Below are positions 1 to 64,000 of a DNA stretch of 64,000 nucleotides, one piece after another. Below the pieces are notes generated by a model. The model worked only from the letters and a program-made list of their open reading frames with translations. It was not told where the DNA came from and made no database searches. Origin of the DNA: an uncultured Saprospiraceae bacterium. GTDB lineage: Bacteria; Bacteroidota; Bacteroidia; Chitinophagales; Saprospiraceae. The stretch's first letter is position 1; each line of letters starts with the position of its first letter. The position numbers were made by a program, and so were the translations under genes. The stretch covers positions 1 to 64,000 of the forward strand of contig CALDGQ010000018.1 in the NCBI GenBank assembly GCA_937941765.1, written 5' to 3'.

Positions 1-253
1 GAGTTTTTTCATTTTAGGATTTTAAAACTTTTGGAGCGTTAAAAACTGTGTAAAGCCAGGATTTTTTGAATACTTTTTCATCGGGAAAAAGTATTGCCAG
101 TCCGGCGAGGACAAAGTAAAATTAATGAAATAAGACTAAGGGCATTCCACGAAAGTTAATAAATTCTCATTACTTCTGAATACCCCTAAAATAAAATAAT
201 TTCAACTACTCAATAGTTGGTAACTAGTTTGTTTGAATAACTATCGTGGTTAA
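1..253. other. Intergenic, hairpin-bearing left edge
   Basis: No gene could be supported here. A perfect 9-bp inverted repeat (TACTTTTTC at 71-79 and GAAAAAGTA at 85-93, 5-nt loop) is followed by a small GTCC/GGAC hairpin near 101-114. These look like a terminator or REP-type palindromes. The segment may be the 3' flank of a gene to the left of the window. Confidence 0.4.
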
Positions 254-1444
254 TCAACTTCCTTCATAAAACTGAACAATTTCATCCATCAATTCATGAA
301 ACTCTCGAGAATTCCCAGGAATTTTTTCAAGCTGTTCTTTAGTGAAATAAATAAAGGTCTGTTGCTCCCATGGATTCCGTTCCCAGTTCCAGATATAAAA
401 ACTAGACTGGAAATTTTTATTCAGAAAATAATTTAGATCCATTATTAATCTGAGAGAAAAGAATTCAGGTAAATTATTGGATTCAAAAGGAATTCCGTTG
501 ATATTGCATTTTACATTTAGCTTTCCATCCACATTCGCTTCTTCAAAATCCGTCATCGTTAATATATTGTTGGATATATTAACAAACTTCTCTAACTCAT
601 GTTGGTTTCCAGAGGACTCTCTTGGACAACAATCCGTGATTAAATATTTAAAATACCAAAGTACATCTTGCGAGTTCACCAAATTATACTCAGTACTTAG
701 CAGCTTACCTCGAGTTATCGTTGCTTCATCCAAATTGTCAAAAATGCCCATTTGCTCATGTTGTGCAATAACAGTTAAAGCATCAATGCCAGCATCTGTT
801 TCATTAAAAAACTCACCATATGCGAGTTGTTTTCCTGGTAGCCCAGAAGTCTTGGTCGTTAAATAGGTTTTGATAATTTTAGGCTCGTTTTCATGCTCAA
901 CTAAATGCGCATATACCTTTTCCTTTCGGTTTTGGCTTATCAAAAATCTAGTGAATAATTGATTCAACACACCCAAATTTCTGATGTAAGATTCATCAAA
1001 GTTTCTGTGTTGTTTTTTGACATATTCGTTCGTTCGTGTTTTGAAGTTAGATTCAGAAGAAGTAACAGTCGCAACCAAATCATCCGTTTCATGATTGTAA
1101 ATATCCAAACCTTTATCTGTAGAAAGTGACACATCGAAATCTTTCATTAATTCAAATTCCTGATTCACGAGTTTCAAATAATTGGTATAAAATTTAATTT
1201 CATCTTCAGGTGTATCCGCTGGTACTTCAAGATCGAATGACAATTCTTGAGGAGTTTGATCTACCTTTGGTGTGGGTGGACTTGGTGGCGCAGTTTTTTT
1301 TGATGATGCGGGTGTTGATTGTTTAGTAGGTGCTGGTTCTGGCACCTTTTCATACTTAGGTTGAACTGGCTCCATATTACTATGAAGTTTTTTCTCCTTT
1401 TTCTTTCCAAAAAGGCCTCCAAATAATTTGTCTAAAAATCCCAT
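254..1444 (-). CDS. Conserved hypothetical protein, basic N-terminus and Pro-rich linker
   Basis: I do not recognise the family. The 396-residue product starts with a short Gly/Lys-rich stretch (MGFLDKLFGGLFGKKKEKK), then a Pro/Thr/Ser/Lys-rich linker to about residue 70, then an acidic, probably globular domain. There is no signal peptide or membrane span, so a cytoplasmic location is likely. The start ATG at 1444 is the natural one: the divergent YhhN-like gene begins only 54 bp away. The Leu/Phe/Gly/Lys-rich N-terminus could be an amphipathic membrane-binding helix, but that is inference. It could be a DUF-type protein that I cannot name from sequence alone. Confidence 0.75.
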   Translation of the reverse strand: MGFLDKLFGGLFGKKKEKKLHSNMEPVQPKYEKVPEPAPTKQSTPASSKKTAPPSPPTPKVDQTPQELSFDLEVPADTPEDEIKFYTNYLKLVNQEFELMKDFDVSLSTDKGLDIYNHETDDLVATVTSSESNFKTRTNEYVKKQHRNFDESYIRNLGVLNQLFTRFLISQNRKEKVYAHLVEHENEPKIIKTYLTTKTSGLPGKQLAYGEFFNETDAGIDALTVIAQHEQMGIFDNLDEATITRGKLLSTEYNLVNSQDVLWYFKYLITDCCPRESSGNQHELEKFVNISNNILTMTDFEEANVDGKLNVKCNINGIPFESNNLPEFFSLRLIMDLNYFLNKNFQSSFYIWNWERNPWEQQTFIYFTKEQLEKIPGNSREFHELMDEIVQFYEGS

Positions 1445-1498
1445 ATGCTAATTGTTATCTTTGGTATGCTGATACAAATTGAAATCTAAAATTTGACA

Positions 1499-2146
1499 AT
1501 GAAAAAAACAGCTTATTATTTTCTGGTTTTTCTCACTATTGCCATCGCAATTTTTTTAGAATATACTAACAATTTTGCATTCTTTAAATTTTTCAAACCA
1601 ATAACTACGATTTTAATAATCGGGATTCCGATGTTGTTTGGAAAAAAGAACCATCAAAAATACAATCGCGCCATTATTACTGCATTAATTTTTTGTTTGG
1701 GTGGAGATATCTTTTTATTGAATCCCGATCACTTTGTTTTTGGATTGGCGTCCTTTCTTGTTGGTCATTTGATTTTTGCATATGCATTTATTTCTTTGAA
1801 GGGATTTGGCAAAAATTTAATTTCCTTGATAATTTTAGGATTGATTGCAGGAACCTATCTCATTTATTTAAAACCAAATTTAGGCGATTTATTTATTCCT
1901 GTCTTGTTCTACATCTCTGCCATTGTGTTTATGAATTGGCAAGCCATCTGTTTGTACCTAAAAGAAAAGACAAATGCTTATTTATTGTTAGCAACTGGAG
2001 CTACTCTATTTACTTTTTCAGATTCAGTGATTGCTTTTAACAAATTTGTGACTCCTTTTGAAATAGCTGGTGTCATTATTCTTACCTGTTATTGGATTTC
2101 AATCTTCCTAATTGCTGATTCTAGCAACCGCATTTCTTCGCATTAA
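1499..2146 (+). CDS. YhhN-like (lysoplasmalogenase/TMEM86 family) membrane protein
   Basis: A 215-residue, very hydrophobic protein with about seven to eight predicted membrane segments. The GGDIFLL motif near residues 67-73 and the FSDSVIAFNKF motif near residue 175 fit the YhhN/TMEM86 family. Animal members hydrolyse the vinyl-ether bond of lysoplasmalogens; the bacterial role is poorly defined. An in-frame TTG lies 6 nt upstream, but the ATG at 1499 gives the natural MKKTAYYF start. It is divergent from the gene at 254-1444. The acidic residues that form the putative active site in the family appear to be kept (GGD and SD), so it may be active. Confidence 0.75.
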   Translation: MKKTAYYFLVFLTIAIAIFLEYTNNFAFFKFFKPITTILIIGIPMLFGKKNHQKYNRAIITALIFCLGGDIFLLNPDHFVFGLASFLVGHLIFAYAFISLKGFGKNLISLIILGLIAGTYLIYLKPNLGDLFIPVLFYISAIVFMNWQAICLYLKEKTNAYLLLATGATLFTFSDSVIAFNKFVTPFEIAGVIILTCYWISIFLIADSSNRISSH

Positions 2147-2155
2147 AATTCATAA

Positions 2156-2250
2156 GTTGAAAAAGCTTCAAAGGAGCGACATCGCGTGTTTTGGTGCGTA
2201 TTTTTGTGTCAAAAATCGTATCAAAACATTTCTTCCAGGTTCAGTTCAAC
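2156..2250. repeat. Nested inverted repeat, copy 1
   Basis: The outer arms are GTTGAA (2156-2161) and TTCAAC (2245-2250). The inner stem pairs GTGTTTTG (2186-2193) with CAAAACAT (2222-2229) and ATTTTTG (2200-2206) with CAAAAAT (2210-2216) around a TGT loop. Copy 2 lies at 26379-26460. No coding function is evident; this looks like a MITE/REP-type element or a structured RNA. Confidence 0.7.
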
Positions 2251-2398
2251 AAAGGAAAAAGTCGAGAGACAAAAGAGATAAATACAAAACAGCCTCCATA
2301 ACAAGTTAAAATATGTGAAAAAAAGCATATTTGGATTGACGTTTGCAATATATTGTGGTGTGTAATTAGTTTTAAATTTGACACTAAAAAAGAATCCT

Positions 2399-3193
2399 AT
2401 GACAATTTATAGAAACATCTGTTTGGCTTGTGCCCTGATTATTTCTCTGACCTTCTCAGGTTGCAAAGGAAAAAAGATGCCTAGCATTAATCTTTTTCCC
2501 GTTAGTGATGATATTAAATTAGGTAAACAAGTAGCTCAAGAGATAGAAAGCAATGGCCAACAATATCCGATTCTTCCAGAAAGAGGAAATGAAGAGTTGT
2601 ACAAATACGTAAGAGGAATCACCAACAAATTATTGAATACTGGAAAAGTAAAATATCGAAATGAATTTGCTTGGCAAGTAAAAATCATTAACGATTCAAA
2701 TACATTAAATGCTTTTGCAACACCAGGTGGATATATCTATGTCTATACTGGTTTGATAAAATTTTTGGATTCAGAAGATCAATTAGCTGGTGTGATGGGA
2801 CATGAAATTGCGCATGCGGCGTTAAGACATTCGACTCGTCAAATGACAAAACTCTATGGTGTACAAATTGTTGCAGATGCATTGTTAGGTGACAAGGATG
2901 CGATCAAACAAGTGACACAAGGATTGATTGGTTTAAAATTCGGAAGAAAACATGAAACGGAATCTGATGAATATTCTGTAGTCTATTTATGTGAGACTGG
3001 ATATAATGCAGCTGGTGCCGCAGGTTTTTTCAAGAAAATGTCTGGAGAATCAAGAGTCCCTGCATTTTTGAGTACCCATCCCAATCCTGCTAATCGCGTT
3101 GCAGAAATCGAAAAGAAAGCACAAGCATTAGGTTGTAGAGGAAGCGGAACTTATAAAGGGAAATATGAGAAGATGAAGAAGTTGATTCGATAA
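2399..3193 (+). CDS. M48 family metalloprotease, lipoprotein
   Basis: A 264-residue Zn-dependent protease of the M48 (HtpX/Oma1/BepA-like) family. The N-terminus has a lipoprotein signal peptide ending in the lipobox FSGC (Cys near 22), so it should be anchored in the cell envelope and face the periplasm. The Zn-binding motif HEIAH lies at about residues 136-140, and the third ligand is probably the Glu in HETESDEY near 190. A late STHPNPANRVAEI motif is characteristic of the family. The likely role is envelope protein quality control. The ATG at 2399 was chosen over an in-frame TTG at 2378 because it starts exactly at the signal peptide. The stop codon abuts a DUF1330 remnant on the other strand. 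Confidence 0.88.
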   Translation: MTIYRNICLACALIISLTFSGCKGKKMPSINLFPVSDDIKLGKQVAQEIESNGQQYPILPERGNEELYKYVRGITNKLLNTGKVKYRNEFAWQVKIINDSNTLNAFATPGGYIYVYTGLIKFLDSEDQLAGVMGHEIAHAALRHSTRQMTKLYGVQIVADALLGDKDAIKQVTQGLIGLKFGRKHETESDEYSVVYLCETGYNAAGAAGFFKKMSGESRVPAFLSTHPNPANRVAEIEKKAQALGCRGSGTYKGKYEKMKKLIR

Positions 3194-3372
3194 GAAGGTT
3201 CATGAATTTCATAAGGCACTTCGATATTGCTTTCAATTATACAGTTTTCTTTTGGTCTGATTCGTAAAGTAAGTCTAACATTATATTTAAGAATAGTAGG
3301 AATTGCTATTTCTTCAAATTCTTGAAATGCCTGTTCTTTACCTTCCTTTATATGTTAATTGTGTTCATTGAA
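3194..3372 (-). pseudogene. DUF1330-family gene remnant
   Basis: No ORF is intact here. The minus strand from 3354 down to about 3197 reads without a stop and contains the segments HIKEGKEQAFQEFEEIAIP, ILKYNVRLTLRIRP and VPYEIH, the conserved spine of DUF1330 proteins. Just upstream the frame changes: 3357-3370 read TQLTY in another frame, which a 2-nt loss in TATATAAAG would explain, and an in-frame TGA precedes it. The 3' half is missing after PYEIH, where the M48 gene begins on the other strand. So this is a decayed, 3'-truncated copy. The family name is from recall of the DUF1330 pattern. Confidence 0.65.
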
Positions 3373-3500
3373 CCATTATTATATCAACTTATATTTTTTG
3401 CTTTCATATTTCTTTAGACACCTTGAAAAATTACTAGGTTCAAAGTAGTGGTTTTTTTTGCGTTTTTATTCTCCGTAATAATTCAATTTTTATTGATGAT
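3373..3500. other. AT-rich spacer
   Basis: No gene is seen between the DUF1330 remnant and the VOC gene. A run of eight T residues near 3452-3459 is the only notable element and could contribute to termination in the plus direction. Confidence 0.35.
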
Positions 3501-3884
3501 TTAAGATTCATTGATAGGTGATGAAATATCCACTAAAGTTCCATTTGGGTCTTTCAGTAACAACCTTCTTTGACCATAAAAAGTATCAGTTGGTTCTTTA
3601 ATAATTTCAAATTTTTCTCTCTCTGCAATCTTAAATATTTCGTCCACATTATCAACCACGAAAGTAACATAAAATCCTTGCGGATTATTTTGGAAATCCT
3701 TTGGTACTATTTCATTTGTTCGGTCTATTATTCCCAATTCGAATTTGTTATCTTTTGAAATTAAGTGAACAAACCAATCACTATCATAATCCACATTAAA
3801 ATCAAATAGTTTGGTGTAAAAAAATTTACTCTCTGCTAAATTGTCAGAACAGATATTCGTCATTATTCGATTAATTCTTGTCAT
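3501..3884 (-). CDS. VOC (glyoxalase/bleomycin-resistance) family protein
   Basis: The 127-residue single-domain protein has the VOC pattern: an early segment on ligand or metal recognition (LAESKFFYTKLFDF), a central FYVTFVVDNVDEIF strand-helix unit near residues 70-85, and the terminal FYGQRRLLLKDPNGTLVDI, in which DPNG is the hallmark turn. VOC proteins are metal-dependent lyases, dioxygenases or resistance proteins; the substrate cannot be inferred. It is the third gene of a probable three-gene minus-strand operon (SRPBCC, MarR, VOC), 56 bp after the MarR gene, and so may act in a MarR-regulated stress or detoxification response. Confidence 0.85.
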   Translation of the reverse strand: MTRINRIMTNICSDNLAESKFFYTKLFDFNVDYDSDWFVHLISKDNKFELGIIDRTNEIVPKDFQNNPQGFYVTFVVDNVDEIFKIAEREKFEIIKEPTDTFYGQRRLLLKDPNGTLVDISSPINES

Positions 3885-3940
3885 CTTTTTCTTGGTATTT
3901 CAATTGATAATGTTTGTTCCATTGAACTACAATGAATATT

Positions 3941-4402
3941 TTATTCATTGTTAGTCACCGTTTTCTTTTTTAATAATTTGGTTAACTCTGAATTAAATGA
4001 AATACCATTCTCCAAATTACTAAAGAATAATTTGTCAAAGTCCTCCACTTTTTTAACCGCTTTCTTCAGGGTGACTTTTCCAGATTTGGTAATATTGATA
4101 ACTTTCGCTCTTGTATCTGTTTTATGTTCTTTTCTTTGAATCAATTCCTTTTTTATTAAGGCTTTCAGAACATTCGAGGTCAGCATTTTGTCGATTCCAA
4201 TTTGGTTTGCAATATCCATTTGGGTGACATTTTCCTTTTCAGTACTTAAAAAATAAGTATTTGCTAATACAACAAATTGAGTATGTGTTAAATCAAAATA
4301 AGATAATGATTTTTTAATTTCTCGTTGCCAGTAGTTATTTACTTTCCATAAGAGGAATCCAGTACTTTCATTTGGTGTTTCAGACTGAAATATTTTACTC
4401 AT
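3941..4402 (-). CDS. MarR family transcriptional regulator
   Basis: A 153-residue winged-helix regulator. The helix-turn-helix lies around residues 60-85 (QMDIANQIGIDKMLTSNVLKALIKK), followed by the wing with KEHKTDTRAKVINITKSGK, the usual MarR pattern (D-x-R followed by a T-x-x-G turn). It probably represses its own operon and responds to a small ligand. Its ATG overlaps the SRPBCC stop codon by 4 bp (ATGA), so the two genes are translationally coupled. The downstream partner is the VOC protein. Confidence 0.88.
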   Translation of the reverse strand: MSKIFQSETPNESTGFLLWKVNNYWQREIKKSLSYFDLTHTQFVVLANTYFLSTEKENVTQMDIANQIGIDKMLTSNVLKALIKKELIQRKEHKTDTRAKVINITKSGKVTLKKAVKKVEDFDKLFFSNLENGISFNSELTKLLKKKTVTNNE

Positions 4403-4821
4403 ATCTTCTGCAATTGAGCTTTATTAGACAATTCATTTAACGCTTTGGGAAGTTCTTCTATTAGTTTGTTGCCTATTAGTCTTGAAAAGAGAAAGGTAAG
4501 CATTCCGCTGATTTGAACTTTGTGAGTTATAATTATTTGCCCTTCCTTTTCCTTCATTTCATGTATAAAATCCATAATTGTCAAAGGAAGTTTAGACCTG
4601 TTTGTAAAGCTTTTATTTGGTGAAACTTCTATTATTTCAAATTGACTTTTGGGTCCTCCTTTTGGAACCAATTCGCCTGTTTGACCAATTTTAAAATCTC
4701 CATTTAGGCTTGAGGATAAAACTTGGTCGTCCCAAGTATACCAATTAGGTACATCTTCCCATAATTTCCAAATTTGTTCTTTGGATGCATTTGATTTGAT
4801 TGAAACTTCTTTAGCCCACAT
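4399..4821 (-). CDS. SRPBCC (START/Bet v1-like) family protein
   Basis: A 140-residue protein. The opening pattern WAKEVSIKSNASKEQIWKLWEDVPNWYTWDDQV is the typical SRPBCC start, in which the first strand is followed by a helix carrying W-x-x-W-x-x-W-D. The fold is a helix-grip cavity that binds hydrophobic ligands. The product is probably cytoplasmic and its substrate is unknown. It is the first gene of the operon with MarR and VOC, and the coupling to a regulator suggests a ligand-processing or stress function. There is no signal peptide and the length is normal for the family. Confidence 0.8.
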   Translation of the reverse strand: MWAKEVSIKSNASKEQIWKLWEDVPNWYTWDDQVLSSSLNGDFKIGQTGELVPKGGPKSQFEIIEVSPNKSFTNRSKLPLTIMDFIHEMKEKEGQIIITHKVQISGMLTFLFSRLIGNKLIEELPKALNELSNKAQLQKI

Positions 4822-5001
4822 AAATTTTGTGTTTGATTAAAAACATAAATATAGTAAATGCATTTACAGTAATCAAGTTTACCTTAATTTTTTTTCTAAT
4901 TGCACCAACATTTATAAATCCAAACTCTCTTATAATCCATAAGCGTTTCTTCAATTCTTTATGCAAGAAAAGAAATAACGATCTATTTTACTTTCCTAAT
5001 T

Positions 5002-6342
5002 TTATTTCCGCCAAATAACCCGCTGAGGAAAAGGAATCTCAATCTCATGTTCCTTAAATGCTTTATCAATCGCAAAACGAAGATCACTTTTAATATCTTC
5101 TATAACAATAAAATTTCGAGACCAAAAAAGAATCTCAAAATCTAGAGAGGACTCACCGAAATTAACAAATCGAATCATCGGGCCTGGATACTTTAAGATG
5201 TAGGGATTGGCTCTGGTAAGTTCCAATAAAATATCTTTTACCTTTTGCGTATCGGTACCATAAGCAACACCTATCTGCAGTTCAAATCGGACTTTATCAT
5301 CATAGTGTGTCCAGTTCACCATATTATTAGAAACGATTTTGGAATTGGGAACAACGACCGTCGTGTTTGATCGAGATTCCACGATTGTGGTTCTTAGTCC
5401 TATCCTTTTGACCGTTCCAATCACACCTTCTATTACAATCACATCTCCCACTTCAACAGTTCTTTCAAACAATAAAATAATTCCTGAGAAAAAATCATTG
5501 AACGTTTGTTGCAATGCAAAACCAATCCCAACTAATAAAGCTGCACCGGCACCCAATAGTACTGTTAGATTAACACCTAAGGCATTGATCGCCATTAAAA
5601 ATGCAACGACAAAAACAACGTACTTGACCAATTGATTCATCGCAAAACGAGAACCAACATTGACTTTGTTATTGTTGAAATAGCTAAAAAGAACCAGTTC
5701 CGTAATAATAAAAACAACCAATCGAGCTGCCAATAAAAACAAGATCGCAATCAAGATACTCGTTACCGTCAAACTACTGTTGGCATAATGAATTAATTCA
5801 TAATCAAGATTGGCCGCTCGGATAAAAAGAATTGCAAAAAGGGTGTATAAAAAATATTGAACTGTTTTTCCAGCAGTTGTCTTTTCGGCAAGTACTTTTT
5901 CGTTAATTAAATTTCCTTGCAGGTCCTCTTTATGTTGCTTCTCATAACTTTTCTCGATCACTCTTGATATGACCCAATCAAATACTCGAGCAATTTGTAA
6001 TACCAAAAGGGCACCTATTATTGTTGAAATTCGCAGCTTCACATTTCTAGCACTATTTTCATAGTCTGTACTGTAAAGGATATAATCCAAATCCATCGAC
6101 CACAAAAAAGCAATACAAGCTAGTAACAAGAAGATATACTGAATAAGTCTTCTAATGCTTTTTGCTTTAGGAGCCTCAACTTTTTGCTTAATGAAATAAT
6201 TTCGGAGAAGTGGCTTTACGATATAATGATAAAGCACGAAGATGAGCGCGATTGACATGAATGCAGCAGTGAAATGCCCAACTGTAAAAGTCTTACTACC
6301 AATCTTAAAAAGTATTTGTTGGAATATAGCGATTTCGTTCAT
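5002..6342 (-). CDS. Mechanosensitive ion channel, MscS family
   Basis: A 446-residue inner-membrane channel that opens under membrane tension to release solutes on hypo-osmotic shock. About five membrane segments precede the pore helix. The signature LLGAGAALLVGIGFALQQTF near residues 260-280 is the Gly/Ala-rich TM3, followed by FNDFFSGIILLFERTVEVGD and the beta domain with NTTVVVPNSKI. The C-terminal alpha/beta vestibule ends with FPQRVIWRK. It is larger than E. coli MscS (286 residues) because of extra N-terminal helices, as is common in Bacteroidota. It is transcribed alone, divergently from the OmpA-like gene, with a 277-bp shared upstream region. Confidence 0.9.
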   Translation of the reverse strand: MNEIAIFQQILFKIGSKTFTVGHFTAAFMSIALIFVLYHYIVKPLLRNYFIKQKVEAPKAKSIRRLIQYIFLLLACIAFLWSMDLDYILYSTDYENSARNVKLRISTIIGALLVLQIARVFDWVISRVIEKSYEKQHKEDLQGNLINEKVLAEKTTAGKTVQYFLYTLFAILFIRAANLDYELIHYANSSLTVTSILIAILFLLAARLVVFIITELVLFSYFNNNKVNVGSRFAMNQLVKYVVFVVAFLMAINALGVNLTVLLGAGAALLVGIGFALQQTFNDFFSGIILLFERTVEVGDVIVIEGVIGTVKRIGLRTTIVESRSNTTVVVPNSKIVSNNMVNWTHYDDKVRFELQIGVAYGTDTQKVKDILLELTRANPYILKYPGPMIRFVNFGESSLDFEILFWSRNFIVIEDIKSDLRFAIDKAFKEHEIEIPFPQRVIWRK

Positions 6343-6428
6343 TCATGATCAATTTACCCAATTAAATATATAAGTAATTTTGTTAATATTAATACTTATC
6401 ATACTTTCTTTTCAATCAATAAGTTCTC

Positions 6429-6436
6429 TAAATTTG
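6429..6436 (+). promoter_or_regulatory. Candidate -7 box upstream of the OmpA/PD40 gene
   Basis: TAAATTTG matches the Bacteroidota -7 consensus TAnnTTTG. It lies 184 bp before the ATG at 6620, so the leader would be long. No convincing -33 TTG was found at the expected distance. Confidence 0.3.
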
Positions 6437-6619
6437 CAGCGCAATACATTTTTTTCATTCTTATGTGTTAGGTATGTGTTCGCGCTTAATCGTTTATGGT
6501 TTACAGTTAAAAATATGTTGTGATGACCAACCTGAATCATTCGAATTTGAAGTTGAAATACAATATATTGCAAAGTAAATCCTAAGCAAGAAATAACAAC
6601 TGTTACAAATACTCACACT

Positions 6620-8284
6620 ATGTCTCATATTAGTAACCTATTACTAATTAGCTTACTTTGCTTATTCTATTCTACTGCAAATGCTCAATATTTGACTTTG
6701 CAAAAATTATCAATGGGTATTAATACAGCCGGTTATGATGAAATCAGTCCTGTTGTTGGAGAATTTGGAAACACATTGTTTTTTACTCGTGTAGGATATC
6801 CGGATTTTGATAAAACGTTAATAGAAAACGGACAAGATCTGAACAGTTTATTACCTAATGGAAATTATTCAGTAAAATTAGCTTCTATCTATAATAAGAT
6901 CGGTGGTAAATCTTCTTATCCTCCATACCGCTCTCATTTTAATCAAGATATTTGGATTGCCACTTCAAACATTAATGAATTTGACAGAGTAGAACACCCG
7001 GGCTATCCGCTTAACAATGCATTGCCGAATAGTGTTTCTGAAATTGCTCCAAATGGTCAAGGCATTATTTTGATCAATCAATTTCCAAAAGAAGGTGGAA
7101 TGAAAAAAGGATTTTCTACTTCTCATTTAGTAGACAACAAATATTGGTCCTATCCAGAACCATTAGAGATTGAAAACTACTATAACTCAGGAGCTGATGT
7201 CAACTTGACAATGAGCCGTGATCAAAATGTTATAATTATTTCAACTCAAAGAGATGATTCATATGGCGGCAATGATTTGTACGTTTGTTTTAAAACTGGA
7301 CATAACAAATACAGTTCCCCAATCAACATGGGTGAACAAATAAACAGCGCTTACAAAGAGTCAACACCACATTTATCAGAAGATGGAAACGTTATTTTCT
7401 TTGCTTCTAATCGTCCTGGCTCCATGGGAAAAAATGATATTTACTTATCAAGAAAATTAGATAACAGTTATCAAAACTGGTCGGTACTTGAACGTTTTAT
7501 TACGCCGATCAATTCGACCGCCGATGATATACAACCGTTTTTCAATACCGCAACTGGCTATTTATACTTTGCATCAACACGAGATGGATCAAGTGATATT
7601 TTCCGGGTTAAAATTGCAGAACCAAAAAAGGAAACAGTTGTGGTTAAAGGAAAGTTGACCGATTTCAAATCTGAAGATAAATTAGATGAAGTGACCGTTT
7701 ATGCAGGAGTTGATTTTCCTGGAATGAAAGTTCCGATTACAAAAGATGGAACGTTCGCATTGCAAGTTCCAAAAGGAGTCAACTACAAAATCAAAGCAAA
7801 AAAACCTGGCTACTATGATTTGGAAGAATCGCTTTATTACAAAACCAATTTCGTCTACGTCAAAGACAGAAAGATCAATCTGGAAATGAAGCCCATGTTA
7901 AAAGGTGATAAGATTAAGATCAAACCTATTTATTTTGTAAAATCTAAACCAACGATTCTTGAATCATCACATGCTTCTTTGGATGAGCTAGCTACTTTCT
8001 TAAAAACAAACCGCTTACTAAATATCGAAATCCAAGGACACACCGATAATCAAGGTGATGAAGTATTGCTTCAACAACTTTCTGAAGATCGTGCTGAAGC
8101 CATCAAAAACTATCTAGTTTATGAAAAGCGTATTCACCCATTGAGAGTGGAAGCAAAAGGATTCGGTTCTAAATATCCAACCAACAAAAATAAAACGGAG
8201 GTAGAACGAAAGAAAAACCGCCGTGTCGAAATTGTCATTTCCAAGGTTAAAAAACAGACACATAATACGGCTAAAAAGTTTTAG
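6620..8284 (+). CDS. OmpA family protein with PD40 (WD40-like) repeats
   Basis: A 554-residue envelope protein. A signal peptide ends near residue 22 (STANAQ). PD40 propeller motifs follow, for example HLSEDGNVIFFASNRPGS near 250 and YLYFASTRDGSSDIFRV near 315; next come a carboxypeptidase-regulatory-like beta domain (about 340-420) and a C-terminal OmpA peptidoglycan-binding domain (about 440-545) with IEIQGHTDNQGD and the NRRVEI motif. This architecture links the outer membrane to peptidoglycan and resembles the PorE-type T9SS accessory proteins, though a T9SS role here is inference. The gene is divergent from mscS. A repeat element (8294-8517) follows directly. Confidence 0.88.
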   Translation: MSHISNLLLISLLCLFYSTANAQYLTLQKLSMGINTAGYDEISPVVGEFGNTLFFTRVGYPDFDKTLIENGQDLNSLLPNGNYSVKLASIYNKIGGKSSYPPYRSHFNQDIWIATSNINEFDRVEHPGYPLNNALPNSVSEIAPNGQGIILINQFPKEGGMKKGFSTSHLVDNKYWSYPEPLEIENYYNSGADVNLTMSRDQNVIIISTQRDDSYGGNDLYVCFKTGHNKYSSPINMGEQINSAYKESTPHLSEDGNVIFFASNRPGSMGKNDIYLSRKLDNSYQNWSVLERFITPINSTADDIQPFFNTATGYLYFASTRDGSSDIFRVKIAEPKKETVVVKGKLTDFKSEDKLDEVTVYAGVDFPGMKVPITKDGTFALQVPKGVNYKIKAKKPGYYDLEESLYYKTNFVYVKDRKINLEMKPMLKGDKIKIKPIYFVKSKPTILESSHASLDELATFLKTNRLLNIEIQGHTDNQGDEVLLQQLSEDRAEAIKNYLVYEKRIHPLRVEAKGFGSKYPTNKNKTEVERKKNRRVEIVISKVKKQTHNTAKKF

Positions 8285-8293
8285 AACTTTTTT

Positions 8294-8517
8294 GATGTAT
8301 GATAATTTTCTAGTACTAACTTTGTCAGTGCTTGAATGTATGATGTATGATATTGACGACCTGATCTTGTGCTTAGGTGTAAACGTGAAAGATCTGCTTC
8401 AATCTGCGACATCTGCGCGAGACTTTCAATGTACCCACGCTAAAACACGAAACAAGATCATATCATAAATCACACATTCAATAATGCCTTTAGGCATTGA
8501 GAAAATTATCATAAATC
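8294..8517. repeat. Long imperfect inverted repeat with TATGAT-type arms
   Basis: The termini GATGTATGATAATTTTC (8294-8310) and GAAAATTATCATAAATC (8501-8517) are inverted with few mismatches. An inner pair is GATCTTG (8363-8369) with CAAGATC (8453-8459), and a small hairpin AATGCC-TTTA-GGCATT lies near 8482-8497. It resembles the element at 40481-40648. A 14-mer (CACGAAACAAGATC, 8446-8459) recurs at 10735-10748. No coding content is evident. Confidence 0.6.
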
Positions 8518-8579
8518 AAAAATCGCTTTGCCAATTTTTCAGTATCTTCGGATTGAAATTAAAAAACCTTCAATTCAAA

Positions 8580-9251
8580 ATGCTTCGGTACACCGCTTTA
8601 CTCTTTTCATTTGTGATGCATCCAATATTCATCATTACGTATATGCTGATATTGTTGATCCTGATCAATCCATATTTATTTGGAGTGAGCAGTATTGGTG
8701 ATTTTGAAGTCAAAAAATTGATTCTCGTCATTTTCATGTCTACCGTTTTTATACCAGGATTTGCGATTGGGATGATGAAGGCATTGGGTTTGGTGAATTC
8801 AGTGCATATGAACGAACGAGAAGAAAGATATGGACCATTCATCGCAACGGGAATTTTCTACCTCGCAACTTTTCGATATTTATTATATTATCCACAAGTC
8901 CCTTTAGCTTTCAAAATTTTTGTGTTGGGATCCTGTATTGGATTATTTGTAGCATTCTTTATTAACCTTTGGTCCAAAATCAGTCTACACGCTGTTGGAA
9001 TGGGTGGATTAATTGGGATGATATTGATAACCATTCTTCTATTCAGTCACGATAGTTTTATAATTCCGATGAATACATTTGGAACCCTTCATGTCAGTAC
9101 CATTATTCTTTTGATGGTTGGAATTGTTATGGCAGGAATCGTCGGTACTTCAAGATTAATCCTCGAAGCGCATGAACCAATTGACCTATATGGTGGTTAC
9201 ATGGTAGGATTCATTACCCAATTTATTGGACTCTATTTCCTCTACTATTAA
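8580..9251 (+). CDS. PAP2-like integral membrane protein
   Basis: A 223-residue protein with six or seven membrane segments. TSRLILEAHEPIDLYGG near residues 190-206 matches motif 3 of the PAP2 phosphatase superfamily exactly (S-R-x5-H-x3-D). Motif 2 is degenerate (SLHAVGMGG in place of PSGH) and motif 1 (K-x6-R-P) is not recognisable, although NEREERYGPF may correspond to it. It may therefore be a non-classical or inactive lipid phosphatase. The ATG at 8580 was used; an upstream in-frame ATG at 8484 lies inside the repeat. The kmo-like gene starts 9 bp downstream, so co-transcription is likely. Confidence 0.7.
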   Translation: MLRYTALLFSFVMHPIFIITYMLILLILINPYLFGVSSIGDFEVKKLILVIFMSTVFIPGFAIGMMKALGLVNSVHMNEREERYGPFIATGIFYLATFRYLLYYPQVPLAFKIFVLGSCIGLFVAFFINLWSKISLHAVGMGGLIGMILITILLFSHDSFIIPMNTFGTLHVSTIILLMVGIVMAGIVGTSRLILEAHEPIDLYGGYMVGFITQFIGLYFLYY

Positions 9252-9260
9252 TTGTAAAAA

Positions 9261-10628
9261 ATGACGCCTAAAAATAAACAAGTTGTGGTCGTTGGTGCCG
9301 GACTCGTGGGTTCTCTTATGTCCATATTGCTGGCAAAAAGAGGATACAAAGTTGATGTCTACGAACGAAGAAGTGACATGCGTAAAGCAGATATTGATGG
9401 TGGTCGCTCCATAAATCTAGCATTAAGTACACGTGGTTGGCGAGCATTGGAAAAAGCCGGTATCAAATCCAAAATTGAATCAGTCGGTCTACCCTTAAAA
9501 CAACGAATGATGCATTCGCTTGATGGGAAATTGACACCGCAAGCCTATGGAAAAGAAGGAGAAGCTATTTATTCAGTTTCGCGAGCGGCTTTGAATATTG
9601 AATTGATGGAAGTTGCGGATCAATATAATGAAAGTCAATTTCATTTTAATCAAAGATGTCGACGACTTGATTTGAGAAAAAGTGTTTTACATTTTGAAAA
9701 TCAAGTTTCTAAAGAAAAAACAGAAGTAAGTACACCATTGATTCTTGGTACGGATGGTGCCTTTTCTGCTATCAGAAGTACCTTACAAAGAACTCCTCGA
9801 TTCAATTATGCACAACATTATTTACCTCATGGTTATAAGGAACTCACGATTCCTGCTGGACCAAACAGTGAACATGTAATGGATGTAACCTCTTTGCATA
9901 TTTGGCCAAGAGGACATTTTATGATGATTGCACTTCCTAATTTAGATGGAAGTTTTACCTGCACTTTATTTTTACCATTTGAAGGAGAACAATCTTTTGA
10001 AAAATTAAATTCAACAGAAAACATCTCGTCTTTTTTCAATCAATACTTTGCAGATGCGGTTCCATTGATGCCGACATTACTAGAAGATTTCAATGAAAAT
10101 CCGACAAGCGCTTTGGTCACCATCCGTTGCAATCCTTGGAACTATAAAGATAATGTCTTACTGATGGGAGATGCGAGTCATGCGATTGTTCCTTTTTATG
10201 GGCAGGGTATGAATTCTGGATTTGAAGATTGTACATTACTAGATAATTTGATCGATGAGAAAAATGGAATCTGGAATGATATCATCAACACTTTCAACGA
10301 TACCAGAATCAAAGATGCAGACGCGATTGCAGATTTGGCATTGCGAAACTTCATAGAAATGCGCGATCTAGTTGGTGATCCAATGTTCTTATTGAGAAAA
10401 AAAATTGCGGCTCATTTCCACAAAAAATACCCTAAAGATTTTATCCCCGTTTATTCAATGGTGACTTTTTCCAATATTCCATATTCAGAAGCACTGGCAG
10501 AAAGTAAAGCACAAGATCAGCTGTTTGAAAAAATTCTAGCGATTGAAAATATTGAAGAAGATTGGAATACAGATGAAGTGGAGAGTATTTTCAAATCTTG
10601 GTTGTTTAATAAACAAAAAGTAGTTTAA
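9261..10628 (+). CDS. kmo: Kynurenine 3-monooxygenase (FAD-dependent)
   Basis: A 455-residue flavin hydroxylase that converts L-kynurenine to 3-hydroxykynurenine with NADPH and O2, in tryptophan catabolism or the eukaryote-like de novo NAD pathway. The FAD-binding Rossmann motif VVVVGAGLVGSLMSILLAKRG lies near residues 8-28. The substrate-site signature DGGRSINLALSTRGWRAL is near 46-63, and the second FAD motif VLLMGDASHAIVPFYGQGMN is near 302-321. Length and motifs fit KMO well. It follows the PAP2-like gene by 9 bp. No other kynurenine-pathway gene is adjacent; a cyclase-family hydrolase at 53725 could be a formamidase, but that is speculative. Confidence 0.9.
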   Translation: MTPKNKQVVVVGAGLVGSLMSILLAKRGYKVDVYERRSDMRKADIDGGRSINLALSTRGWRALEKAGIKSKIESVGLPLKQRMMHSLDGKLTPQAYGKEGEAIYSVSRAALNIELMEVADQYNESQFHFNQRCRRLDLRKSVLHFENQVSKEKTEVSTPLILGTDGAFSAIRSTLQRTPRFNYAQHYLPHGYKELTIPAGPNSEHVMDVTSLHIWPRGHFMMIALPNLDGSFTCTLFLPFEGEQSFEKLNSTENISSFFNQYFADAVPLMPTLLEDFNENPTSALVTIRCNPWNYKDNVLLMGDASHAIVPFYGQGMNSGFEDCTLLDNLIDEKNGIWNDIINTFNDTRIKDADAIADLALRNFIEMRDLVGDPMFLLRKKIAAHFHKKYPKDFIPVYSMVTFSNIPYSEALAESKAQDQLFEKILAIENIEEDWNTDEVESIFKSWLFNKQKVV

Positions 10629-10769
10629 AAACAATTTCATTTTTGTCCTTCAATTTTTAAATTATCCAACATTGTATTTACGTACTCCTCACGTACCCAA
10701 CTCATCACTAAAAACTCATAATTCATAACTACCCCACGAAACAAGATCCACTGTGCACTTTAAACTTAA

Positions 10770-11210
10770 TCACTTTACACTTTTTTTTACAAATTCCTCC
10801 TTAACCACCCGATTCCCAAACAAAGTAAACAACCCAATCATATACGACAAAAAAGCAATTGAAAAACCAATAAAAAGAAAAAAGTCTCTGTCAAATCTAT
10901 GTCTCATTCCCATATTGAATTCTTTGAACACAAAAAAAGCACCAACACACCAACCAAGTATCATTAAGCATGAAACACCTTGAATAAATTTTCGGGTCAA
11001 ATCAATTCGAAAAAACAAACCTAGTGTAATCACAAAAAACAAGGAGAATCCTCCTAAGATAATAAGCCAATCATCTGTTTTAGGTACCTCCCAACGATCA
11101 CCGTTTGCTAATCGCTCCAAAGCAAAAAAAATGAACATCATAAAACATAACGTCAGCATTAAAAATATAATCGTGACAATAGAAGTAATTTGAAAATTGT
11201 TTTTGAACAT
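10770..11210 (-). CDS. Hypothetical four-helix membrane protein
   Basis: A 146-residue protein of unknown function when started at the ATG at 11210; an in-frame TTG at 11234 would add eight residues. Four hydrophobic segments are visible (about 6-30, 45-62, 72-90 and 105-128), with charged loops such as NGDRWEVPKTDDW between the first two. No catalytic motif is seen. The stop lies in a stretch that shares a 14-mer with the repeat at 8.4 kb. It stands alone, convergent with kmo and divergent from dapD. Confidence 0.65.
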   Translation of the reverse strand: MFKNNFQITSIVTIIFLMLTLCFMMFIFFALERLANGDRWEVPKTDDWLIILGGFSLFFVITLGLFFRIDLTRKFIQGVSCLMILGWCVGAFFVFKEFNMGMRHRFDRDFFLFIGFSIAFLSYMIGLFTLFGNRVVKEEFVKKSVK

Positions 11211-11290
11211 AGTACTACTTGTACGGTTAAACAAAAAAGGTAATTTTACACCGACGAAAATTTAACTAAAAAATACATAAACATATTTTA

Positions 11291-12109
11291 ATGGATACAA
11301 TTAAAAAAACAATTGAAGCAGCATGGGATGACCGATCATTGCTAGAAAAAAGTGAAACCAAAGCTGCGATTAAACAAGTCATTGATCACTTGGATGTTGG
11401 AAAATTACGTGTTGCAGAACCAGGCAACGATAATAAATGGATTGTCAATGAATGGGTAAAAAAAGCAGTGGTTTTATATTTCCCGATTGCGCAAATGGAA
11501 ACCATCGAAGTAGGACCTTTTGAATTTCATGACAAAATTCCATTGAAAAAAAATTACGCGGAATTAGGCGTTCGAGTCGTACCTCATGCTATCGCAAGAC
11601 ATGGGGCATTTTTGGAAAAAGGAGTGATCATGATGCCGAGTTATGTCAACATTGGTGCGCACGTAGGTAGTGGCACGATGGTAGACACTTGGGCAACTGT
11701 TGGTAGCTGTGCACAAATTGGTCGCAATGTTCACCTCAGCGGAGGCGTCGGAATTGGAGGAGTCTTAGAACCATTACAAGCAACGCCAACTATCATTGAA
11801 GACAACTGTTTTATTGGTTCAAGATGCATTGTAGTAGAAGGTGTTCGGGTTATGAAAGAAGCAGTTTTAGGTGCAAATGTAGTTTTAACACAATCTACAC
11901 ACATAATTGATGTGACTTCCAGCGAACCAAAAACGTTAAAAGGCGTAGTACCTGAAGGTTCTGTAGTTATTCCAGGAACCTATACCAAATCATTTCCAGC
12001 AGGAGACTATCAAGTTGCCTGTGCCTTGATCATCGGAAAACGAAAAGAATCGACTGATAAAAAAGTATCTTTGAACCAGGCTTTGAGAGACTTCAACGTA
12101 GCAGTCTAA
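11291..12109 (+). CDS. dapD: 2,3,4,5-tetrahydropyridine-2,6-dicarboxylate N-succinyltransferase
   Basis: A 272-residue cytoplasmic enzyme of the succinylase branch of lysine/meso-diaminopimelate synthesis. It transfers succinyl from succinyl-CoA to tetrahydrodipicolinate. An N-terminal helical domain (1-95) is followed by a left-handed parallel beta-helix of hexapeptide repeats, for example GVIMMPSYVNIGAHVGSGTM near residues 108-127 and GVLEPLQATPTIIEDNCFIG near 155-174, the classic DapD segment. The length is normal. It lies 10 bp upstream of an M1 peptidase gene and could be co-transcribed with it. Confidence 0.95.
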   Translation: MDTIKKTIEAAWDDRSLLEKSETKAAIKQVIDHLDVGKLRVAEPGNDNKWIVNEWVKKAVVLYFPIAQMETIEVGPFEFHDKIPLKKNYAELGVRVVPHAIARHGAFLEKGVIMMPSYVNIGAHVGSGTMVDTWATVGSCAQIGRNVHLSGGVGIGGVLEPLQATPTIIEDNCFIGSRCIVVEGVRVMKEAVLGANVVLTQSTHIIDVTSSEPKTLKGVVPEGSVVIPGTYTKSFPAGDYQVACALIIGKRKESTDKKVSLNQALRDFNVAV

Positions 12110-12119
12110 AATAAACAAT

Positions 12120-14723
12120 ATGAAATACACGATTCACTTTTTATTGAGCATGACCTTATTCTTATTTGGTTGCAATGCTTCCAAAAAAATAACAGACAAC
12201 ACCCCAACTGTTGAATTTGAGGATTTGGATACCATGGTCATCACTGCTCCAAAGATTCCTGTCAGTCCTGAAGATTATCAATTGCCAACTTACAGAAAAA
12301 GTTTTCATAGAAAAAGTGATCTTATTCACACCAAGTTAGATTTGAATTTTGATTGGGCAAAACAACAAGTAATTGGAGTCGCGGATTTGACATTTACGCC
12401 ATACTTTCATCCTTCCAATGAAGTGACATTAGATGCAGTAGGTTTTACTATCAACAAAATCACGATGTCTGGTACTCCATTAAAGTATGATTACGATGGT
12501 AAGAAGTTGAAAATCCAACTAGGAAAAACATACACCAAAGGTCAAGAATACAAATTGAAAATTGACTACATAGCAGAACCAGCCAAATCTGCAACTGAAA
12601 AAGGTGGAGCCATTACATCAGATCAAGGTTTGTTTTTTATCAACCACGATGGTAGTGATCCAAATAAACCAATGCAAATATGGACACAAGGAGAAACCGA
12701 AAACAATTCCAGATGGTTTCCAACAGTTGACAAACCAAACGAAAGATGTACACAAGAATTGACGTTGACAGTCGACGATAAATTCAAAACATTAAGTAAT
12801 GGAGTCTTAACCTCTTCCAAGAAAAATGGGAATGGAACTCGTACGGATACCTACAAAATGGAATTGCCGCATGCACCTTATTTGTTCATGATTGCGGTCG
12901 GAGAATTCGCAGTAGTCACTGAAAAATGGAATGGCATTGACCTTGAATACTATGTCGAACCAGAGTACAAAAAAGATGCAAAGAAGATATTCAATCATAC
13001 GCCAGAAATGTTGACTTTTTTCTCTAATAAATTAGGCGTTCCTTATCCTTGGTCCAAATATTCTCAGGTAATTGTTCGCAATTTTGTTTCAGGTGCAATG
13101 GAAAATACAACCGGCGTTATTTTCGGTGACTTTGTTCAGAAAGATGAAAGAGAATTGTTAGATAGTCATAATGATTTGATCGTTGCACATGAATTGTTTC
13201 ACCATTGGTTTGGAGATTATGTTACTTGTGAGAGTTGGGCGAACCTTACGATGAATGAAGGTTTTGCCAATTATGGAGAATACTTATGGTTTGAACATAA
13301 ATACGGTGTTGAATATGCTGCACAACATTTGATGAATGAACAACGAGGCTATATAGGTTCGTCCGCCTCCAATATGCACAACCTAATCGATTTCCAATAT
13401 CGGGACAAAGAAGACATGTTTGATGCACACAGTTACAACAAAGGTGGCGCCGTGCTTCATATGTTACGTAACTATGTAGGTGACGAGGCTTTCTGGGCTT
13501 CCTTAAATAAATACTTAAAAGACAATGCTTACTCTGCCGTCGAAGCACATGATCTACGGCTTGCATTCGAAGCAGTTACAGGAGAAGATTTAAATTGGTT
13601 TTTCAATCAATGGTATTTTGCGGCTGGACATCCTGTTTTAGATATCAATTATGGATATGATGAAGCTGCTCAAAAAGCATTGGTAACTATCGAACAAAAG
13701 CAAGATCCAGACAGAAGCATTCCTATTTTTGTAATGCCGGTTGCGATTGATGTTTATGACCAAAATGGGAAAAAGACAAGACACAACGTGATTATTGACA
13801 AAAGAAAGCAATCGTTTTCATTTGATGTAAATGATGCACCGACGTTGATCAATTTCGATGGCGACAAAATGCTATTATGTGAAAAGACAGAAAATAAATC
13901 CAAAGAAAACTTAGTCTTTCAATACTTTCATTCAGATCAATTCAGAGATAAGTTTGATGCATTGTATGCAGTTGGTGATCAAAAAACAACTGCTTCAAGA
14001 GCGATGTTAGTAGATGCATTACAAAATCCGTTTTATGGAATTCGTAAAATGGCTTTGGACAAAATGAATAAGGTAAGTGAAGAAGGATTGGATGAAGTGG
14101 TTAAATTAGCAAGCAATGATCCAAAATCTCAAGTACGGGCAGCAGCTTTAAAATTGCTCGGAAAAGAGGGTAGAGAAAAAGACAAAAGCACGATCAAAAA
14201 TGTATTGTTAAAAGATAAATCTTATACTGTTATTTCAGAAGGGATCAGAGCTTTATTTCAATTAGATAAAGCAGCAGCATTAGAAGTCGCTGAGCAAATG
14301 CAAAATGAAAAGAGTGGGAAAATCCTTGGAGCGGTCGGAAACATGTATGCGATGAATGCAGATGAAAAGTACATTCCATTCTTTGAAAACAACTGGGACA
14401 AACTAGACGGCTACGATGCGATTGAGTTCATGGGCAATTATCTAGCAATGGTCAAACAAACAAATGAAAATAAGCTGGCTAGTAGTATATCAAAATTGAA
14501 AGCAGTTGCATTAGATGTTGGTAGTTCTCCATGGAGAAGATTAGGTGCCACCAAAGCAATGAGCGATCTTCGTAACAATTATAATGCGGATGCTGATTCA
14601 GAAATGGATGCCGATAAAAAAACACAACTTCGGGATATGGCTCGGTCGATTACGGATATGGTTCAGGAGATTAAGACTAAAGAGACCAATGATCAGTTGA
14701 AGGAGGTTTATCAGAATTTTTAG
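12120..14723 (+). CDS. M1 family metallopeptidase with C-terminal HEAT-like repeats
   Basis: An 867-residue aminopeptidase-N-type enzyme. An N-terminal lipoprotein signal with Cys at about 18 (LFLFGCNAS) suggests anchoring to the outer or inner membrane. The exopeptidase motif GAMEN is near residue 323, followed by the zinc site HELFHHWFGDY near 354-364 and the third ligand in NEGFANY near 377. A catalytic Tyr follows downstream in the thermolysin-like domain. The C-terminal third (about 610-850) has HEAT-like helical pairs, e.g. SQVRAAALKLLGKEG. It probably trims peptides at the cell surface. It follows dapD by 10 bp. Confidence 0.92.
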   Translation: MKYTIHFLLSMTLFLFGCNASKKITDNTPTVEFEDLDTMVITAPKIPVSPEDYQLPTYRKSFHRKSDLIHTKLDLNFDWAKQQVIGVADLTFTPYFHPSNEVTLDAVGFTINKITMSGTPLKYDYDGKKLKIQLGKTYTKGQEYKLKIDYIAEPAKSATEKGGAITSDQGLFFINHDGSDPNKPMQIWTQGETENNSRWFPTVDKPNERCTQELTLTVDDKFKTLSNGVLTSSKKNGNGTRTDTYKMELPHAPYLFMIAVGEFAVVTEKWNGIDLEYYVEPEYKKDAKKIFNHTPEMLTFFSNKLGVPYPWSKYSQVIVRNFVSGAMENTTGVIFGDFVQKDERELLDSHNDLIVAHELFHHWFGDYVTCESWANLTMNEGFANYGEYLWFEHKYGVEYAAQHLMNEQRGYIGSSASNMHNLIDFQYRDKEDMFDAHSYNKGGAVLHMLRNYVGDEAFWASLNKYLKDNAYSAVEAHDLRLAFEAVTGEDLNWFFNQWYFAAGHPVLDINYGYDEAAQKALVTIEQKQDPDRSIPIFVMPVAIDVYDQNGKKTRHNVIIDKRKQSFSFDVNDAPTLINFDGDKMLLCEKTENKSKENLVFQYFHSDQFRDKFDALYAVGDQKTTASRAMLVDALQNPFYGIRKMALDKMNKVSEEGLDEVVKLASNDPKSQVRAAALKLLGKEGREKDKSTIKNVLLKDKSYTVISEGIRALFQLDKAAALEVAEQMQNEKSGKILGAVGNMYAMNADEKYIPFFENNWDKLDGYDAIEFMGNYLAMVKQTNENKLASSISKLKAVALDVGSSPWRRLGATKAMSDLRNNYNADADSEMDADKKTQLRDMARSITDMVQEIKTKETNDQLKEVYQNF

Positions 14724-14735
14724 TACTAAAATTAA

Positions 14736-14840
14736 AATCCGTTTGTTTTCAATGCAAAGGAATTGGCGACAGGTATTTATTATTATGAAATTGTGAAGGA
14801 TGATAATGTGATTGATAGTGGAAAAATAATTGTGGAATAA
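14736..14840 (+). pseudogene. Remnant of a T9SS type A C-terminal sorting domain
   Basis: Right after a TAA at 14733-14735, 34 codons read NPFVFNAKELATGIYYYEI followed by VKDDNVIDSGKIIVE and a stop at 14838-14840. The A-x-G-I-Y-Y-Y x-I pattern and the K-I-I-V-E end are the hallmark tail of T9SS type A sorting domains. No start codon or upstream part exists, so this is the fossil 3' end of a lost secreted-protein gene, now fused behind the M1 peptidase stop codon. Confidence 0.7.
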
Positions 14841-14908
14841 ACAATGATATAGAAAATTTTGAATTTAGAGAGTAACCAAAGATTGCTCCCTAATTCCAAA
14901 TTCTAGTG

Positions 14909-15079
14909 CTATTTCTCTTTTCTAACACCTTTAAATTTGCCACCAGAAGTTTTTACATCCATAAACTTTCCATCAGAACCTCTTTTAACAAAGAGCCCTG
15001 TTTTCGGATTTAAAACTTGGCTACGATTTTTGACAGCACCTTTTCTAGCACCATCTCCATAAGGCTTATTTTTTGCCAT
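14909..15079 (-). CDS. Small basic conserved protein (56 residues)
   Basis: The 56-residue product begins MAKNKPYGDGARKGAVKNRS and contains the pieces LNPKTGLFVKR and GKFMDVKTSGGKFKGVRKEK. This matches a small, widely distributed uncharacterised family of Lys/Gly-rich proteins that I recall from many bacteria. It has no membrane segment, and the high positive charge suggests nucleic-acid or ribosome contact, which is inference. The reading frame is open upstream to an ATG at 15220, but the conserved part starts at 15079, so the short form is preferred. It sits downstream of the toxin-antitoxin pair, separated from it by a strong hairpin. Confidence 0.7.
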   Translation of the reverse strand: MAKNKPYGDGARKGAVKNRSQVLNPKTGLFVKRGSDGKFMDVKTSGGKFKGVRKEK

Positions 15080-15203
15080 AATAGTCTGATTTAAACTGAA
15101 TATTCTATTTGATACTAAGGCGAACATTCTTTCAGCCCAAGGAATAATAGTACTTTTTAATACCTTTACGGTGAAGGAAAAACCTTGAAAACTTTCTTTC
15201 CCG

Positions 15204-15229
15204 CCGAAGCCTAATTCCATTAGCTTCGG
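15204..15229. terminator. Strong hairpin downstream of the toxin-antitoxin pair
   Basis: CCGAAGC-C-TAAT (15204-15215) pairs with ATTAGCTTCGG (15219-15229) with one bulge and a 3-nt loop. In the plus direction it is followed by TATTTTTAT. On the minus strand it lies 6 bp after the antitoxin stop codon, without a clear U-tract, so it may act as an attenuating hairpin there. Confidence 0.5.
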
Positions 15230-15234
15230 TATTT

Positions 15235-16239
15235 TTATATTTGCTTTATATCAAACGCATAATTGTAATTGATTAACTTATTCTTTTCCTTATTTTCAAT
15301 CCAACCTATTTCTTTATGACTAAAATCAATCATTTCAGTAGTTGAGGAAGATTCAAAAGTTGTAGCAACAAGTTTTAAAATTGAAAGTTCTAAATCCGAA
15401 AACAATTCAGAATTAAATTCTCGATTTTCAAATGACGTAAATTTTTCACCCATTATTCCTTTACCATAATCATGAATTATAGTTTCGATATGATTTCCAT
15501 TTGAAATATATTCAAAAATGCTATTAAAATTATATGGTACAGGTCCCCACTTAATCGCCCTATATTTTAGTCCACTAATTGAAAAACACGAGGTTCGAAA
15601 TGCGAGAAAATCAGAATAAAAAAGAAGTTTATTCAACTTGGTTTTAAACGGTTTTACGTTAATTGCAAAGTAAACTATCATCTCAGTCAACTTTGACATA
15701 TTAGGTTTTACATAACCTGTATAAAGATCTGGAAGAGTATTCTTCATCAAGTAATTTTCTACATTTGTATGAAAAAAATTCTTTTTTTCCAGAGAGATCA
15801 TTTCCTCAACACTTGTTATTAAATTTTCTTTTTTCTTCTTATTAAGAACATCCGATAATTGAATAAGTGAAAGAAATTTTTTTGGATCACTCGCTAATTG
15901 CAAAATCCGACCATTAGAAATTGAAGGCATCTCTCCATTTTCATAATTCCGGTAACTATTTATACCAAAGCCTAAAATCTCTGACATTTTACTTGCTGAT
16001 AAGTTATATCTTAATCTAATTTCTTTAATCTCATTTGGAAAAGGGATTTTATACTTATTTCTATATTGATTATATACTTGTAACAAGTTTACATTATCTA
16101 ATTCTGTTGTTGTGAATTGTTCAGCACTATCTTCACATAAATAAAATAAACTATTTAATTGAAAATCTTCTTTCCGAAAATTAAGTGATCTACTTTCATA
16201 AGAAAGCTTCATTTCTTTACCTGAAATCGGGCTTTTCAT
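15235..16239 (-). CDS. MqsA-like antitoxin with HTH and C-terminal Panacea (DUF4065) domain
   Basis: The 334-residue antitoxin has three parts. Residues 1-70 are an MqsA-like N-terminal domain (MKSPISGKEMKL, then YLCEDSAEQFTTTELD). Residues 80-130 are an HTH (EIKEIRLRYNLSASKMSEIL then GFGINSYRNYENGE). Residues 180-330 form a Panacea/SocA-like domain (KPFKTKLNKLLFYSDFLAFR, AIKWGPVPYNF). Panacea domains neutralise diverse toxins in known systems. The zinc-ligand cysteines of classical MqsA are absent (SPISG where CPxCG would be). The ATG at 16239 is preferred over an ATG at 16296 that lies inside the toxin gene. It starts 5 bp after the toxin stop. Confidence 0.85.
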   Translation of the reverse strand: MKSPISGKEMKLSYESRSLNFRKEDFQLNSLFYLCEDSAEQFTTTELDNVNLLQVYNQYRNKYKIPFPNEIKEIRLRYNLSASKMSEILGFGINSYRNYENGEMPSISNGRILQLASDPKKFLSLIQLSDVLNKKKKENLITSVEEMISLEKKNFFHTNVENYLMKNTLPDLYTGYVKPNMSKLTEMIVYFAINVKPFKTKLNKLLFYSDFLAFRTSCFSISGLKYRAIKWGPVPYNFNSIFEYISNGNHIETIIHDYGKGIMGEKFTSFENREFNSELFSDLELSILKLVATTFESSSTTEMIDFSHKEIGWIENKEKNKLINYNYAFDIKQI

Positions 16240-16244
16240 TTTAA

Positions 16245-16589
16245 CTATTTTAATGGATAATTCATTTGATGTTCGGAAATATGGAATGAGATGCAAATCA
16301 CTCTTTCTCCAAAATTTCCTAAAGTTATTTTAATATAAACTTCCTTTTCCTTGATAACTTTCCCAAAAACCCACATATCTGCTCCATTCATCATTCTTTC
16401 TTCTATAGGTCCTTCAGAATAATCTGGTACGGCCAATTTCTTTAAAATTTCTGTTCTTTCAATAGGTTTAATTTCTAAATCAATTAATGTTTGTGCATTC
16501 TTTGATCTACCAAAATAGAAGATATCATAGATAGATAACTTAGTTTTAAATTCATTTAGAAACGATGCTACTTCTTCTTCTGTACTCAT
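16245..16589 (-). CDS. MqsR-like toxin of a type II toxin-antitoxin system
   Basis: The 114-residue protein has an N-terminal FLNEFKTKLSIYDIFYFGRS segment, in which the Phe/Tyr-rich strand and Arg fit an RNase-type fold. The C-terminus is DYSEGPIEERMMNGADMWVF, then YIKITL, then ICISFHISEHQMNYPLK. From memory, this pattern belongs to small proteins annotated as MqsR-family toxins paired with MqsA/Panacea antitoxins. MqsR toxins are mRNA interferases; activity here is inferred from family and partner. It is the first gene of the operon, toxin before antitoxin, as in mqsRA, with a 5-bp gap. Confidence 0.75.
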   Translation of the reverse strand: MSTEEEVASFLNEFKTKLSIYDIFYFGRSKNAQTLIDLEIKPIERTEILKKLAVPDYSEGPIEERMMNGADMWVFGKVIKEKEVYIKITLGNFGERVICISFHISEHQMNYPLK

Positions 16590-16624
16590 AAAAAATCATA
16601 TCAGTCTCAAATGTAAACAATTTT

Positions 16625-16632
16625 CAAATATA
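16625..16632 (-). promoter_or_regulatory. Candidate -7 box of the toxin-antitoxin operon
   Basis: On the minus strand this reads TATATTTG, a match to TAnnTTTG, 36 bp upstream of the toxin ATG. The distance suits a short leader. A -33 element was not clear. Confidence 0.4.
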
Positions 16633-16861
16633 ATACACTTTAAAGTTGAATAAGGTTCAATAAATATACTATATGCCAACTTTTAAGTATGTTTTTATAA
16701 AAGTTTTAAGATCCGAACATTAGCAAGTATTGCTCATTATACAACCCCTTGATTTTCACCCTATTTTAAACTAAATTTATAGCCACAATCCAACCCGCAT
16801 ACCAATTAAAAACAAGGTGTAACTACCACAAAATCAAACGTTTAACTTGTTTAATAATTTA

Positions 16862-16869
16862 TATATTTG
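16862..16869 (+). promoter_or_regulatory. Candidate -7 box upstream of the DUF4175 gene
   Basis: TATATTTG fits TAnnTTTG and lies 84 bp before the ATG at 16954. A TTG occurs upstream in AACTTGTTTAAT, but closer than the usual spacing, so the assignment is tentative. Confidence 0.35.
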
Positions 16870-16953
16870 TTAATCCGCTGTTAATTCAACCCAAATAGCA
16901 ATCTTTTTGGACTAGAATAGGTTAATATTAAGTGGATAATTTCAATAAAAATA

Positions 16954-19900
16954 ATGGCAACAGGAACTAATAACTACGACACACTCATAAATAAATTAGA
17001 TCAATTTATACGCAAGTTTTACTTGAATCAATTGATCCGTGGCGCAATGTATTTCGTCGCATTGAGTGTTGCACTTTTCATCGCAATCAATTTACTAGAA
17101 CACTTTTTCTATTTTGACAAGCCAGCAAGAAAAGGAATCTTCTATTCTTTCATTGGAATCAGTGCAGCTTCGTTTATCTATTGGGTAGCGATTCCATTGA
17201 TGCATTACTTCAATTTAGGAAAAGTAATTTCTCACGAAAAAGCAGCCAACATTATTGGCACGCATTTCAAAGATGTAAAAGACAAGTTGCTAAATGTTTT
17301 GCAATTGAAACGTCAAGCTGATTCCACACCGAATGCAGAACTATTGTTAGCAAGTGTCAACCAGAAAACAGAAAATATAAAACTAGTTCCTTTCAAACAA
17401 GCGATCAATTTAGGTCAAAATAAAAAGTATCTTAAATATACCGTGCCGCCATTGTTATTATTGTTGATGATTTTGTTTATCGATGCAAGTGTAATCAAAG
17501 ATAGTACGAATCGATTGTATAACAATGACAAAGAATTTGAAAGAGCAGCACCATTTCATTTCACATTGGAGCAAAAAGATTTGACTGTTGTACAGTTTGA
17601 AGATTATCTATTGAAGGTAAAAGTGGACGGAGAAGTTTTGCCAAACGAAGTATTTATTGACATTGACAATTATCATTATCGTTTGAATAAAGACAGTGCC
17701 AATGTATTCTCCTATCGTTTCAGCAATGTCCAGAAAGAAACAGAATTCAAAGTTTTCTCAACAGGTGTTGAATCTCAAAACTACAAATTGAATGTTTTAA
17801 AGAAACCGAATATTTTAGGCTTTGAGGTCAAATTAGATTATCCAGGATATACTGGTCGTAAAGATGAGACAGTTGACAACATCGGTGATGTCGTTGTACC
17901 AGTTGGTACCAATATCAATTGGGTTTTCAATTCACAAAATACAGATGAGGTTGGAATCAAATTTTCCAGTAATAGAAAATTCAATGTAGCGACTCGTTTT
18001 AGTGATGAATTATTCACTTACAAAAAACGTGCAATGCGTGAAGAAGCATATACTTTGTACGTTTCCAACGACAACTTACCGATGGCAGATTCAGTTGCTT
18101 TTGCGATTTCTGTGATTCCTGATGTACATCCAAATATTTCTGTAGAAACATTTGCAGATAGTACAGATGCTAAGTTGGTATTCTTTGTTGGTGATGCTTC
18201 CGATGATTATGGACTGAAAAATCTAACATTCAACTACCGTGTTTCAAATGCTAAATCGCAAGGAACTTTAAATAGCAATCCGATCGCAACGGATGGTGCA
18301 AAAAACACTTCATTTGATTACACATTCGACATGATGGATTTGGAATTAAATCCGGGTGATGAGGTAAGTTACTATTTTGAAGTTTGGGACAACGATGCTG
18401 TCAATGGTAGCAAATCTGCTAAGACCAATGTGATGAAATTCGAAGTGCCGACTTTGGAAGAATTGGAAGAAAAAGAAGAAAAGAATAATGAAGAGATCAA
18501 AGATAAGCTGGAAGAATCCATCAAGGAATCTAAGGATATCAAAAAAGATTTGAAAGAATTGCGTGAAAAGATGTTGCAGGAAAAAGAGATGGATTGGCAA
18601 CAAAGAAAAGAATTAGAAAAGATACTGGATCGCCAAAAAGAATTGGAAGACCAAATCAATGATGCGAAACAAGATTTTGAAGAGAACATGAAAAATCAGG
18701 AAGAGTTTTCTGAACCGGATGAAGAAATTCTAGAGAAGCAAGAAAAGATCCAAGAGATGTTTGAAGAATTGATGGATGAAGAAATGCAAGAATTGATGAA
18801 GCAAATAGAGGAGATGTTGCAAGAGCTTGAAAAAGATGAAGCTTTGGAGATGATGGAAGACATGGAAATGAGTGATGAAGACATGGAAATGGAGTTAGAT
18901 AAAATGTTAGAATTGTTCAAGCAATTGGAAGTCGAAAAAGAGATGATGGAACAAATTGAGAAGTTAGAAGAGTTGGCAAAAGAGGAAGAGCAACTGGCAG
19001 AAGACACAGAGAAAGGAGAAAAGTCAAAAGAAGAATTGGAGGAAAAACAAGAAGAGATCCAAGAGAAGTTTGAAGATATCATGGAAAAGCAAGATGAGAT
19101 TGAGAAGAAAAATAAAGAGTTAGAATCTCCAATGAATGTTCAGGAGCATGCCGAAGAAGAGGAAGAGATCAAAGAAGATATGGAAGACAGTAAAGAAGAA
19201 TTGAAAAAAGATTCTAAAAGTGGTGCGTCAAAAAAGCAAAAAAGTGCAGCAGAAAAGATGAAGAAGATGGCGAGTGATATGGCAATGGAAATGGAAGCAG
19301 GGGAGCAAGAGCAAATGGAAGAAGACATGGAAGCATTGCGTCAGTTGTTAGAAAATTTAGTGACATTATCATTTGACCAAGAAGATTTGATGGCTCATGT
19401 CAAAGAAGCTAACATTAACACTCCGAGATATGTCGACTTGACACAAACGCAATACAAATTGAAAGATGATTTCAAATTAGTTGAAGATAGTTTACATGCC
19501 TTGGCAAAACGTGTTTTCCAAATCGAATCTTTCGTAACTGAAAAAGTAGGAGAGATCAATGAGAATATGGAAGCCAGTTTGGAAAATCTAGAAGAACGTA
19601 AAAAACCACAAGCTTCAGAAAACCAACAACACAGCATGAAAAACATCAACGATTTGGCATTGATGCTAAATGAGGTGATGGAGCAAATGCAACAGCAAAT
19701 GGGTGAGAGCATGCCAGGAAATCAGTCGTGTAATAAACCAGGTGGTTCCAATCCCAAACCCGGCGGAAAACCCGGAGACAAAATGAGTGATGGTCAAAAA
19801 GGACTGGGAGAGAAGATGAAAAAAATGAAAGAAGGTCTTGAAAAAGGCGAGGGTGGTTCGAGTAAAGAGTTTGCAGAGATGGCAGCAAAACAAGCTGCAA

Positions 19901-20289
19901 TGCGAAAGAAGTTGGAACAAATGCAAAAAGGAAAACAAGAACAAGGAAAAGGAGATCCGTTATTGCAACAAGCAATTGACGAAATGAACAAAATTGAGAC
20001 AGATTTGGTTAATAAGAAATTGACCAATGAAATGATGAAGCGTCAAGAAGAAATCATGACTCGTTTGTTGAAATCAGAGCAAGCAGAACGTCAACGTGAA
20101 TATGACAACAAAAGGAAAGCGGAAGTAGCACAAGAACAAGAACGTCAGATGCCACCTTCACTTGAAGAATACATTAAAAAAAGAGAAGCAGAAATTGAAA
20201 TGTTCAAAACAGTCAGTCCTGCTTTGCGTCCATATTATAAACAACTTGTGGAAGAATATTTTAATTCATTGAAGAAAAGTGGTAAATAG
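16954..20289 (+). CDS. DUF4175 family protein with long Glu/Lys/Met-rich coiled coil
   Basis: A 1111-residue protein. Two membrane segments lie at about 35-57 and 67-90 and a third at about 165-180; a beta-rich domain follows (200-500, with DVHPNISVETFADS near 395). From about 510 to 840 there is an extremely charged helical segment dominated by Glu, Lys, Met, Asp and Gln, and the C-terminus ends with a helical tail (PPSLEEYIKKREAEIEMFKT, then RPYYKQLVEEYF). This is the typical layout of Bacteroidota DUF4175 proteins, whose function is unknown. It is followed by an RsbW-like ATPase and ybeY, a neighbourhood I recall from other Bacteroidota. A role in envelope or stress signalling is inference. 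Confidence 0.85.
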   Translation: MATGTNNYDTLINKLDQFIRKFYLNQLIRGAMYFVALSVALFIAINLLEHFFYFDKPARKGIFYSFIGISAASFIYWVAIPLMHYFNLGKVISHEKAANIIGTHFKDVKDKLLNVLQLKRQADSTPNAELLLASVNQKTENIKLVPFKQAINLGQNKKYLKYTVPPLLLLLMILFIDASVIKDSTNRLYNNDKEFERAAPFHFTLEQKDLTVVQFEDYLLKVKVDGEVLPNEVFIDIDNYHYRLNKDSANVFSYRFSNVQKETEFKVFSTGVESQNYKLNVLKKPNILGFEVKLDYPGYTGRKDETVDNIGDVVVPVGTNINWVFNSQNTDEVGIKFSSNRKFNVATRFSDELFTYKKRAMREEAYTLYVSNDNLPMADSVAFAISVIPDVHPNISVETFADSTDAKLVFFVGDASDDYGLKNLTFNYRVSNAKSQGTLNSNPIATDGAKNTSFDYTFDMMDLELNPGDEVSYYFEVWDNDAVNGSKSAKTNVMKFEVPTLEELEEKEEKNNEEIKDKLEESIKESKDIKKDLKELREKMLQEKEMDWQQRKELEKILDRQKELEDQINDAKQDFEENMKNQEEFSEPDEEILEKQEKIQEMFEELMDEEMQELMKQIEEMLQELEKDEALEMMEDMEMSDEDMEMELDKMLELFKQLEVEKEMMEQIEKLEELAKEEEQLAEDTEKGEKSKEELEEKQEEIQEKFEDIMEKQDEIEKKNKELESPMNVQEHAEEEEEIKEDMEDSKEELKKDSKSGASKKQKSAAEKMKKMASDMAMEMEAGEQEQMEEDMEALRQLLENLVTLSFDQEDLMAHVKEANINTPRYVDLTQTQYKLKDDFKLVEDSLHALAKRVFQIESFVTEKVGEINENMEASLENLEERKKPQASENQQHSMKNINDLALMLNEVMEQMQQQMGESMPGNQSCNKPGGSNPKPGGKPGDKMSDGQKGLGEKMKKMKEGLEKGEGGSSKEFAEMAAKQAAMRKKLEQMQKGKQEQGKGDPLLQQAIDEMNKIETDLVNKKLTNEMMKRQEEIMTRLLKSEQAERQREYDNKRKAEVAQEQERQMPPSLEEYIKKREAEIEMFKTVSPALRPYYKQLVEEYFNSLKKSGK

Positions 20290-20433
20290 AGATCGATAAG
20301 ATAAGCGATTGGACCTGTGTGCGATGGCATAAATCTTCATCTTGTGTTATAACGAGCCAAAGATTTCCAACCTCTTGACGTTATAGATTTTATTTTGCAA
20401 ATATCCCTTTATTGATGTATTATTAAACTACCA

Positions 20434-20841
20434 ATGAGTAGTATGAAACATGAAATACTTACACTAATCTCTCATCCACGTCATGTTTGCAGGGTAGAGT
20501 CTTTTGTAGGAAACTTAGTTGAAAAGTATCAAATCAGCAGCGACCTACGAGGGAACATCCTCATCAGCTTGACGGAAGCGGTCAACAATGCCATCATTCA
20601 TGGTAATGGACAAGATGAAACCAAAATCGTACATGTCAAGTGTATGCACCAACCTGGTTCTATTTCTTTCAAAGTTTCTGATCAAGGACATGGATTCGAT
20701 CCAGCTAGAGTTCCAGATCCAACACAACCAGAAAACATTCTCAAATTAGGTGGTCGCGGTGTCTTTTTAATGAAGGAATTATCTGACAAGATTTTATTCC
20801 ACGACAATGGTAGAACTGTTGAAATTCATTTCAATTTATGA
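20434..20841 (+). CDS. ATP-binding protein, RsbW-like anti-sigma/Ser-Thr kinase (HATPase_c_2)
   Basis: The 135-residue GHKL ATPase has an N-box at EAVNNAIIHGNG (about residues 49-60), a G1 box at SDQGHGFDP (about 82-90) and a G2 region at LGGRGVFLMKELSD (about 108-121). Family members act as anti-sigma factors and kinases of anti-sigma-factor antagonists in partner-switching pathways. No sigma factor or STAS antagonist is adjacent, but an RsbU-like PP2C phosphatase is encoded at 48169. The stop codon overlaps the ybeY start (ATGA), indicating translational coupling. Confidence 0.88.
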   Translation: MSSMKHEILTLISHPRHVCRVESFVGNLVEKYQISSDLRGNILISLTEAVNNAIIHGNGQDETKIVHVKCMHQPGSISFKVSDQGHGFDPARVPDPTQPENILKLGGRGVFLMKELSDKILFHDNGRTVEIHFNL

Positions 20842-21299
20842 GCATTCCTTTTTTCGACCAAGATGCTCAGATCAATTTTTTCTCCGAAGGCATTCAATTT
20901 GAACTAAAAGACGAATCCAAAATCACAACCTGGATCAAATCTGTCATTGCAGAAAACCATAAAGAACTCACTACTCTTAACTTCATTCTCACTTCCGATG
21001 AAGAATTATATCGAATCAACAAACAATATCTTCAACACGATACTTACACGGACATTATTACTTTTCCAATGTCTGAAGAAAACGTAATCGAAGGAGATAT
21101 TTTCGTAAGTATAGATCGCATCAAAGACAACGCAAAAAATCTAAAAGTCACTTTTGAAAATGAACTCCACCGAGTCCTCATACATGGAGTCCTCCACCTC
21201 ATCGGTTACGATGACAAAACTCCAGAGTTAAAAAAAGAAATGAGAAAAGCAGAAGATGAAGCCCTAGAAAAACTAAAAAGTCCTGAAAGGACGACATAA
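20838..21299 (+). CDS. ybeY: rRNA maturation endoribonuclease YbeY
   Basis: A 153-residue single-strand endoribonuclease needed for 16S rRNA 3' processing and ribosome quality control. The metal motif is HGVLHLIGYDD near residues 114-124. The two first His ligands are kept and the third is Asp, as seen commonly in the phylum. An upstream motif, LNFILTSDEELYRINKQYL, and the DTYTDIITFP strand are conserved. It overlaps the preceding gene by 4 bp. The last residues, KSPERTT plus the stop, are encoded by the first unit of the palindromic repeat array (core at 21276-21299), so the native C-terminus was replaced or extended. Confidence 0.93.
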   Translation: MSIPFFDQDAQINFFSEGIQFELKDESKITTWIKSVIAENHKELTTLNFILTSDEELYRINKQYLQHDTYTDIITFPMSEENVIEGDIFVSIDRIKDNAKNLKVTFENELHRVLIHGVLHLIGYDDKTPELKKEMRKAEDEALEKLKSPERTT

Positions 21300-21564
21300 C
21301 TAAAAATGAATGGTAAAACCGTTCATCTCAAAAAAGTCCTGAAAGGACGACATAACTAAAAATGAATGGTAAAACCGTTCATCTCAAAAAGTCCTGAAGG
21401 GACGATATAATCACACCAAATGGTGTAACCCATTTGAAAAGTCCTGAAAGGACGACATAACTAAAAATGAATGGTAAAACCATTCATCTCAAAAAGTCCT
21501 GAAGGGACGATATAATCACACCAAATGGTGTAACCGTTTGAAAAGTCCTAAAGGGACGACATAA
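21276..21564. repeat. Six-unit two-hairpin palindromic repeat array
   Basis: A 24-nt core begins AAAAGTCCTGAAAGGACGAC and ends ATAA. It occurs at 21276-21299, 21332-21355, 21387-21410, 21437-21460, 21492-21515 and 21541-21564, and contains the hairpin GTCCT-GAA-AGGAC, or the variant GTCCT-GAA-GGGAC. The 25-32-nt spacers alternate between two types (ATGAATGGT-AAA-ACCGTTCAT and CAAATGG-TGTAA-CCCATTTG), each itself a hairpin. A third spacer-like hairpin (GATCGGTGAAACCGTTC) follows the last core. It has the spacing of a CRISPR but repeated, palindromic spacers and no cas genes, so it is a REP-type array. Confidence 0.88.
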
Positions 21565-21626
21565 TGCCAACGATCGGTGAAACCGTTCGACAAAGCGAGG
21601 CCACACCCTCGATACGATACAAGTTC

Positions 21627-22808
21627 ATGAAACAAAAACTAAAAAACCTACTTTCCCAAAAAAAAACCGTAACGGTACTCTGGATAATCCTAGGTTTAGT
21701 TTCAGCGATCAAAGCAATTGGCAATCCCGACCTTTACAACAACTACCTAATTTACAAAAACGTCTTTTACCACCTAATCCAAGAAGTAACCTTATATGGA
21801 AAATACAAAGCCCTATACTTCGACCAGAACCACTACGGCCCCGTATTTTCTTTAGTTATCGCACCGTTCGCTATCTTACCGGATTGGTTAGGTGTCATCA
21901 TGTGGAGCCTTGCCAACACCCTCATATTAGTTTGGGCAATCTATCAACTACCGCTCAAAGCAAACAAGAATACATTGATATTGTGGATTTGTGCGCATGA
22001 ATTTTTGACGACCATGTTGAATTTTCAGTTCAATCCAATGATGACAGCAATTATCGTTTTATCATTTGTATTCATTGACAAAAAGAAAGATTTCTGGGCT
22101 GCTTTTTTAATCGTCTTAGGATTTTATATCAAATTATATGGAATCGTTGGACTAGCATTTTTCTTCTTTTCAAAGGATAAACTCAAATTAATCGGATCAC
22201 TTATCTTTTGGGCAGTTGTACTTTTCGTTGCTCCCATGTTGATTTCTTCACCAGAATATATTGTCAATACCTATGTTGAATGGTTCCAAAGGTTAGCTAT
22301 AAAAAATAGTGAAAATGCAGTGTTAGATTCTTGGCAAGACATTTCTGTAATGGGTATGTACCGAAGGATTGTACAAAATCCAGATGTTTCCAATTTACCC
22401 TTTTTGATTGGAGGTTTATTCCTTTTCGCGTTACCTTATTTAAAGATCAATTCATATTCCAACAAACATTTCCGATTATTGATGTTGGCATCTGTTTTAA
22501 TATTTACAGTCATATTTAGTTCCGGATCAGAATCGCCGACCTATATCATTGCTTTTGTAGGAGTTGCCATTTGGTTTGTCCTTCAAAAACGGCCTTACTC
22601 CTATTCTGTAATTGCATTGTTTTTATTTGCCATATTTTTCACAACGCTTTCTCCATCTGATCTAATGCCAAAGTTTATTCGTGAAGGATTCATTCGTCCA
22701 TATGCTTTAAAGGCATTGCCATGTCTTCTGATTTGGTTACGAATTGTTTATGAAATGATGACAATGAGACCAAAATCTAGTTCCGGCGACTTCAGTCGCC
22801 TTTCTTAA
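21627..22808 (+). CDS. GT87/DUF2029-type integral membrane glycosyltransferase
   Basis: A 393-residue polytopic protein (about ten membrane segments) resembling the GT87 mannosyltransferase family, which uses polyprenyl-phosphate sugars at the membrane. The HYGPVFSLVIAPFAILPD segment near residues 70-87 and the GFYIKLYGI segment near 175 are family-like; the acidic catalytic residues are expected in the first loop. Substrate and product are unknown. The frame is open upstream through repeat DNA to 21564; the ATG at 21627 starts MKQKLKNLLS. The C-terminus (SSGDFSRLS) is encoded by a hairpin that looks like a terminator. Confidence 0.72.
   Translation: MKQKLKNLLSQKKTVTVLWIILGLVSAIKAIGNPDLYNNYLIYKNVFYHLIQEVTLYGKYKALYFDQNHYGPVFSLVIAPFAILPDWLGVIMWSLANTLILVWAIYQLPLKANKNTLILWICAHEFLTTMLNFQFNPMMTAIIVLSFVFIDKKKDFWAAFLIVLGFYIKLYGIVGLAFFFFSKDKLKLIGSLIFWAVVLFVAPMLISSPEYIVNTYVEWFQRLAIKNSENAVLDSWQDISVMGMYRRIVQNPDVSNLPFLIGGLFLFALPYLKINSYSNKHFRLLMLASVLIFTVIFSSGSESPTYIIAFVGVAIWFVLQKRPYSYSVIALFLFAIFFTTLSPSDLMPKFIREGFIRPYALKALPCLLIWLRIVYEMMTMRPKSSSGDFSRLS
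22785..22806 (+). terminator. Hairpin plus T-run overlapping the end of the GT87 gene
   Basis: GGCGAC (22785-22790), TTCA loop, GTCGCC (22795-22800), followed by TTTCTT. It forms a good intrinsic terminator but lies inside the coding sequence, with the TAA (22806-22808) just after it. Confidence 0.6.
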
Positions 22809-22976
22809 AATTATCAATATCTGAATTTTATCCAATCGCAGTCCTTATTCTAAATTTATAGAAATAACCAGACTACTTATTGTAAAAAGCATACTAACCC
22901 TCAAAAAAATCCTTATCTTATAGTCAAATTACTAAAGCAATAAAGCACCTCAATTATAGCAATAAAGATCTAATGC

Positions 22977-25145
22977 ATGTTTAGAATCATACTACTCCTT
23001 TTTATTTGCACGTCCTTTATTTCAACAGCACAAAATATAGATCATTGGGAAACCGTAATCTTCAATGACAATATCTGGAGTTATGAAACTGGCAGCAACA
23101 GCATTCCAAATGATTGGAAAAATCCAGGATTCAATGACTCGCAATGGGCAATTGGGCCAGGAGGAATCGGATACGATGATGGAGATGACAACACGATAAT
23201 TACGTCAGCCATCTCCGTCTTCATGAGACGAGAATTTGAACTAATAGACACATCGGTTATCAATTATGGAATCCTACACGCTGATTACGACGACGCATTT
23301 GTTGCCTATTTAAATGGAGTAGAAATTGCAAGAAGCAACATCGGAACCACTGGTATTCCACCTGCATTCAATCAAACCTCAGTTGATTATCATGAAGCTA
23401 ATTTATATCAAGGTGGTGTTCCTGAAGACTACTTATTGTCTGGTCCATCTTTTAAATCACTCATCAATCAAGGAACTAATACATTAGCCATACAAGTTCA
23501 TAATCAGGATATTAGTTCTTCTGATATGAGTTCCAATTTCTTTTTATCAGTTGGAATTTCGGACAACAGTATGAATTACAACAATACACCTTCATGGTTT
23601 ACTCCACCGTTTATTGCCACAAGTTTTGAATCGAATTTACCTTTAATAGTCATCACAACTACTCAAACAGATGAGATCTACAACGAACCTCGTGTGCAGG
23701 CACATATGGGAATCATCGACAACGGATCAGGTCTAACTAACTCAATAACAGACAGTTACAATGGATACGATAATTTTATCTCAATAGAAACCCGTGGTGA
23801 ATCATCACAAATGTTTGAAAAGAAAAATTATGGTTTTGAAACCCAATTAGAAAATGGAGACAACAACAATGTTGAACTGCTAGGAATACCAGAAGAAAAT
23901 GATTGGATCCTTCACGGACCCTATTCTGATAAATCTCTATTACGAAATGTAGTTGCTTATCATATGGGCGAAGCAACCGGTCGTTACACACCACGTACAC
24001 GACTATGCGAAGTTTTCATCAACGAGGATTACCGAGGTGTTTATGTTTTGACAGAAAAAATAAAACGAGATGAAAATAGGCTGGACATCGCCAATTTAAA
24101 ACCCGATGATATTGAAGGAGATGAATTGACAGGTGGTTATCTATTCCAAATTGATAGAGATAATTTTGATTTAGAAAACGACGGTTGGTATTCTACAAAT
24201 CCAAATAACAATTTTTATGCTTACGATGATCCAGACCATGATGAACTTGTCCAAGTTCAAAAAGATTATCTAAAAAACTTTTTTATTAATTATGAAAGCA
24301 TGATGAATGCTTCCACGTTTATGGAGAATTATGAAGAATATGTAAACGTAGATTCATGGATAGATTATTTTTTGATAACGGAAATTGGAAAACATATTGA
24401 TGCGTACAAATTCAGTTTCTACATGTACAAAACCAAGAATAGCAATGGTGGCAAACTCAACTTTGGTCCATTATGGGATTTCAACTTAGCATTTGGAAAT
24501 TTTGATTTTGGTTGTTCACCTGATCCACCTGGTTGGTCTTACGAATTTGAAGGCACCTGCCATGAAGCAATCCCTTTTTGGGTGAAAAAATTGATCAATA
24601 TCCCACAAGTACAAAATAAAATTGATTGTAGATGGACAGAATTGCGTGAAGGTCCTTTGCATATCGATTCTTTACTTCAATTTATCGACAACAAAGTGTT
24701 AGAAATTGGACCTGCGGCACAAAGAAATTTTGAAAGATGGCCAACACTAGGAGAATATGTGTGGCCAAATGATTATATCGGTGAGACTTATGAAGATGAA
24801 GTCGATTATTTAAAATACTGGATTAACCAACGAATTCAATGGATGGATTTAGTTATGTTGGGAGATTGTAATTTAGTTACTACAAATTCCGAGATTAATA
24901 ATCTTTCAAAAGTCAACGTTTTTCCCAATCCTGCAACCGAAGAACTAACAATTGAATTATCCAACTCAAATGCATCGTCAATTACGCTTCACGTATATGA
25001 TATGTTAGGAAATTTTGTTAAATCAAAAGAAATAAAACCGGGCACCAACAATATTGATATCACTTCATTCCCACATGGATTATTTTTCTACCAAATCTTT
25101 GCAGATCAATCTCAAATTGCGAAAGGAAAATTTGTACGTTCGTAG
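22977..25145 (+). CDS. CotH kinase-like secreted protein with T9SS type A sorting domain
   Basis: The 722-residue protein has a signal peptide ending near residue 18 (ISTAQ), a jelly-roll-like N-terminal domain (about 22-190, with YDDAFVAYLNGVEIARS), and a CotH kinase-like domain (about 215-600). In the CotH domain, RGESSQMFEKKNYGFE, LRNVVAYHMGEATGRYTPRT, YRGVYVLTEKIKRD and FGPLWDFNLAFGN are conserved. A C-terminal T9SS type A signal starts at NVFPNPATEEL (about residue 640) and ends FVRS. CotH of Bacillus phosphorylates spore coat proteins; the role of secreted Bacteroidota members is unknown. The protein is predicted to be exported through the T9SS and attached to the surface. The stop TAG is the first part of a palindromic element. 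Confidence 0.88.
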   Translation: MFRIILLLFICTSFISTAQNIDHWETVIFNDNIWSYETGSNSIPNDWKNPGFNDSQWAIGPGGIGYDDGDDNTIITSAISVFMRREFELIDTSVINYGILHADYDDAFVAYLNGVEIARSNIGTTGIPPAFNQTSVDYHEANLYQGGVPEDYLLSGPSFKSLINQGTNTLAIQVHNQDISSSDMSSNFFLSVGISDNSMNYNNTPSWFTPPFIATSFESNLPLIVITTTQTDEIYNEPRVQAHMGIIDNGSGLTNSITDSYNGYDNFISIETRGESSQMFEKKNYGFETQLENGDNNNVELLGIPEENDWILHGPYSDKSLLRNVVAYHMGEATGRYTPRTRLCEVFINEDYRGVYVLTEKIKRDENRLDIANLKPDDIEGDELTGGYLFQIDRDNFDLENDGWYSTNPNNNFYAYDDPDHDELVQVQKDYLKNFFINYESMMNASTFMENYEEYVNVDSWIDYFLITEIGKHIDAYKFSFYMYKTKNSNGGKLNFGPLWDFNLAFGNFDFGCSPDPPGWSYEFEGTCHEAIPFWVKKLINIPQVQNKIDCRWTELREGPLHIDSLLQFIDNKVLEIGPAAQRNFERWPTLGEYVWPNDYIGETYEDEVDYLKYWINQRIQWMDLVMLGDCNLVTTNSEINNLSKVNVFPNPATEELTIELSNSNASSITLHVYDMLGNFVKSKEIKPGTNNIDITSFPHGLFFYQIFADQSQIAKGKFVRS

Positions 25146-25205
25146 CACAGACTTCCCGTCTGTGGATTTAACTTGCCAGGAAATAGACGGAAATGTCTAT
25201 TCTAC
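25142..25205. repeat. BIME/REP-like palindromic element at the CotH stop
   Basis: Outer ends GTAGCA (25142-25147) and TTCTAC (25200-25205) are inverted. Inside are CACAGAC-TTCCC-GTCTGTG and TAGAC-GGAAAT-GTCTA hairpins. This head-to-head layout resembles a bacterial BIME pair linked to RAYT transposases. The element overlaps the CotH stop codon TAG (25143-25145). Confidence 0.65.
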
Positions 25206-25273
25206 AAAACAACAAAATTTCGTATCTTGGTAAAACATCTTCCAACATAAATATCTGACTAACAATCATTTAA

Positions 25274-25849
25274 ATGCACCTTGACAAAATCATTCATCAG
25301 ATTAAACAGCACATTCCAATTATTGAACATGAATTCAAACAATTTACTGATTTGCTAACTGAAGTCACCCTCAAGAAAAATGAAGTGTGGGAAAAAGCAG
25401 GAATCGTCAGCAGAAAAATGGGATTTGTCAACAAAGGAATGCTTCGTCAATATTATTTAAAAGACGGAACTGAATTTACAGATTGTTTTTATTCTGAAAA
25501 TGAATTCATAGGAAATCACATAAGCTATCTTTCCAAAGTCCCTTCCGAAACAGCAATCGTGGCATTAGAACCTTGCGAATTATTAGTCATGTCATTTGAT
25601 GCGCAAGAAAAATTAGCCAATAGCTTTCCTAATGCAGCCAAATTCAATAAAATTATAGGGGATCAAAAATTATTTGAACTCAAAACAAGGACGACCTCTC
25701 TCTTAATGGATTCTGCCGAAGAACGATATTACAAATTAATGGAACAAAGACCGGATTTGTTCAACAGACTTCCACAATACCTAATTGCTCAATATTTAGG
25801 CATTCGACCTGAAAGTCTTAGTAGAATTCGAAAAAAACACCTTTCTTAA
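25274..25849 (+). CDS. Crp/Fnr family transcriptional regulator
   Basis: The 191-residue regulator has a cyclic-nucleotide-binding-type beta-barrel domain (about 20-115) without the usual cAMP-binding Arg motif; the equivalent segment is GNHISYLSKVPSETAIVAL. A short helical linker and a C-terminal HTH follow (about 162-190, PQYLIAQYLGIRPESLSRIRKK), and the protein stops right after the recognition helix. The Bacteroidota have many such Crp-like factors of unknown ligand. It lies upstream of a small membrane protein gene in the same direction, 56 bp away, which may be its target. Confidence 0.85.
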   Translation: MHLDKIIHQIKQHIPIIEHEFKQFTDLLTEVTLKKNEVWEKAGIVSRKMGFVNKGMLRQYYLKDGTEFTDCFYSENEFIGNHISYLSKVPSETAIVALEPCELLVMSFDAQEKLANSFPNAAKFNKIIGDQKLFELKTRTTSLLMDSAEERYYKLMEQRPDLFNRLPQYLIAQYLGIRPESLSRIRKKHLS

Positions 25850-25905
25850 CAGATGTCAAGAACTCTAAGATTTTTTCAGCGCAATTTTATAAAAAATTAA
25901 AGAAC

Positions 25906-26322
25906 ATGAAAAAATTAGCAAGAATTCTATTCCTTATTGTCGGTTCCGTATTTCCAATTTTGGTAGGCGCATTACATACCAAAGTCCATTTTGCCGAATT
26001 AGTGATTCCAAAAGTTCAATCAGATTTGAGTGGTACCTTACAAATTATGGGTGATACGATCGTGTATTATAATTGTTGGGGTTTGATGAGCTTAATGATG
26101 GGCATCTCATTTATCGTAATTGGACTTTTAAATATCTCGACTTTTATCAGATTGTCCAAAGATGATTATCCACCTGTAATGTCAATAGTCGCAATGATGA
26201 TTTATTTGACGGCTGTGATTTATGTCGGAGTGACTTTTCAAGCAGATCAGCAATTTTATGGTGGAATTTTCGGGATGGTATTGTCAACAATATGTCTATT
26301 CTTAAGTTTGAAAAAAGACTAA
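25906..26322 (+). CDS. Hypothetical four-helix membrane protein
   Basis: A 138-residue, hydrophobic protein with four likely membrane segments (about 6-25, 55-78, 88-108, 115-134). The only recognisable feature is a short conserved-looking stretch VGALHTKVHFAE near residues 18-30 after TM1. I do not recognise the family with confidence. Its position after a Crp/Fnr regulator suggests linked regulation. It has no catalytic motif. The codon use and composition match the neighbours. Confidence 0.7.
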   Translation: MKKLARILFLIVGSVFPILVGALHTKVHFAELVIPKVQSDLSGTLQIMGDTIVYYNCWGLMSLMMGISFIVIGLLNISTFIRLSKDDYPPVMSIVAMMIYLTAVIYVGVTFQADQQFYGGIFGMVLSTICLFLSLKKD

Positions 26323-26378
26323 ACCTTCAAAGTTGCGTAAACATTTTGTCCGTTTCTCCATTCACTTTTGAAATAAAA

Positions 26379-26460
26379 GTTGAAATGCTCCGAGTGTTTT
26401 GGTGCGCATTTTTGTGTCAAAAATCGTATCAAAACACTTCTTGAAGGTTTAAATTTCAAC
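26379..26460. repeat. Nested inverted repeat, copy 2
   Basis: The outer arms GTTGAAAT (26379-26386) and ATTTCAAC (26453-26460) enclose GTGTTTTG (26394-26401) with CAAAACAC (26430-26437) and ATTTTTG (26408-26414) with CAAAAAT (26418-26424), loop TGT. The 44-bp centre is almost identical to copy 1 (2186-2229); the outer arms keep complementarity but differ in sequence. It lies in the thrA leader region. Confidence 0.75.
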
Positions 26461-26614
26461 AAATAAAAGTTGCCTTTAAATCAATCGTTACACTGTAAAA
26501 CAGAATGTCTATGCAACAACAAGAAAAACATCTTAATTTAGCGTCCGAAAAATAACTTTTTCAACAACCAGTTTTGCAAATCAACGTATAAACTGAAAGC
26601 TAATTAAGAAGAAT

Positions 26615-29074
26615 ATGAAAGTTTTAAAATTTGGAGGATCGTCAGTCGAAAATGCAGATTGCATTAACAAGGTAATTGATATCCTAGAAGGGTATTATCA
26701 GAAAGGTGATAAATTCACGGTAGTCTTCAGTGCGTTCAGAAGAGTTACAGATTCATTGATTGAAATGTCGAAGCTAGCAGCTGAAGGAGATGAAGAATAT
26801 TTGAAAAAATTCGAAGTGTTTCAAAAGCGACATTACTCAACTGCAGAAGAATTGTTAGATAGTAAAACACTGAAAGCAGTAACTCCTGAACTTTTAGCAA
26901 ATCATGATGTCTTAAAGAATTTGCTTTATGGAATTTTCCTAGTTCGCGAAGCATCTCCACGTACGATGGATTATGTTTTAAGTTTTGGAGAAAGAAATTC
27001 AGCTTATATTATTGCCAATGCATTGAAAAGCAAAGGTATCAATGCCTCCTATTTAGATGCTCGGAAAATTATCAAAACAGATAAAAACTTTGGTGCTGCC
27101 AAAGTAGATTTTGATGAAAGCTATAAAAAGATAAAATCTTATTTCTCGGAACATCCGGAAATAAATATTGCAACTGGATTTATTGGTTCTTCAAAAGGCG
27201 GCTTGACTACAACATTAGGTCGGGGAGGTTCTGATTTTACAGCTGCAATATTAGCTGCAGGACTAGATGCAAGCATTATCGAAATATGGACGGATGTGGA
27301 TGGTGTATTGACAGCAGATCCGCGTAAAGTAAGTAAAGCATTTACCATTCCTACGATGTCTTATATGGAGGCGATGGAAATGTCTCACTTTGGTGCTAAA
27401 GTAATTTATCCTCCAACATTACAACCAGCATTAGCCAAGAAGATTCCATTAAAAATAAAAAACACGTTTAATCCTAGTTTTGAAGGAACACTAATTTCAG
27501 AAAAAGTAGATGAGGCGGCTTCTGCAGTCAAAGGGATTTCCTCCATCACAGAAATCGCGCTACTGACGCTGTCCGGAAGTGGAATGTTTGGAGTGCCTGG
27601 TATTGCTGGTCGATTATTTCAATCATTAGCGAATGCTGGCATCAATATCATTTTGATAACGCAAGGATCTTCTGAGCACAGCATTAGTTTTGCCGTTCAA
27701 CCTTCGGATGCTCAACGTGCTGCTAAGAAAGTCAACAAGGAATTTGAATATGAGATGAGTAATGGTGCCATCCATAAAGTAAATGTGGAGGACAACTTAT
27801 CCGTGATTGCGATTATTGGAGAAATGATGCGTTACCGTCCAGGGATTGCAGGTCGTTTGTTTCAAGCACTTGGAAAAAACGGAATCAACATTATTGCGAT
27901 TGCACAAGGTTCTTCTGAGCTGAATGTATCTGTCGTGATCAATAAGCCAAACGAACAAAAAGCGCTCAACGCATTACACGAAACCTTCTTCCTTTCTGAC
28001 ACAAAAGTATTACACTTATTTATGGTTGGTGTCGGATTGATTGGATCTACATTAATAGAACAGATCAGAAAACAAAAGGAATTCCTTAGAGAAAATCGAC
28101 AAACTGAAATCAAAATTATTGGTTTGGCCAACAGTCGTAAGATGTTATTCAATGATGAGAATGGAATTGATTTGGAAAATTGGAAAGATCAATTAGATCA
28201 TGCTAATGAGAAAATGACTTTCCCTGGATTCGTACACAAAATGAAAGAGATGAATTTCTCCAATACCATTTTTGTAGACAATACTGCTAATGAAGAAATC
28301 GCCAACTATTACGAATCGATTTTGGATGCAAGTATATCCATTTCAACTCCTAATAAGATTTCAACTTCTTCAACATACTTACAATATCAACGATTGAAAA
28401 ACATCGCTACTTCTCGGGGTGTGACGTTCGCATATGAAACCAATGTCGGTGCTGGTCTTCCGATTTTGACAACTATCAAAGATTTAATTAATAGTGGTGA
28501 TCGCTTCTTGAAAATTGAAGGCGTCCTTTCAGGTTCTCTTTCATTTATTTTCAATACTTATGAGGCTGGGACCAAGTTCAGTGATATTGTAGTTGAAGCT
28601 GGAAAAAAAGGATATACAGAACCGGATCCAAGAATTGATTTGAGCGGAAAGGATGTTCGTCGTAAATTGATTATTCTTGCAAGAGAAATTGGTTTGAATA
28701 TGGAAGCCAAAGATGTCGACATCAAAAGTATTCTCCCGAAAGCTTGTGAAGATGCAGAGACTGTCGATGAATTTTTCAAAGAATTAGAAAAGGCCAATGA
28801 TCATTTTGAAAAAATGAGAGCGGAAGCTGCGAAGGATGGAAAGAAGTTAAGAATGATTGCACAATTGGATAATGGAAAAGCTTCTATAAGTATGCAAGCG
28901 GTGGATGCTAGTCACCCATTTTATTCGCTCTCTGGTAGTGACAACATGATTGTCTTTACGACTGAAAGATATAAAGAACGACCATTAGTCATCCGAGGAC
29001 CTGGAGCTGGTGCCGAAGTTACTGCTGCTGGTGTATTTGCAGAAATCCTTGCGATTGGCAATTCACTGATATAA
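26615..29074 (+). CDS. thrA: Bifunctional aspartate kinase / homoserine dehydrogenase
   Basis: The 819-residue fusion enzyme catalyses the first (aspartate to aspartyl-phosphate) and third (aspartate semialdehyde to homoserine) steps of the threonine branch. The aspartokinase domain (1-295) begins with the KFGGSSV motif and has the catalytic region GRGGSDFTA near 205. Two ACT-type regulatory units lie at about 310-455, with GRLFQSLANAGINIILITQ. The NADPH site VGVGLIGS is near 470, and the homoserine dehydrogenase core (465-815) has GYTEPDPRIDLSGKDV near 670. Thr feedback inhibition is expected from the ACT domains. It leads the thrA-thrB-thrC cluster. Confidence 0.95.
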   Translation: MKVLKFGGSSVENADCINKVIDILEGYYQKGDKFTVVFSAFRRVTDSLIEMSKLAAEGDEEYLKKFEVFQKRHYSTAEELLDSKTLKAVTPELLANHDVLKNLLYGIFLVREASPRTMDYVLSFGERNSAYIIANALKSKGINASYLDARKIIKTDKNFGAAKVDFDESYKKIKSYFSEHPEINIATGFIGSSKGGLTTTLGRGGSDFTAAILAAGLDASIIEIWTDVDGVLTADPRKVSKAFTIPTMSYMEAMEMSHFGAKVIYPPTLQPALAKKIPLKIKNTFNPSFEGTLISEKVDEAASAVKGISSITEIALLTLSGSGMFGVPGIAGRLFQSLANAGINIILITQGSSEHSISFAVQPSDAQRAAKKVNKEFEYEMSNGAIHKVNVEDNLSVIAIIGEMMRYRPGIAGRLFQALGKNGINIIAIAQGSSELNVSVVINKPNEQKALNALHETFFLSDTKVLHLFMVGVGLIGSTLIEQIRKQKEFLRENRQTEIKIIGLANSRKMLFNDENGIDLENWKDQLDHANEKMTFPGFVHKMKEMNFSNTIFVDNTANEEIANYYESILDASISISTPNKISTSSTYLQYQRLKNIATSRGVTFAYETNVGAGLPILTTIKDLINSGDRFLKIEGVLSGSLSFIFNTYEAGTKFSDIVVEAGKKGYTEPDPRIDLSGKDVRRKLIILAREIGLNMEAKDVDIKSILPKACEDAETVDEFFKELEKANDHFEKMRAEAAKDGKKLRMIAQLDNGKASISMQAVDASHPFYSLSGSDNMIVFTTERYKERPLVIRGPGAGAEVTAAGVFAEILAIGNSLI

Positions 29075-29140
29075 TCAACAATACGTGTATAAATTGTTAT
29101 AAATTCAAACAACTAAACAACTATTTAATAATTTTTGAAC

Positions 29141-30076
29141 ATGTCTAAGACTGGAGTTAAAATATTTGCCCCTGCATCCGTTGCCAATCTAGCATGCGGA
29201 TATGACATCCTTGGGTTAGCATTGGAAAAACCAGGAGATGATATCATCGCACATTTTACGGATACGAAGGGATTGAAGATCACCAAGATTACGGGATCGA
29301 AAAAACAATTGCCTAAAGAAGTTGAAAAGAATACTGCAGGATTTGCAGCATTAAAAATGTTAGAACATCTTGGAGAATCTGAGCGAGGAATCGCATTAGA
29401 GATTCACAAAAAAATGCCTTTCGGATCAGGACTTGGATCGAGCGCAGCAAGTGCCGTCGGGGGAGTCATGGCCATCAATGAATTGTTGGGCCGACCGTTG
29501 ACGAAAAGAGAGATGTTGCCATTTGCAGTTTTGGGTGAGCAAGTTGCGGATGGTTCTTATCATGCAGACAATGTTGCTCCTTCATTGTTGGGAGGAATTA
29601 TTTTTATAAGAGACAATGCAACATTGGATGTTCATCGCATTCCAAATCCAAAAGGTCTACAAATTGTTTGTGTCTATCCGCATATTAAAATCTTGACAAA
29701 AGATGCCCGCGATATTTTGAGTGATCAAACCACGTTGAAAAAAACAATTACGCAAACTGGAAATCTTGGTGGTTTAATTGTTGGAATGTACAATGCAGAT
29801 TTGGATCTTATTAGTCGTTCATTAAATGATGTCATCATCGAACCACAACGCGCAAAACTGATTCCTGGATTCTATGACGTTAAAGATGCGGCGATGAATC
29901 AAGGTGCAATGGGATGTTCGATCTCTGGAGCTGGTCCAACCATCTTTGCGATTTGTCCTAATACTTTGATTGCAGAAAATGCAGCAGCTGCGATGCAATC
30001 CGCTTTTCATAACAACAAAATCAAATCAGACATTTTCATTTCACCGATCAATCAGAACGGTTCTTATCTTTATTGA
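29141..30076 (+). CDS. thrB: Homoserine kinase
   Basis: The 311-residue GHMP-family kinase phosphorylates homoserine to O-phosphohomoserine. The ATP-binding motif MPFGSGLGSSAASAVG is near residues 92-107; the N-terminal motif APASVANLACGYDILGLAL and the C-terminal GAMGCSISGAGPTIFAI are both family signatures. A TTG 6 nt upstream could be read in frame, but the ATG at 29141 begins the conserved MSKTGVKIFAP. It follows thrA by 66 bp and precedes thrC by 64 bp, so they probably form one transcription unit. Confidence 0.95.
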   Translation: MSKTGVKIFAPASVANLACGYDILGLALEKPGDDIIAHFTDTKGLKITKITGSKKQLPKEVEKNTAGFAALKMLEHLGESERGIALEIHKKMPFGSGLGSSAASAVGGVMAINELLGRPLTKREMLPFAVLGEQVADGSYHADNVAPSLLGGIIFIRDNATLDVHRIPNPKGLQIVCVYPHIKILTKDARDILSDQTTLKKTITQTGNLGGLIVGMYNADLDLISRSLNDVIIEPQRAKLIPGFYDVKDAAMNQGAMGCSISGAGPTIFAICPNTLIAENAAAAMQSAFHNNKIKSDIFISPINQNGSYLY

Positions 30077-30140
30077 ACTTGTACATACGTTTTAAAAATC
30101 ATATCCACTTTGCCACATTTGCCACATTTAAAATCTTCTC

Positions 30141-31442
30141 ATGAAATTATATAGCACAAAAAATACACAGCAATTCTATTCTTTGAAAGAAGCAGTAATG
30201 AAAGGATTGCCGGATGACAATGGTTTGTTTATGCCAAAGGTCATTCCTACTCTACCAGAAAAATTCTTTGCGGATTTAAAAAATTATTCTTTCAAAGATT
30301 TGTCTTTTGAAATTTGCAAGAATCTTTTTCAAAATACAATTCCGGAAAAAGACCTTAGAAAAATTATCAACAACTCTATTACTTTTCCAGCTCCTGTTAT
30401 TCATTTAGATGATGACAAATCTATACTTGAATTATTTCATGGTCCATCATTGGCTTTCAAAGATTTTGGTGCACGTTTTATGTCGCAGTTGATGTCTTAT
30501 TTTAATCAAGGAGAAAAAAAGGAATTAGTTATTCTTGTTGCGACATCAGGAGATACAGGTGGTGCTGTTGCTGCAGGTTTTTTAAAAGCAAAAGGAATCA
30601 AGGTGGTGATTCTTTATCCAAGTGGAAAAGTTTCTATGTTACAAGAAAAACAGCTAACTACTTTAGGACACAACATTGAAGCATTGGAAGTAGATGGCAC
30701 GTTTGATGATTGTCAAGCTTTAGTGAAGCAAGCTTTTTTAGATGAAGAATTAAATAAAGGAATTCGTTTAAGTTCTGCTAACTCTATCAACATTGCTCGT
30801 TTAATTCCACAAAGCTTTTATTACTTCGAAGCTTACAAACAATTAGAAACAAAAAAGGAAGTTGCGTTTGTGATTCCTAGTGGAAACTTTGGAAACTTAA
30901 CTGCAGGTTTATTTGCAAAAAGAATGGGACTTCCGGTAAAGCATTTTGTTGCAGCAACGAATGCGAATAACATTGTACCTGAATATTTAAACAAAGGAAG
31001 TTATGTTTCTCGTGCAAGTGTTCCTACGATTTCAAATGCAATGGATGTTGGTGCTCCTTCTAACTTTGCAAGAATGTTAGATTTATATTCTTTACAATGG
31101 AATGGTATGCGAGAAGAAATAAAAGGTTATTCTTTTAGCGATGATGAAACTAGGAAAGGAATTAAAGAAGTGTTTGACAAATACAATTATGTAATAGATC
31201 CTCATGGTGCTGTAGGTTATTTAGCTTTAAAGGAATTTCAAAAACAATACAAGCATACAAAAGGAATCATTTTAGAAACTGCGCATCCTTCAAAGTTTAA
31301 TGTGGAAGTAGAAGCACAAATAAAAAAGAAAGTAAACATCCCTACTCGTCTTTCTGAATTAGCTTCTCGAAAAAAAGTTGCTACTTCTATTGGTACAGAC
31401 TTTTCTTCTTTCAAATCTTTACTTCAAAAAAAGTATTCGTAA
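30141..31442 (+). CDS. thrC: Threonine synthase (PLP-dependent)
   Basis: A 433-residue enzyme that converts O-phosphohomoserine to threonine. Family features are the N-terminal YSTKN and GLFMPKVIPTLP stretches, the PLP-binding Lys in GPSLAFKDFGARF near residues 101-113, and the phosphate-binding loop VATSGDTGGAVAAG near 137-150. The length matches bacterial (E. coli-like) threonine synthases. It is the last gene of the thr cluster. Its terminator-like palindrome directly follows, and the centre of this palindrome is a parS-like site. Confidence 0.95.
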   Translation: MKLYSTKNTQQFYSLKEAVMKGLPDDNGLFMPKVIPTLPEKFFADLKNYSFKDLSFEICKNLFQNTIPEKDLRKIINNSITFPAPVIHLDDDKSILELFHGPSLAFKDFGARFMSQLMSYFNQGEKKELVILVATSGDTGGAVAAGFLKAKGIKVVILYPSGKVSMLQEKQLTTLGHNIEALEVDGTFDDCQALVKQAFLDEELNKGIRLSSANSINIARLIPQSFYYFEAYKQLETKKEVAFVIPSGNFGNLTAGLFAKRMGLPVKHFVAATNANNIVPEYLNKGSYVSRASVPTISNAMDVGAPSNFARMLDLYSLQWNGMREEIKGYSFSDDETRKGIKEVFDKYNYVIDPHGAVGYLALKEFQKQYKHTKGIILETAHPSKFNVEVEAQIKKKVNIPTRLSELASRKKVATSIGTDFSSFKSLLQKKYS

Positions 31443-31458
31443 CTACCCTTCTCTATTT

Positions 31459-31498
31459 AAAAGCGGCAAATGTTTCACGTGGAACATTTGCCGCTTTT
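31459..31498 (+). terminator. 40-bp palindrome: thrC terminator with a parS site at its centre
   Basis: AAAAGCGGCAAATGTT and its complement AACATTTGCCGCTTTT enclose the parS-like 16-mer TGTTTCACGTGGAACA (31471-31486). Only one mismatch breaks the 40-bp symmetry, and the right end runs into TTTTT. In RNA this is a long stem followed by a T-run, so it should terminate thrC. Confidence 0.75.
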
Positions 31499-32086
31499 TA
31501 TTTACGCACTCTTTGTTTTGCATTTTTAGAATAACATTTACTTGAAATAAATACCAGCCTTTTCTTAAACTTCAATAATGTTCCACGTGGAACATTATCC
31601 GGTGCACAAGTACTTCTCGTTTATTTAAAACTCAACACTTTTCCTTTTACTAAACTACAAAAGCTCTTTTCCTAACGTTACAATGTTCCACGTGGAACAT
31701 TATCCGGTGCACCAGTACTTCTCGTTTAATTAAACCTCAACACTTTGCATTTTACTAAACTGCAAAACTCTTTTCCTAACGTGCAATGTTCCACGTGGAA
31801 CATTATTCATTGAACTAATACTTTTCACTTATTTATACCGCTACAAAAACAAACACTCTTTTCTAAAACACCAACAATGTTCCACGTGAAACATTATCCG
31901 GTGCACCAGTACTTCTCGTTTATTTAAAACTCAACGCTTTTCCTTTTACTAAACTGCAAAACTCTTTTCCTAACGTTACAATGTTCCACGTGAAACATTA
32001 TCCACTGAACTAATACTTTTAACTATTTATATGACTACAAAACAAACACTACTTTATAAAACTTAAACAATGTTCCACGTGAAACA
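31471..32086. repeat. parS: Seven-site parS-like centromere array
   Basis: Seven copies of the palindromic 16-mer TGTTYCACGTGRAACA start at 31471, 31579, 31684, 31787, 31878, 31982 and 32071. One is TGTTTCACGTGGAACA, three are TGTTCCACGTGGAACA and three are TGTTCCACGTGAAACA. These are ParB-site variants close to the bacterial consensus TGTTTCACGTGAAACA. Centre-to-centre spacing is 89-108 bp. The intervening DNA is itself repeated (TTATCCGGTGCACCAGTACT and CTTTTCCTAACGTTACAA recur), so the array is a tandem repeat of about 100 bp. No parA or parB lies in the window. Confidence 0.9.
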
Positions 32087-32148
32087 TTATCCCATTTTAT
32101 AATCACATTAAAGTTTGCAATGAAAGAGGCCAAGGGACTCAAGCAAAT

Positions 32149-32173
32149 CAACTTGGGGTAAAGCCCCAAGTTG
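32149..32173. repeat. 10-bp perfect hairpin upstream of the M1 peptidase
   Basis: CAACTTGGGG (32149-32158), TAAAG loop, CCCCAAGTTG (32164-32173). It has no T-run on either side, so it is a structured palindrome rather than a standard terminator. It lies 64 bp before the M1 peptidase ATG and could be a leader structure. Confidence 0.5.
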
Positions 32174-32236
32174 TTCCCAAAATGAAAATCGAATTCGTTA
32201 TATTTACAGACACTAATTAATTAAGCTAAGATTATA

Positions 32237-34576
32237 ATGAGACTACAATCAAAAACATTCATTCTAATTACAATTCTTTGTGCACTTGTTTTCAACATGT
32301 TCGCACAAGAAGATAACACCAACAAAAATAAATTCAGACAACTAGGACAAGAACTTCCAACGCCTAATGTTTATAGAAATGCATCTGGTGCACCAGGACA
32401 TATGTACTGGCAACAACAAGCAGACTATAAAATGAAAATTGAAATTGATGACGAGAAACAAACTTTAACTGGTGAGGAAACAATTACATACACCAATAAT
32501 TCTCCAGACCAATTAGATTATCTGTGGTTGCAACTGGATCAAAACATGCGTGCTATAGATTCTGATTCAAGAAAAATTAGAACAGGGAAAATTGAAGACA
32601 AGATGAGCATGAGACAATTGAGCGGTTTGTATTATGACTTTGATGGTGGTTTTAAAATTGAAGAAGTAAAAGACACCAAGGGAAAAGATTTAAATTATAC
32701 CATCAACAAAACAATGATGAGAATTGATTTAAAAGATGGATTAAAAACTGGAGAAAGTTTTTCATTTGATATAAAGTGGTGGTACAATATTAATGACAGA
32801 ATGAAAATAGGAGGGCGCTCGGGCTACGAATATTTTGAAGAAGATGAAAACTATCTTTATACAATTGCGCAGTACTTTCCTCGCATGTGCGTTTACAATG
32901 AAGTAGAAGGATGGCAAAACAAACAGTTCCTAGGATCAGGAGAATTTGCATTAGCGTTTGGAGATTATGAAGTTGCCATCACGGTTCCTTCTGATCATGC
33001 AGTTGCATCAACAGGCGTTTTACAAAATCCAAAAGATGTTTTGACATCAGAACAAATTTCAAGATTAGACAAAGCACAAAACGAAACAGAACAACCAGTC
33101 ATTATCATTACGCAAGACGAAGCTGAGAAAAAAGAAACCAAAAAATCAAACAAGAAAAGCACTTGGGTTTTCAAAGCAGAAAATGTGAGAGACTTTGCAT
33201 TTGCATCTTCTAGAAAATTTATCTGGGATGCAATGGCAGTCAAACAATCTGATGGATCAACCGTGATGGCCATGTCGATGTATCCAAAAGAAGGAAACCC
33301 ATTGTGGGAAAGATTTTCAACGAAAGCAGTTGCGCATACTTTGAAATGGTATTCACATTATACATTCGATTATCCTTATCCTGTTGCATGGTCAATCAAT
33401 GCAGCAAGAATTGGAATGGAGTATCCAATGATCTGTTTCAACTTCGGAAGATGCGAAGAAGATGGAACTTATTCCAAGAGAACAAAGTACGGAATGATTG
33501 GAGTGATCATCCATGAAGTTGGACATAATTATTTTCCAATGATTGTAAATTCTGATGAACGTCAATGGACTTGGATGGATGAAGGACTAAATACTTTTGT
33601 TCAATTTTTATCTGAGCAAGAATGGGAGAGAGACTATCCATCTCGTCGAGGTCATGCGCACAAAATTGTAGACTACATGAAAGGAGACAAATCAAATATT
33701 TCTCCGATCATGACCAACTCAGAATCGATACATCAGTTCGGTAACAATGCTTATGGAAAGCCAGCAACCGCACTAAATATTTTGAGAGAATCGGTTATGG
33801 GTCGAGAACTTTTTGATCACGCATTCAAAACTTATTCGAAACGTTGGATGTTCAAACATCCATCACCAGCAGATTTTTTCAGAACGATGGAAGATGCATC
33901 TGGTGTTGACTTAGATTGGTTTTGGAGAGGTTGGTTTTACACAACAGACCACTGCGATATCTCTTTAGATAAGGTCAGAGGCTTCCAAATGAATTCCAAA
34001 AAACCAAATGACGTAACTGCATTGTTGGAAAAAGAAAAGAAAGAAGCACCAATTCCAATTTCATCTAAAAGAAATAAGGAAACAATCAAGCAAACATATG
34101 ATGAGCAGGATAGGAGCATCCGGGATTTTTATACAGAATACGATGCCTCATTAGAATCTGTTTTGGACCAGGATGAATACAATAATTATTTAAAGTCATT
34201 ATCAGATAAAGAGAAAGCAATTTTAAATGCGGGAGCCAATTTTTACGAAATGACTTTCAGCAATATAGGTGGATTGGTGATGCCAATTATATTGCAATTG
34301 AACTATAAAGACGGCACCAATGAAGTGATTAGGATTCCAGCTGAAATTTGGAAAAAGAATGACAAGAAAGTTTCGAAAGTAATCAAGACAGATAAAGAAG
34401 TGGTTCAAATTATTTTAGATCCATTTTTGGAAACGGCAGATACTGATACCTCCAATAATTATTATCTGGATCCAGGAAATGCAAGTCGTTTTGAATTGTT
34501 CAAACAAAAGCAAAGACCAAGAAGCAATCCAATGCAGAAAGCGAATAAGAAAAAGAAAGGGGCGGGGACGAATTAA
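32237..34576 (+). CDS. M1 family metallopeptidase, secreted
   Basis: The 779-residue protein has a signal peptide ending near residue 23 (NMFAQ). The M1 zinc site is HEVGHNYFPM near residues 426-435, with the third Glu ligand in WMDEGLNTFVQF near 449. The exopeptidase motif is GMEYPM in place of GAMEN, as is common in this Bacteroidota subfamily. The C-terminal part (about 560-779) is Lys-rich and ends in a basic tail (NPMQKANKKKKG). It probably acts on peptides in the periplasm or at the surface. It stands alone after the parS array and converges with the DUF4173 gene. Confidence 0.9.
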   Translation: MRLQSKTFILITILCALVFNMFAQEDNTNKNKFRQLGQELPTPNVYRNASGAPGHMYWQQQADYKMKIEIDDEKQTLTGEETITYTNNSPDQLDYLWLQLDQNMRAIDSDSRKIRTGKIEDKMSMRQLSGLYYDFDGGFKIEEVKDTKGKDLNYTINKTMMRIDLKDGLKTGESFSFDIKWWYNINDRMKIGGRSGYEYFEEDENYLYTIAQYFPRMCVYNEVEGWQNKQFLGSGEFALAFGDYEVAITVPSDHAVASTGVLQNPKDVLTSEQISRLDKAQNETEQPVIIITQDEAEKKETKKSNKKSTWVFKAENVRDFAFASSRKFIWDAMAVKQSDGSTVMAMSMYPKEGNPLWERFSTKAVAHTLKWYSHYTFDYPYPVAWSINAARIGMEYPMICFNFGRCEEDGTYSKRTKYGMIGVIIHEVGHNYFPMIVNSDERQWTWMDEGLNTFVQFLSEQEWERDYPSRRGHAHKIVDYMKGDKSNISPIMTNSESIHQFGNNAYGKPATALNILRESVMGRELFDHAFKTYSKRWMFKHPSPADFFRTMEDASGVDLDWFWRGWFYTTDHCDISLDKVRGFQMNSKKPNDVTALLEKEKKEAPIPISSKRNKETIKQTYDEQDRSIRDFYTEYDASLESVLDQDEYNNYLKSLSDKEKAILNAGANFYEMTFSNIGGLVMPIILQLNYKDGTNEVIRIPAEIWKKNDKKVSKVIKTDKEVVQIILDPFLETADTDTSNNYYLDPGNASRFELFKQKQRPRSNPMQKANKKKKGAGTN

Positions 34577-34601
34577 GAAGTTGGTTTATCTTGTAATGAA
34601 T

Positions 34602-34654
34602 AAAGACCTGTTAGGTTTTGCTAGGCTAATGCTTAGCTCAGCTAACAGGTCTTT
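34602..34654. terminator. Terminator hairpin between convergent genes
   Basis: AAAGACCTGTTAG (34602-34614) pairs with CTAACAGGTCTTT (34642-34654), the right arm being followed by GTTGTTTTT. It serves the M1 gene and, weakly, the DUF4173 gene from the other side. The same arm motif (AGACCTGTTAGGTTT) recurs at 36782-36832. Confidence 0.7.
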
Positions 34655-34667
34655 GTTGTTTTTATCA

Positions 34668-36152
34668 TCAATACAATTCCATCGCTTGTAAGTTTTTATA
34701 GTCGGGATAGTTCCATGACAGCCAAGTGGTATTTTCCTTTCTTTTTTGAATCTTCTTTTTCTTCCATTCGCAACTATCATCAAATCTTAGAGCATCAAAT
34801 TTAGTACCGCCCTTAGCTGAAATTTCATCCGTATACTGTTTTAGCAAATACCAATTTTTATCCGACAACTGATACATCAAAACATCGACCTCCAAACTCC
34901 TTTTCGTATTTGCAAAAATATTGTACTTGGTAATCGCAGCATCCCAATTGATAAAACTCGATAGCACCAACAACAAATAAACTGCCCACGTATTTCGATT
35001 AATCAAAAAATACAAACTTCGTTTTTCTTTAACCTTGATGTACATGGTCACCAAGCCAATTATCACTGCTATTAAAAATATAATTATACCAATACGCTTA
35101 TAAGCCAAACCATGAAATTGAATGTATCTATAATTTCTAATGGCAAGTGAAACCGCTAAAATACCATTTTGCGCAATCCAGGCATATGTCAACCATTTCA
35201 GTTTCTCATTCCCTTTGAAAAAATTCAACTTGTTTCTAAAGAAGTAAATAATAATTAACATTGCCAACAATATACTTGCAATCAAGATGTGTGTACCTTG
35301 ATGTACATACGTTTTTAAGTTGTAATTAGGATTTTCTTCAAAATTGAACCATATGAAATTGACATCGAATATATTCACTATAAACAACAGGACATTCAAC
35401 ATTAAAAACATGATAACCCCAGATTGATATTCTCGCTTCAAACCCAACATCGTCGGACCACCCAATCCGAGACTATCTACTTTCCTAGTTCGAGTTAACG
35501 TTTCCGATAAAAGACGGTTCTTGCCAACCCAAAAAGAAACTTGGTCCTTCCATAAGTTCATCGCTGTTATCAATAATCCCAATCCGAAAAATAAAATTCT
35601 ATTGAATGAAATATCAATTTTGAAAACATTCCCCATCCAAGAAAAAAGGGAATTGGAGTAAGATGCAAAAATTGGATTAGCAGAATAGTACAATGAAAAG
35701 AAAACACCTAACACTATTATTGGAAGTACACCTAATTTGAAATATCTAAATATTTTTCGTGTATCAATACCAGATGTTGAAGAGATATCTTTGACTCCAT
35801 TTTTGAATACATCCATTTTTAGATTCGAGAAACTCTGCAGTATTCCATAAAAAAAAAGTTGCAACTCAGATTGATGTACAAATCCAATCATCGCAAAAAA
35901 TGAAATCCAGTACATTACTATACTTAGCAACGAATGATTGACGATCACTGATACGGCTAATAACAAGGTGCACAGGCCAGTTATTTTGGCAGGAGCAGAA
36001 AGTTGTTTTCCTTTATTGATAAATTGCAAACCAGCAATACTGTAAATAGAGAATAGTAATAAGTTTACCCCTAATGATTCTTTCCAGAATAGAACATTAA
36101 ACAAAATAGTTCCTGTCAGCAGTAAAATCAACATTGTTCTTGTTGAGCCCAT
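34668..36152 (-). CDS. DUF4173/DUF4153-like multi-pass membrane protein
   Basis: A 494-residue protein with about a dozen membrane segments. The segments SLGLGGPTMLGLKREYQSGV (about 230-249) and AIRNYRYIQFHGLAYKRIGI (about 328-347) resemble the DUF4173 family of uncharacterised membrane proteins, which are often beside sensor or regulator genes. No catalytic residue is known in the family. The C-terminus is a soluble, charged tail ending NYPDYKNLQAMELY. It is monocistronic in the minus direction, with a terminator shared with the convergent M1 gene. Confidence 0.7.
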   Translation of the reverse strand: MGSTRTMLILLLTGTILFNVLFWKESLGVNLLLFSIYSIAGLQFINKGKQLSAPAKITGLCTLLLAVSVIVNHSLLSIVMYWISFFAMIGFVHQSELQLFFYGILQSFSNLKMDVFKNGVKDISSTSGIDTRKIFRYFKLGVLPIIVLGVFFSLYYSANPIFASYSNSLFSWMGNVFKIDISFNRILFFGLGLLITAMNLWKDQVSFWVGKNRLLSETLTRTRKVDSLGLGGPTMLGLKREYQSGVIMFLMLNVLLFIVNIFDVNFIWFNFEENPNYNLKTYVHQGTHILIASILLAMLIIIYFFRNKLNFFKGNEKLKWLTYAWIAQNGILAVSLAIRNYRYIQFHGLAYKRIGIIIFLIAVIIGLVTMYIKVKEKRSLYFLINRNTWAVYLLLVLSSFINWDAAITKYNIFANTKRSLEVDVLMYQLSDKNWYLLKQYTDEISAKGGTKFDALRFDDSCEWKKKKIQKRKENTTWLSWNYPDYKNLQAMELY

Positions 36153-36468
36153 AATTAAGTGTTTTTAAAAGTACTTTGAAATACAAAGTTTATTTATAAA
36201 CCAACTATTCATAGCGTTTATTGCTTAGACATAAAAAAAATTGAGAATTTCAGGAGGTTGTAGGGATTACTCTTTATTGAATATACACTTTTATTGTTAG
36301 AATTTGATTCGTCATCATTTGAAAGTTAATTGATTAAAGATAAAATCACTAAGTGCTTAGCTTCGATTTTGTTACCAATAGTATATTATGCTTTGAAATG
36401 AAAACGTTACAGTTGGTCGTATTTTTTTGGAATTTTTTCTAGGAATTCAATTAATTAATCACAACAAC

Positions 36469-36511
36469 AGCCTACTTATTAATTTGGGTAGGAATTTGGG
36501 TAGGCTTTTTT
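36469..36511 (+). terminator. Terminator-like hairpin without an obvious upstream gene
   Basis: AGCCTAC and GTAGGCT form a 7-bp stem with a 24-nt loop, and GTAGGCT is followed by TTTTT. No plus-strand gene precedes it within the window's annotated features, so an unannotated transcript could end here. Confidence 0.35.
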
Positions 36512-36621
36512 AGTGCTTACTAGCTACTAAGCGATAACAACACTTCATGGGGTTTTGCATTATGTTCTCTTTGTATCATTGTAGTTGAAATGAGAAATAA
36601 TAATTTTCTAAAAGAAGGATT

Positions 36622-36756
36622 ATGAAGAATAAAGAAAGAAGTGGTCAAAATGAAAATCAATCAAATTGGAAAAAAAAGCTTGAAGCTATAAATACAATAA
36701 TGAAATCACTATTGTTATTTGAGAAACTCATTAATAAAATTGCAAGTTACATGTAG
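36622..36756 (+). CDS. Possible 44-residue small protein
   Basis: ATG preceded by AGAAGGATT, a rare Shine-Dalgarno-like context for this genome. The translation begins MKNKERSGQNENQSN and goes on with a Lys-rich helix that becomes hydrophobic (IMKSLLLFEKLINKI). No homologue is recognised. It could be a small amphipathic peptide or a chance ORF. It is followed 25 bp later by a terminator hairpin (36782-36832). Confidence 0.25.
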   Translation: MKNKERSGQNENQSNWKKKLEAINTIMKSLLLFEKLINKIASYM

Positions 36757-36781
36757 ATGAAATAAAAATGATAAACGAAAA

Positions 36782-36832
36782 AGACCTGTTAGGTTTGAGC
36801 CAAGCACAAGCAAGGCAAAACCTAACAGGTCT
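36782..36832 (-). terminator. Terminator of the alpha/beta hydrolase gene
   Basis: On the minus strand, AGACCTGTTAGGTTT is followed by a loop and AAACCTAACAGGTCTTTTT. It lies just after the hydrolase stop codon. The stem motif repeats the one at 34602-34654. Confidence 0.7.
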
Positions 36833-36859
36833 AAATTCTAAAACAAGAAAATAATCCTT

Positions 36860-37630
36860 CTATTCTTTTCCATCAATTTCAGCCAAAAACGCTTCAAGAA
36901 TTTCATTGAACTGATCTGGATGCTCCATCATAGGCGCATGTCCACATTCATCAACAAAGTGGAGCCGAGAATTTTTAATTAACTCATTGAATTTTTCACC
37001 AACAAAAGCTGGGGTAATTGTATCTTCTTTTCCCCAAATCAAACAAGTTGGTGCTTCGATTTGATGGAGCTTGTCACCGAGGTTGTGACGAACAGCAGAT
37101 TTAGCAGTTGCCAAAATACGAATGGCCTTATTGCGATCATTAACGATATCAAAAACTTCATCCACTAATTCTTTACTAGCAGTTTCAGGAGAATAGAAAG
37201 TAGCTTCTGTTTTCGTTTTGATAAAATCGTAGTCACCACGTTTTGGAAAAGTAGATCCCATCGCACTTTCAAATAACCCAGAACTACCGGTCAGAATAAT
37301 TGACTTGACATTATCAGAAAAACCAAGCGCATATAATAACGTAATGTGCCCACCCAATGAATTTCCTAAAACATGCACATCTTTGAATCCTTTGTATTTT
37401 ACAAATTCATCCACATATTCCACAAACCCAGAAACAGAAACTTCTCGGATAGGTAATTCAAAAATCGGAAGCATCGGAACTACCACATTATACTTATCAC
37501 CGAAGTGATTGATGATACCTTGAAAATTACTCAACGCGCCAAAGAGTCCATGCAGCAACATTAAAGTAGTTTCTCCTCCTTTCGTTTCGAGATACTTAAA
37601 TTTTCCTTCTTCAATAATTTGATATTCCAT
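36860..37630 (-). CDS. Alpha/beta hydrolase
   Basis: A 256-residue alpha/beta-hydrolase-fold enzyme. The oxyanion-hole motif LLHGLFGALSNFQG lies near residues 24-37; the nucleophile is Ser in VLGNSLGGH near 94-102; the acid is probably Asp in WGKEDTITP near 205; and the His is in DECGHAPMMEHP near 232. The substrate is unknown; esterases, acylhydrolases and C-C hydrolases share this pattern. The start was set at the ATG at 37630 (MEYQIIEEGK), since the extension to 37666 is not convincing. It flanks the candidate origin region on the left. Confidence 0.85.
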   Translation of the reverse strand: MEYQIIEEGKFKYLETKGGETTLMLLHGLFGALSNFQGIINHFGDKYNVVVPMLPIFELPIREVSVSGFVEYVDEFVKYKGFKDVHVLGNSLGGHITLLYALGFSDNVKSIILTGSSGLFESAMGSTFPKRGDYDFIKTKTEATFYSPETASKELVDEVFDIVNDRNKAIRILATAKSAVRHNLGDKLHQIEAPTCLIWGKEDTITPAFVGEKFNELIKNSRLHFVDECGHAPMMEHPDQFNEILEAFLAEIDGKE

Positions 37631-39334
37631 TGTATAGTGAGTTCGTATGATTGTTTGTACCCACAAAATAACATATTAAAAGATTCTATGCCATGTTAAA
37701 ACGGTGGTAAGAAAGATTTAGCGAGCGATAATATAGAAAATCAAAAAAGACACTGAGTTTTCAACATAGTTGTCAACAATGTTGGTAACTCACATTGTTT
37801 CAACTCAATAGAACGCAAAATAATCAACTGATTCTACAAAGTATCTTACCATTAAGTATCTAAGTTTCGAACAAATCAATGAAAATTTTGCAATCAAAAT
37901 TCAGATTTAAATGCTGAGTTACTAACATAATGTTATTAATCTCAAATAGTCTGTGGAAAACAGTGTTTGTAACTGTTTAAAAACCTTTATAAACTAATGA
38001 TTATCAATAGCTAGTCTGTTAGGCTAACTGATGTTGATATCTACGATTTTTAAGTCGAAAAATTAAAGTAATCAACACCGTTATCCACAGAATGTTAGCC
38101 AAAATGTAAGTCTAAATTCAGCATGAAATCCTGAAAGCAAAATCAATCCAACCGAAAATAATTCAATCAATTAAATAGAAGTGAGTTCTCTTCCTAAAAT
38201 TTGTATTGATTTTGAACACTTTTTACCGAGTTATCCACAATTTGTTGGTTATTTTCTGAAAAATCCTACGAAATAACCTTGATTCCACTTATAAAGCTGA
38301 ACTCAATAAAAATCAAAGCTTTCATTTCTCTAATACCTGCAAGACGCTATCATTACGTAGATTCAACCTTTTAATCAGCAAGCACATAGGCACTTCAAAA
38401 TAGGATGATCAGCGGCATTTCAGGACTGACTTAAAAAAACTAAATCCAACAAATGGCAAATGGATAATGGAATCACCAATCAACTTAGATCATAATCCTA
38501 GATCGATGAAAAAATTCATGATTGAATAGCAACTTGAAGTCGCTGAGTTTTTCTGCAAATAAGCATTCCCCTTTTTTGAAGAGATGTGAATTCATTTCAG
38601 ACAAATTGGACAATTTTAAAATTCGCCAATAAACCAAAATTACCTGGCTGGTTTTATTTTCATTCATAGTTTGGACAGTGTTTTCATAGTGTTTCCATAG
38701 CATTTTCAAAAGCAGTGTTTTGATCAACTGAATTTCAATTGACGATTCAAAACTAATACAAATTTGAACTTTGAATTTTCAACAGCTCTGATTAATAATG
38801 TTAATAGTCTTTAATAAATTTTTTAAAAAAAACTTATCATCATTAGTGGTGTTGATTTGGGGAAAGAAAAATGAAAATTTCTTTTGAAAAATAGGTTTCA
38901 AGATTTCCACTTTACTTTTCAACAAGTTATTGGGATAATGACTAATTGAAAATCAGTGCTTTACTTACTTTACAAACAGTCTGTTTATAAATCGAGTATT
39001 TAAAAGTTCTTTTCAATTCCGACAAAAAGGATGATAAGAAGATGTCGATAAACCCCTACGTAATCCACAAAATTTCGAGTAAATTAAGATTACTATAAAT
39101 ATGTCTTTTTTACATTCTTAGTAGCTGTTGATAAGTAAGGATTTATCCACAGGTTCTTCACCATTTGTTGTTAAAAACTTATTTTGCAACTCACAGATTT
39201 TGATACCTTTATAGATAGAACAAAAACGATACTGTTCAAATCTTTATTGAGTAGTATTGAAAATATAAAGGTATTAGTGTTGTAAACGTAAAAGATTCCA
39301 AAAATTGACCAAACGAAAACATACTATATATATA
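37631..39334. other. oriC: Candidate chromosomal replication origin (oriC)
   Basis: A 1.7-kb AT-rich region without genes. It has perfect DnaA boxes TTATCCACA at 38081-38089, 38231-38239 and 39143-39151, and one-mismatch boxes at 37952-37960 (TGTGGAAAA), 39061-39069 (TAATCCACA) and 39126-39134 (TGTTGATAA). An A/T tract at about 38806-38834 could be the unwinding element. The flanking genes diverge. The parS array lies 6 kb to the left. The many ORF-like strings here have no credible products. Assignment as an origin is inference. Confidence 0.65.
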
Positions 39335-40021
39335 ATGAGAAGATACTCATTTCACATAGCCAAAGAAACACTTGAACATCATTTTGATTTCAAAATCGAA
39401 ACGCCGGTTCAAAAGAGTTATCAAATTGTTCCAAGACAAGCGGGTGCGGTTATCCTAAATCAGGATCCAACTCGAATACGATATTTCAATTGGGGATTGA
39501 TTCCTGCAGATTCAAAAGATGGAATCAATGATGGTCGATTGATTAATGCGAGAATGGAAACGATCAGTTCACAACCTTCTTTCAGGATGCCGATTCGAGA
39601 AAAGCGTTGTTTGATTTTGGCAGATAGTTATTATGAGTGGAATGATACCGGATTGAAGAAATATCCATATCGAGTGGTTCCACATAATAAGTCATTGCTG
39701 GTGATTGCTGGAATTTGGGATACCTGGAAAAGTGGTGAATTCCTGATAAACAGCTTTTCCGCAATAACAACGAAGTCTAATGGAATGGTCAACAAAATTG
39801 CAAGTAGAATGCCAGCGATCTTAACCACCAAAAAAGAACAAATGCGTTGGTTGTCTGATTTATCATTGTCAGAAAGTAAAGCGATGTTGATTCCACCAAA
39901 AGAAGATTACCTCAATGTTTATAGAATTACAGAGAAAGCAAATAATAGTAAATACAACGCACCAGATTTACATAAAGAAGTTGCAGTTCCATTGAATATT
40001 GATCCCAATTCAAAAAAATAA
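39335..40021 (+). CDS. SRAP (HMCES/YedK-like) family protein, catalytic Cys and His absent
   Basis: The 228-residue protein belongs to the SRAP family, whose members crosslink to abasic sites in single-stranded DNA through Cys2. Conserved parts are RRYSFHIA at the start, NARMETISSQPSFRMPIREK (about 73-92), the YYEW motif with the catalytic Glu (about 103-106), and SRMPAIL (about 157-163). The N-terminus reads MRRYSF where MCGRYSF is expected, so Cys2 is missing, and the IH-x-RMP His is Ala. It may be inactive or act differently. It is followed by dtd after 3 bp. Confidence 0.8.
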   Translation: MRRYSFHIAKETLEHHFDFKIETPVQKSYQIVPRQAGAVILNQDPTRIRYFNWGLIPADSKDGINDGRLINARMETISSQPSFRMPIREKRCLILADSYYEWNDTGLKKYPYRVVPHNKSLLVIAGIWDTWKSGEFLINSFSAITTKSNGMVNKIASRMPAILTTKKEQMRWLSDLSLSESKAMLIPPKEDYLNVYRITEKANNSKYNAPDLHKEVAVPLNIDPNSKK

Positions 40022-40024
40022 TTC

Positions 40025-40477
40025 ATGAGAGCATTAATTCAAAGAGTAAGTGAAGCAGCTGTTGAGATTGATGGCAAAAATGTCGCGGAGATCGGAACAG
40101 GATTACTAGTTCTATTGGGCGTTGAAAATGCAGATGATGATGATGACATTTCTTGGTTGTGTAAAAAGATAACCAACCTGAGAATTTTTCCAGATGAAAA
40201 TGACGTGATGAACAAAAGCATACAAGATGTAAAAGGTTCAATCATAGTGGTCAGTCAATTCACATTACATGCTTCCATCAAAAAGGGCAATCGTCCTTCC
40301 TATTTGAAAGCTGCCAAACCAGATATTTCCATTCCTTTGTATGAAAAATTTGTTGAGCAATTAAAATTCACTTCACTTTGTCCGATTGGTACTGGAGAAT
40401 TTGGTGCAGATATGAAAGTGAAGTTGATCAATGATGGACCGGTTACGATTTGGATGGATAGTAAGGATAAGCAGTAG
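40025..40477 (+). CDS. dtd: D-aminoacyl-tRNA deacylase
   Basis: A 150-residue cytoplasmic enzyme that removes D-amino acids (and Gly from tRNA-Ala) from mischarged tRNA. Key motifs are MRALIQRVSEAAV at the start, SQFTLHA near residues 77-83 and NDGPVTIW near 136-143, the Gly-cisPro motif region. The length is normal. It follows the SRAP gene by only 3 bp and precedes the repeat at 40481, after which a MazG gene starts. An operon with the SRAP gene is likely. Confidence 0.95.
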   Translation: MRALIQRVSEAAVEIDGKNVAEIGTGLLVLLGVENADDDDDISWLCKKITNLRIFPDENDVMNKSIQDVKGSIIVVSQFTLHASIKKGNRPSYLKAAKPDISIPLYEKFVEQLKFTSLCPIGTGEFGADMKVKLINDGPVTIWMDSKDKQ

Positions 40478-40480
40478 TTT

Positions 40481-40648
40481 GATGTATGATTTATGATTAT
40501 TTTTTCGCATCGACGTAGTCGCTACTCAAATGTATGATATGACAACCAATACATAGACATACGCAAGCGCACGTCAAGCATACGTAATAACGATCATATC
40601 ATACATTCGACTATCAGCTTAGCTGGTATAGAAAATAATCATACATTT
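40481..40648. repeat. Long inverted repeat, TATGAT-type, second copy
   Basis: The ends GATGTATGATTTATGATT and AATAATCATACATTT are inverted. Inner hairpins are CGAC-GTA-GTCG (40511-40521) and CAGC-TTA-GCTG (40615-40625), and ATGTATGATATG (from 40530) pairs with CATATCATACAT (to 40606). The layout and arm motif are like those at 8294-8517. Confidence 0.6.
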
Positions 40649-40661
40649 AAATCATTTAACA

Positions 40662-40997
40662 ATGACCATACAAGAAGCACAAAAAGCAGTAGACAAATGG
40701 ATCAACGACATCGGTATTCGTTATTATAATGAGTTGACTAACACTGCAATTTTGACTGAAGAAGTGGGAGAAGTGGCAAGATTGATGGCCAGAATTTACG
40801 GGGAGCAATCCTTCAAAACCAAAGCACAAGAAGCTTCCGCTAATGAAGATCTCGCTGGAGAAATGGCAGATGTCTTGTTCGTTTTAATTTGTTTAGCCAA
40901 TCAAACGGGTGTTGACCTAACATCAGCATTACAAAATAATTTGGAGAAGAAAGCGATTCGGGATGCGGAGCGACATCGTAATAATGATAAGTTGTGA
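40662..40997 (+). CDS. MazG-like nucleotide pyrophosphohydrolase
   Basis: A 111-residue all-alpha NTP pyrophosphohydrolase. The metal-binding pattern E-E-V-G-E (residues about 31-35, LTEEVGEVARLM) and the second E-x-x-D (EMADVLFVLICLA, about 70-82) are those of MazG/dUTPase-like all-alpha enzymes. They hydrolyse canonical or damaged NTPs to NMP and pyrophosphate as house-cleaning enzymes; the specific substrate is unknown. It is a short single-domain form, unlike the duplicated E. coli MazG. It sits 184 bp after dtd, the gap being filled by a repeat. Confidence 0.87.
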   Translation: MTIQEAQKAVDKWINDIGIRYYNELTNTAILTEEVGEVARLMARIYGEQSFKTKAQEASANEDLAGEMADVLFVLICLANQTGVDLTSALQNNLEKKAIRDAERHRNNDKL

Positions 40998-41236
40998 AAG
41001 TAATGTTGCTTCAGGATTTTTTGACACTAATATTATTCAATAAGAAATTGAAAAGTAAAATGGATAAAAAGATTGAAGTAATGGTAGACCTTTTCATACG
41101 GATATTTAATAATAACGATTTTGACTTCTTCGTTTATTTAATAACGTATCGTTGCTGTAAGCTATTCAAGTGAATTCTTAAATTGTAAAGTAGGTTACAT
41201 AAACTGTTTAACAATAATCACAAATCTTATTAGAAA

Positions 41237-42034
41237 TCAGCCAAAGGAATAACAAAAATCTAAAAACATTTTCACTTGCTTCCCCGTTTTCTTTTCCGCT
41301 TCAAACATCCCACCATGGCCAACACCTTCCAACAAATGTATAGAAGCAATCTCTGGCAAATAAGTCTGTTCCAATCCTTCGTTCAAATCAAACAACAAAT
41401 CTTCTAGACCAACAATAAACAACACAGGCACGTTTGAATTTTTCAACACTGTAGTACGATCTTTTCGCAACATCATTGCATTTTGAGCTTCGATAATGCC
41501 TTCAGGATTGTAAAAGGAGGCTCTGAAAATAAGATCATTAATAAGGTCTTTGTTTTTCTTTGCAAATTTCGGTGCAAAAAATCTAGGAACCAATTGTTTC
41601 AACAATTCAAAGTGACCATGACGTTTCATGAAGTCGCAACTCTTAATTCTACGTTTCTTGATGTCTTCATTGTCTGCAAATGGATGTGAGTGAAACAATC
41701 CAATTCCGGTTAGCATTTTTTTATACTTTTCAGCAAAAGCGAGTGCGACATAACCACCCATTGAGTGACCAATCAGGTTGCATTTTTCAACTTTTTCATG
41801 GTGTAACATTTCTTTTACAACCTCCGCCATTTCTTCAATCGTCGTATTTTTCAGCACATCAGACTCACCAAAACCTGGCAAATCAATTCTCAAAATACGA
41901 TAACCATTAAGATGTTTTATAAAATCATCCCACATGTTTTTATCTTCACAAAAACCATGTAACAAAACAACTACAGGCCCTGCCCCATTGTCTGCATAAG
42001 CAATTTTCTTGCTTTTAAATTGAAATGATTTCAT
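41237..42034 (-). CDS. Alpha/beta hydrolase
   Basis: A 265-residue enzyme. The HGFCEDKNMWDDF motif is near residues 26-38; the nucleophile is Ser in LIGHSMGGYVALAF near 89-102; the acid Asp is in GLEDLLFDL near 219; and the His is in LLEGVGHGGMFEAEK near 246. It is a distinct paralogue from the hydrolase at 36860, with the classic alpha/beta hydrolase pattern and no signal peptide. The substrate is unknown. It is followed on the same strand, upstream, by a gene for a queuosine-related glycosyltransferase, but a 195-bp gap makes co-transcription uncertain. Confidence 0.85.
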   Translation of the reverse strand: MKSFQFKSKKIAYADNGAGPVVVLLHGFCEDKNMWDDFIKHLNGYRILRIDLPGFGESDVLKNTTIEEMAEVVKEMLHHEKVEKCNLIGHSMGGYVALAFAEKYKKMLTGIGLFHSHPFADNEDIKKRRIKSCDFMKRHGHFELLKQLVPRFFAPKFAKKNKDLINDLIFRASFYNPEGIIEAQNAMMLRKDRTTVLKNSNVPVLFIVGLEDLLFDLNEGLEQTYLPEIASIHLLEGVGHGGMFEAEKKTGKQVKMFLDFCYSFG

Positions 42035-42229
42035 CTGTTACTAAGTTGTTGTAAATTTAAAATAATTTTAAAAAACCCTACACTTGCGTCAATCAGCGAC
42101 ATCTGCGCAAAACGAATCCACGTCCTCTTTAATTTACCTCCCTCACGAATCTTCTATGTGTCCCTAGGTTTCTAATGTGAGCTATGTGTTAAAATTCACG
42201 TCCACACGAAAGCTCCATGTTGAAAGAAC

Positions 42230-43348
42230 CTAAGTGTTAAAACCCACCACCAAATCAGAAAAAGCATCATCATACCTAGACGACAAAACACCCCAATCAT
42301 AATGAGCAACAAATTCCTGAAACTGATCCATCTTTCGAATCGCTTTCAAATTTTGAGTAGCTTCTCTAATCTTTTCAAACAATTCATCTTCGTTTTTATA
42401 AAGATGATTCGCTTGATATTTTTTAGGTATATGCTGCGGATAAGCCAATCGATCTGGTAGTATCGGATAGCAGTTGCAATAAATCGCTTCAACCACACTC
42501 CCACCAAAAAAATCTTGATTAGAAGTCACCGGTAAAATATCCGATTTCCATAACCAGTAAGCATATTGTGCGAAATTTGATACATAACCGACATGCAAAA
42601 TTTCATTTCTAAATTCTGAAATAATCTGATCAAAAACTGGTGGTTTCTTTTTAAAAGATTCTCCTAAAATGACCAGCTTAAAATCAATAGTTGCATTTTT
42701 CAGCCTTTTCAGAATCTGGTAAAAACCAGCTGGATTTTTGTCATATTCCCATCGATGATTCCACAACAAAATCGGAACTTCATTGGTATCTACCGTATCA
42801 AAATTATTGAATTTTTTCAAATCCAATCCTAAATTTAGAGTTGCGCTTTTCTTTAAGATGTGATGAGAAAAAGTATTCTCTTTATGATCTGGAAATTGAC
42901 TCAAAAAAGGATCAATCGCATTGTTAAAAGACTGATTGTGATAATCGGAATTGAAAAAAATACGATCAGCTGCCAACGCACTTGTATAATTGATGAAACC
43001 ATAATGATTGTTTCGTTCCAATTTGACATCCGCATCTGTCGGCGACCAAGGATACGTGATTTGATTCTCGTGAAAATAGATTGCAGTTGGAATATCGTGC
43101 GTTTTCTTTTTAGTCAGCGCCAAAAACGAAGTCAAGTCCAGCATATCCGTTGCTAAAATCAGATCTGGTCTATTTTCACTAGCATTAAATCTTTCAGCAA
43201 GAGTAACTGCTCCCCCGTGCATGCGCCATTTCCAGTGTCGACCCTGCATAGATAAGATATCCACATCATGTTGGGAACTCTGTTGGTAACCCTCTGCCCA
43301 AGCTTGGTGACTACCTTTTAAGAAGGGTTCAACGATCAGTATTTTCAT
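42230..43348 (-). CDS. DUF3524-type glycosyltransferase, probable tRNA-queuosine alpha-mannosyltransferase
   Basis: A 372-residue GT-B-like protein. The N-terminus ILIVEPFLKGSHQAWAEGYQ (about 3-22), HWKWRMHGGAVTLA near 45-58, YFHENQITYPW near 96-106, and FGGSVVEAIYCNCYPILP near 295-312 fit the DUF3524/GTDC1-like (QTMAN) family. QTMAN-type enzymes mannosylate queuosine in tRNA-Asp; the bacterial role is inferred from similarity. The ATG at 43348 is preferred, because the upstream extension lies in repeat DNA. It is notable that tgt, which inserts the queuosine precursor, starts at 63309 in the same window. Confidence 0.78.
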   Translation of the reverse strand: MKILIVEPFLKGSHQAWAEGYQQSSQHDVDILSMQGRHWKWRMHGGAVTLAERFNASENRPDLILATDMLDLTSFLALTKKKTHDIPTAIYFHENQITYPWSPTDADVKLERNNHYGFINYTSALAADRIFFNSDYHNQSFNNAIDPFLSQFPDHKENTFSHHILKKSATLNLGLDLKKFNNFDTVDTNEVPILLWNHRWEYDKNPAGFYQILKRLKNATIDFKLVILGESFKKKPPVFDQIISEFRNEILHVGYVSNFAQYAYWLWKSDILPVTSNQDFFGGSVVEAIYCNCYPILPDRLAYPQHIPKKYQANHLYKNEDELFEKIREATQNLKAIRKMDQFQEFVAHYDWGVLSSRYDDAFSDLVVGFNT

Positions 43349-43370
43349 AGAAACCTCATATAAATTCAGG

Positions 43371-43466
43371 TTTAAGCGAAGATTAAGTTTAAATGAAGGC
43401 CACTCGATTCCTAACGTCCTCACGCCGTATAGTCTTTAAACTTAAACTTATTTTTAAACTTAATTA
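43371..43466. repeat. Inverted repeat with CTTAAA-period arms
   Basis: The left arm carries TTTAAG and TTAAGTTTAAA; the right arm carries TTTAAACTTAAACTTA. The core in between is G+C-richer (CCTAACGTCCTCACGCCG). It lies between divergent genes. Related elements occur at 47784-48096 and 53582-53696. Confidence 0.6.
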
Positions 43467-43500
43467 CTTATCCAAGTTATCCTTTTTATTTTTACCGACG

Positions 43501-44730
43501 ATGACAAATCAACAAGAATTCTATTCTCCAAATAAAAAAGCGTTCAAGCGTTTTTTAAAAAACAAACCTGCTGTTTTTGGGGCGCTTGTCATAATGTTAG
43601 CTACACTGATTGCCTTGTTGGGATATCTTATCACGCCAGATTCAACACCAGACACCAATGACCAAATTCCGGAAGCGGCTTTACAATCACCTGGATTTTC
43701 GACTCAAATGTTGACGGTCAAAAAAAACAGACCAGTAGAAAACAGCAATATTTTTCAAAAGATGTTATTTGGATCACCAAATCCTAACAAGTTGATTCCA
43801 ATTAACAATTATGAGTTTAAAAGTGATTCGATTTTCTTTGAAAAATTTTCGGGATATGATTCAAAAGGGGAGTTAGTAGTGGGTGAAAGAGAAGGATTGA
43901 ATATTGCGGATGTTTACAATGCATTATCTGCTGACAAAAATGAAGTAATGCGCTTAGGAGATCAACTCAGCTATTATGATGTCAATGGAAATTTAAAATC
44001 AGACAACATTCAATTTTTGCAAAAGGAAATTAAATCGAAAAGTATCGTGAAAAAGCGTTTTTTATTAGGAACTGATAAATTTGGGCGTTCCTTGTTGAGC
44101 AGATTGATATTGGGTGTTCGCATATCTTTAATTGTTGGATTGATTGCCGTCTTTATTTCTTTGACATTAGGCATTTTTATTGGGGCGATAGCAGGCTACT
44201 TTGGTGGTAGAATTGATGATGTAATTATGTTGTTGATTAATACGGTTTGGTCGATACCTACTTTGCTATTGGTGTTTGCAATTGTATTAGCTTTAGGTAG
44301 AGGAATTGGTATTATATTTTTGGCAGTTGGCTTGACGATGTGGGTAGATGTAGCGAGAATTGTCAGAGGACAAATCATGTCATTCCGAAAAATACAATTT
44401 GTAGAAGCAGCTCAAAGTATGGGATTTGGCAATCGAAGAATTATTTTAAAACACATTTTACCCAACATCATAGGTCCGGTCATGGTAATTGCAGCGGCCA
44501 ACTTTGCAACCGCCATTTTGATAGAAGCTGGATTGAGTTATTTGGGATTTGGTATACAGCCACCGACTCCTTCCTGGGGAACGATGCTCAATGAAAATTA
44601 TGGATATGCGATCAGCGGAAAACCATTTCTAGCGATGATTCCTGCATTTGCGATTATGATATTGGTGTTGGCTTTCAATTTAGTGGGGAATGGATTTCGG
44701 GATGCTTTGGATGTGAAAACGAAAGGTTAA
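43501..44730 (+). CDS. ABC transporter permease, OppC/DppC type
   Basis: A 409-residue inner-membrane permease of a peptide/nickel-type ABC importer. The N-terminal OppC leader FKRFLKNKPAVFGALVIML (about residues 15-33) is followed by TM1, a periplasmic insert of about 150 residues, and the five-helix BPD core (about 190-405). The EAA motif is EAAQSMGFGNRRIILKHILP near 303-322, the contact site for the ATPase. The start ATG at 43501 is well placed; the upstream ORF extension lies in repeat DNA. No OppB, OppD, OppF or binding-protein gene is adjacent. The last 39 bp before the stop region are duplicated at 44966-45004. Confidence 0.88.
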   Translation: MTNQQEFYSPNKKAFKRFLKNKPAVFGALVIMLATLIALLGYLITPDSTPDTNDQIPEAALQSPGFSTQMLTVKKNRPVENSNIFQKMLFGSPNPNKLIPINNYEFKSDSIFFEKFSGYDSKGELVVGEREGLNIADVYNALSADKNEVMRLGDQLSYYDVNGNLKSDNIQFLQKEIKSKSIVKKRFLLGTDKFGRSLLSRLILGVRISLIVGLIAVFISLTLGIFIGAIAGYFGGRIDDVIMLLINTVWSIPTLLLVFAIVLALGRGIGIIFLAVGLTMWVDVARIVRGQIMSFRKIQFVEAAQSMGFGNRRIILKHILPNIIGPVMVIAAANFATAILIEAGLSYLGFGIQPPTPSWGTMLNENYGYAISGKPFLAMIPAFAIMILVLAFNLVGNGFRDALDVKTKG

Positions 44731-45087
44731 TTAATATTAAGAATCGAAAGTTTGAGAAGCCTCTGAGGATTCTTGAACTTAATTCTATCAAAAAGTTTCT
44801 CAATCCTCAAAGGCTTAAGAAACTAATAATCTTTTTAAGTATTTGAAGTTTGAGAAGCCTTTGAGGATTCTTAAACTTAATATTAGTACAAAGAATTGAA
44901 GAAACGTTGAAGAGTGGAATTATAAGAGTCAAGTATTACAAATCTTATTAAACCTAAAATCAATATTTAGTGGGGAATGGATTTCGGGATGCTTTGGATG
45001 TGAAGTCTAGGTAAACCTCTTACATATAGCTTAAATATAATCAGTTTTTTTGCTAGCGTATTGTTGCAAATGCTTATTTTTAGGTAA
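44731..45087. repeat. Duplicated permease 3' end and inverted/direct repeats
   Basis: A 39-bp copy of the permease gene end (44679-44717) recurs perfectly at 44966-45004. Between them, AAGTTTGAGAAGCCTCTGAG (from 44749) and its near-identical direct copy (from 44846) flank an inverted copy (AAGTTTCTCAATCCTCAAAG, from 44793). No gene is seen; a duplication or recombination fossil is likely. Confidence 0.75.
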
Positions 45088-47781
45088 ATGATTGTTATGA
45101 AAATCGTATTATTTCCCTTCCTAATATTATTCTTTTTACCGTCGATTTTTTTCGCACAAAATTGTCCTCCATCTATCATACTGGAATCACAGCAAGAAAT
45201 TGATGATTTTATAGTGTTATATCCTAATTGCACAGAAATATCTGGCGACGTGAATATCCAAGGAGTATGGACTACGCAATCGGTATATAATATGAGTGAT
45301 ATTACTAACCTTAACGGACTAAGCAATATTACTTCAATTGGTGGTGATTTAATTTTAACCGAACTTCACCACTTAATCGATCAAACAGGTTTAGAAAATT
45401 TATCAGGTCTAGATAATTTAACTACAATTGGTGGTGATTTGAGACTTGCGACGATAAATTATTTAATCAGTTTATCGGGTCTGGAGAATTTAAATTCCAT
45501 TGGTGGTAGTTTATGTGTTCATGATCTTAGTAGTTTAGAAAATTTATCTCCGTTATCAAACTTAACAGTGGTGGGGCAATCTACTTTTACAGTTGCACAA
45601 TCTTTCGATGCATGGATGGGAGATAAGTATGAAAATATCTCAATACTTATAGGAAAATGTGAATCGCTAACAGATATATCTGGATTAGATCAGCTAGAAA
45701 AATTGCCAGGTTCACTATCAATAGAAAAAAATCAAAGTTTAGATGTTTTGGAGGGATTAAACAATCTAGACACCATAGGAGGCTTTTTAAGAATAGTAGA
45801 TAATGACAACCTACAAGATATCACAAGCATTTCAAATTTGTCCTTTATTGGATTTGGTGATTATAACACACATATAAATAATCCTGGTGATTATGCGCCT
45901 TTTTATGATACCATTTCTTTAGAGATAATTGGAAATGAATCGTTAGTAGGAATTCCTGAATTAACTAATTTACAACATTTATATGGATGCCTTAGGATTG
46001 AAAGTAATCCGCTTATCTCGTCGATTAATCTACCAAATCTAAAATCTGTTGGTAAAGGTTCATATGTCAATGCTTGGTTTCCACCAAGCTATACACCTTG
46101 GTCTATATCTATCGAGAACAATAATAATTTAAACTACCTATCATTTGAAAGTTTAGAAGAAGCCGATACACCTTTTGAAATATTGAACAACCCCAATTTA
46201 TCTATTTGTGAAGGTAGTGGACTCTGTAATTATATTGTTGGAGGCGGAGCAGTCATTATTGCAGATAACAATACTGGTTGTAATGATAGTCTAGAAGTGT
46301 TATTCAATTGTAATTTATCAGGTAAAATTAATCATCCGATATTTTTGGATTTAAATGAAAATGGCATACTAGAAGTTGGAGAACCTTATTACCCATTGGG
46401 AAGTGTAACGATTGAACCTGGCAATTATCAAAGTCAAGGCAATTTAATAAATGGCGGAATTAATTATAGAAATTTTGGCACTTATACGGTTGCGTACAAT
46501 TCGCTAAATACTCCAGACTGGGAATTGACAACTGGAAGTGTATATGATGTTAATTTATCTGAAAATACTCCTTGCGATACCGTCTTTTTTGGTCTTACTC
46601 CATTGAGTCTTTATGCTGATATCGAACCGAGTATGGTAGTTGGTGATTTGCGTTGTTTAACTTTTCAAACTTTCAATCTGTATGCGCAAAATACAGGAAC
46701 AACCAATGTTGATGGAACATTGTGGTTGGAAATAGATGAAAGTATTGAGGAAGTGAACTACCTTGATCTACCAGATACTACCATTGCGCCTAATATTTAT
46801 GGTTGGCATTATTATGATCTGTTTCCTGGAGGATCTGTTCATAAAAAGTTTGACTTAGAGATTCCTTTACAAATAGGGAATACACTCAACTTCAGTGCAT
46901 ATAGTACCTATAATGATATGGGAACAAATCAAACCAGTACCTATTTTGACTACAGTGATATTGTAGATTGTGCTTATGATCCAAATGACAAGTTGGTTAA
47001 CCCAGTTTACCCGGAAGATTATGCGTTGATAGGAGAACCACTGACTTATACCATTCGATTTCAAAATACTGGAAATGCAGAAGCCTTTCATGTGGTCATA
47101 CGTGATACCTTGGATGAACAATTAGACCCAGCATCTTTTCGTGTGATTGCAAGTAGCCACGATTCGGTTTTGACAATGGAATTGAATGATGATCGATTTG
47201 TAAGCTTTAACTTTAACTATATTTACTTGCCAGATAGCACAACTAATTTTGAAGAAAGCCAAGGGTACATCATGTATTCAATACAAGCTTATGATACAAT
47301 CGAAGATGGTACTACAATTGAAAATACCGCAGCCATCTATTTTGATTTTAATCCGCCCATCATTACCAATACAACTTCTAACAACATGATTCACAGCTTT
47401 GATGCAGATGAAGATGGCTTTGATATTTATGAAGATTGTGATGATATGGATGCTGCGATTAATCCTGGTGCAACTGACATTGCTAACAATGGTATAGATG
47501 AAGATTGTGATGGTATGGATATGACCACTTCAACAAATAATTTAGAATCTATTTCAGCAACACTTTTTCCAAATCCAACTAGTGATCTATTTTGGTTAAA
47601 TTTTCAGACATCAGTAACGGGTGAATTATATCTAAGGGATTTTACGGGAAAGCTGATTTTGGCCCAGCAATTACAAATGGAAAACAAAATTGATGTCAGT
47701 CATCTTAAAAGTGGCGTTTATCATTTGGAAATAAAAACAAAGAATGCGGTTTGGTTGGAGCGAGTTGTCAAAGTATTTTAA
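45088..47781 (+). CDS. Large secreted T9SS protein with receptor-L-like repeats and MopE-like motif
   Basis: The 897-residue protein has a signal peptide (MKIVLFPFLILFFLPSIFFA; an ATG at 45097 gives this form). Residues 30-430 hold repeated leucine/asparagine-rich units (LENLSGLDNLTTIGGDLRL) like the receptor-L domain repeats. A beta-domain follows, with LVNPVYPEDYALIGEPLTYT and NTGNAEAFHVVIRDTLDEQ (about 640-690). A calcium-like motif DADEDGFDIYEDCDDMDAAI (about 773) resembles MopE/thrombospondin-type metal sites. The T9SS type A sorting end is LFPNPTSDLFW (about 827) to VVKVF. It is probably surface-attached, perhaps an adhesin. Confidence 0.8.
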   Translation: MIVMKIVLFPFLILFFLPSIFFAQNCPPSIILESQQEIDDFIVLYPNCTEISGDVNIQGVWTTQSVYNMSDITNLNGLSNITSIGGDLILTELHHLIDQTGLENLSGLDNLTTIGGDLRLATINYLISLSGLENLNSIGGSLCVHDLSSLENLSPLSNLTVVGQSTFTVAQSFDAWMGDKYENISILIGKCESLTDISGLDQLEKLPGSLSIEKNQSLDVLEGLNNLDTIGGFLRIVDNDNLQDITSISNLSFIGFGDYNTHINNPGDYAPFYDTISLEIIGNESLVGIPELTNLQHLYGCLRIESNPLISSINLPNLKSVGKGSYVNAWFPPSYTPWSISIENNNNLNYLSFESLEEADTPFEILNNPNLSICEGSGLCNYIVGGGAVIIADNNTGCNDSLEVLFNCNLSGKINHPIFLDLNENGILEVGEPYYPLGSVTIEPGNYQSQGNLINGGINYRNFGTYTVAYNSLNTPDWELTTGSVYDVNLSENTPCDTVFFGLTPLSLYADIEPSMVVGDLRCLTFQTFNLYAQNTGTTNVDGTLWLEIDESIEEVNYLDLPDTTIAPNIYGWHYYDLFPGGSVHKKFDLEIPLQIGNTLNFSAYSTYNDMGTNQTSTYFDYSDIVDCAYDPNDKLVNPVYPEDYALIGEPLTYTIRFQNTGNAEAFHVVIRDTLDEQLDPASFRVIASSHDSVLTMELNDDRFVSFNFNYIYLPDSTTNFEESQGYIMYSIQAYDTIEDGTTIENTAAIYFDFNPPIITNTTSNNMIHSFDADEDGFDIYEDCDDMDAAINPGATDIANNGIDEDCDGMDMTTSTNNLESISATLFPNPTSDLFWLNFQTSVTGELYLRDFTGKLILAQQLQMENKIDVSHLKSGVYHLEIKTKNAVWLERVVKVF

Positions 47782-47783
47782 GG

Positions 47784-48096
47784 ATAAAATCTGGAATAAA
47801 TATAAATTTAAGTCTAAGAATAATTTTAAGTTTAAATGGGCGACGCACGCTTGTTTCGTAAGTCTACGCGTCTCGACGGTCATTAAACTTAAACGTCGAC
47901 TTAAACTTAAACCAACGCGTCTCGACGATCATTAAACTTAAACTTCGACTTAAACTTAAACTTAAACCAATGCGTCTCGACGGTCATTAAACTTAATCTT
48001 CGACTTAATCCTAAACTTAAACCAATGCGTCTCGACGGTCACTAAACTTCGACTTAATCTTAAACTTAAATTCGGGACTTAATCCTAAACTTATCT
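47784..48096. repeat. Tandem 49-55-bp repeat with CTTAAA-period arms
   Basis: A core GCGTCTCGACGGTCATT recurs at 47868, 47917, 47972 and 48027 (with single changes), giving periods of 49, 55 and 55 bp. The DNA between cores is CTTAAACTTAAAC-type hexamer repeat. The left arm (TTTAAGTCTAAG, TTTTAAGTTTAAATGG) is inverted to it. No gene is seen from 47782 to 48168 beyond these repeats. Confidence 0.8.
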
Positions 48097-48168
48097 CTTA
48101 ATTTATTATATTTAATTTTCTTTAAAGTATAAACCAAAAACTGATTTTAAAACGATCCACCTTTTCCC

Positions 48169-49416
48169 TTGGACAATCTAGATAACATAAAAAAAGAACT
48201 GGCTGCTACCGATGCATTGGAGCGTAAACTGCATTTGAAACAATTGCAAATTACAAGTCTATTGAATATCACGCAGGCCATCAATGACAACATAGAGGTA
48301 AAAGGCTTGTATGGGATGTATAGCTATTTTTTGAGTTGGGATATGGGCGTTAAGAAAATGGCGTTGTTTGTAAATAGAGATGGGAAATGGGAGTGTACTA
48401 CTTCTTTTGGTACAGAAGAACAAATGTTGAATGTTGATGTAGATGAATTGTTGGGAAAATATGACCGAACAAAAATTTTGGCAGGAGAGGAACGAAATTT
48501 TTTGTCTGATGAATTCGATATTGTAATTCCAGTGTTACATAAAGAGACACCGATTTCCTATACTTTTATTGGTGGGTATGAAAATAATGAAGATGCTTAC
48601 AATAACCTAAAGTTCATCACAACAATTACGAATATCATTGCCGTTGCGATTGAGAACAAACGGATGTTCAAACAACATATACACCAAGAAAGGTTGAATC
48701 GTGAAATGGAGTTGGCGACAGACATGCAAGAAATGTTGGTGCCAACAAATCTTCCAAAAAATGAACATTACGAATTGGCAAGTATCTACGTGCCTCACTT
48801 AAGAGTCGGTGGTGATTATTTTGATTTTAGAGAATTGGAAGATGATCGTTTAGCATTTTGTGTGGCAGATATTTCCGGCAAAGGATTAGCAGCAGCCTTA
48901 TTGATGGCAAATTTTCAGGCCAACTTTCAAAGTTTAATTACCAAGCAAAATTCGTTGGATGAATTTATTGAAGAAATAAATGAAGCAGTGTTCCGGAGTA
49001 CAAAGGGAGAAAGATTTCTGACATTTTTTGTAGGAGAGTACAACAAAAAAACAAGAACCTTGATGTACGTCAATGCAGGTCATAATCGACCGATTTTGGC
49101 AACTCAATCAGGAACACAAACATTGGACAAAGGAAGTACGATAATAGGATCCTTCGAAAAACTGCCTTTTATTGAATTGGGTGAAGTGAAAATTGAAGGA
49201 CCTGCGACCTTATTATGTTATACCGATGGTGTAACAGATATTCAAAATAATAACGGAGATTACTTTAGTGAAGAGAAATTGGCTACGTTTGTTGAAACCA
49301 ATGCGAGTTACGATGCAGAAATTTTTAATAAGAAATTGATGCAACAGATAAACTTATACAAAGAAGACTTAATTTTACCCGACGATTTGACAGTATTGAC
49401 TTGCAAGTTTTTATAA
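48169..49416 (+). CDS. PP2C/SpoIIE family serine phosphatase (RsbU-like) with GAF-like sensor
   Basis: The 415-residue protein has an N-terminal helical coil (ALERKLHLKQLQITSLLNIT), a GAF-like domain (about 30-170), a linker coil, and a C-terminal PP2C-type SpoIIE domain (about 200-415). The RVGGDYFDF motif near 211 and DISGKGLAAALLMANFQANF near 230 are the metal-binding RsbU signatures, together with CYTDGVTDIQNNNGDYFSEE near 350. The start codon is TTG at 48169, since the conserved coil begins there and no earlier ATG exists. It probably dephosphorylates a STAS anti-anti-sigma factor; the RsbW-like kinase at 20434 could be a distant partner. Confidence 0.85.
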   Translation: MDNLDNIKKELAATDALERKLHLKQLQITSLLNITQAINDNIEVKGLYGMYSYFLSWDMGVKKMALFVNRDGKWECTTSFGTEEQMLNVDVDELLGKYDRTKILAGEERNFLSDEFDIVIPVLHKETPISYTFIGGYENNEDAYNNLKFITTITNIIAVAIENKRMFKQHIHQERLNREMELATDMQEMLVPTNLPKNEHYELASIYVPHLRVGGDYFDFRELEDDRLAFCVADISGKGLAAALLMANFQANFQSLITKQNSLDEFIEEINEAVFRSTKGERFLTFFVGEYNKKTRTLMYVNAGHNRPILATQSGTQTLDKGSTIIGSFEKLPFIELGEVKIEGPATLLCYTDGVTDIQNNNGDYFSEEKLATFVETNASYDAEIFNKKLMQQINLYKEDLILPDDLTVLTCKFL

Positions 49417-49519
49417 AATATAAATGAACGCAATATCTTAAAGTCGTGTTTTAAATGTAGGATAATTTCCGAATTAGACGAAAAAGTCCACAACAATTAC
49501 TAAATTAATAATAGACAAA

Positions 49520-50257
49520 ATGAAAATTACACCAGTCCATATCGTATTATTTATGGTTGCCGTCATTGCATTGGCAAATGCTGGATTGAATCCAATGTTT
49601 TTATTTTTTGGTGCTTTTTTCTTTATCAGTTCCGCTGGACGAAGAGGTGGAAATTCGCAGCAAAAAAGAAGGCAAGAACAACAACGACAAATTAGAGAAG
49701 CACAAGCTAGAGCGCAAAGAAGATACAATCCCGTACCACAAAGAGATGCGAGATATCAGGAGCATATCAAAAAAGCGCAGCAGAAGCAAGAGATGAGAGG
49801 ACGATTGGCAAAAGCTTTGCCTTATAAAACCAAGGGAGTTGAAGAATACAAAAATTATCATTACGATGATGCCATTGAGAATTTTGTAAAAGCATTGGAA
49901 TTTAATGATAAAGATGTCGCGACGCATTTTAATTTGGCTTGCTCCTACTCATTGACCGAACAAGCAGACAAGGCTTTTGAACATATAGACAAGGCAGTTC
50001 AGTTAGGTTTCAATGATGCAGATAAAATAAATACGCATGATGCTTTTGCGTTTTTGAGAGTTCAAGATAAATTTCAAGCTTTCAAAAATAATGGGTATCG
50101 ATTAGGAGGACAGCAGAAACAAACCAAGACTGTTAAAGTAGAACAAGCGGAGCATGGAAATTTATTAGAAGATTTAAAAAGGCTTGCAGAAAAAAGACAA
50201 CAAGGGTTGTTGACAGAACAAGAATTTTTATTAGAGAAGAAAAAACTGCTACGTTAA
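49520..50257 (+). CDS. Membrane-anchored TPR protein with SHOCT-like C-terminus
   Basis: A 245-residue protein: a hydrophobic N-terminus (about 4-40), a very basic Gln/Arg-rich linker (about 45-85), then a TPR-type helical region (about 105-160, EEYKNYHYDDAIENFVKALE), and a C-terminal LLEDLKRLAEKRQQGLLTEQ segment followed by EFLLEKKKLL (about 215-245), which resembles the SHOCT domain. The function is unknown; protein-protein contact at the membrane is suggested. It is followed 133 bp later by the CBS gene in the same direction. Confidence 0.7.
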   Translation: MKITPVHIVLFMVAVIALANAGLNPMFLFFGAFFFISSAGRRGGNSQQKRRQEQQRQIREAQARAQRRYNPVPQRDARYQEHIKKAQQKQEMRGRLAKALPYKTKGVEEYKNYHYDDAIENFVKALEFNDKDVATHFNLACSYSLTEQADKAFEHIDKAVQLGFNDADKINTHDAFAFLRVQDKFQAFKNNGYRLGGQQKQTKTVKVEQAEHGNLLEDLKRLAEKRQQGLLTEQEFLLEKKKLLR

Positions 50258-50390
50258 CTGAAAACTATCAAAACTAAACTTACTATTGAGAGAGCCAACG
50301 AATCATTTTTTAAAACGTTATGAAAGTACGGTTTTAAACAAAGGAGAGATTTAATGTTTAGAATTTGTATCAGCACAAAAACAACATACC

Positions 50391-51050
50391 ATGATCGCTG
50401 GCAATTTAGTTTCACAAGTATTGATTCCCGCACGTACATCGGATACGGGGCAAGACGCACTCAACACGATGAATGAATTCAACATTCGTCATTTACCTAT
50501 CGTCAATAATACAGAACTATTAGGTGTAGTTTCCCAAGATGATATTTTGAATCATGATGCGAAGGAACCAGTCGGTTCTTACAACCTATCTTTGATTAAG
50601 GCATATGTATCGGATCAAGATCATATCTACGACATTATCAAATTAATGATCGAAAATCAGTTGACCATCGTTCCTGTAGTTGACCACGAAAAAAATTACA
50701 TGGGAATGGTGACCGAAAAAGACTTGTTACAATTTTTTGCAAGGTCTGCTTCGTTTACTGAACCAGGAAGTATTATTGTCCTAGAAGTCAATCGAAGAGA
50801 TTATTCGTTGGCAGAAATTTCCAGAATTGTTGAAGGAGAAAATGCGGCGATCCTTTCTAGCTTTGTTACCAGCAACTTAGAATCGGTCAACGTTGACGTA
50901 ACTTTGAAAATTAATAAGCAAGATTTACAATCCATTATTTCTACTTTTGAAAGATTCGATTACAAAGTAAAAGGTACTTTTCATGAAGATACTTTCACTG
51001 AGAATTTGAAAGAGCGTTATGATTCTTTTATGTCTTATCTGAATGTTTAA
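50391..51050 (+). CDS. CBS-domain pair protein with C-terminal ACT-like domain
   Basis: A 219-residue protein. A CBS pair (residues 1-125) has the elements EFNIRHLPIVNNTELLGVVS and QLTIVPVVDHEKNYMGMVTE, both ending in a D-(I/L)-L pattern, which bind adenosyl ligands in known cases. The C-terminal 125-219 region looks ACT-like (IIVLEVNRRDYSLAEISRIV). It is probably a cytoplasmic energy or nucleotide sensor; the target is not indicated by the context. The start ATG at 50391 fits the family pattern. Confidence 0.8.
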   Translation: MIAGNLVSQVLIPARTSDTGQDALNTMNEFNIRHLPIVNNTELLGVVSQDDILNHDAKEPVGSYNLSLIKAYVSDQDHIYDIIKLMIENQLTIVPVVDHEKNYMGMVTEKDLLQFFARSASFTEPGSIIVLEVNRRDYSLAEISRIVEGENAAILSSFVTSNLESVNVDVTLKINKQDLQSIISTFERFDYKVKGTFHEDTFTENLKERYDSFMSYLNV

Positions 51051-51075
51051 TTTTTTTAACACCTAGGACGTATTT

Positions 51076-51189
51076 TTACCAGAGATCACAAAGATACAAA
51101 GACCACAAAGAGCTTTAAAATCACGACGTAGGAATGAATTTCCACATCCTCCTTTGTAATCTTTGTTTCTAATGTGACCCTTTGTAGTA
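51076..51189. repeat. Inverted repeat with ACAAAG-period arms
   Basis: Left arm: TCACAAAGATACAAAGACCA followed by CAAAGAG. Right arm: CTCCTTTGTAATCTTTG and ACCCTTTGTAGTAA. The arms are inverted with scattered mismatches around a core ATCACGACGTAGG. Arms of this type (CACAAAG) are seen in intergenic DNA of many bacteria. It follows the CBS gene directly and lies before the POTRA gene. Confidence 0.6.
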
Positions 51190-51254
51190 AAAAAGTGCGT
51201 TAGGCAAACCTATTATGTGTTAAATTCCTAAATTAGCGAGCTCATTGTCTCAAT

Positions 51255-52652
51255 ATGCAAATAAGCAAATCGCTAATTATATTCCTTTTTTTCATTTTCC
51301 CTTTCCTTTTGATTGCTCAGAATGATCATGTAACCATCCATTCCATCACCCTCAATGGCAATAAAAAAACAAAAGACAAAATCATCTATCGAGAATTGGA
51401 TTTCAAACAAGGAGACAAAATCCTAATTACAGATTTAGAAAAACGACTAAAAGAAAACGAACGTCTCGTACTCAATACTGGTATGTTTTCAAAAGTTGAA
51501 ATAATTCCAACTCAAAATAAATCGCAAATTGATATTGAAATTAAGGTCCAAGAAAATTGGTACATCTACCCTATCCCACTGGTTGAATTAGCAGATCGAA
51601 ACTTCAATGTCTGGTGGGTGGAACAAAATCGCAAACTGAATCGGCTCAATTTATCAATGCGTTTTTATCATTTAAATCTAACAGGAAATCAAGATCGCTT
51701 AAAAATATTGACCCAAGTTGGTTACACTCAAAAATTGGAATTGGAATACACTTATCCTGGAATCAATAAAGCGCAAACGATTGGTTTAACCACCAATTTA
51801 TTATTCACCAGAAATAAAGAGATTGGATATACTTCTTTTGGAAACAAACTATTATTCGACCGCGAAGAAGATATTTTTCAACTCAAAAGAACGAGAATTG
51901 GCGGTGGTGTTATTTATCGACCAGGTATTTTATTTTATCACACAGCGACCGTCAATTATCACCAAAACAAAATAACAGACACCGTTGCAGTTGAGTTAAA
52001 TCCCGATTATTTTTTAGATAGCAGAATTAGTCAACAATATATTTCCTTAAGCTATAATTTCACCTACGATAAACGAGATATCAAACCTTATCCAGAAACA
52101 GGAATTTTTTCATTTGCAGAAATACAGAAAGATGGAGTTGGAATTTTTGAGGATCGAAACTCATTAAGGTTGACAGCAGAAGTTCGAAAATATATGTTGC
52201 ATTCGAAAAAATGGAGTACCTCAATAAGTATAAAAGGACGTACTGAATTAATTCGAAAAAAGCACAGTTATTATAATTCAAGAGCTTTGGGATATCTAGA
52301 AGACTTCATTCGCGGATATCAATATTACGTGGTAGATGGACAAGATTATTTGTATTTCAAAAGTAGTTTGAGATATAAACTAATTGATCGAGAGATTCAG
52401 TTTGGCAATTGGGTATTTATAGAGCAGTTTAGATTGGCACCATTAAAAATTTATTTGACTGCCAATTACGATGGTGGACGTGTCTGGGACCAATACTATC
52501 AAGAGAACAATCCACTGACTAATGCGTATTTACAAGGTGGGAGTTTGGGTGTTGATTTTGTGGTTTATTACGACAAAGTACTACGATTTGAATATAGCAT
52601 CAATCATCTAAAAGAAAAAGCACTATTTTTGACCTATAATTTATCTTTCTAA
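51255..52652 (+). CDS. BamA/TamA-like outer membrane protein with one POTRA domain
   Basis: A 465-residue protein with a signal peptide ending near residue 22 (LLIAQ). The POTRA-like domain (about 25-95) has ITLNGNKKTKDKIIYRELDF and then the RLVLNTGMFSKVEI motif (about 72-85). The rest (about 110-465) is beta-strand-rich, with RDIKPYPETGIFSFAEIQ near 275 and an aromatic C-terminal strand ending YNLSF, as expected for an outer-membrane barrel. It may help insert outer-membrane proteins or act in export. It is shorter than BamA (one POTRA). The stop overlaps the nadK start (TAATG). Confidence 0.82.
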   Translation: MQISKSLIIFLFFIFPFLLIAQNDHVTIHSITLNGNKKTKDKIIYRELDFKQGDKILITDLEKRLKENERLVLNTGMFSKVEIIPTQNKSQIDIEIKVQENWYIYPIPLVELADRNFNVWWVEQNRKLNRLNLSMRFYHLNLTGNQDRLKILTQVGYTQKLELEYTYPGINKAQTIGLTTNLLFTRNKEIGYTSFGNKLLFDREEDIFQLKRTRIGGGVIYRPGILFYHTATVNYHQNKITDTVAVELNPDYFLDSRISQQYISLSYNFTYDKRDIKPYPETGIFSFAEIQKDGVGIFEDRNSLRLTAEVRKYMLHSKKWSTSISIKGRTELIRKKHSYYNSRALGYLEDFIRGYQYYVVDGQDYLYFKSSLRYKLIDREIQFGNWVFIEQFRLAPLKIYLTANYDGGRVWDQYYQENNPLTNAYLQGGSLGVDFVVYYDKVLRFEYSINHLKEKALFLTYNLSF

Positions 52653-53575
52653 TGCAGGTATTTATTTACGGAAAAGTATTGAAGAATCGGGACATTGCAG
52701 TGATGCAAGATTTGATGGACGTATTGGCGGAAGAAAACATCAATGTTTTTATGCATACACCCTTTTTGGAACAGATAAAAGATAAGATTAAGTTTCCAAA
52801 AGATGTTGCGCCTGCAGATGGATACAGGGATTTGATTGCGCGCAAAATCGATATTTGTATCAGTATGGGCGGAGATGGAACGATGCTGAATAGTACCACC
52901 ATTATCCGAGATAGCAATATCCCAATCATGGGAATCAATTTAGGTAGATTAGGCTTGCTAGCGACTGTTGACAAAAAAGAAATACGTCGTGCGATTGAAA
53001 TGGTCCAAAGAGGTCAGTATTCACTTGATGAAAGGAGCTTGTTGCAACTGGAATCGAATCTCAATATTTTCAGAGATGCAAATTTTGCACTAAATGACTG
53101 CACCTTGTTGAAAAGAGATACGTCCTCAATGATTCAAATTCATACCTTCATCAATGGTGCTTTTCTAACAACGTATTGGGCAGACGGAATTATCATTGGC
53201 ACCCCTACAGGTTCTACCGGTTACTCATTGAGTTGTGGAGGTCCGATAATATTTCCCAATTCTGGAAACTTCGTAATTACACCAGTAGCACCACACAACT
53301 TAAGTGTTCGCCCGATTGTCATTTCCGACGATTCAGTTTTATCATTTGAAGTAGAAGGAAGAGCGGAGAATTTTCTATGCACCTTAGATTCTAGATTTGA
53401 GATGATAAAGAAAGGAGCTGAATTGGCAATCCGAAAAGCTGATTTTACGGTCAAATTTATCCTGCTAGATGGAGATTCTTTCTTAAAAACAATTCGTGAA
53501 AAATTAGTTTGGGGAATGGATCCTAGAAATTATAATACATCGACTCCTGCTCCTGGACCTTATAAACATAATTAA
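52652..53575 (+). CDS. nadK: NAD kinase
   Basis: The 307-residue kinase phosphorylates NAD to NADP with ATP. Key motifs are the GGDGT motif in SMGGDGTMLNSTTII near residues 71-85 with the catalytic Asp, and the second conserved site GTPTGSTGYSLSCGGPI near 181-197. The N-terminus (IYGKVLKNRD) and length are normal. Its ATG overlaps the stop of the POTRA/barrel gene (TAATG), so it is translationally coupled to it. A repeat follows its stop. Confidence 0.93.
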   Translation: MQVFIYGKVLKNRDIAVMQDLMDVLAEENINVFMHTPFLEQIKDKIKFPKDVAPADGYRDLIARKIDICISMGGDGTMLNSTTIIRDSNIPIMGINLGRLGLLATVDKKEIRRAIEMVQRGQYSLDERSLLQLESNLNIFRDANFALNDCTLLKRDTSSMIQIHTFINGAFLTTYWADGIIIGTPTGSTGYSLSCGGPIIFPNSGNFVITPVAPHNLSVRPIVISDDSVLSFEVEGRAENFLCTLDSRFEMIKKGAELAIRKADFTVKFILLDGDSFLKTIREKLVWGMDPRNYNTSTPAPGPYKHN

Positions 53576-53581
53576 CCAGAC

Positions 53582-53696
53582 TAAGTTTAATAAGTTTAAG
53601 CGGAAGTATAAGTTTAAGTTTAAAGGAGGACGTGCCATTGCTTCGTGTCAACGCGTATCCTTTTAAACTTAAACTTTGACTTAAACTTAAACTTCG
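53582..53696. repeat. Inverted repeat with CTTAAA-period arms
   Basis: Left arm TAAGTTTAAGTTTAAAGGA (from 53610) pairs with TCCTTTTAAACTTAAAC (from 53658) around GGACGTGCCATTGCTTCG. Further CTTAAA units extend both arms. It is a relative of the elements at 43371 and 47784, between nadK and the cyclase gene. Confidence 0.65.
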
Positions 53697-53724
53697 TTTA
53701 CTTCCACAACACAAACATAAGCTC

Positions 53725-54480
53725 GTGAAAATCCATTTCCAACACAACTCACAACAATATACTGCCGATTTATCCAAACCAATCGATCTTTCGCAACCGT
53801 TGATAGAAGGACCAGTTCAGACCAAATGTTTTTACGCCCCAGATTATAAAACAGAACCTGTAATTGCTGGTGACTTTGTAGGTTCAACACAAATGGGCGG
53901 AATACTTAATTTCCTAAATGTCACTATCAATCCACATGGGAATGGGACGCATACTGAATGTGTTGGTCATATCGCAAAGGAAAAATATACCATAAATAAG
54001 GCATTGAAAAACTTCCACTTTATAACGAAATTAATAAGTGTTACTCCAACAAAATTGGACAACGGAGATTTCCTAATTTCTAAAGCGCAAATTGAGGAAA
54101 AAGTAACTGAAAGTCAGTTAGATAGTATCGTTATCCGAACACTTCCAAATGAAATCGCTAAGCAGCAAAAAAATTACTCCGGTACCAATCCGACTTATTT
54201 TGATCATGATGGGATAGAATTTTTGGTAAAAAAAGGAGTAAAACATTTACTGACAGATTTGCCATCAGTGGATAGAGAAGAAGATGAGGGAAAATTATTA
54301 TCACATCATGCTTTTTGGCAATATCCTGACAAACCGAGAAAAGATTGTACCATCACTGAACTTATTTACGTCCCAAGTGAAACACCTGATGGTATTTATC
54401 TGTTGAATTTACAAATAGCGAGTTTTGAAATAGACGTTAGTCCATCGAAGCCCGTTTTATACTCGATTACTGGAACATAA
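53725..54480 (+). CDS. Cyclase-family (metal-dependent hydrolase) protein
   Basis: The 251-residue protein has the cyclase/kynurenine-formamidase pattern: an early DLSQPL strand (about 21-26), the metal motif PHGNGTHTECVGH near 73-85 (H-G-x-x-T-H-x-E), and the later HHAFWQYPDKPRKDCTITEL near 192. The family includes kynurenine formamidases, isatin hydrolases and manganese enzymes. The window also encodes kynurenine 3-monooxygenase, so a formamidase role is possible but unproven. The downstream 234-residue gene starts 6 bp after its stop. Confidence 0.75.
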   Translation: MKIHFQHNSQQYTADLSKPIDLSQPLIEGPVQTKCFYAPDYKTEPVIAGDFVGSTQMGGILNFLNVTINPHGNGTHTECVGHIAKEKYTINKALKNFHFITKLISVTPTKLDNGDFLISKAQIEEKVTESQLDSIVIRTLPNEIAKQQKNYSGTNPTYFDHDGIEFLVKKGVKHLLTDLPSVDREEDEGKLLSHHAFWQYPDKPRKDCTITELIYVPSETPDGIYLLNLQIASFEIDVSPSKPVLYSITGT

Positions 54481-54486
54481 GAACAA

Positions 54487-55191
54487 ATGCTCAAAAACGG
54501 CCCATATTTATTTCAATCTGAATTGTATGTCAAATTCCTAGGAATTGGATTGAAAAAGTATCGTAAAGTGATCCTCTTTTATGAGGAACATGAGATACAA
54601 ATTATGGCACTTCATTTCGATGAATATTTTGAATTATTTATTTCCTACATCAATGCACTTTTTGAAGTCGGCGAACATCAAAAATTTCTCCTTAATGTGG
54701 ATGAGGGAATAGAATTGTCCATCGCACGTCCAGTTCATCTCTATCGCGGAGAAGATCTTTATCACAAATTATTATTTAGGAAAGCTGCTTGTCTATATCA
54801 CCAAATGCGATATGCGGAGGCAAGATATATTTTGGAAGAGTTGATCAAGATTCAACCTTGGAATGATCACACGATTATGTTTTTAAAGAAATGTAATCGA
54901 GCAAAAAAACCAAGATATGTAATGGATTGCATTGCCGCAGGTGTCTTTATTTTTATCATTACAGCGATCATCATTGCTATTGAAGTTTTCTTTATCCGCC
55001 AATATTTTGATGAACACACTTCTATGATTTCAGCAGCTAGAAATGCAATGTTTCTTTTGGGAGTTGTAGTGTTGGCAAGTGGTCAGTCTATTCACTTCTG
55101 GAAAACACATAAAGTTGTTGAAAATTTTGTCGCAAAACAACGGAAACGAAAACGACAATTGAAGCGAGAGAAAGTAAAACAATGGCAATAG
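54487..55191 (+). CDS. Hypothetical protein with TPR-like region and two membrane helices
   Basis: A 234-residue protein of unknown family. A helical region (about 40-140, with DLYHKLLFRKAACLYHQMRY and AEARYILEELIKIQPW) resembles TPR-like repeats, followed by two membrane helices (about 150-172 and 188-205) and a very basic tail (KQRKRKRQLKREKVKQWQ). The last residues (KQWQ plus stop) are encoded by the CAATNN repeat that begins at 55180, so the native C-terminus has been altered or extended. It follows the cyclase gene by 6 bp. Confidence 0.7.
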   Translation: MLKNGPYLFQSELYVKFLGIGLKKYRKVILFYEEHEIQIMALHFDEYFELFISYINALFEVGEHQKFLLNVDEGIELSIARPVHLYRGEDLYHKLLFRKAACLYHQMRYAEARYILEELIKIQPWNDHTIMFLKKCNRAKKPRYVMDCIAAGVFIFIITAIIIAIEVFFIRQYFDEHTSMISAARNAMFLLGVVVLASGQSIHFWKTHKVVENFVAKQRKRKRQLKREKVKQWQ

Positions 55192-55261
55192 CAATGTCAA
55201 TGGAACACGTGGAAACGTAAGCTCACGTACTCCATTGATATTGCCATTGAAATTGATATTG
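55180..55261. repeat. Inverted repeat with CAATNN-period arms
   Basis: Left arm CAATGGCAATAGCAATGTCA (55180-55199), core GGAACACGTGGAAACGTAAG and CTCACGTACTCC, right arm ATTGATATTGCCATTGAAAT and TGATATTG. It overlaps the stop codon of the 234-residue gene and ends 1 bp before the stop of the convergent T9SS gene, so it may be a bidirectional terminator. The core is shared with 61266-61380. Confidence 0.75.
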
Positions 55262-55262
55262 T

Positions 55263-56990
55263 TTACCGCAACAAAACAACCGACCCACGTTTTTCAATTA
55301 CTTCTCCTTCCAATTGTTCCAAACGAATTCGATAAACATAAACACCTTGTGCTGCTAATCCATCTCCATCTTTACCGAGCCAACCATTTTCAATTTCAGT
55401 AGAAGTAAAAACCACGCGTCCCCAGCGATCATAAATTTCCATTAAGTATGCTGCATTTTGGCCAAACACAACGACTGGTTTAAATTCTTTGTTGGCACCA
55501 TCCGGAGCAAAAGCATTTGGAACCCAGACCTTGCTAGTTTGTTGGATACAAAAGGTATTCGATCTAGATTTTATTAAATCAATCGATCCATCAAATAAAG
55601 TAATCGTCGCACTAGCAACAACAAAATAACAAACCACCGTTTCATTTGCATTACCAGCATCTACATCATCGATATGTTGAGGAATGGTTTCATCCATCAA
55701 TAAGATCTCTTCGATGTCCCCATCTACAACTCTGAATAATTCATATTTCACCAAATCAGCGCCCTCAATATCAAAGTCAGTCCAAGTTACTTGATTGGTA
55801 TTGTTAGATAAAGGTATTCCCGATAAATAAATAGTGCTTCCGTAGTTTGAATTTGTAGTAACACCGCACTCATCTATCGTTGAAACTTGGTAAAATAATT
55901 TATTGAATCCAGTAAGATTCGTTTCATAAGAATAACTCTCTATTGGCAACACGGGTGGTATTGCAGGTTCAGATGAAATAAGAGAATAGATATCATTTGA
56001 ATTAGCTTGTGAGACATTGGTTGTGACAAATTCAGCATTACTTTGAGACGACCAAGTGATGGTAACTTGTCCACCTCCACCAACAGAAACATTCCGCAAT
56101 TGTAAATCATCATTGGGTTGCACAATATCAGCTTGCAAACACACTTGATTCGATTGTGCACTTACTGTTGAGTTAGATTGAATGGCATTGATGATAAAAC
56201 AATACGTATCTCCATCATTGGTGTCTGTAAAATCAAAAGAATTTTCATCACCTCCGATTGTTGTTACTATCTGAGGAGCGGCTCCATTCACACCAACCCA
56301 TATTTCATGAGATGCAATTCCTCCAGGCCAATTTTGATAAAAATTCCAATCCAATGTAATCGTTTGAGTACAAGGATCCAGCAAAGTATCTAGATGAATG
56401 GAATTATGTGGATCATTAAAAACACTCGTACTTCCACACTCATCCAAAGAAACCACATAGTAAGTCTCCGCCTGATTATTAGGATCTGAATTTAAATCTG
56501 TATATGAATTAACTCCATAAACCGTATCAATAGGAACGGTTCCAATATCGGTGTCTTTGTAAATGATATATGCAAAAGTATTTTGAGCGGGAATCCATTC
56601 GATGAATGTCAAATTTCCAACAACAGTTACCCGATCAATAGGAAATGCGAGTAATGGAAGATTATTAATCGTATCAGATTGTAAAACAGTTTCGCCTGGA
56701 CAATTATAATTTCCTTCCATGTAATAGTAAAAAGTTGTGTTATTGGGATTGTTGTGATAGAAAAAAAACTGCGTATTATTATTAACGGAAGCTAATAAAG
56801 AATAAGGGCCATTCAAAGTGGTTGCAAAATACAGATCATAACTATTGAAAGTACCACAATTATTTATTGGAATACTCCAAAACACGGTATCGTTACTGAC
56901 ACATTCAATATCCGGCGCATTCACCTGAGCGCTCAGAGAATTTGTCAAAAACAAAAATATTATAACAATATAATAACTAAAACCCTTCAT
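55263..56990 (-). CDS. Secreted protein with gliding-motility-type (T9SS type B) C-terminal domain
   Basis: The 575-residue protein has a signal peptide (about 1-22, TNSLSAQ). Repeated fibronectin-type III-like beta modules lie at about 25-470 (e.g. ITLDWNFYQNWPGGIASHEI, VTITWSSQSNAEFV). The C-terminal WVPNAFAPDGANKEFKPVVV followed by LMEIYDRWGRVVF and the YVYRIRLEQLEG motif (about 485-575) is the type B sorting signature. It is therefore predicted to be exported by the T9SS and surface-linked. It is the second gene of a pair: the lipoprotein gene stops 3 bp before its ATG. Confidence 0.9.
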   Translation of the reverse strand: MKGFSYYIVIIFLFLTNSLSAQVNAPDIECVSNDTVFWSIPINNCGTFNSYDLYFATTLNGPYSLLASVNNNTQFFFYHNNPNNTTFYYYMEGNYNCPGETVLQSDTINNLPLLAFPIDRVTVVGNLTFIEWIPAQNTFAYIIYKDTDIGTVPIDTVYGVNSYTDLNSDPNNQAETYYVVSLDECGSTSVFNDPHNSIHLDTLLDPCTQTITLDWNFYQNWPGGIASHEIWVGVNGAAPQIVTTIGGDENSFDFTDTNDGDTYCFIINAIQSNSTVSAQSNQVCLQADIVQPNDDLQLRNVSVGGGGQVTITWSSQSNAEFVTTNVSQANSNDIYSLISSEPAIPPVLPIESYSYETNLTGFNKLFYQVSTIDECGVTTNSNYGSTIYLSGIPLSNNTNQVTWTDFDIEGADLVKYELFRVVDGDIEEILLMDETIPQHIDDVDAGNANETVVCYFVVASATITLFDGSIDLIKSRSNTFCIQQTSKVWVPNAFAPDGANKEFKPVVVFGQNAAYLMEIYDRWGRVVFTSTEIENGWLGKDGDGLAAQGVYVYRIRLEQLEGEVIEKRGSVVLLR

Positions 56991-56993
56991 CTT

Positions 56994-57749
56994 TTAATTT
57001 GTTTCTAATGATGTTTTAAACTTTTCTTCAAAGACATTCATTGGATATCGATCTTTCAATTGATACTCTAAAGAAAAGTCATCATTCAGTATTTTTTTAT
57101 AATAGATTAATCCGATATTTTTCGCATAAATTTCTTTACCAAAATATTGGATTTCTAAATCCCCATCTTCAGAACTATTTAATAATTCATGAATTCCTAT
57201 TTCAATACAATCGTGGTCCGTGCCTTTATACGTCCGTGTCGTTTTTTCAACGAATCTACGGTTACGAATTAAAGTGATTGATGATTCAGGTTCAACATGA
57301 TATACCCATTTTATTTTCATCAAAAAAACAGTGGAAGTATCTGCTAAAAATGGAAATGCGTTTCCAGATAAAATTTGTCCATCAGTTCTTGTTTGTTGTC
57401 CCAAACTATCGATTTCATAAATGTAATTATCTAGTTGCAACACACCATTTTGAACGATTTCTTCTCTTGAAAATTGTTGTACTTCAAAGTCTTCGTTATA
57501 AACTTGAGCAGTCAAATAAATGGCTGTATCCAAATCGATTGATTTCATAAACCAATAATCAACAGATTTTCGATTATCCAAGGAAGCAAATTCATATACC
57601 ATTCCGTCTTTCAATTCCTCAATTGGGAAATAATACGCTTTCAGTGAATCGCTTTTTTGGTCAGATTTACATTGAAAACAGGAAAAAACCAGTCCAATCA
57701 AAACGATCTTAAGCGCCAATTTTAGTAAAAATGAAAATCTTTCTGCCAT
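56994..57749 (-). CDS. Hypothetical lipoprotein
   Basis: A 251-residue protein with a lipoprotein-type signal; the lipobox is likely around LVFSC or CFQC (Cys near 23-27, SCFQCKS). The rest is a soluble domain with repeated YEIDSLGQQTR-like strands, probably periplasmic. I do not recognise the family. It is 3 bp upstream of the T9SS type B gene in the same direction, so it may be co-expressed with it. Divergent from secA with a 178-bp gap. Confidence 0.7.
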   Translation of the reverse strand: MAERFSFLLKLALKIVLIGLVFSCFQCKSDQKSDSLKAYYFPIEELKDGMVYEFASLDNRKSVDYWFMKSIDLDTAIYLTAQVYNEDFEVQQFSREEIVQNGVLQLDNYIYEIDSLGQQTRTDGQILSGNAFPFLADTSTVFLMKIKWVYHVEPESSITLIRNRRFVEKTTRTYKGTDHDCIEIGIHELLNSSEDGDLEIQYFGKEIYAKNIGLIYYKKILNDDFSLEYQLKDRYPMNVFEEKFKTSLETN

Positions 57750-57864
57750 AAGTTTAAGTTACAAACAGTTTTAAGTGTCATACTGTCATGTATTTACCGA
57801 ATTTTTTGCTTGGTATAGTATGTGAGACATTAAAATCTGTACGGTTTACAGTACAAATATATCT

Positions 57865-57872
57865 TATCTTTG
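57865..57872 (+). promoter_or_regulatory. Candidate -7 box of secA
   Basis: TATCTTTG matches TAnnTTTG exactly and lies 55 bp before the secA ATG at 57928. A TTTACA string 14 bp upstream is a weak -33 candidate. Confidence 0.45.
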
Positions 57873-57927
57873 AAAAACTTTTGGAGACCGGTAGTTTCCG
57901 GTTGATTCATATAAAAATTAATAATCG

Positions 57928-60900
57928 ATGTTCAATATTTTTAAGAAAGTTACAGGAAAGTTATTTGGGTCAAAATACGATAGAGATGTTAAGAAATATC
58001 TTCCTGTTGTGGATCAAGTTCATGAGGAGTTTGAGAGACTTCAAGGATTAAGCAATGATGAATTAAGAAATAAAACACTTGAATTCAGAAAAAGAATCAA
58101 AGAGCATCTTGCTGGAATTGATGAAGATATCAGTAGGACAAAAGAACAAGCTCAAAACGAAGCGGATCTAAATGCAAGAGAAGATCTTTTCAACGAGATT
58201 GATGAGATGAAAAAGGAGCGGGATAAGCACCTTGAAGATGTATTGTTGGAAATTTTACCAGCAGCATTCGCTGTAGTTAAAGAAACTTCCAGAAGATTCA
58301 TGGAAAATCCAACAATGACTGTTACTGCAACAGATCATGATAGAGATTTAGCAGCTTCCAAAAACTATATCACCATTGATGGCAATCAAGCCAACTGGAG
58401 CAATAGCTGGACTGCTGCCGGTGGAGAAATCACTTGGAACATGATGCATTATGATGTACAGCTGATTGGAGGAATGGTGTTGCATGATGGAAAAGTTGCG
58501 GAGATGATGACAGGTGAAGGAAAAACTTTAGTTGCAACCTTACCTGCTTATCTAAATGGGCTTTCAGGATTGGGTGTACATCTTGTTACGGTAAACAACT
58601 ACTTAGCACGACGTGACTGCGAATGGGTAGGTCCGATTTATGAATTCCTATACTTAACAGTTGATTGTATTGACAAGTACAAGCCGCACTCACCAGATAG
58701 AATCAAAGCGTATGATTCAGATATTACTTATGGGACTAATAATGAATTTGGTTTCGATTATTTGAGAGACAACATGGTTGTTTCCAATGATGAAAAGGTA
58801 CAAGGGAAGCACCATTTTGTGATGATTGATGAGGTCGATTCCGTTTTGATTGATGATGCCAGAACACCGTTAATTATTTCTGGACCTGTTTCAGGCAATG
58901 AAGAGAATGAAGGCGAATACCTCGAGTTGAAACCAAAAATTGAAAAATTAATTGATGCTCAGAAAAAATTATCAACTGAATATTTAGCAGAAGCAAAACG
59001 ATTAATCAAAGAAGGTATTATAGGTGTCAATGAAGGGGAGGCTGGAATGGCATTGTTGAGAGCACATCGTGCATTGCCAAAGTATAGGCCTTTGATTAAG
59101 TTCTTAAGTCAAGAAGGTGTAAAAGTAATGTTGCAAAATGCAGAAAATCATTACATGCAAGAGCAGTCTAAGAGAATGCATTTGGTGGATGAGACATTAC
59201 TATTTACCATTATTGAAAAAACAAGAAGTGTTGAATTGACAGAATTAGGTGCTGAATATTTGGCAAAAGGAGAGGCTGATAACAACTTCTTTGTGATGCC
59301 AGATATCACAACCATTATGATGGAGTTGGAAGGTGACGAAGATTTGGTGGCAGAAGAGAAGGCAAAACAAAAGTCTCAAGTAGCACAAGATTATGCAATC
59401 AAGTCAAGACGACTACACTGTACAAGTCAATTATTGAAGGCGTATACCTTGTTTGAAAATAATGAAGAATATATCGTTCAAGATGGTCAAGTGAAGATTG
59501 TAGACGAGAGTACCGGTCGTGTGATGGATGGACGTCGATATTCGGATGGATTGCACCAAGCATTAGAGGCGAAGGAAAATGTAAAAGTTGGAAAGCAAAC
59601 TCAAACTTTTGCAACCGTTACTTTACAGAATTATTTTAGAATGTTCCACAAGTTAGCTGGGATGACAGGTACTGCCGAAACGGAGGCGAGTGAATTGTGG
59701 GAAATCTACAAATTGGATGTGGTAGTTTGTCCGACCAACCGACCAATCCAACGAGATGATCGAGAAGACTTAGTTTTCAAAACTGGTAAAGAAAAATTCA
59801 ACGCTGTTATTGACGAAATAAATAAATTGACCGAAGCTGGAAGACCCGTATTAGTTGGTACAACTTCTGTTGATATTTCTGAAAAATTGAGCCGAATGCT
59901 ACAAATGCGTGGTATCGATCACAATGTATTGAATGCAAAACAACATCAACGAGAAGCAGAGATTGTTGCAAGTGCTGGAAGACCTGGAGCGGTTACGATT
60001 GCAACGAACATGGCGGGTCGTGGTACGGATATCAAAATCAATGACGAAGTAAAAGCAGCAGGTGGTTTAGCGATCATCGGTACGGAGCGACATGATTCCC
60101 GACGAGTAGATAGACAGTTGCGTGGACGTGCAGGGCGTCAAGGAGATACTGGATCATCTCAATTTTATGTATCACTTGAAGACAACTTAATGCGTCTTTT
60201 CCAGTCAGAAAGGATTGCAAAGTTGATGGATAAAATGGGACATCAAGAAGGAGAAGTTATCCAACACTCAATGGTTAGTAAATCAATTGAGCGTGCCCAA
60301 TCAAAAGTAGAGGAAAACAACTTTGGTATTCGTAAACGTCTATTGGAATACGATGATGTAATGAATATTCAACGTGAAGCGATCTATAAAAAGAGAGACA
60401 ATGCACTTTCTGGAGAGCGACTTTCTGTTGATATCAACAACATGTTTACAGGATTGATGGAAAGTGTTGTGCTAACTAATAAAGGCAATGGAAATTTTGA
60501 AAGTTTCAGAATGGATTGTATTCGTTTGTTAGGTTTAGATCCAAAAATGTCAGAACACGAATATGAAGATGCCAGTGAAAATGATGTAGTGGATGAATTG
60601 GAAAAGCAGTTTTATGAAGCCTACGATAAAAAAGGAGAATACATAGCAACTGCTTTAATGCCTCATATCAAACATGTGACGGAAACAGAAGGCAATCGTT
60701 ACAAGCGGATTGCAATTCCTTTTTCAGATGGTCGTAAAAAACCACTTCCAGTTTCTGCTCACTTAGAGGATGCGGTTGCTACAAATGGTAAATCCATCAT
60801 GAGAGATGTTGAGAAGGCCGTGACATTAGCGTTAATCGACAGATTGTGGAAAGGACATTTGCGTGAGATGGATGAATTGAAAGAATCCTCACAAGCAGCT

Positions 60901-61257
60901 TCTTTTGAGCAAAAGGATCCATTGGTTGTTTACAAAATGGAAGCGTACGAGTTGTTTGAAAAATTGATTTATAATATCAATGAGGATGTAACTTCTTATT
61001 TAGCAAAAGGAACCTTAATGTTTGAAGAAAACGATTCTTTGAAGCAAGCAAAAGAACAAAAAACAGATCTTAGTAAAACGTCAACCAACAAGCGAGAAGG
61101 AACAGAGCAGCAAAATGCAGCAAGAAGAGCAGGACAAAGAGTTGGTCAAACACAAGCAAAACCAGAAACTTTCAAAAGACAAGAAAAGAAAGTCGGAAGA
61201 AACGAACCTTGTCCATGTGGAAGTGGAAAGAAATACAAGCAGTGCCACGGGAAGTAG
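57928..61257 (+). CDS. secA: Protein translocase ATPase SecA
   Basis: The 1109-residue motor ATPase drives Sec-dependent export. It has Walker A GEGKTL within [18 protein letters not shown] near residue 195, DEVD at 303-306 followed by [15 protein letters not shown], the motif [15 protein letters not shown] near 272, and [14 protein letters not shown] near 690 of the second ATPase fold. A C-terminal SEC-C zinc-binding motif is [17 protein letters not shown]. The length of about 1110 is normal for Bacteroidota, which have long insertions compared with E. coli SecA (901). It is followed by a repeat. Confidence 0.97.
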
Positions 61258-61265
61258 CCACGTAG

Positions 61266-61380
61266 TGGAATGTCAATGGCAATAGCAATTTCAATAGCAA
61301 TGGAGTACGAGAGCTCGCGTTCTCACGTACTCCATTGCTATTGACATTGCTATTGACATTGCTATTGAATTTGACATTGT
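61266..61380. repeat. Inverted repeat with CAATNN-period arms, second copy
   Basis: Left arm AATGTCAATGGCAATAGCAA, then TTTCAATAGCAATGG; right arm ATTGCTATTGACATTGCTAT then TGACATTGCT. The core pairs GGAGTACG (61302-61309) with CGTACTCC (61326-61333). The element starts shortly after the secA stop and precedes the SPOR gene. It may terminate secA transcription. Confidence 0.75.
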
Positions 61381-61432
61381 TTTTTTTTCTACGAACATTT
61401 AACTACATTGTAAACTCACCACACTATATAAA

Positions 61433-61825
61433 ATGAAATTTGTATCCATAATTTTACTGTCCTTTTTCCTTTCCTTTCAAATCAAAGCGCAGGTATCTGT
61501 TATTGAAGATGGAGCAGTTCGACAATTATTTGAGAGATATGTTGCTAACAATAAATCTTCACAATTAGTCACTGGTTATAGAATTCAACTAATTGCAACA
61601 ACAGACAGAATGAAAATGGAGGAAGAGATGGAACGTTTTGTAGAAACCTATCCAGATGTTACGGTTGACTGGATTCATTCAAAACCATATTACAAATTGA
61701 GAGTAGGAGCTTTTGCTACGAAGCTGGAAGCGTTTCCTTCTTTATACAGAATTAAAAAAGACTTTCCAGGTGCATATCTTGCCAAAGATAATGCAGTCAA
61801 TGTAAAAGAATTGGCATACCAATAA
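61433..61825 (+). CDS. SPOR domain protein
   Basis: The 130-residue protein has a signal peptide (about 1-19, LSFQIKAQ) and one SPOR domain (about 45-125): YRIQLIATTDRMKMEEEMER, then YYKLRVGAFATKLEA and the YRIKKDFPGAYLAKDNAV end. SPOR domains bind denuded peptidoglycan at division sites. It lies between secA and a rodA/ftsW-like gene; 22 bp separate it from the latter, so the pair may be co-transcribed and act on cell-wall growth. Confidence 0.85.
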   Translation: MKFVSIILLSFFLSFQIKAQVSVIEDGAVRQLFERYVANNKSSQLVTGYRIQLIATTDRMKMEEEMERFVETYPDVTVDWIHSKPYYKLRVGAFATKLEAFPSLYRIKKDFPGAYLAKDNAVNVKELAYQ

Positions 61826-61847
61826 AAACTAAGTTCACAAAAATAAA

Positions 61848-63248
61848 TTGGCTAAACAGACTAAATCCGGTGCCCATAAAATGGATATTCTCTTATTTGG
61901 AGTTTATCTAGCATTAGTAGTTTTGGGATGGATTATGGTGTCAGCATCTTTGAATACAGAGAACTTGTTTGCCGAGATGTTCAACATTAAATATGTCATT
62001 GGTAAGCAAACCGTCTTTCTTGGTATCTCGATTGTTACGGTGATGTTGATCCAGTTTTTTGATTTAAAATTTTGGCAAACCATTGCCTACCCTGCTTACG
62101 GCTTTTCCTTGTTTTTATTATTATTGGTTTTAGTGGTTGGTACCGAAATGAAAGGAGCGCGATCTTGGTTTCATCTTTTTGGTTTCTCTTTTCAGCCTTC
62201 TGAGTTGTGTAAATTTACGACTGCATTGGCGATGGCGAGTTATTTGTCTGCTTATGATTCAGATTTGAGAAGATGGAAAAATATTGGCGTTGCTTTTAGT
62301 CTTTTATTGGCGCCGGTGATCTTGATATTATTACAGCCGGATGCCGGTTCAGCGATAATATTTGCCTCCTTCTTAGTAGTGATGTATAGAAATGGGTTAA
62401 GCTCAAATTTGTACATTGTCGGGTTTATGATGATTGCATTATTTGTGTTGGGACTTATTTTCAACCCAGCAATTGTGATGCTAGGGTTAATATTGTTAGG
62501 AATGCTGATGTTGGCACTAAATTTTGACGACAGATTGGTACCATTAGGTGTTTTAGGAATGCTATCAATAGGAGCGATATTCGCAGTTCAGAATGGATAT
62601 ACTTACGAGATTATGGGATTTGCAGTGGTAGGTTTGTTGATTGGATTATTTTTTCAATACAAAGAATTAAAAACGAATTTATTTCAACCATTAGCAGTGA
62701 TGTTGTTGTTTGGAGGAGCATTCACTTACCTCGCCAATTATACCGTCAACAACATTTTAAAAAGCCATCAACAAGATAGAATCAATGTTTGGTTGAGGCC
62801 TGATTTGTGCGATCCTCAAGGTTCGTTATACAATGTATTACAGTCCAAGATGACAATTGGTTCAGGAGGTTTGCAAGGGAAAGGATTGATGCAAGGAACC
62901 ATGACCAAGTTGAATTATGTACCAGAACAATCAACAGACTTTATTTTTTGTACGATTGGAGAAGAGCAGGGCTTTGTTGGTGCATTTGGAATTTTGATTA
63001 TTTTCCTACTTTTTCTTTATCGAATTATCGTTATCGCTGAGCGACAAAAAGTTCCCTTTTCACGTAACTATGCCTATTGTTTATTGGGATTAATATTTCT
63101 TCATGTTTTCATCAATATTGGGATGACTATGGGAATCGTACCCATCATTGGAATTCCGTTGCCATTCATAAGTGCAGGTGGAACTTCCTTGCTTATTTTC
63201 TCTTCAATGGTAGGTGTCTTATTGAAGTTAGACAGTGATCGAAAGTAA
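61848..63248 (+). CDS. rodA: RodA/FtsW/SpoVE (SEDS) family peptidoglycan glycosyltransferase
   Basis: The 466-residue polytopic SEDS protein polymerises lipid II into glycan strands. Conserved motifs are KGARSWFHLFGFSFQPSEL near 100-118 and, near the C-terminus, GIVPIIGIPLPFISAGGTSL near 430-449. It has about eleven membrane segments. Whether it is RodA (elongation) or FtsW (division) is not certain from sequence alone. TTG at 61848 is the likely start; an ATG at 61881 would give a shorter N-terminus (MDILLFGVYLAL). The pair with the SPOR gene fits cell-wall work. Confidence 0.88.
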   Translation: MAKQTKSGAHKMDILLFGVYLALVVLGWIMVSASLNTENLFAEMFNIKYVIGKQTVFLGISIVTVMLIQFFDLKFWQTIAYPAYGFSLFLLLLVLVVGTEMKGARSWFHLFGFSFQPSELCKFTTALAMASYLSAYDSDLRRWKNIGVAFSLLLAPVILILLQPDAGSAIIFASFLVVMYRNGLSSNLYIVGFMMIALFVLGLIFNPAIVMLGLILLGMLMLALNFDDRLVPLGVLGMLSIGAIFAVQNGYTYEIMGFAVVGLLIGLFFQYKELKTNLFQPLAVMLLFGGAFTYLANYTVNNILKSHQQDRINVWLRPDLCDPQGSLYNVLQSKMTIGSGGLQGKGLMQGTMTKLNYVPEQSTDFIFCTIGEEQGFVGAFGILIIFLLFLYRIIVIAERQKVPFSRNYAYCLLGLIFLHVFINIGMTMGIVPIIGIPLPFISAGGTSLLIFSSMVGVLLKLDSDRK

Positions 63249-63308
63249 TAGAATAGGTCACAATCTTTTCCTTATCTTCACCTTTTTTAAAATTCAAAAT
63301 AATTAAAT

Positions 63309-64000
63309 TTGAAATTTGAGATCCACAATACGGATAGTAAGTCAAATGCGCGAGCAGGAACGATTGAAACGGATCACGGTGCAATTGAAACACCAATATT
63401 TATGCCGGTAGGAACAGTAGGTTCCGTAAAAGGAGTGCATCAATATGAATTAGAAAATGAAGTGAAAGCCGACATTATTTTGGGTAACACTTATCATCTT
63501 TATTTGCGGCCTGGGACGGAAGTATTGCAAAAAGGAGGAGGACTCCATAAATTCAATTCTTGGGAAAAACCAATTCTGACAGATAGCGGTGGTTATCAAG
63601 TATACTCGCTAAGTGGCAGAAGAAAAATTAAAGAGGAAGGGGTTACTTTCAAATCTCATGTAGATGGTTCAAAACATATATTTACACCAGAAAATGTGAT
63701 GGATATCCAACGTCAAATTGGAGCGGACTTTATTATGGCATTTGATGAATGTACGCCCTATCCTTGTGAATACAATTATGCAAAACGATCTATGCATATG
63801 ACGCATCGCTGGTTAAAGCGTTGTTGTGATCAATTTGATTCTACCAAGAGTTTGTATGGTTATGAACAAACTTTGATTCCAATCGTGCAAGGAAGTACTT
63901 ATCAAGATTTACGAAAAAAATCTGCTGAAGCCATAGCTGCTTTTGAAAGACCAGCGAATGCAATCGGAGGATTATCAGTTGGAGAACCAGCTGAAGATAT
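63309..64000 (+). CDS. tgt: tRNA-guanine transglycosylase (5' part, runs off window)
   Basis: About 230 residues are visible, with no stop before the window edge. They begin MKFEIHNTDSKSNARAGTIE and include HGAIETPIFMPVGTVGSVKG, then ILGNTYHLYLRPG, LTDSGGYQVYSLS near 95 (the substrate-binding SGG) and DFIMAFDECTPYPCE near 145. These are the classic Tgt signature. The enzyme exchanges G34 for preQ1 in tRNAs with GUN anticodons. The start is TTG at 63309. Truncated only by the window border. Together with the DUF3524 gene at 42230, it indicates queuosine modification of tRNA. Confidence 0.95.
   Translation, partial: MKFEIHNTDSKSNARAGTIETDHGAIETPIFMPVGTVGSVKGVHQYELENEVKADIILGNTYHLYLRPGTEVLQKGGGLHKFNSWEKPILTDSGGYQVYSLSGRRKIKEEGVTFKSHVDGSKHIFTPENVMDIQRQIGADFIMAFDECTPYPCEYNYAKRSMHMTHRWLKRCCDQFDSTKSLYGYEQTLIPIVQGSTYQDLRKKSAEAIAAFERPANAIGGLSVGEPAED

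Follow-up and report, generated by a model that had tools for sequence, protein, structure and literature searches.

An array in a 64,000-nt stretch of the genome of an uncultured Saprospiraceae bacterium (hereafter the window) is likely to consist of six tandem, non-autonomous REP-like mobile DNA elements of about 50 nt that are moved in trans by a Y1 transposase of TnpA subclass 1.2. We found that the repeat unit is present in many copies, that the copies examined are intergenic or nearly so, and that the unit adjoins a subclass-1.2 Y1 gene.

The array (positions 21276–21593) comprises six head-to-tail units of 49–56 nt, located between ybeY and the gene of a GT87 glycosyltransferase. On the plus strand, each unit consists of AAAA, a core hairpin (GTCCT-GAA-AGGAC or a close variant), a GACATAA or GATATAA linker, and a second hairpin whose sequence varies while its pairing is mostly preserved. 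On the minus strand, the variable hairpin comes first, the linker reads TTAT(G)TC, and the conserved hairpin reads GTCCC-TTC-RGGAC-T. The six cores reported in a first-pass annotation of this DNA were borne out on the plus strand, beginning at 21280, 21336, 21391, 21441, 21496, and 21545 (spacings of 56, 55, 50, 55, and 49 nt): with up to two mismatches allowed, GTCCTGAAAGGAC has eight matches in the window, six of which are the array, against 0.78 expected, and eight matches were reached in none of 100 shuffles. When the array was folded as single-stranded DNA, every unit formed two separate hairpins (z = -8.9, with 0 of 100 shuffles as good).

All six units are recognized on the plus strand by R1, a covariance model of the unit that counts the array's own units among its building rows. 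Unit 1 (21276–21329; core 21280–21292, linker GACATAA, second hairpin 21306–21326) and unit 2 (21332–21385; core 21336–21348, second hairpin 21362–21382) both carry a type A second hairpin and score 70.4 bits each. They are followed by unit 3 (21387–21436; core 21391–21403, type B second hairpin 21417–21436; 55.2 bits), unit 4 (21437–21490; core 21441–21453, fully paired type A second hairpin 21467–21487; 69.2 bits), unit 5 (21492–21540; core 21496–21508, type B second hairpin 21522–21540; 52.1 bits), and unit 6 (21541–21593; core 21545–21557, type C second hairpin 21571–21589; 66.1 bits). The spacers had been described as two alternating types; we observed the order A, A, B, A, B, C, which does not alternate strictly. 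The sixth unit has a second hairpin of its own, and the feature reaches about 21593 rather than ending at 21564. A 105-nt A-B dimer (21332–21436) recurs at 21437–21541 with 95% identity, the second copy starting with unit 4, and part of the array therefore probably grew by duplication of this dimer.

Arrays of such units look like CRISPRs to repeat finders, and the spacing of the cores is indeed regular, but the spacers are the second hairpins of the units and are repeated, and solitary copies of the unit occur elsewhere in the genome. The only Cas1 match in the genome, on contig C75, lies beside an array with a different repeat, CTTCATTTTCGACTTCCATAACAATAAGGATTGAAAC, which is unrelated to the window unit and is present in 52 copies, all 30 of those displayed having distinct spacers. 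We therefore rejected a CRISPR array, and that the units are one, or the relic of one, is scarcely credible. The first-pass annotation, which had set cas genes with this repeat against its own reading, was right to call the feature a two-hairpin palindromic repeat; the single Cas1 locus has the unrelated repeat.

Other features of the window were noted in passing. A tandem repeat with the unit ACGCGTCTCGACGATCATTAAACTTAAAC... lies between two genes at 47866–48070 and is unrelated to the array by eye. At 31471–32086, there are seven exact copies of TGTTYCACGTGRAACA in tandem, 89–108 nt apart, where none is expected. We take TGTTYCACGTGRAACA to be the parS consensus and the cluster to be centromere-like; its neighbors look like genes for threonine synthase and a peptidase, and no ParB was seen by eye among the ORFs of at least 130 aa at 30–37 kb of the window. 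Two overlapping ORFs on the minus strand at 15235–16589 are possibly a toxin-antitoxin pair: the downstream ORF has a SocA/Panacea antitoxin domain and an HTH, and the upstream ORF (114 aa) has no Pfam match.

Both genes beside the array lie on the plus strand. The 3' end of ybeY (20838–21299; PF02130) runs into the first core, and the last codons and stop of this gene (SPERTT*) are read from unit 1, so that its stop codon comes from the array. The GT87 glycosyltransferase ORF (21564–22808; PF09594) has its first ATG within the last core, and its start is more likely to be at 21627. In a sister genome (G001), ybeY ends in ...EKLNI*, and homology to the window extends up to the left edge of the array (21277); R1 gives no match in the roughly 120 nt between the stop codon and the end of the G001 contig. 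The left flank of a solitary copy (L075) occurs in G001, where the following 1.5 kb contain no element, and the right flank is on a different G001 contig, so this locus does not provide a clean empty site. Elements are thus missing from G001 at the corresponding position beside two genes; as two genomes are compared, the difference at ybeY may reflect loss of the array in G001 instead of gain in the Saprospiraceae genome (G000).

The G000 assembly (6.25 Mb in 154 contigs, 81.6% complete) contains further copies of the unit, whose presence elsewhere in the genome had been proposed as a check. A strict core-plus-linker pattern has 13 matches, 7 of them outside the array, and its reversed version has none; a looser pattern has 30 matches compared with 5 for its reverse. 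R1 has at least 90 matches at E ≤ 0.1 (genome-wide R1 counts and zeros refer to 150 candidates scored per genome, of 429 to 2365). At most of the genome copies, the core is followed by a second hairpin that differs in sequence, and at some this hairpin is weak or broken.

We analyzed covariation in 28 units (27 distinct; one false core-like match was removed from 29 rows). In the two-helix structure, 86.5% of cells were paired compared with 74.7% in shuffled sets, 46 cells were changed on both sides compared with 17.4, and the covariation score was 0.349 compared with 0.159; none of these three values was reached in 500 shuffles. The counts of pairs with changes on both sides and of further pair types were reached by 25 and 224 of the 500 shuffles, respectively, and are not clearly above chance. 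Because these two measures are near the shuffles and the unit sequences are related, we take the covariation as support rather than proof. Nearly all of the change is in the second helix, which is paired in 81% of cells, whereas the core helix is paired in 96%; many cores are near-identical across copies, and the ATA of the linker is invariant in the 28-unit consensus. The earlier claim that the stems carry compensated changes holds for the genome as a whole and hardly for the array by itself, where little compensation is seen (mainly G-U/A-U changes) and a T-T mismatch interrupts the type C stem: covariation became strong only after other genome copies were added to the array units.

The placement of the copies bears on what they do. 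Among 20 copies examined (of at least 90 R1 matches, placed relative to mechanically called ORFs of at least 110 aa), 19 are outside ORFs and 1 extends 23 nt into the 3' end of an ORF; the neighboring ORFs are convergent for 7 copies, co-directional for 13, and divergent for none. Location of all 20 at gene 3' ends would suit hairpins that act in the transcript, as terminators, by affecting mRNA stability, or as a structured sRNA, with copies kept for that function, as would the paired structure with compensatory change and two terminator-like sites on the minus strand of the array (1.1 expected). However, because both neighboring genes are on the plus strand, these sites point against both of them, and an intrinsic terminator for ybeY was rejected as the sites are on the wrong strand. 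The units also occur in both orientations, and the table of R1 matches contains, by eye, at least 13 head-to-head pairs (minus then plus, with starts 59–62 nt apart), an arrangement also known from REP dimers. Together with the absence of the array beside ybeY in the sister genome, these features make selection for an RNA or terminator improbable.

Eight loci in the genome match Y1_Tnp, in line with the earlier suggestion that a Y1 transposase gene be sought. At one of them, L034 (contig C41, 26424–26873), three R1 matches lie no more than 180 nt from the gene, two on its upstream side and one on its downstream side; the other seven have no R1 match within 1.5 kb and were rejected as partners on that ground. 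The L034 protein (150 aa) contains NHVH (with N in place of D), WQ, and YILNQRKHH. PMC6006769 gives DH[IV]H, WQ, Y...Q..HH, and a length of about 148 aa as the signature of subclass 1.2, and judged by these motifs L034 is a Y1 (HUH) transposase that matches TnpA subclass 1.2, of the IS200-like class 1. It is above the cut-off of the NCBIfam model NF033573 (IS200/IS605), and the NCBIfam model REP_Tyr_transpos was not reported for it. It also matches two solved structures, the ISHp608 transposase and 2vhg ("TRANSPOSASE ORFA"), the latter presumably ISDra2 TnpA. Given the IS200/IS605 call and the class 1 motif, L034 is, strictly speaking, not a RAYT. The suggestion of RAYT-type copying in the first-pass annotation therefore stands as to a Y1 mechanism, which is the best explanation, and falls as to the enzyme, which is assigned to subclass 1.2 and not to the class 2 of RAYT/TnpA-REP. 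Three other subclass-1.2 genes of the genome (L031, L032, and L033, on C17, C113, and C147) adjoin palindromes of other sequence by eye, among them ACTCC-TTC-GGAGT with a GATAATTTC linker at L032 and GACCCC-AAC-GGGGTC with a second hairpin at L033; perhaps each enzyme has one repeat family.

The same association is found in relatives. In a set of 20 genomes including G000, R1 at E ≤ 1e-6 has at least 60 matches in G000, at least 54 in G001, and at least 9 in G004, and none in the other 17 (150 candidates scored in each). Among the Y1 loci read, a group A gene (our label for subclass-1.2 proteins with M.QSLVKNY...YVWD) is present in four genomes, three of which have R1 matches, the exception being G008, compared with 0 of the 16 others (Fisher 0.0035). 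The G001 orthologue of the C41 gene (L108; protein 69% identical to L034) has six R1 matches around it, and the G004 genes L107 and L121 have four and five flanking matches, one of which overlaps a gene start; across the 28 loci compared, R1 has a single further match, which is weak and about 700 nt away from the gene of L122. The C41-type gene is collinear in G000 and G001, and was therefore probably inherited vertically.

We then considered subclass-1.2 relatives at large, for which at least 80 loci were found in Bacteroidota, Planctomycetota, Verrucomicrobiota, Acidobacteriota, Lentisphaerae, and others. Over the 80 loci listed, there are 61 R1 matches at E ≤ 0.002 (counted of 170, with zone lengths taken from the 31 loci that contain them), and 55 of these are within 400 nt of the gene, at 25 loci; the remaining 55 loci have no match at this threshold near the gene. 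R1-type flanks occur in Chryseobacterium and Gelidibacter, among others. A model-free comparison covered the 57 listed loci with 1.7 kb or more to either side, apart from the partial match L185. The two 400-nt flanks of the gene share sequence above the 99th percentile of mismatched flanks at 35 of the 57 loci and do not do so significantly at 22, whereas flanks 1.25–1.65 kb away share such sequence at none. Sixteen control Y1 loci, four of which (L111, L112, L124, and L126) are untyped by the tyrosine motif, have no R1 match.

The better inter-flank match is inverted at 34 of the 57 loci, and the enzyme is of the IS200 class, both of which could mean that the units are former IS200-type termini scattered by decay or recombination, on which nothing now acts in trans. 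We consider this very unlikely, as at least 90 matches stand against one Y1 gene with flanks of this type, many cores are near-identical, and the gene, collinear in G000 and G001 and vertically kept, does not behave like a typical IS. An IS200/IS605 insertion sequence was itself rejected because of the ratio of matches to flanked genes and the collinear place in G001. Trans-acting mobilization by the C41-type enzyme remains the reading that we prefer.

The unit resembles the Rfam family RF01687 (Acido-Lenti-1), which PMC2864571 lists among possible RNAs, from Acidobacteria and Lentisphaerae. Both have a variable hairpin, a linker of about 11 nt with UUAU, a 5-bp hairpin with a UUC loop, and a trailing U; RF01687 differs in being filed as an sRNA, whereas the window elements are DNA repeats near transposase genes and are below the Rfam cut-off. 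RF01687 matches all six window units on the minus strand with 16.0–20.4 bits (unit 3 by a full-length subthreshold match of 19.0 bits), compared with a gathering score of 37, and we therefore do not claim Rfam membership for them. In G004, five of six RF01687 matches coincide with R1 matches on the opposite strand, which ties the window family to RF01687. Acido-Lenti-1 can adjoin group II introns.

RF01687 was run on 60 of the 80 listed loci and has 27 matches at the gathering score, at 13 loci, of which 25 are within 400 nt of the gene (position p 6e-17); the 16 control Y1 loci have none at E ≤ 0.1. At L164 (Verrucomicrobia), one RF01687 element is present on each side of the gene (54 bits), and at L207 (Zixibacteria), a tandem 72-nt array directly upstream of the gene has the same layout as the window array. 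Among the 20 Y1 loci of G000 and its relatives (19 of them subclass-1.2-like), 2 have RF01687 at E ≤ 0.1. Across 21 elements taken from 15 loci, changes on both sides occur at six of the eight positions of the variable stem, with 17–21 of the 21 elements staying paired, and the cross-phylum core stem is paired in 21–23 of 23 elements; these pairs were counted in a hand-set register, with the window row left out and without a shuffle control, and because the elements were selected by RF01687, the count leans toward the RF01687 structure.

We also scanned 148 genomes of the phylum (38 candidates scored per genome for RF01687). RF01687 is present at E ≤ 1e-5 in 16 and subclass 1.2 at E ≤ 1e-20 in 67; the two occur together in 11 of the 16, a weak association (Fisher 0.04), and element and gene are adjacent (123–201 nt) in 4 of these 11 (G131, G072, G118, and G163). 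Five of the 16 RF01687-positive genomes have no subclass-1.2 gene, four of them from one genus. In genus g53 (G029, G059, G090, and G102), which has RF01687 elements and no subclass-1.2 gene at E ≤ 1e-20, the elements may be orphaned, or a diverged enzyme may fall below the cut-off. Tandem RF01687 arrays with a spacing of about 66–121 nt were seen in G132 (C56 and C129) and in G072 (C30, 19085–19394), the last beginning 201 nt from a subclass-1.2 gene.

We conclude that the "Acido-Lenti-1 RNA" of RF01687 is very probably a DNA element of the same kind as the window unit and not a dedicated sRNA gene. A 2026 Tannerella paper takes Acido-Lenti-1 copies as possible regulators, which speaks for a selected RNA, whereas the occurrence of copies near one transposase type in several phyla speaks against it. 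The family or its accession is also named in PMC7682815. In the passages of the Acido-Lenti-1 literature that were consulted, we found no tie to a transposase; an earlier mention, for example in supplements, is possible. In the literature found on subclass 1.2, REPIN/RAYT, and palindromes with tyrosine or Y1 transposases, no title or abstract makes the link.

The unit resembles a REP in being a short palindrome with many copies in intergenic DNA that also flanks a Y1 gene, and it can be compared with several known systems. As with GTAG REPs and their RAYT/TnpA-REP partners (PMC3733652, PMC6006769, and PMC3116915), short palindromes have many intergenic copies, form inverted pairs and tandem clusters, and flank a single Y1 HUH gene. 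The window unit differs in having two hairpins instead of one and no GTAG foot, which was found neither in the 28-unit consensus nor in the 24-row cross-phylum set, and its partner has the class 1 motif Y..NQ..HH instead of the class 2 motif Y...NP. In TIRYTs/TIRtrons (PMC3733652), a Y1 gene likewise lies in inverted repeats, some of them doubly palindromic and some repeated in the genome, but the 26 TIRYTs fall in subclasses 2.1, 2.2, and 2.5 (PMC6006769) rather than 1.2, a comparison made by description and not by sequence. CGTC-tagged REPs, which are also known in Bacteroidetes and for which the authors of PMC3733652 found no transposase, resemble the unit in that its core hairpin, on the minus strand, has CGTC at its foot; compared by description, they have a stem of 8–9 bp instead of 5 bp, and the window unit has two hairpins with CGTC partly within the stem. 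We rejected a CGTC REP because there is no unpaired CGTC foot and the 5-bp core stem includes GTC. With subclass 1.2 as described in PMC6006769, the enzymes studied here share a length of about 150 aa, [DN]HVH, WQ, Y...Q..HH, and, by inference, occurrence in Bacteroidota. That paper describes the subclass as generally without hairpin structures, whereas elements are present near many of the relatives found here, which, as assigned by similarity, extend beyond Cyanobacteria and Bacteroidetes.

By analogy with IS608, ISDra2, and the RAYTs, the C41 enzyme, as the sole Y1 protein of its genome with such flanks, would recognize the element when it is folded in single-stranded DNA, probably that of the lagging-strand template. 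Its tyrosine would then cut and join at or near the conserved linker, whose invariant ATA is a candidate cut or guide site, and the element would be moved or copied in trans into the gaps that follow the 3' ends of genes. One or more such insertions, followed by duplication of the 105-nt dimer, probably gave rise to the array.

On balance, we lean slightly toward a broader reading, in which subclass 1.2 is a widespread, vertically kept family of class 1 HUH enzymes with lineage-specific, co-evolving two-hairpin elements, forming a third REP-type system that has Acido-Lenti-1 as its substrate. Such a system would stand beside GTAG REP/RAYT and TIRYT, and would span at least Bacteroidota, Planctomycetota, Verrucomicrobiota, and Acidobacteriota. 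The vertical retention of the enzyme hints that it and its elements may benefit the host, for instance by processing single-stranded DNA at replication forks. The trans-mobilization reading by itself gives a little-studied orphan subclass a likely substrate and makes an unexplained Rfam sRNA family, copies of which are currently annotated as ncRNAs, testable as a mobile DNA element. If it is confirmed, both main branches of the Y1 family would have REP-type systems.
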